In this document: piece by piece, positions 1 to 6,628 of the stretch
Layout: each line of letters starts with the position of its first letter
Numbering within the stretch: the first letter of the stretch is position 1
Assembly: GCA_017629415.1 (NCBI GenBank)
Contig: JAGBXG010000215.1
Coordinates: forward strand, 1 to 6,628
Source of the DNA: Pseudomonadota bacterium
GTDB taxonomy: Bacteria; Myxococcota; Bradymonadia; UBA4248
Length of the DNA: 6,628 nucleotides
Direction of reading: 5' to 3'
Program-made: the position numbers and the translations under genes
Notes under the pieces: generated by a model
Databases searched by the model: none
What the model was told of the DNA's origin: nothing
The model's input: only the letters and a program-made list of their open reading frames with translations

Positions 1-821
1 AAAAGACCGGTAATGGCACCGACTAAGATAATCACACCCAAAATGGCCTTTACAGCTTCTGGAATCGCACCCCAGACTTTTGAGAACGGATCAAGAACCA
101 GCACACATCCAGCCGCGATAGCACAAACGGCAGCCGTTATCCAAAGAATATCCATCCAGTCACGTCCGAGGAGACGCGAATTTTCATCCACATATTCGCG
201 CGAAGGCGGAAAACCGGCTTTGCCAAAACTTTTCTGTCCGAGCAGGAAAATGATGACACCGATGGCCATACCAATAGCTGCGCCTGCAAAACCCACTTTC
301 CAGCCAAAATAATCGGCAAGCGTACCGCAGACAAGCGGGCTGAAGAATGCGCCGACATTGATGCCCATATAGAAAATGGTAAACGCACCGTCACGGCGTG
401 GATCATTGTCTTCGTACAAATTACCGACAATCGTCGAAATATTGGGCTTGAAGAAACCATTGCCTAAAATCAAAAATGCGAGACCATAATACAATGTGCT
501 GGGGAACATCATGAGCATTTCGCCATACATCATGACGAGTCCGCCAATAAAGATGGCCTTGCGAGCCCCCAGATATTTATCTGCTAAAAAGCCGCCGATA
601 AGCGGTGTCAGATAAACAAGACCGGTATAGGTTGCATAGATAGAGAGTGCATTTTCTCGCGTCAGACCTACGCCGCCATCCGTGGTGGCTGCCACCAGAT
701 ACAAGACAAGAATGGCGCGCATGCCGTAGTAGGAGAAACGCTCCATGGCTTCCGTGCCAAATAAATAGTACAAACCTCGGGGATGCCCTTTTTTAGCTGC
801 CCCTACTGATGAATCACTCAA
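1..821 (-). CDS. POT/PTR2-family proton-coupled peptide transporter, N-terminal part (cut by window edge)
   Basis: The minus strand reads open from a TTG at 821 to the window edge (273 codons), so the C-terminal half is missing. It shows the hallmarks of the proton-dependent oligopeptide transporter branch of the MFS, inner-membrane proteins that import di- and tripeptides with protons. The ExxERFxYYG motif in helix 1 (E24, E27, R28, F29, Y31, Y32, G33) is present. So are the GGFLADKYLG loop after helix 2 (76-85), FFKPN in helix 4 (the family's conserved Lys, here K125) and the second PTR2 signature, FTIFYMGINVGAF (147-159). Hydrophobic helices continue to residue 273. Start choice: an in-frame TGA lies at 825-827, the first downstream ATG falls inside the ExxER motif, and GGAG at 829-832 sits 7 bases before the TTG. 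The family is secure; the substrate range cannot be read. Confidence 0.93.
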   Translation of the reverse strand, partial: MSDSSVGAAKKGHPRGLYYLFGTEAMERFSYYGMRAILVLYLVAATTDGGVGLTRENALSIYATYTGLVYLTPLIGGFLADKYLGARKAIFIGGLVMMYGEMLMMFPSTLYYGLAFLILGNGFFKPNISTIVGNLYEDNDPRRDGAFTIFYMGINVGAFFSPLVCGTLADYFGWKVGFAGAAIGMAIGVIIFLLGQKSFGKAGFPPSREYVDENSRLLGRDWMDILWITAAVCAIAAGCVLVLDPFSKVWGAIPEAVKAILGVIILVGAITGL

Positions 822-828
822 TATTCAA

Positions 829-832
829 CTCC
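829..832 (-). promoter_or_regulatory. Shine-Dalgarno site fixing the TTG start of the peptide transporter
   Basis: GGAG on the minus strand lies 7 bases upstream of the TTG at 821. No ATG or GTG in this frame lies between the in-frame TGA (825-827) and the conserved helix-1 motif, so this site decides the start. Confidence 0.65.
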
Positions 833-843
833 AATCAATTTGT

Positions 844-858
844 GTGCGTTAGGCGCAC
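844..858. repeat. Short inverted repeat in the transporter leader
   Basis: GTGCG (844-848) and CGCAC (854-858) form a perfect 5-bp stem with a 5-base loop. It lies in the predicted untranslated leader of the peptide transporter, between the putative transcription start near 881 and the ribosome binding site. It could be an operator or a leader hairpin, or a chance match. Confidence 0.3.
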
Positions 859-887
859 GTTAAACCACATTCCCCCGAACATATCTG

Positions 888-916
888 TCTATAATGATAG
901 GCGTATATTTTTGCAA
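888..916 (-). promoter_or_regulatory. Predicted sigma70-type promoter of the peptide transporter
   Basis: On the minus strand TTGCAA (916-911) and TATAGA (893-888) are separated by exactly 17 bases. This predicts a transcript start near 881 and a leader of about 60 bases. TATCAT, overlapping just upstream of TATAGA, is an alternative -10. TTGCAA is its own reverse complement, so it could also serve a plus-strand promoter, but the best plus-strand -10 (TAAAAT, 932-937) is only 15 bases away. Confidence 0.5.
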
Positions 917-1097
917 CGATTGAATTTTGAATAAAATTAAAGTTCGATTCTTTTTCATCCGGTGGCCTCCGATGGGCATGCAAAATTTTTGTGTGTATTC
1001 GTTCTTTACACCCCAAATCAGTTCCTTATGTCAAACATCCAGGGCACTCTGATTCTGCATACGGTTGACCAAGAAATGGACTATGTGATGCCGGTTT

Positions 1098-1260
1098 GGG
1101 GGCGTTGCGGGGCGGAGCCACGCATCGGGGGTAGGCGCGTATTGGCGCGCGGCTATGACGGCCCTTACGGGCGCGTCATACGCCATGCGTTGCGCGGACT
1201 ATGTCGGCCTGCTGGGCCTCCATACGCCGCGCAAATAGCGCCGAAGGGGGCGTGGCCCCC
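1098..1260. repeat. GC-rich multi-stem palindromic element (candidate dispersed repeat or structured RNA)
   Basis: Pairings read directly: (a) hairpin TGCG/CGCA (1106-1109 with 1121-1124), stacked through a G/A mismatch on GGC/GCC (1111-1113 with 1117-1119). (b) A closing stem of three blocks: GGCGC 1134-1138 with GCGCC 1238-1242, TATT 1140-1143 with AATA 1234-1237, GCGCG 1145-1149 with CGCGC 1228-1232. (c) Enclosed arm 1, 1151-1184: GGC, TATGACG and GCCC pair with GGGC, CGTCATA and GCC around a TTAC loop, with two single-base bulges. (d) Enclosed arm 2, 1194-1227: GCG/CGC, TATG/CATA and GGCC/GGCC. (e) G5/C5 hairpin, 1246-1260. GC is far above the flanks. Whether it is a REP/MITE-like repeat or a transcribed RNA cannot be told from one copy. 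The strand is undetermined and the outer limits are approximate. Confidence 0.65.
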
Positions 1261-1340
1261 GTCCATCAAAGACGCATTCTTCAAAGAATTTCCAAAAATA
1301 TCGAATTTTTAGCGTTTTTTTCTGTGATGAATAGAAAATT

Positions 1341-1369
1341 TTGATAATATTATAAATTCGCGTTTTATT
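1341..1369 (+). promoter_or_regulatory. Possible promoter of the small kinase gene
   Basis: TTGATA (1341-1346) and TTTATT (1364-1369) lie 17 bases apart in AT-rich DNA, giving a predicted start near 1376 and a leader of about 28 bases. The -10 match is mediocre, and TATAAA at 1351-1356 is another possible -10 without a clear -35. The ribosome site is also weak: GGA at 1394-1396, 7 bases before the ATG. Confidence 0.3.
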
Positions 1370-1403
1370 ACGCACATTTATTCTTTTTGGCATGGATTGA
1401 GCT

Positions 1404-2261
1404 ATGCTTTCAGGTCTTCATCAACTTAAACTCCTGCGCGGAACCCCCCCAGCCGAAATTCAACTGCGCAAACGCATTGGCCGCGGTGGTGTCAGTGACC
1501 TATGGATAGCCTCACACGAAGCCGTAGCACACCCATTCATCGTCAAATATTCACGGCATCCTGCCACGCAAAATCCCTATATTCTCGGACAATTTGAACG
1601 TGAGTATGAAGCCTCATGCGCACTGAGCGCCCATGGGCTTGAGCACCTGACAACCTGTGTTTTCGATTTCGATGTCGATGTTTACGAACATCCCTATATC
1701 TTTGAAGAATATTTTCCTTCAAAATCTCTCGATATTTTGATGCCTGTGACTCGGGAATGGCACGTTGTTCAAGATATTTTGGCTAAAACGGCGCAAATTC
1801 TTTCTGAAGTCCATGCCGCCGGCATTGTTCACCGCGATATCAAGCCGGGCAATATTCTCGTCAATGCCAAAGGTGAAGTACGCATTATCGATTTTGCCCT
1901 GAGTACCATTGATGGTCATTGGCATCAATATCATGAAGAAGGCATGGCTCTCGGCACACCTTTGTATATGTCTCCAGAACAGGCTTTCGGACAAAAAATC
2001 ATGCTCACCAGCGCCTGCGACTGGTATTCATTCGGTGTCATGATTTACGAATGGCTGACAGGCAACATGCCGTTCAAAGGGGCTACCGCAAAAGAAACGA
2101 TGCAGATGCATTGCTATGAACCAGCCCCCATGCCCGTCAATACACGCATCTATGGTGCCCCCCAGGCTCTCCCTGAAATCTGTCAGGCATTGCTTTGTAA
2201 AGAACCCAACGCGAGATTTTCTGCCGTCAAACGCCTCAAAACACTTCTCACGCTCTCATAG
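1404..2261 (+). CDS. Stand-alone Hanks-type Ser/Thr protein kinase (DFA variant)
   Basis: A 285-residue soluble protein that is essentially one bacterial eukaryote-like kinase domain, expected to phosphorylate Ser/Thr of cytoplasmic proteins with ATP. Visible landmarks: Gly-rich loop IGRGGVSDLW (25-34), ATP-anchoring Lys K48 in FIVK, probable helix-C Glu E67, catalytic loop HRDIKPGN (143-150; D145, K147, N150), metal-binding D163, activation-segment end GTPLYMSPE (184-192) and helix-F DWYSFG (206-211). The usual DFG reads DFA (163-165), a Gly to Ala change needing one base (GGC to GCC). The metal-binding Asp is kept, so activity is plausible, but the activation-loop hinge may behave differently. 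There is no transmembrane segment or extra sensor domain. The gene converges on the larger membrane kinase, with 59 bases between stop codons. Kinase fold is certain; target unknown. Confidence 0.94.
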   Translation: MLSGLHQLKLLRGTPPAEIQLRKRIGRGGVSDLWIASHEAVAHPFIVKYSRHPATQNPYILGQFEREYEASCALSAHGLEHLTTCVFDFDVDVYEHPYIFEEYFPSKSLDILMPVTREWHVVQDILAKTAQILSEVHAAGIVHRDIKPGNILVNAKGEVRIIDFALSTIDGHWHQYHEEGMALGTPLYMSPEQAFGQKIMLTSACDWYSFGVMIYEWLTGNMPFKGATAKETMQMHCYEPAPMPVNTRIYGAPQALPEICQALLCKEPNARFSAVKRLKTLLTLS

Positions 2262-2306
2262 TGCCTGGCACATCAAATCTATGTTGGGTTTCAAGGCATG
2301 AAGCAC

Positions 2307-2319
2307 ATGTTTCAAACAT
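2307..2319. repeat. Small palindrome between the two convergent kinase genes
   Basis: ATGTTT (2307-2312) and AAACAT (2314-2319) are perfectly complementary around C2313, forming a 5-bp stem with a TCA loop. It sits between the converging stop codons, where a bidirectional terminator would be expected. The stem is AT-rich with no T-run on either side, so terminator function is doubtful. Confidence 0.2.
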
Positions 2320-2320
2320 T

Positions 2321-4969
2321 TCATTCATGAGACGTTGCATTCAGAGGGGCCGGACAGTCTTTCAGCACGTAGGCCAAATAGTCGACTTGAGCTTTCGTGC
2401 GCTGATACTGGGGATCAGAGGGGTTAAGAAATGATAAACTTGCCTTTTTGATGCGATACAGCCGTCCAAAAATGATACCATTTTCCAAATCAAAACATTG
2501 ACTTTTCATATACCATTCAATGGATTCATCATAATTTTCTAAAAAGAAATGGGCCTTGGCAATATTCAAAATAACAGTCTTATCCCCCATGGCATAAGCT
2601 TTTTCAGCCCAATAGCGCACACATTCATATTCTTGTTGTGTCTGATGCAGTTCGATCAAATGATGGCATGCAGCAATATCCCCTTCGTTGGCTTTAGATG
2701 TGAAAAGCATGATAACGATATTTTGCCATTCTGATAAAGCTGTTTTATCTGAAAGCTGCGTATAGATTTCGAGGATATGTTTATAAACTTCAAGATCACC
2801 GCTGCGGAAAGCATCGATATAATATTCTACAGCTTTTTGATATTCATTTTTGGCTTTGTAATAACCGCCGAGAATATTCATGGCAAAGGTATTGCCCATG
2901 CTTGCGGCTTTTTTGTAACAAGTGATAGTCGCCGTTTTATTCGATAACCTTGAAAACAGTTTTGCCTGCAAAATATAGGCATCCGAAAATTCCCAGTTTG
3001 TAAGCAAATCAATGAGATTCGAAAGTCCGTTTAATTTCGCCTCCATCGTATGATGAATCTTTGGCGTATAATGATGGATTTCGTATTTCAGTTCATCCTC
3101 ACTTCTCGCACTGAGGAAAACACTCGGAATAAACGTATGATAAACCACATCCTTTGTGTTAAACAGTTCGGCAAAAGGATAAGGATAAGGCATCGCATAT
3201 AATGTGAAATCATCTTGTTGATCCCGTTCCAAACTCCACAGCAAAGGAATGAGATCACCAACTTTATAATGTTTTTCGGGAGCCGTATAAACGGTAGTTT
3301 CACCATAAAATGTATGTTCAAAGAAATTGGCCTTTCGCATACTCATAGGCAAACTGGGTTTAGAAATCTGATATTGATACGTTACGAGAAATCGCGGCTG
3401 TTCCCGAGTCAATACGACAGGCTGTTTTTTTAAAGTGATGCTTTTGGACTGTTGACTATCTGACGGAATATATTGAATCGAGGTGATTTTTCCCACGGTT
3501 TTATGACTAGATGCCACCAAGTGTAAGAGCAATTCTTTATGAATCGCTTTGGATTTCTTGGGTACAGGCAGCTGAGGTTGTTTCGTATGGGAATAAAAAG
3601 ACAATTTTTTGTTGGCAAACAATCCTTCAAGAGGATCATAATTCTGAATGATATGATTTCTGTTCTGAATATAACTTGTGATAAGCGTGGAAAAAATAAA
3701 ACTGATAAAACTGATGACTCCTGTACAAAGCCAAAATACGCCCAGTTCCTCTTTATCAGGCTGAAATATGAAAAAAAATGTCATCGGCAGAATCAGAAAT
3801 GAAGCCAGATAAATAAAGATATGCCTAAGTTTTAATTTATCCTGCTGTTTTTGAAATTTTTGGATATTCTGGAGACTCTGCGTATCATCAGGAATACTAT
3901 TAAGAATATGGCTGAGTTGGCAAACATCTTTTTCAGGATTCAAATTTTGCCATATTTCATAGTTCCCAGGCTGGCATATCGATTCTACAGTTTCAAGCTT
4001 ATATGCAGAATGTTTAAGCAAAAGCTTGAGAAATGATGGAGGACGCTTATCCGCAAGTGATCTAAACTGTGCAATCAGAATATTATAGTCACACAGTCTC
4101 TTTTCGATCGACGGTTCGAGCATTTGACTGATCGTCTGAACAACGGCAGGCGGTATATGACTTAAATAAGGTTCTATAACCAATTTAAAGTCGCACATTT
4201 CGATATCGGCTGGAGAGGTGCCTGAAAGCAGCTGAAGCGCCACCGCCCCAAGCGCATAAATATCGCTGGCCGGCTGAGCCTGTCCCATCAATTGCTCCGG
4301 AGGCATGTAGCCATATGTGCCGGCAACCGTTGAACCGCCTTTTTGAACCTGAGGATTGGCAACTGCTCCAAAATCGATGAGTGTCACGCGATACCGGCCA
4401 TTCTCGGCAGGTGTCAGCATCAGATTGGAAGGCTTGATATCCCGATGAATAATGACAGGCTGATGACTGTGCAGGGCCTGCAATATCCTTAAAATTTGAA
4501 CGATCATGTCATAAATGGCTTCCGCTGAAAATCGATGCTTCCTTTTGATAAGCTTGGCCATCGTTTCGCCTTCTACATATTTTTGTACAATACATACACA
4601 TGGCGAATCACTTTCCAAATCTTCAATATATTCATAGACCGGAGCGACATTTGGAATATTTAAATGAGAAAGCAGCTTTCCTTCACGCTGAAAAAGCTCA
4701 TATTGCTTCCAAGTTTTTACAGAATGCACATTGAGCAATTTGATGGCCACATATTGACCATCTGTTTTGCGTCTGGCTTTCCAAACCTGTCCCTGAGACC
4801 CTTTTCCAAGCTTTTCTATCAGCTCATATTTCGAAGTGACAATATGGGGCGCATCATTCGAAATGGCATGGGATGATAGATTTTCTTGGTTTTGAAGGAC
4901 TTGCTGCGGCATGGAGAGCAGCGGTTTAGGCATGGGGGTTTGTTTGGGCTTGGGAAGACTGGCAGACAT
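2321..4969 (-). CDS. Membrane Ser/Thr protein kinase with DUF3592-like and Sel1/TPR-like domains
   Basis: An 882-residue multidomain kinase. After a Pro/Gln-rich N-terminus (1-47) comes a complete kinase domain (about 48-305): Gly loop LGKGSQGQVW (54-63), K77 in VAIK, helix-C E96, HRDIKPSN (175-182; D177, K179, N182), DFG 199-201, GTYGYMPPE (217-225) and SDIYALG (235-241). A linker ends in KLKLRH before two transmembrane helices (about 384-402 and 409-433). This predicts kinase and C-terminus both in the cytoplasm. Residues about 488-600 resemble DUF3592 (a TVGKITSI opening, then a Tyr-rich strand and YKVGDLIPLLW); this match is tentative. Residues about 663-840 are helical Sel1/TPR-type repeats (CYKKAASMGN, EYYIDAFRSGD, WAEKAYAMGD, WYMKS), a likely partner-binding surface. 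No Shine-Dalgarno precedes the ATG, and M13 or M20 could be alternative starts. It has its own promoter. Kinase call is firm; stimulus and substrate are unknown. Confidence 0.93.
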   Translation of the reverse strand: MSASLPKPKQTPMPKPLLSMPQQVLQNQENLSSHAISNDAPHIVTSKYELIEKLGKGSQGQVWKARRKTDGQYVAIKLLNVHSVKTWKQYELFQREGKLLSHLNIPNVAPVYEYIEDLESDSPCVCIVQKYVEGETMAKLIKRKHRFSAEAIYDMIVQILRILQALHSHQPVIIHRDIKPSNLMLTPAENGRYRVTLIDFGAVANPQVQKGGSTVAGTYGYMPPEQLMGQAQPASDIYALGAVALQLLSGTSPADIEMCDFKLVIEPYLSHIPPAVVQTISQMLEPSIEKRLCDYNILIAQFRSLADKRPPSFLKLLLKHSAYKLETVESICQPGNYEIWQNLNPEKDVCQLSHILNSIPDDTQSLQNIQKFQKQQDKLKLRHIFIYLASFLILPMTFFFIFQPDKEELGVFWLCTGVISFISFIFSTLITSYIQNRNHIIQNYDPLEGLFANKKLSFYSHTKQPQLPVPKKSKAIHKELLLHLVASSHKTVGKITSIQYIPSDSQQSKSITLKKQPVVLTREQPRFLVTYQYQISKPSLPMSMRKANFFEHTFYGETTVYTAPEKHYKVGDLIPLLWSLERDQQDDFTLYAMPYPYPFAELFNTKDVVYHTFIPSVFLSARSEDELKYEIHHYTPKIHHTMEAKLNGLSNLIDLLTNWEFSDAYILQAKLFSRLSNKTATITCYKKAASMGNTFAMNILGGYYKAKNEYQKAVEYYIDAFRSGDLEVYKHILEIYTQLSDKTALSEWQNIVIMLFTSKANEGDIAACHHLIELHQTQQEYECVRYWAEKAYAMGDKTVILNIAKAHFFLENYDESIEWYMKSQCFDLENGIIFGRLYRIKKASLSFLNPSDPQYQRTKAQVDYLAYVLKDCPAPLNATSHE

Positions 4970-5004
4970 ACATGAAAATCACAAACATAAATTTTGAGAT
5001 ATTT

Positions 5005-5022
5005 AAACTGCCGGAGCAGTTT
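5005..5022 (-). promoter_or_regulatory. Leader hairpin with UNCG-type tetraloop at the 5' end of the membrane-kinase mRNA
   Basis: On the minus strand AAACTGC (5022-5016) pairs perfectly with GCAGTTT (5011-5005) around loop TCCG, closed by a C-G pair. In RNA this is C(UCCG)G, a member of the exceptionally stable UNCG tetraloop class. It begins within a base or two of the transcript start predicted from the promoter. No U-run follows, so it is not a terminator. A 5'-end stabiliser, a binding site for a regulator, or a DNA operator over the start site are all possible. Confidence 0.45.
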
Positions 5023-5028
5023 TATATA

Positions 5029-5057
5029 ATGATATTATGATATGCATAGTTCTGCAA
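5029..5057 (-). promoter_or_regulatory. Predicted sigma70-type promoter of the membrane kinase
   Basis: TTGCAG (5057-5052) and TATCAT (5034-5029) on the minus strand are 17 bases apart, predicting a start near 5022 and a leader of about 52 bases. The plus-strand 8-mers ATGATATT and ATGATATG stand in tandem at 5029-5036 and 5037-5044, covering the -10 and part of the spacer. They could be a protein-binding direct repeat. Confidence 0.5.
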
Positions 5058-5085
5058 TATGATGTAAAAAATTCCTATGATGCCT

Positions 5086-5100
5086 GATTTCCTCGAAATC
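5086..5100. repeat. Perfect inverted repeat upstream of the membrane-kinase promoter
   Basis: GATTTC (5086-5091) and GAAATC (5095-5100) form a perfect 6-bp inverted repeat around CTC, about 29 bases upstream of the predicted -35. The position suits an activator or repressor site. A looser pair, TGCGC 5111-5115 with GCGCA 5129-5133, follows it. Function is inferred from position only. Confidence 0.3.
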
Positions 5101-5139
5101 CCATTCGTTCTGCGCCCCTAACGAGCCTGCGCAAGATAC

Positions 5140-5163
5140 AAAAAAAGCGCCGTTTCCGGCGCT
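5140..5163 (-). terminator. Rho-independent terminator of the coiled-coil gene
   Basis: On the minus strand AGCGCCG (5163-5157) pairs perfectly with CGGCGCT (5152-5146) around a 4-base loop GAAA, itself a GNRA tetraloop. An uninterrupted T-tract follows (complement of A5140-A5145). It begins 20 bases past the stop of the coiled-coil gene and separates it from the membrane kinase downstream. Confidence 0.9.
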
Positions 5164-5183
5164 ATGCATGAGAAAGCTTATGG

Positions 5184-6425
5184 CTAGAGATTCCATTCGT
5201 CGTCGATATTGCCAAAATCGAGATCGACGAGTGTATTGGCATCAAGTGATGTCAAAGAGGACGCAGCCTCATTAACATCGGGTTCGATAGGTTTCATATT
5301 TGACCCCAGGCTGTTGACGAGATTGCTCAATGATTCATCCTCAAATTCCATGCCGTCCTCAAGTCCGCTGAAACTAAAGGCATTGGAATGAACCGTAGGC
5401 TTAGATGCTTTGAGCTGCGTATTCTCTGCTTCAAGCTGCTGAATTTTTTCCTGAAGTTCGGAAATGGCTTTATCCTTGTGATAGACATCCATCGACGTGC
5501 GGTTACCGCGAGCTTCGAGCGTATGGAATTTTTTAACGATTTCATCAATGGCTTCGTTGCTCGTGGCCAATGCCATAACCGGTTTGTAGTTGGCCTCGTA
5601 TTTCATGAGACGTTTTTCAGCAAGCAGCATCTGAGCGCGAGCAATGAGATAAATTTTATGGTTATTGTCAGCCCGTTTTTTAAATTGAGCTGCCTGACGA
5701 TTTGCCGCATTCAGTTCTTTTTTGACACTCTTGCCGAATTCAGCCACTTCTTTTTTGGCGGCATCCACTTCGTATCTAAAATCGCGTTTCAAAGCAGCCA
5801 GCTCACCGCGAACATCCTTGAGAGAGGCTTGAAGCGAAGCATTTTCACGTTCCAGTGACGCCATCTTTTTCGTATCTTCTTCCGTATGTTCTGTCACATG
5901 GCTTTCGGATTTCTGGGGTTTGACGACGGTTTCATTTTGAGATTCAACCAGCTGTTTTTCCAATGTGCTGATTTTGGCCTTAGCTTCATTTAAAGCAAGA
6001 TTGAGATCGGCATTTTGTTCGCGCATGGAAACGATTTCGCGCTGATCTTCTTCATTGGAAGCAGAATTCGTTTTGATATCTTTGCGGAGAGATTCGTTGT
6101 CCTTAGTTAAACTGTAATTTTTTTCTTTGAGTTTGGCATTGTCGGCTTTCAAAGACCGAATTTTTTCATTCAGCGCATCGACATCCGCAGATTTTGATGA
6201 AACAGCATCCTCATCTTTATTCTTTTTCTTCGTTTTCGTTTCAGATTTGGGTGCCGGTTCGCTTAATTTTTTCTTTAAAAGTTTTATTTCGCCTTCAAGC
6301 TTTTCATTGGCACCTTTAAGCTCGGTGCAAGTTTGTATATATTTGTTGCGTTCGCCGTGCTTCATGATGTTCGAAGCAACGAGAAAGACGACGACAACGG
6401 CCAAAATCCCTAATAACCACTCCAT
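5184..6425 (-). CDS. Membrane-anchored coiled-coil protein with acidic C-terminal tail (unknown function)
   Basis: I do not recognise a named family. The 413-residue product opens with one hydrophobic helix (about 4-20) followed by basic residues (K22, H23, R26, K28), a signal-anchor pattern that, by the positive-inside rule, leaves the bulk in the cytoplasm. Residues about 30-340 are Lys/Glu/Gln-rich with heptad-like Leu spacing, broken by a Lys/Ser/Thr-rich linker (56-82) and a second polar break (164-187). This is a long interrupted coiled coil. A compact segment (about 257-310) may be a helical bundle. The tail (350-413) is strongly acidic and ends DDEWNL. Start choice: the frame extends to an ATG at 6554, but GGAGG at 6433-6437 lies 7 bases before the ATG at 6425, followed at once by the hydrophobic helix. 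The predicted transcript start (about 6530) also excludes the longer form. Its Ser/Thr content and kinase neighbours make it a candidate scaffold or kinase substrate, by inference. Confidence 0.85.
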   Translation of the reverse strand: MEWLLGILAVVVVFLVASNIMKHGERNKYIQTCTELKGANEKLEGEIKLLKKKLSEPAPKSETKTKKKNKDEDAVSSKSADVDALNEKIRSLKADNAKLKEKNYSLTKDNESLRKDIKTNSASNEEDQREIVSMREQNADLNLALNEAKAKISTLEKQLVESQNETVVKPQKSESHVTEHTEEDTKKMASLERENASLQASLKDVRGELAALKRDFRYEVDAAKKEVAEFGKSVKKELNAANRQAAQFKKRADNNHKIYLIARAQMLLAEKRLMKYEANYKPVMALATSNEAIDEIVKKFHTLEARGNRTSMDVYHKDKAISELQEKIQQLEAENTQLKASKPTVHSNAFSFSGLEDGMEFEDESLSNLVNSLGSNMKPIEPDVNEAASSLTSLDANTLVDLDFGNIDDEWNL

Positions 6426-6432
6426 AATATAT

Positions 6433-6437
6433 CCTCC
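6433..6437 (-). promoter_or_regulatory. Strong Shine-Dalgarno site fixing the coiled-coil protein start
   Basis: GGAGG on the minus strand, 7 bases before the ATG at 6425. It selects this start over the ATG at 6554, adding no weight to the 43-residue upstream extension. Confidence 0.8.
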
Positions 6438-6449
6438 AGCAGCATCCCT

Positions 6450-6490
6450 GAAAACGGGGGTGTCCAGTATTTGCCGGCATATCCGTTTTC
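6450..6490 (-). promoter_or_regulatory. Possible leader stem-loop upstream of the coiled-coil gene
   Basis: On the minus strand GAAAACGG (6490-6483) pairs perfectly with CCGTTTTC (6457-6450), an 8-bp stem with a 25-base loop that contains the palindrome TGCCGGCA (6472-6479). It ends 12 bases before the Shine-Dalgarno site, inside the predicted 105-base leader, and could influence translation. It may be incidental. Confidence 0.3.
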
Positions 6491-6536
6491 CCCGTTCCGT
6501 CATGCGCTGTACAAGCAAAGGCACGCCGGCGCGGGG

Positions 6537-6564
6537 GTTATGCCACGAAACCATGACGTGTCAA
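6537..6564 (-). promoter_or_regulatory. Predicted sigma70-type promoter of the coiled-coil gene
   Basis: A consensus -35, TTGACA (6564-6559), and CATAAC (6542-6537) are 16 bases apart on the minus strand. This gives a start near 6530 and a leader of about 105 bases. The -10 is only 4 of 6, so a promoter helped by an activator is possible. Beyond it (6565-6628) I see no gene. The last bases, GGAAGGA on the plus strand, resemble a ribosome binding site for a gene beyond the window, which cannot be confirmed. Confidence 0.5.
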
Positions 6565-6628
6565 TAAAAACGCGGCCAAAAGTCTCGATATCTCGCTCTG
6601 TGTGGCGAAACATCCGGAACTGGAAGGA

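Follow-up and report, generated by a model that had tools for sequence, protein, structure and literature searches.

Gene content and base composition

The window, that is the whole stretch of DNA that was analysed, comprises 6628 bases and contains a structured element in the gap between a transporter gene and the first of two protein kinase genes (Table 1). The two Ser/Thr kinase genes differ from each other and are arranged tail to tail, the second having weak TPR matches. An earlier note, made from the letters of this DNA, had pointed to a sharp rise in GC content over the element, and this was confirmed using 100-base windows: the GC fraction is 0.72 at 1100–1199 compared with 0.34–0.46 on the left and 0.26–0.41 on the right (0.26–0.46 over both flanks). 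An open reading frame (962–1312) crosses the element. For its part 1028–1309 no candidate with three shared 5-residue words and no Pfam match was found, and with neither homolog nor domain a coding-sequence reading of the element was rejected.

A search with the transporter returned five close relatives (64–73% amino-acid identity), three of which have MAG titles naming water buffalo rectum, roe deer omasum and dairy cattle colon. A composite repeat lies upstream of the transporter gene in three of the six transporter loci (the window, L001 1–120 and L005 about 2597–2760), in differing orientations; none was seen by eye in the 900 bases upstream of the POT gene in L002, L003 and L004. The possibility that the window copy is orthologous to the elements in L001 and L005 was rejected since the orientation relative to the POT gene differs.

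Table 1. Features of the window, including the parts of its repeat copy and the grounds for each. For the repeat, the + strand is the strand that carries the bulged G of the outer unit U; A1 and A2 are the alignments of short and large copies.
Feature	Position	Strand	Grounds and remarks
POT/PTR2-family transporter	3..821	-	Pfam PF00854, E 2.6e-32; incomplete (window edge); 5' end towards repeat
Whole composite repeat, large (cloverleaf) type	1098..1260	+	Alignment A2, 18 copies from 6 of 8 family genomes; covariance model match
Leader GGGGGCGT	1098..1105	+	GGGGCGTT common to A1 copies, found partly by this motif, and to similarity matches
5' hairpin H1, TGCGGGGC / GCCACGCA, loop GGA, one G.A mismatch	1106..1124	+	98.8% of cells paired in A1; 3' side outside search motif
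GGGGGTAG, G-run and GTAG tag at foot of outer stem (last G pairs)	1127..1134	+	A1 and A2 copies; demanded by scan, hence conservation partly by selection
Outer U basal stem, 5' side GGCGC	1134..1138	+	Pairs with 1238–1242; both-side changes at several pairs
Bulged G of U core	1139	+	Other or absent bulge base nearly absent from same sequence
Outer U, TAT and upper stem, 5' side	1140..1149	+	Pairs with 1228–1237; mismatch 1144/1233
Arm 1, inverted U (GGCTAT ... ATA-C-GCC), bulge C1181	1151..1184	-	TAT/ATA in 19 of 19 copies, partly by selection; upper pairs covary
Arm 2, second inverted U (CTAT ... ATA-C-G), bulge C1225, extra A1198 in window	about 1194..1227	-	A2
Outer U, 3' side (ATAG core 1235–1238; basal stem 1238–1242)	1228..1242	+	ATAG, not demanded by scan, in 91 of 107 composites
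3' hairpin H3 (GGGGGC GTG GCCCCC)	1246..1260	+	Cells paired: 93.7% (A2), 99.3% (A1); GGGGG..CCCCC demanded by scan, so pairing is selection and not independent evidence
Ser/Thr protein kinase gene	1404..2261	+	Pfam PF00069, E 3.3e-32; 5' end towards repeat
Long kinase gene, weak TPR matches	2321-4969	-	Pfam
ORF, sub-threshold matches only, mostly coiled-coil type	5184-6554	-	Pfam

Distribution among genomes

The element is similar to many places in the genomes of all five nearest relatives. Matches were obtained in at least 8 of 38 relatives (G001–G008), the other 30 giving none among the matches listed, and several matches lay at contig ends, where repeats in assemblies are likely to fall. 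A strict pattern for the short form of the composite was found in 8 of the 377 genomes of a phylum sample, again G001–G008, with 32–71 copies each and 380 in total; it gave no match in a reversed control or in the other 369 genomes. The strict pattern for the basic unit U, described below, likewise occurred in 8 of 377, and in the family of G002, represented by eight genomes in the collection, in 8 of 8. Plasmids gave short, weak matches only (12 records, best E 0.1), no element matches were found in phages or E. coli, and an exact 24-mer found nothing in viral contigs. The element is thus a copy of a very abundant dispersed repeat restricted to one family. The earlier note had suggested an RNA under selection or else a unit that is repeated or mobile, and a dispersed family with covarying stems is what emerged: the relatives have many copies and the search for a conserved reading frame was negative, the reverse of the outcomes that the note had listed as counting against it.

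Architecture of the composite repeat

Eighty regions chosen around composite matches were fetched (L114–L193; 1,388,556 bases, or 1.389 Mb) and scanned with regular expressions, which yielded 118 cores; the 3' hairpin accompanies 107 of these and the 5' hairpin 90. The scans demanded GGGGGTAG, CGTA and GGGGG..CCCCC, so that the conservation of those letters is partly due to selection. Read on the + strand, a composite consists of GGGGCGT, the hairpin TGCGGGGC..GCCCCGCA, two bases and GGGGGTAG, followed by the basal stem, bulged G, TAT, tip, ATA, G, the other side of the basal stem, CGnA and GGGGGC..GCCCCC. The tag also occurs as GGAG, GCAG and GTCG. In some copies a second unit replaces the 5' hairpin (L125 15351 and L127 15196, both on the - strand), and others have no 5' hairpin.

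The tip varies from 4 to about 150 nt. It is a simple palindrome in short copies, while in large ones it carries two GGCTAT...ATACGCC arms, which are inverted units. In the window copy, too, each of the two arms repeats the outer U in inverted orientation and is nested inside its hairpin, and the closing stem that encloses them is built from the blocks 1134–1138/1238–1242, the bulged G1139, 1140–1143/1234–1237, a mismatch and 1145–1149/1228–1232. The earlier note had drawn the branches; that they repeat a unit with a fixed bulged-G core, the arms being inverted copies of the outer one, goes beyond it. Since the arms of the large copies were selected by CTAT and ATACG, their retention of TAT/ATA is partly a matter of selection.

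Several other features of the composites were noted by eye. The inverted arms of large copies (e.g. L120 9428–9575) often read TAT-n-TCG..GCTC-n-ATA; on the other strand this motif places GA opposite GA beside TAT/ATA, a possible second structural signal. Composites of G001 and G008 (L156 about 12685–12874 and L152 about 6736–6913) have a similar stretch of about 100 nt in the tip, which seems to be a different dispersed repeat lodged within the hairpin; plasmids gave no match to a 141-base query taken from L152. Variants of the palindrome (TA)GAGACGTGTC..GACACGTCTC(TA), or similar ones, occupy the tips in L170 (6181 -), L185 (3854 -), L151 (10152 -), L150 (14484 +) and L005 (about 2597–2760), as if other palindromic repeats insert into the tips of U. 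Upstream of the 5' hairpin there are genome-specific extensions of about 12–25 nt, ATCATGCCGGATCC-like in G006 (L124, L128, L129, L132) and GAATTGTTTGGATT-like in G007 (L176, L177, L180, L181, L184, L185, L186). Some genomes may accordingly have a longer repeated unit.

Evidence for pairing

All pairings drawn in the earlier note are present in the sequence. On RNA folding of 1090–1265 the + strand had z = -2.0, with 5 of 200 shuffles as good, and the - strand z = -4.1, with 0 of 200. The main evidence comes from two alignments. A2 contains the window copy and 18 of 19 selected large copies (L116 19312–19475 was left out), giving 19 aligned copies. In it 95.8% of the cells pair and 13 of 41 pairs show changes on both sides; 59 cells carry double changes, compared with 19.0 +/- 3.3 in shuffled alignments, and none of 500 shuffles reached 59. 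Sliding the partner by 1–3 columns reduced pairing to 34–56%. One of the five measures, the number of further pair types, was not above the shuffles in A2 (110 of 500 reached it). A1 contains 42 of 44 short composites (L164 and L171 were left out), 41 of them distinct; here 97.7% of the cells pair, against 45–56% in the slid controls, and 60 carry double changes, compared with 21.5 after shuffling. The covariation that the earlier note proposed to look for is therefore present, and the multi-branched element that it described is real, being upheld by the compensatory changes in A2.

In the 107 composites the pairing of U was not demanded by the scan. Their three variable basal pairs are Watson-Crick in 85% of cases, against 54% (at most 62%) after shuffling, and in 99 tips the first four pairs are Watson-Crick in 80–94%, compared with a pooled 50% in the shuffles. 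A covariance model made from the short copies of other genomes matched the window at 1099–1180 (39.9 bits, E 3.6e-6) and, weakly, at 1184–1260 (15.6 bits, E 0.044). The first of these matches rests mainly on the 5' hairpin and GGGGGTAG, because the model has no arms and many of the later pairs are non-standard there. The composite is kept by structure rather than by sequence.

The unit U

The basic unit U consists of a basal stem, C, a bulged G, TAT opposite ATA, G and a paired tip; the core is fixed and the stem sequence is free. A search for U found 291 units in the 1.389 Mb of family genomes and one in 664 kb of loci from other genomes. Eleven altered cores, with another bulge base, no bulge or other trinucleotides, each gave 0–6 matches in the same sequence, and a twelfth control motif, the reverse complement of U, gave 290. 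Detection required paired stems, so pairing within the 291-unit set is not independent evidence, and the statements on covariation rest on A1, A2 and the tests on the 107 composites.

U occurs singly, in head-to-tail arrays and inside composites. The GGGGGTAG tag accompanies 83 of the 291 units and 208 have no GTAG. In composites the basal stem has 4–5 bp before the bulge, while 153 of the 291 units have basal stems of 6–10 bp with at most one mismatch. The density in the sample is about 210 per Mb, or approximately one per 4.8 kb. Composites were enriched 2.6-fold in the 80 regions and the strict U subset 0.72-fold (14 units only), so that the densities are estimates; corrected for sampling, about 700–1800 U per genome would be expected, a rough figure based on those 14 strict units.

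The 291 units form 213 clusters, of which 145 are single. In 63 of the 68 multi-unit clusters all units are on one strand, head to tail, and 62 of the 78 gaps inside clusters measure 0–8 nt. These figures bear on the idea that U is an integron-like recombination site, acted on by a tyrosine recombinase. The attC sites of integrons are bulged hairpins with variable terminal structures that are read by shape, and U, with its unpaired base and variable tip, follows the same design. However, most clusters are single, the gaps leave no room for a gene, and by eye the U core is unlike the R-boxes of attC; such an origin is very improbable.

Genomic placement and orientation

Genes were called with a simple longest-ORF procedure, and counts of gene position are accordingly approximate. 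Among the composites for which both neighbours were called, 7 of 82 lie in divergent gaps; among gaps of 150 nt or more, 67 of 307 are divergent. The window copy, situated between a transporter gene on the - strand and a kinase gene on the + strand, is one between divergent genes, and since composites are rare in such gaps its location is unusual. Among the 159 non-coding U clusters, 90 have a gene 3' end no more than 60 nt away and 29 have a 5' end that close; 18 of 107 composites overlap an ORF of this crude caller.

Placement near gene ends raises the question of a role in RNA, in which copies lying in 3' untranslated regions would fold to stop transcription, protect the end of the mRNA or bind a protein. 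Besides the position of the clusters, the orientation with respect to the adjacent gene fits such a role: beside a gene 3' end, 41 composites are opposite to the gene and 13 have the same orientation (41/54, p 0.00018), and for other arrays the numbers are 31 and 15 (31/46, p 0.026). The - strand of the window copy also folds more exceptionally against shuffles than the + strand. In 38 of 89 non-coding arrays without GGGGGTAG at least five of the eight nucleotides just 5' are A, compared with 6% of intergenic 8-mers; on the other strand a GC-rich hairpin then precedes a T-run, which is the layout of an intrinsic terminator. The frequency of the A-run, however, shows no clear dependence on the gene: it is present in 15 of 31 arrays opposite to the gene, 5 of 15 in the same orientation, 15 of 36 far from one and 3 of 7 between two ends. 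The orientation bias is partial, both orientations being common, and 49 of the 107 composites lie more than 60 nt from any gene 3' end; the window copy itself lies between divergent genes. Composites have no T-run past H3 (0 of 80) and at least five A in the eight nucleotides upstream of H1 in only 4 of 80, and their reading as intrinsic terminators was rejected on this account. On the bulged-G strand the bases immediately beyond H3 are A-rich in 36 of 80 composites. Searches of Rfam found nothing at the gathering score in the window and, over 1000–1400, nothing up to E = 1, in keeping with the statement in the earlier note that no known family could be assigned; five U-bearing loci gave only three weak sub-threshold matches. 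On balance an RNA role as the explanation of the repeat is unlikely, though it deserves to be kept in mind.

A bias with respect to replication strand, judged by third-position GC skew, was not found for U (151/291, p 0.56) or for the cores (64/118, p 0.41).

Conservation in place, turnover and probable mobility

Both vertical conservation, with the structure kept, and turnover are seen. In syntenic regions of G003 (L167) and G004 (L134), which are 71–87% identical in blocks of over 400 nt, the same gaps carry U arrays. Paired changes separate the two genomes: at L167 6156 and L134 4555 a basal A-T in one corresponds to C-G in the other, and at L167 16704/16742 and L134 14890/14928 the first pair of the tip has changed between C-G and T-A. 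Orthologous arrays kept with paired changes speak for long vertical residence and selection in place.

These arrays are among the grounds for considering a DNA-level role, in which the repeats, lying beyond genes, would bind gyrase or some other nucleoid protein, as reported for BIMEs, and be retained as sites for the host. The position past genes and the density of some 210 U per Mb would suit it, and passages of two published accounts describe binding of REP/BIME sequences to gyrase, IHF and Pol I (PMC2817692, PMC6006769). Against this, recognition of the structure would have to take place in double-stranded DNA, a form from which hairpins do not normally extrude. Such a role may tentatively be entertained, its probability being well below one half; it is compatible with a REP-like spread, however the copies first spread.

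With respect to turnover, identical 79-nt composites occur on two contigs of G006 (L124 13888–13966 and L129 10060–10138). Their 3' flanks are different and the last 15 or so bases upstream are similar, an arrangement consistent with recent spread. At one orthologous gap (site A), G004 (L004) has a composite without H1 and G003 (L003) has none. A clean empty site could not be claimed here, there being no base-exact junction as the intergenic DNA of G003 and G004 is too diverged. Separately, a 3.1 kb stretch is 99.2% identical between L073 (G004) and L087/L149 (G008), genomes which otherwise differ; either recent transfer or cross-binning of MAG contigs would account for it.

The flanks of 80 composites were compared with 200 shuffles. 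Direct repeats of 4–9 nt were as rare as in shuffled pairs, i.e. there is no target duplication, and outer inverted repeats of 4–9 nt were not in excess. Nor is there a common flank sequence beyond a few bases. In transposition of single-stranded DNA of the IS200/REP kind no target duplication is formed; its absence would be no less expected of copies that never transpose, and the mobility of the repeat is something that we infer. The earlier note had compared the element with REP- and MITE-type repeats. A MITE, mobilized by a DDE transposon with terminal inverted repeats and leaving target duplications, would likewise be a short, non-coding, dispersed and palindromic element. Yet the flanks have neither kind of repeat in excess and no common sequence, and the pairings are internal and covary, so that an origin of this type is scarcely credible. 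Of the two types the REP-like one fits better, because no target duplication is seen.

Candidate partner enzymes

Proteins with a Y1_Tnp domain were sought in the family, giving 14 matches in six of the eight genomes; none was found in G002 and G003, though both carry the repeat. The IS200 cut-off was passed by three of the eight proteins scanned. For L103 (67 bits), L113 (46), L111 (63) and L106 (79.7) the model of the REP-associated transposase was the best but remained below its cut-off of 80. By eye, L109, which is outside the scanned proteins, resembles L106, and L099 and L100 have other hairpins at their ends.

U arrays begin within about 90 nt past the stop codons of L103, L113 and L109 (e.g. 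L103 1635–1760), and the motif of the composite 5' hairpin lies approximately 260 nt upstream of L106, at the contig end (L106 1–60). CGTAT is absent from the 400 nt past the stop of L111, L112 and L106, and U occurs farther downstream of some IS200-type genes (L100, L101, L105). A Y1 or RAYT gene flanked by copies was looked for up to 1.5 kb on each side, and no two-sided case was found in these loci, several of which are cut by contig ends in MAGs that may be incomplete. An autonomous gene enclosed by copies was also sought: of 897 genes, 27 lie between U copies that are no more than 400 nt away on either side, and by eye none of them is transposase-like. As U is so common, its occurrence near RAYT-like genes is suggestive at best; the RAYT-like genes with nearby U arrays or a composite fragment are a possible lead to the partner enzyme.

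Interpretation

The reading that we prefer, with a probability of about 0.6, is that of a REP/BIME-like, non-autonomous element whose basic unit is a bulged-G hairpin and which is probably spread in trans by an enzyme that reads hairpins. A Y1/RAYT-type transposase, or some other enzyme that reads structure, would recognise the single-stranded hairpin through its bulged-G core and GTAG tag. Copies landing just past gene ends would be tolerated, and the tip could be freely remodelled because only the core would be read. The absence of an orientation bias relative to GC skew counts against this explanation, since lagging-strand transposition could give one. The failure to find Y1_Tnp genes in G002 and G003, the orthologous arrays kept with paired changes and the short basal stem weigh on the same side. 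Spread by such an enzyme is inferred, and functions in RNA or DNA topology, though less probable, would be compatible with it.

A bolder proposal, which we regard as doubtful, is that the repeat is defined by shape alone, its bulge being read by a factor across one family, and that it constitutes a class separate from REP/RAYT. Were this true, some nine fixed bases (C-G-TAT/ATA-G, with the G unpaired) would be common to hundreds to over a thousand hairpins per genome, and the factor would build or maintain hairpins with new stems, stack them head to tail and nest them. Most dispersed repeats are recognised by sequence, whereas here near-unrelated stems share one small structural core. Similarity searches alone probably miss many copies, because the stems differ and only the shape links them. 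Two questions are open to test: what reads the bulged hairpin whatever its stem sequence, and whether REP-like repeats can arise or persist without a RAYT.

Comparison with known systems

No description of this repeat was found in the literature searched, most subscription literature lying outside the coverage. Two other kinds of element resemble it in part. Like integron attC, U is a bulged hairpin with a variable tip, but the 80 regions show no cassette arrangement, U being scattered singly or as close dimers. The double-hairpin elements of fungal mitochondria are short, GC-rich and mobile-looking; unlike these, likened here by description and not by sequence, the present repeat is found in a bacterial chromosome, has a fixed bulged-G core and forms composites.

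The closest parallels are with GTAG REPs. As published, these have a GTAG tag and an imperfect GC-rich palindrome, bulged in some families, with complementary changes in the stem, and lie past gene ends (PMC3733652); they are intergenic, present in high copy number and depleted in divergent gaps (Di Nocera et al. 2013, PMC3733652; Nunvar et al. 2010, PMC2817692). The repeat described here also has, in its composites, GTAG beside an imperfect, GC-rich, bulged palindrome, and it shows covarying stems, a high copy number and a position past gene ends, and as a family it is intergenic, near 3' ends and depleted in divergent gaps. Members of the GTAG REP superfamily are expected to carry an unpaired GTAG (or GYAG/GTRG) at one end of the palindrome, to lie between codirectional or convergent genes and to be cleaved at GTAG by a cognate transposase. 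In the present repeat GGGGGTAG is situated at the foot of the outer U, but it was demanded by the scan, lies inside a longer element, has its last G paired and accompanies the minority of U noted above. An RNAMotif rule for REPs requires a basal stem of 7–20 nt, a bulge of 1–3 nt and a second stem (PMC6006769), whereas the basal stem of the composites has 4–5 bp. Tips of 4 to about 150 nt, the 208 of 291 U without GTAG and the extra H1 and G5/C5 hairpins are further differences.

From REP/RAYT systems the repeat differs in that clustered U are mostly head to tail, an arrangement described as absent or under-represented in REPs. A REPtron has a RAYT gene flanked by two inverted copies of the repeat; here no RAYT gene was seen with copies on both sides in the loci fetched, several of them cut by contig ends. 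As in BIME and REPIN mosaics, several palindromic units are combined, with inverted units among them in the large copies of A2. Unlike in those mosaics, two inverted units are nested in the hairpin of a third, giving a multi-branched fold, and spacing and linkers differ; the alternation typical of BIMEs contrasts with the one-stranded, head-to-tail order of 63 of the 68 multi-unit clusters. Since the basal stem is short, most U have no GTAG and no two-sided RAYT gene was found, the repeat is called REP-like and not a member of the REPs: a REP-like variant whose nearest known kind is the GTAG-tagged REP/BIME repeats.
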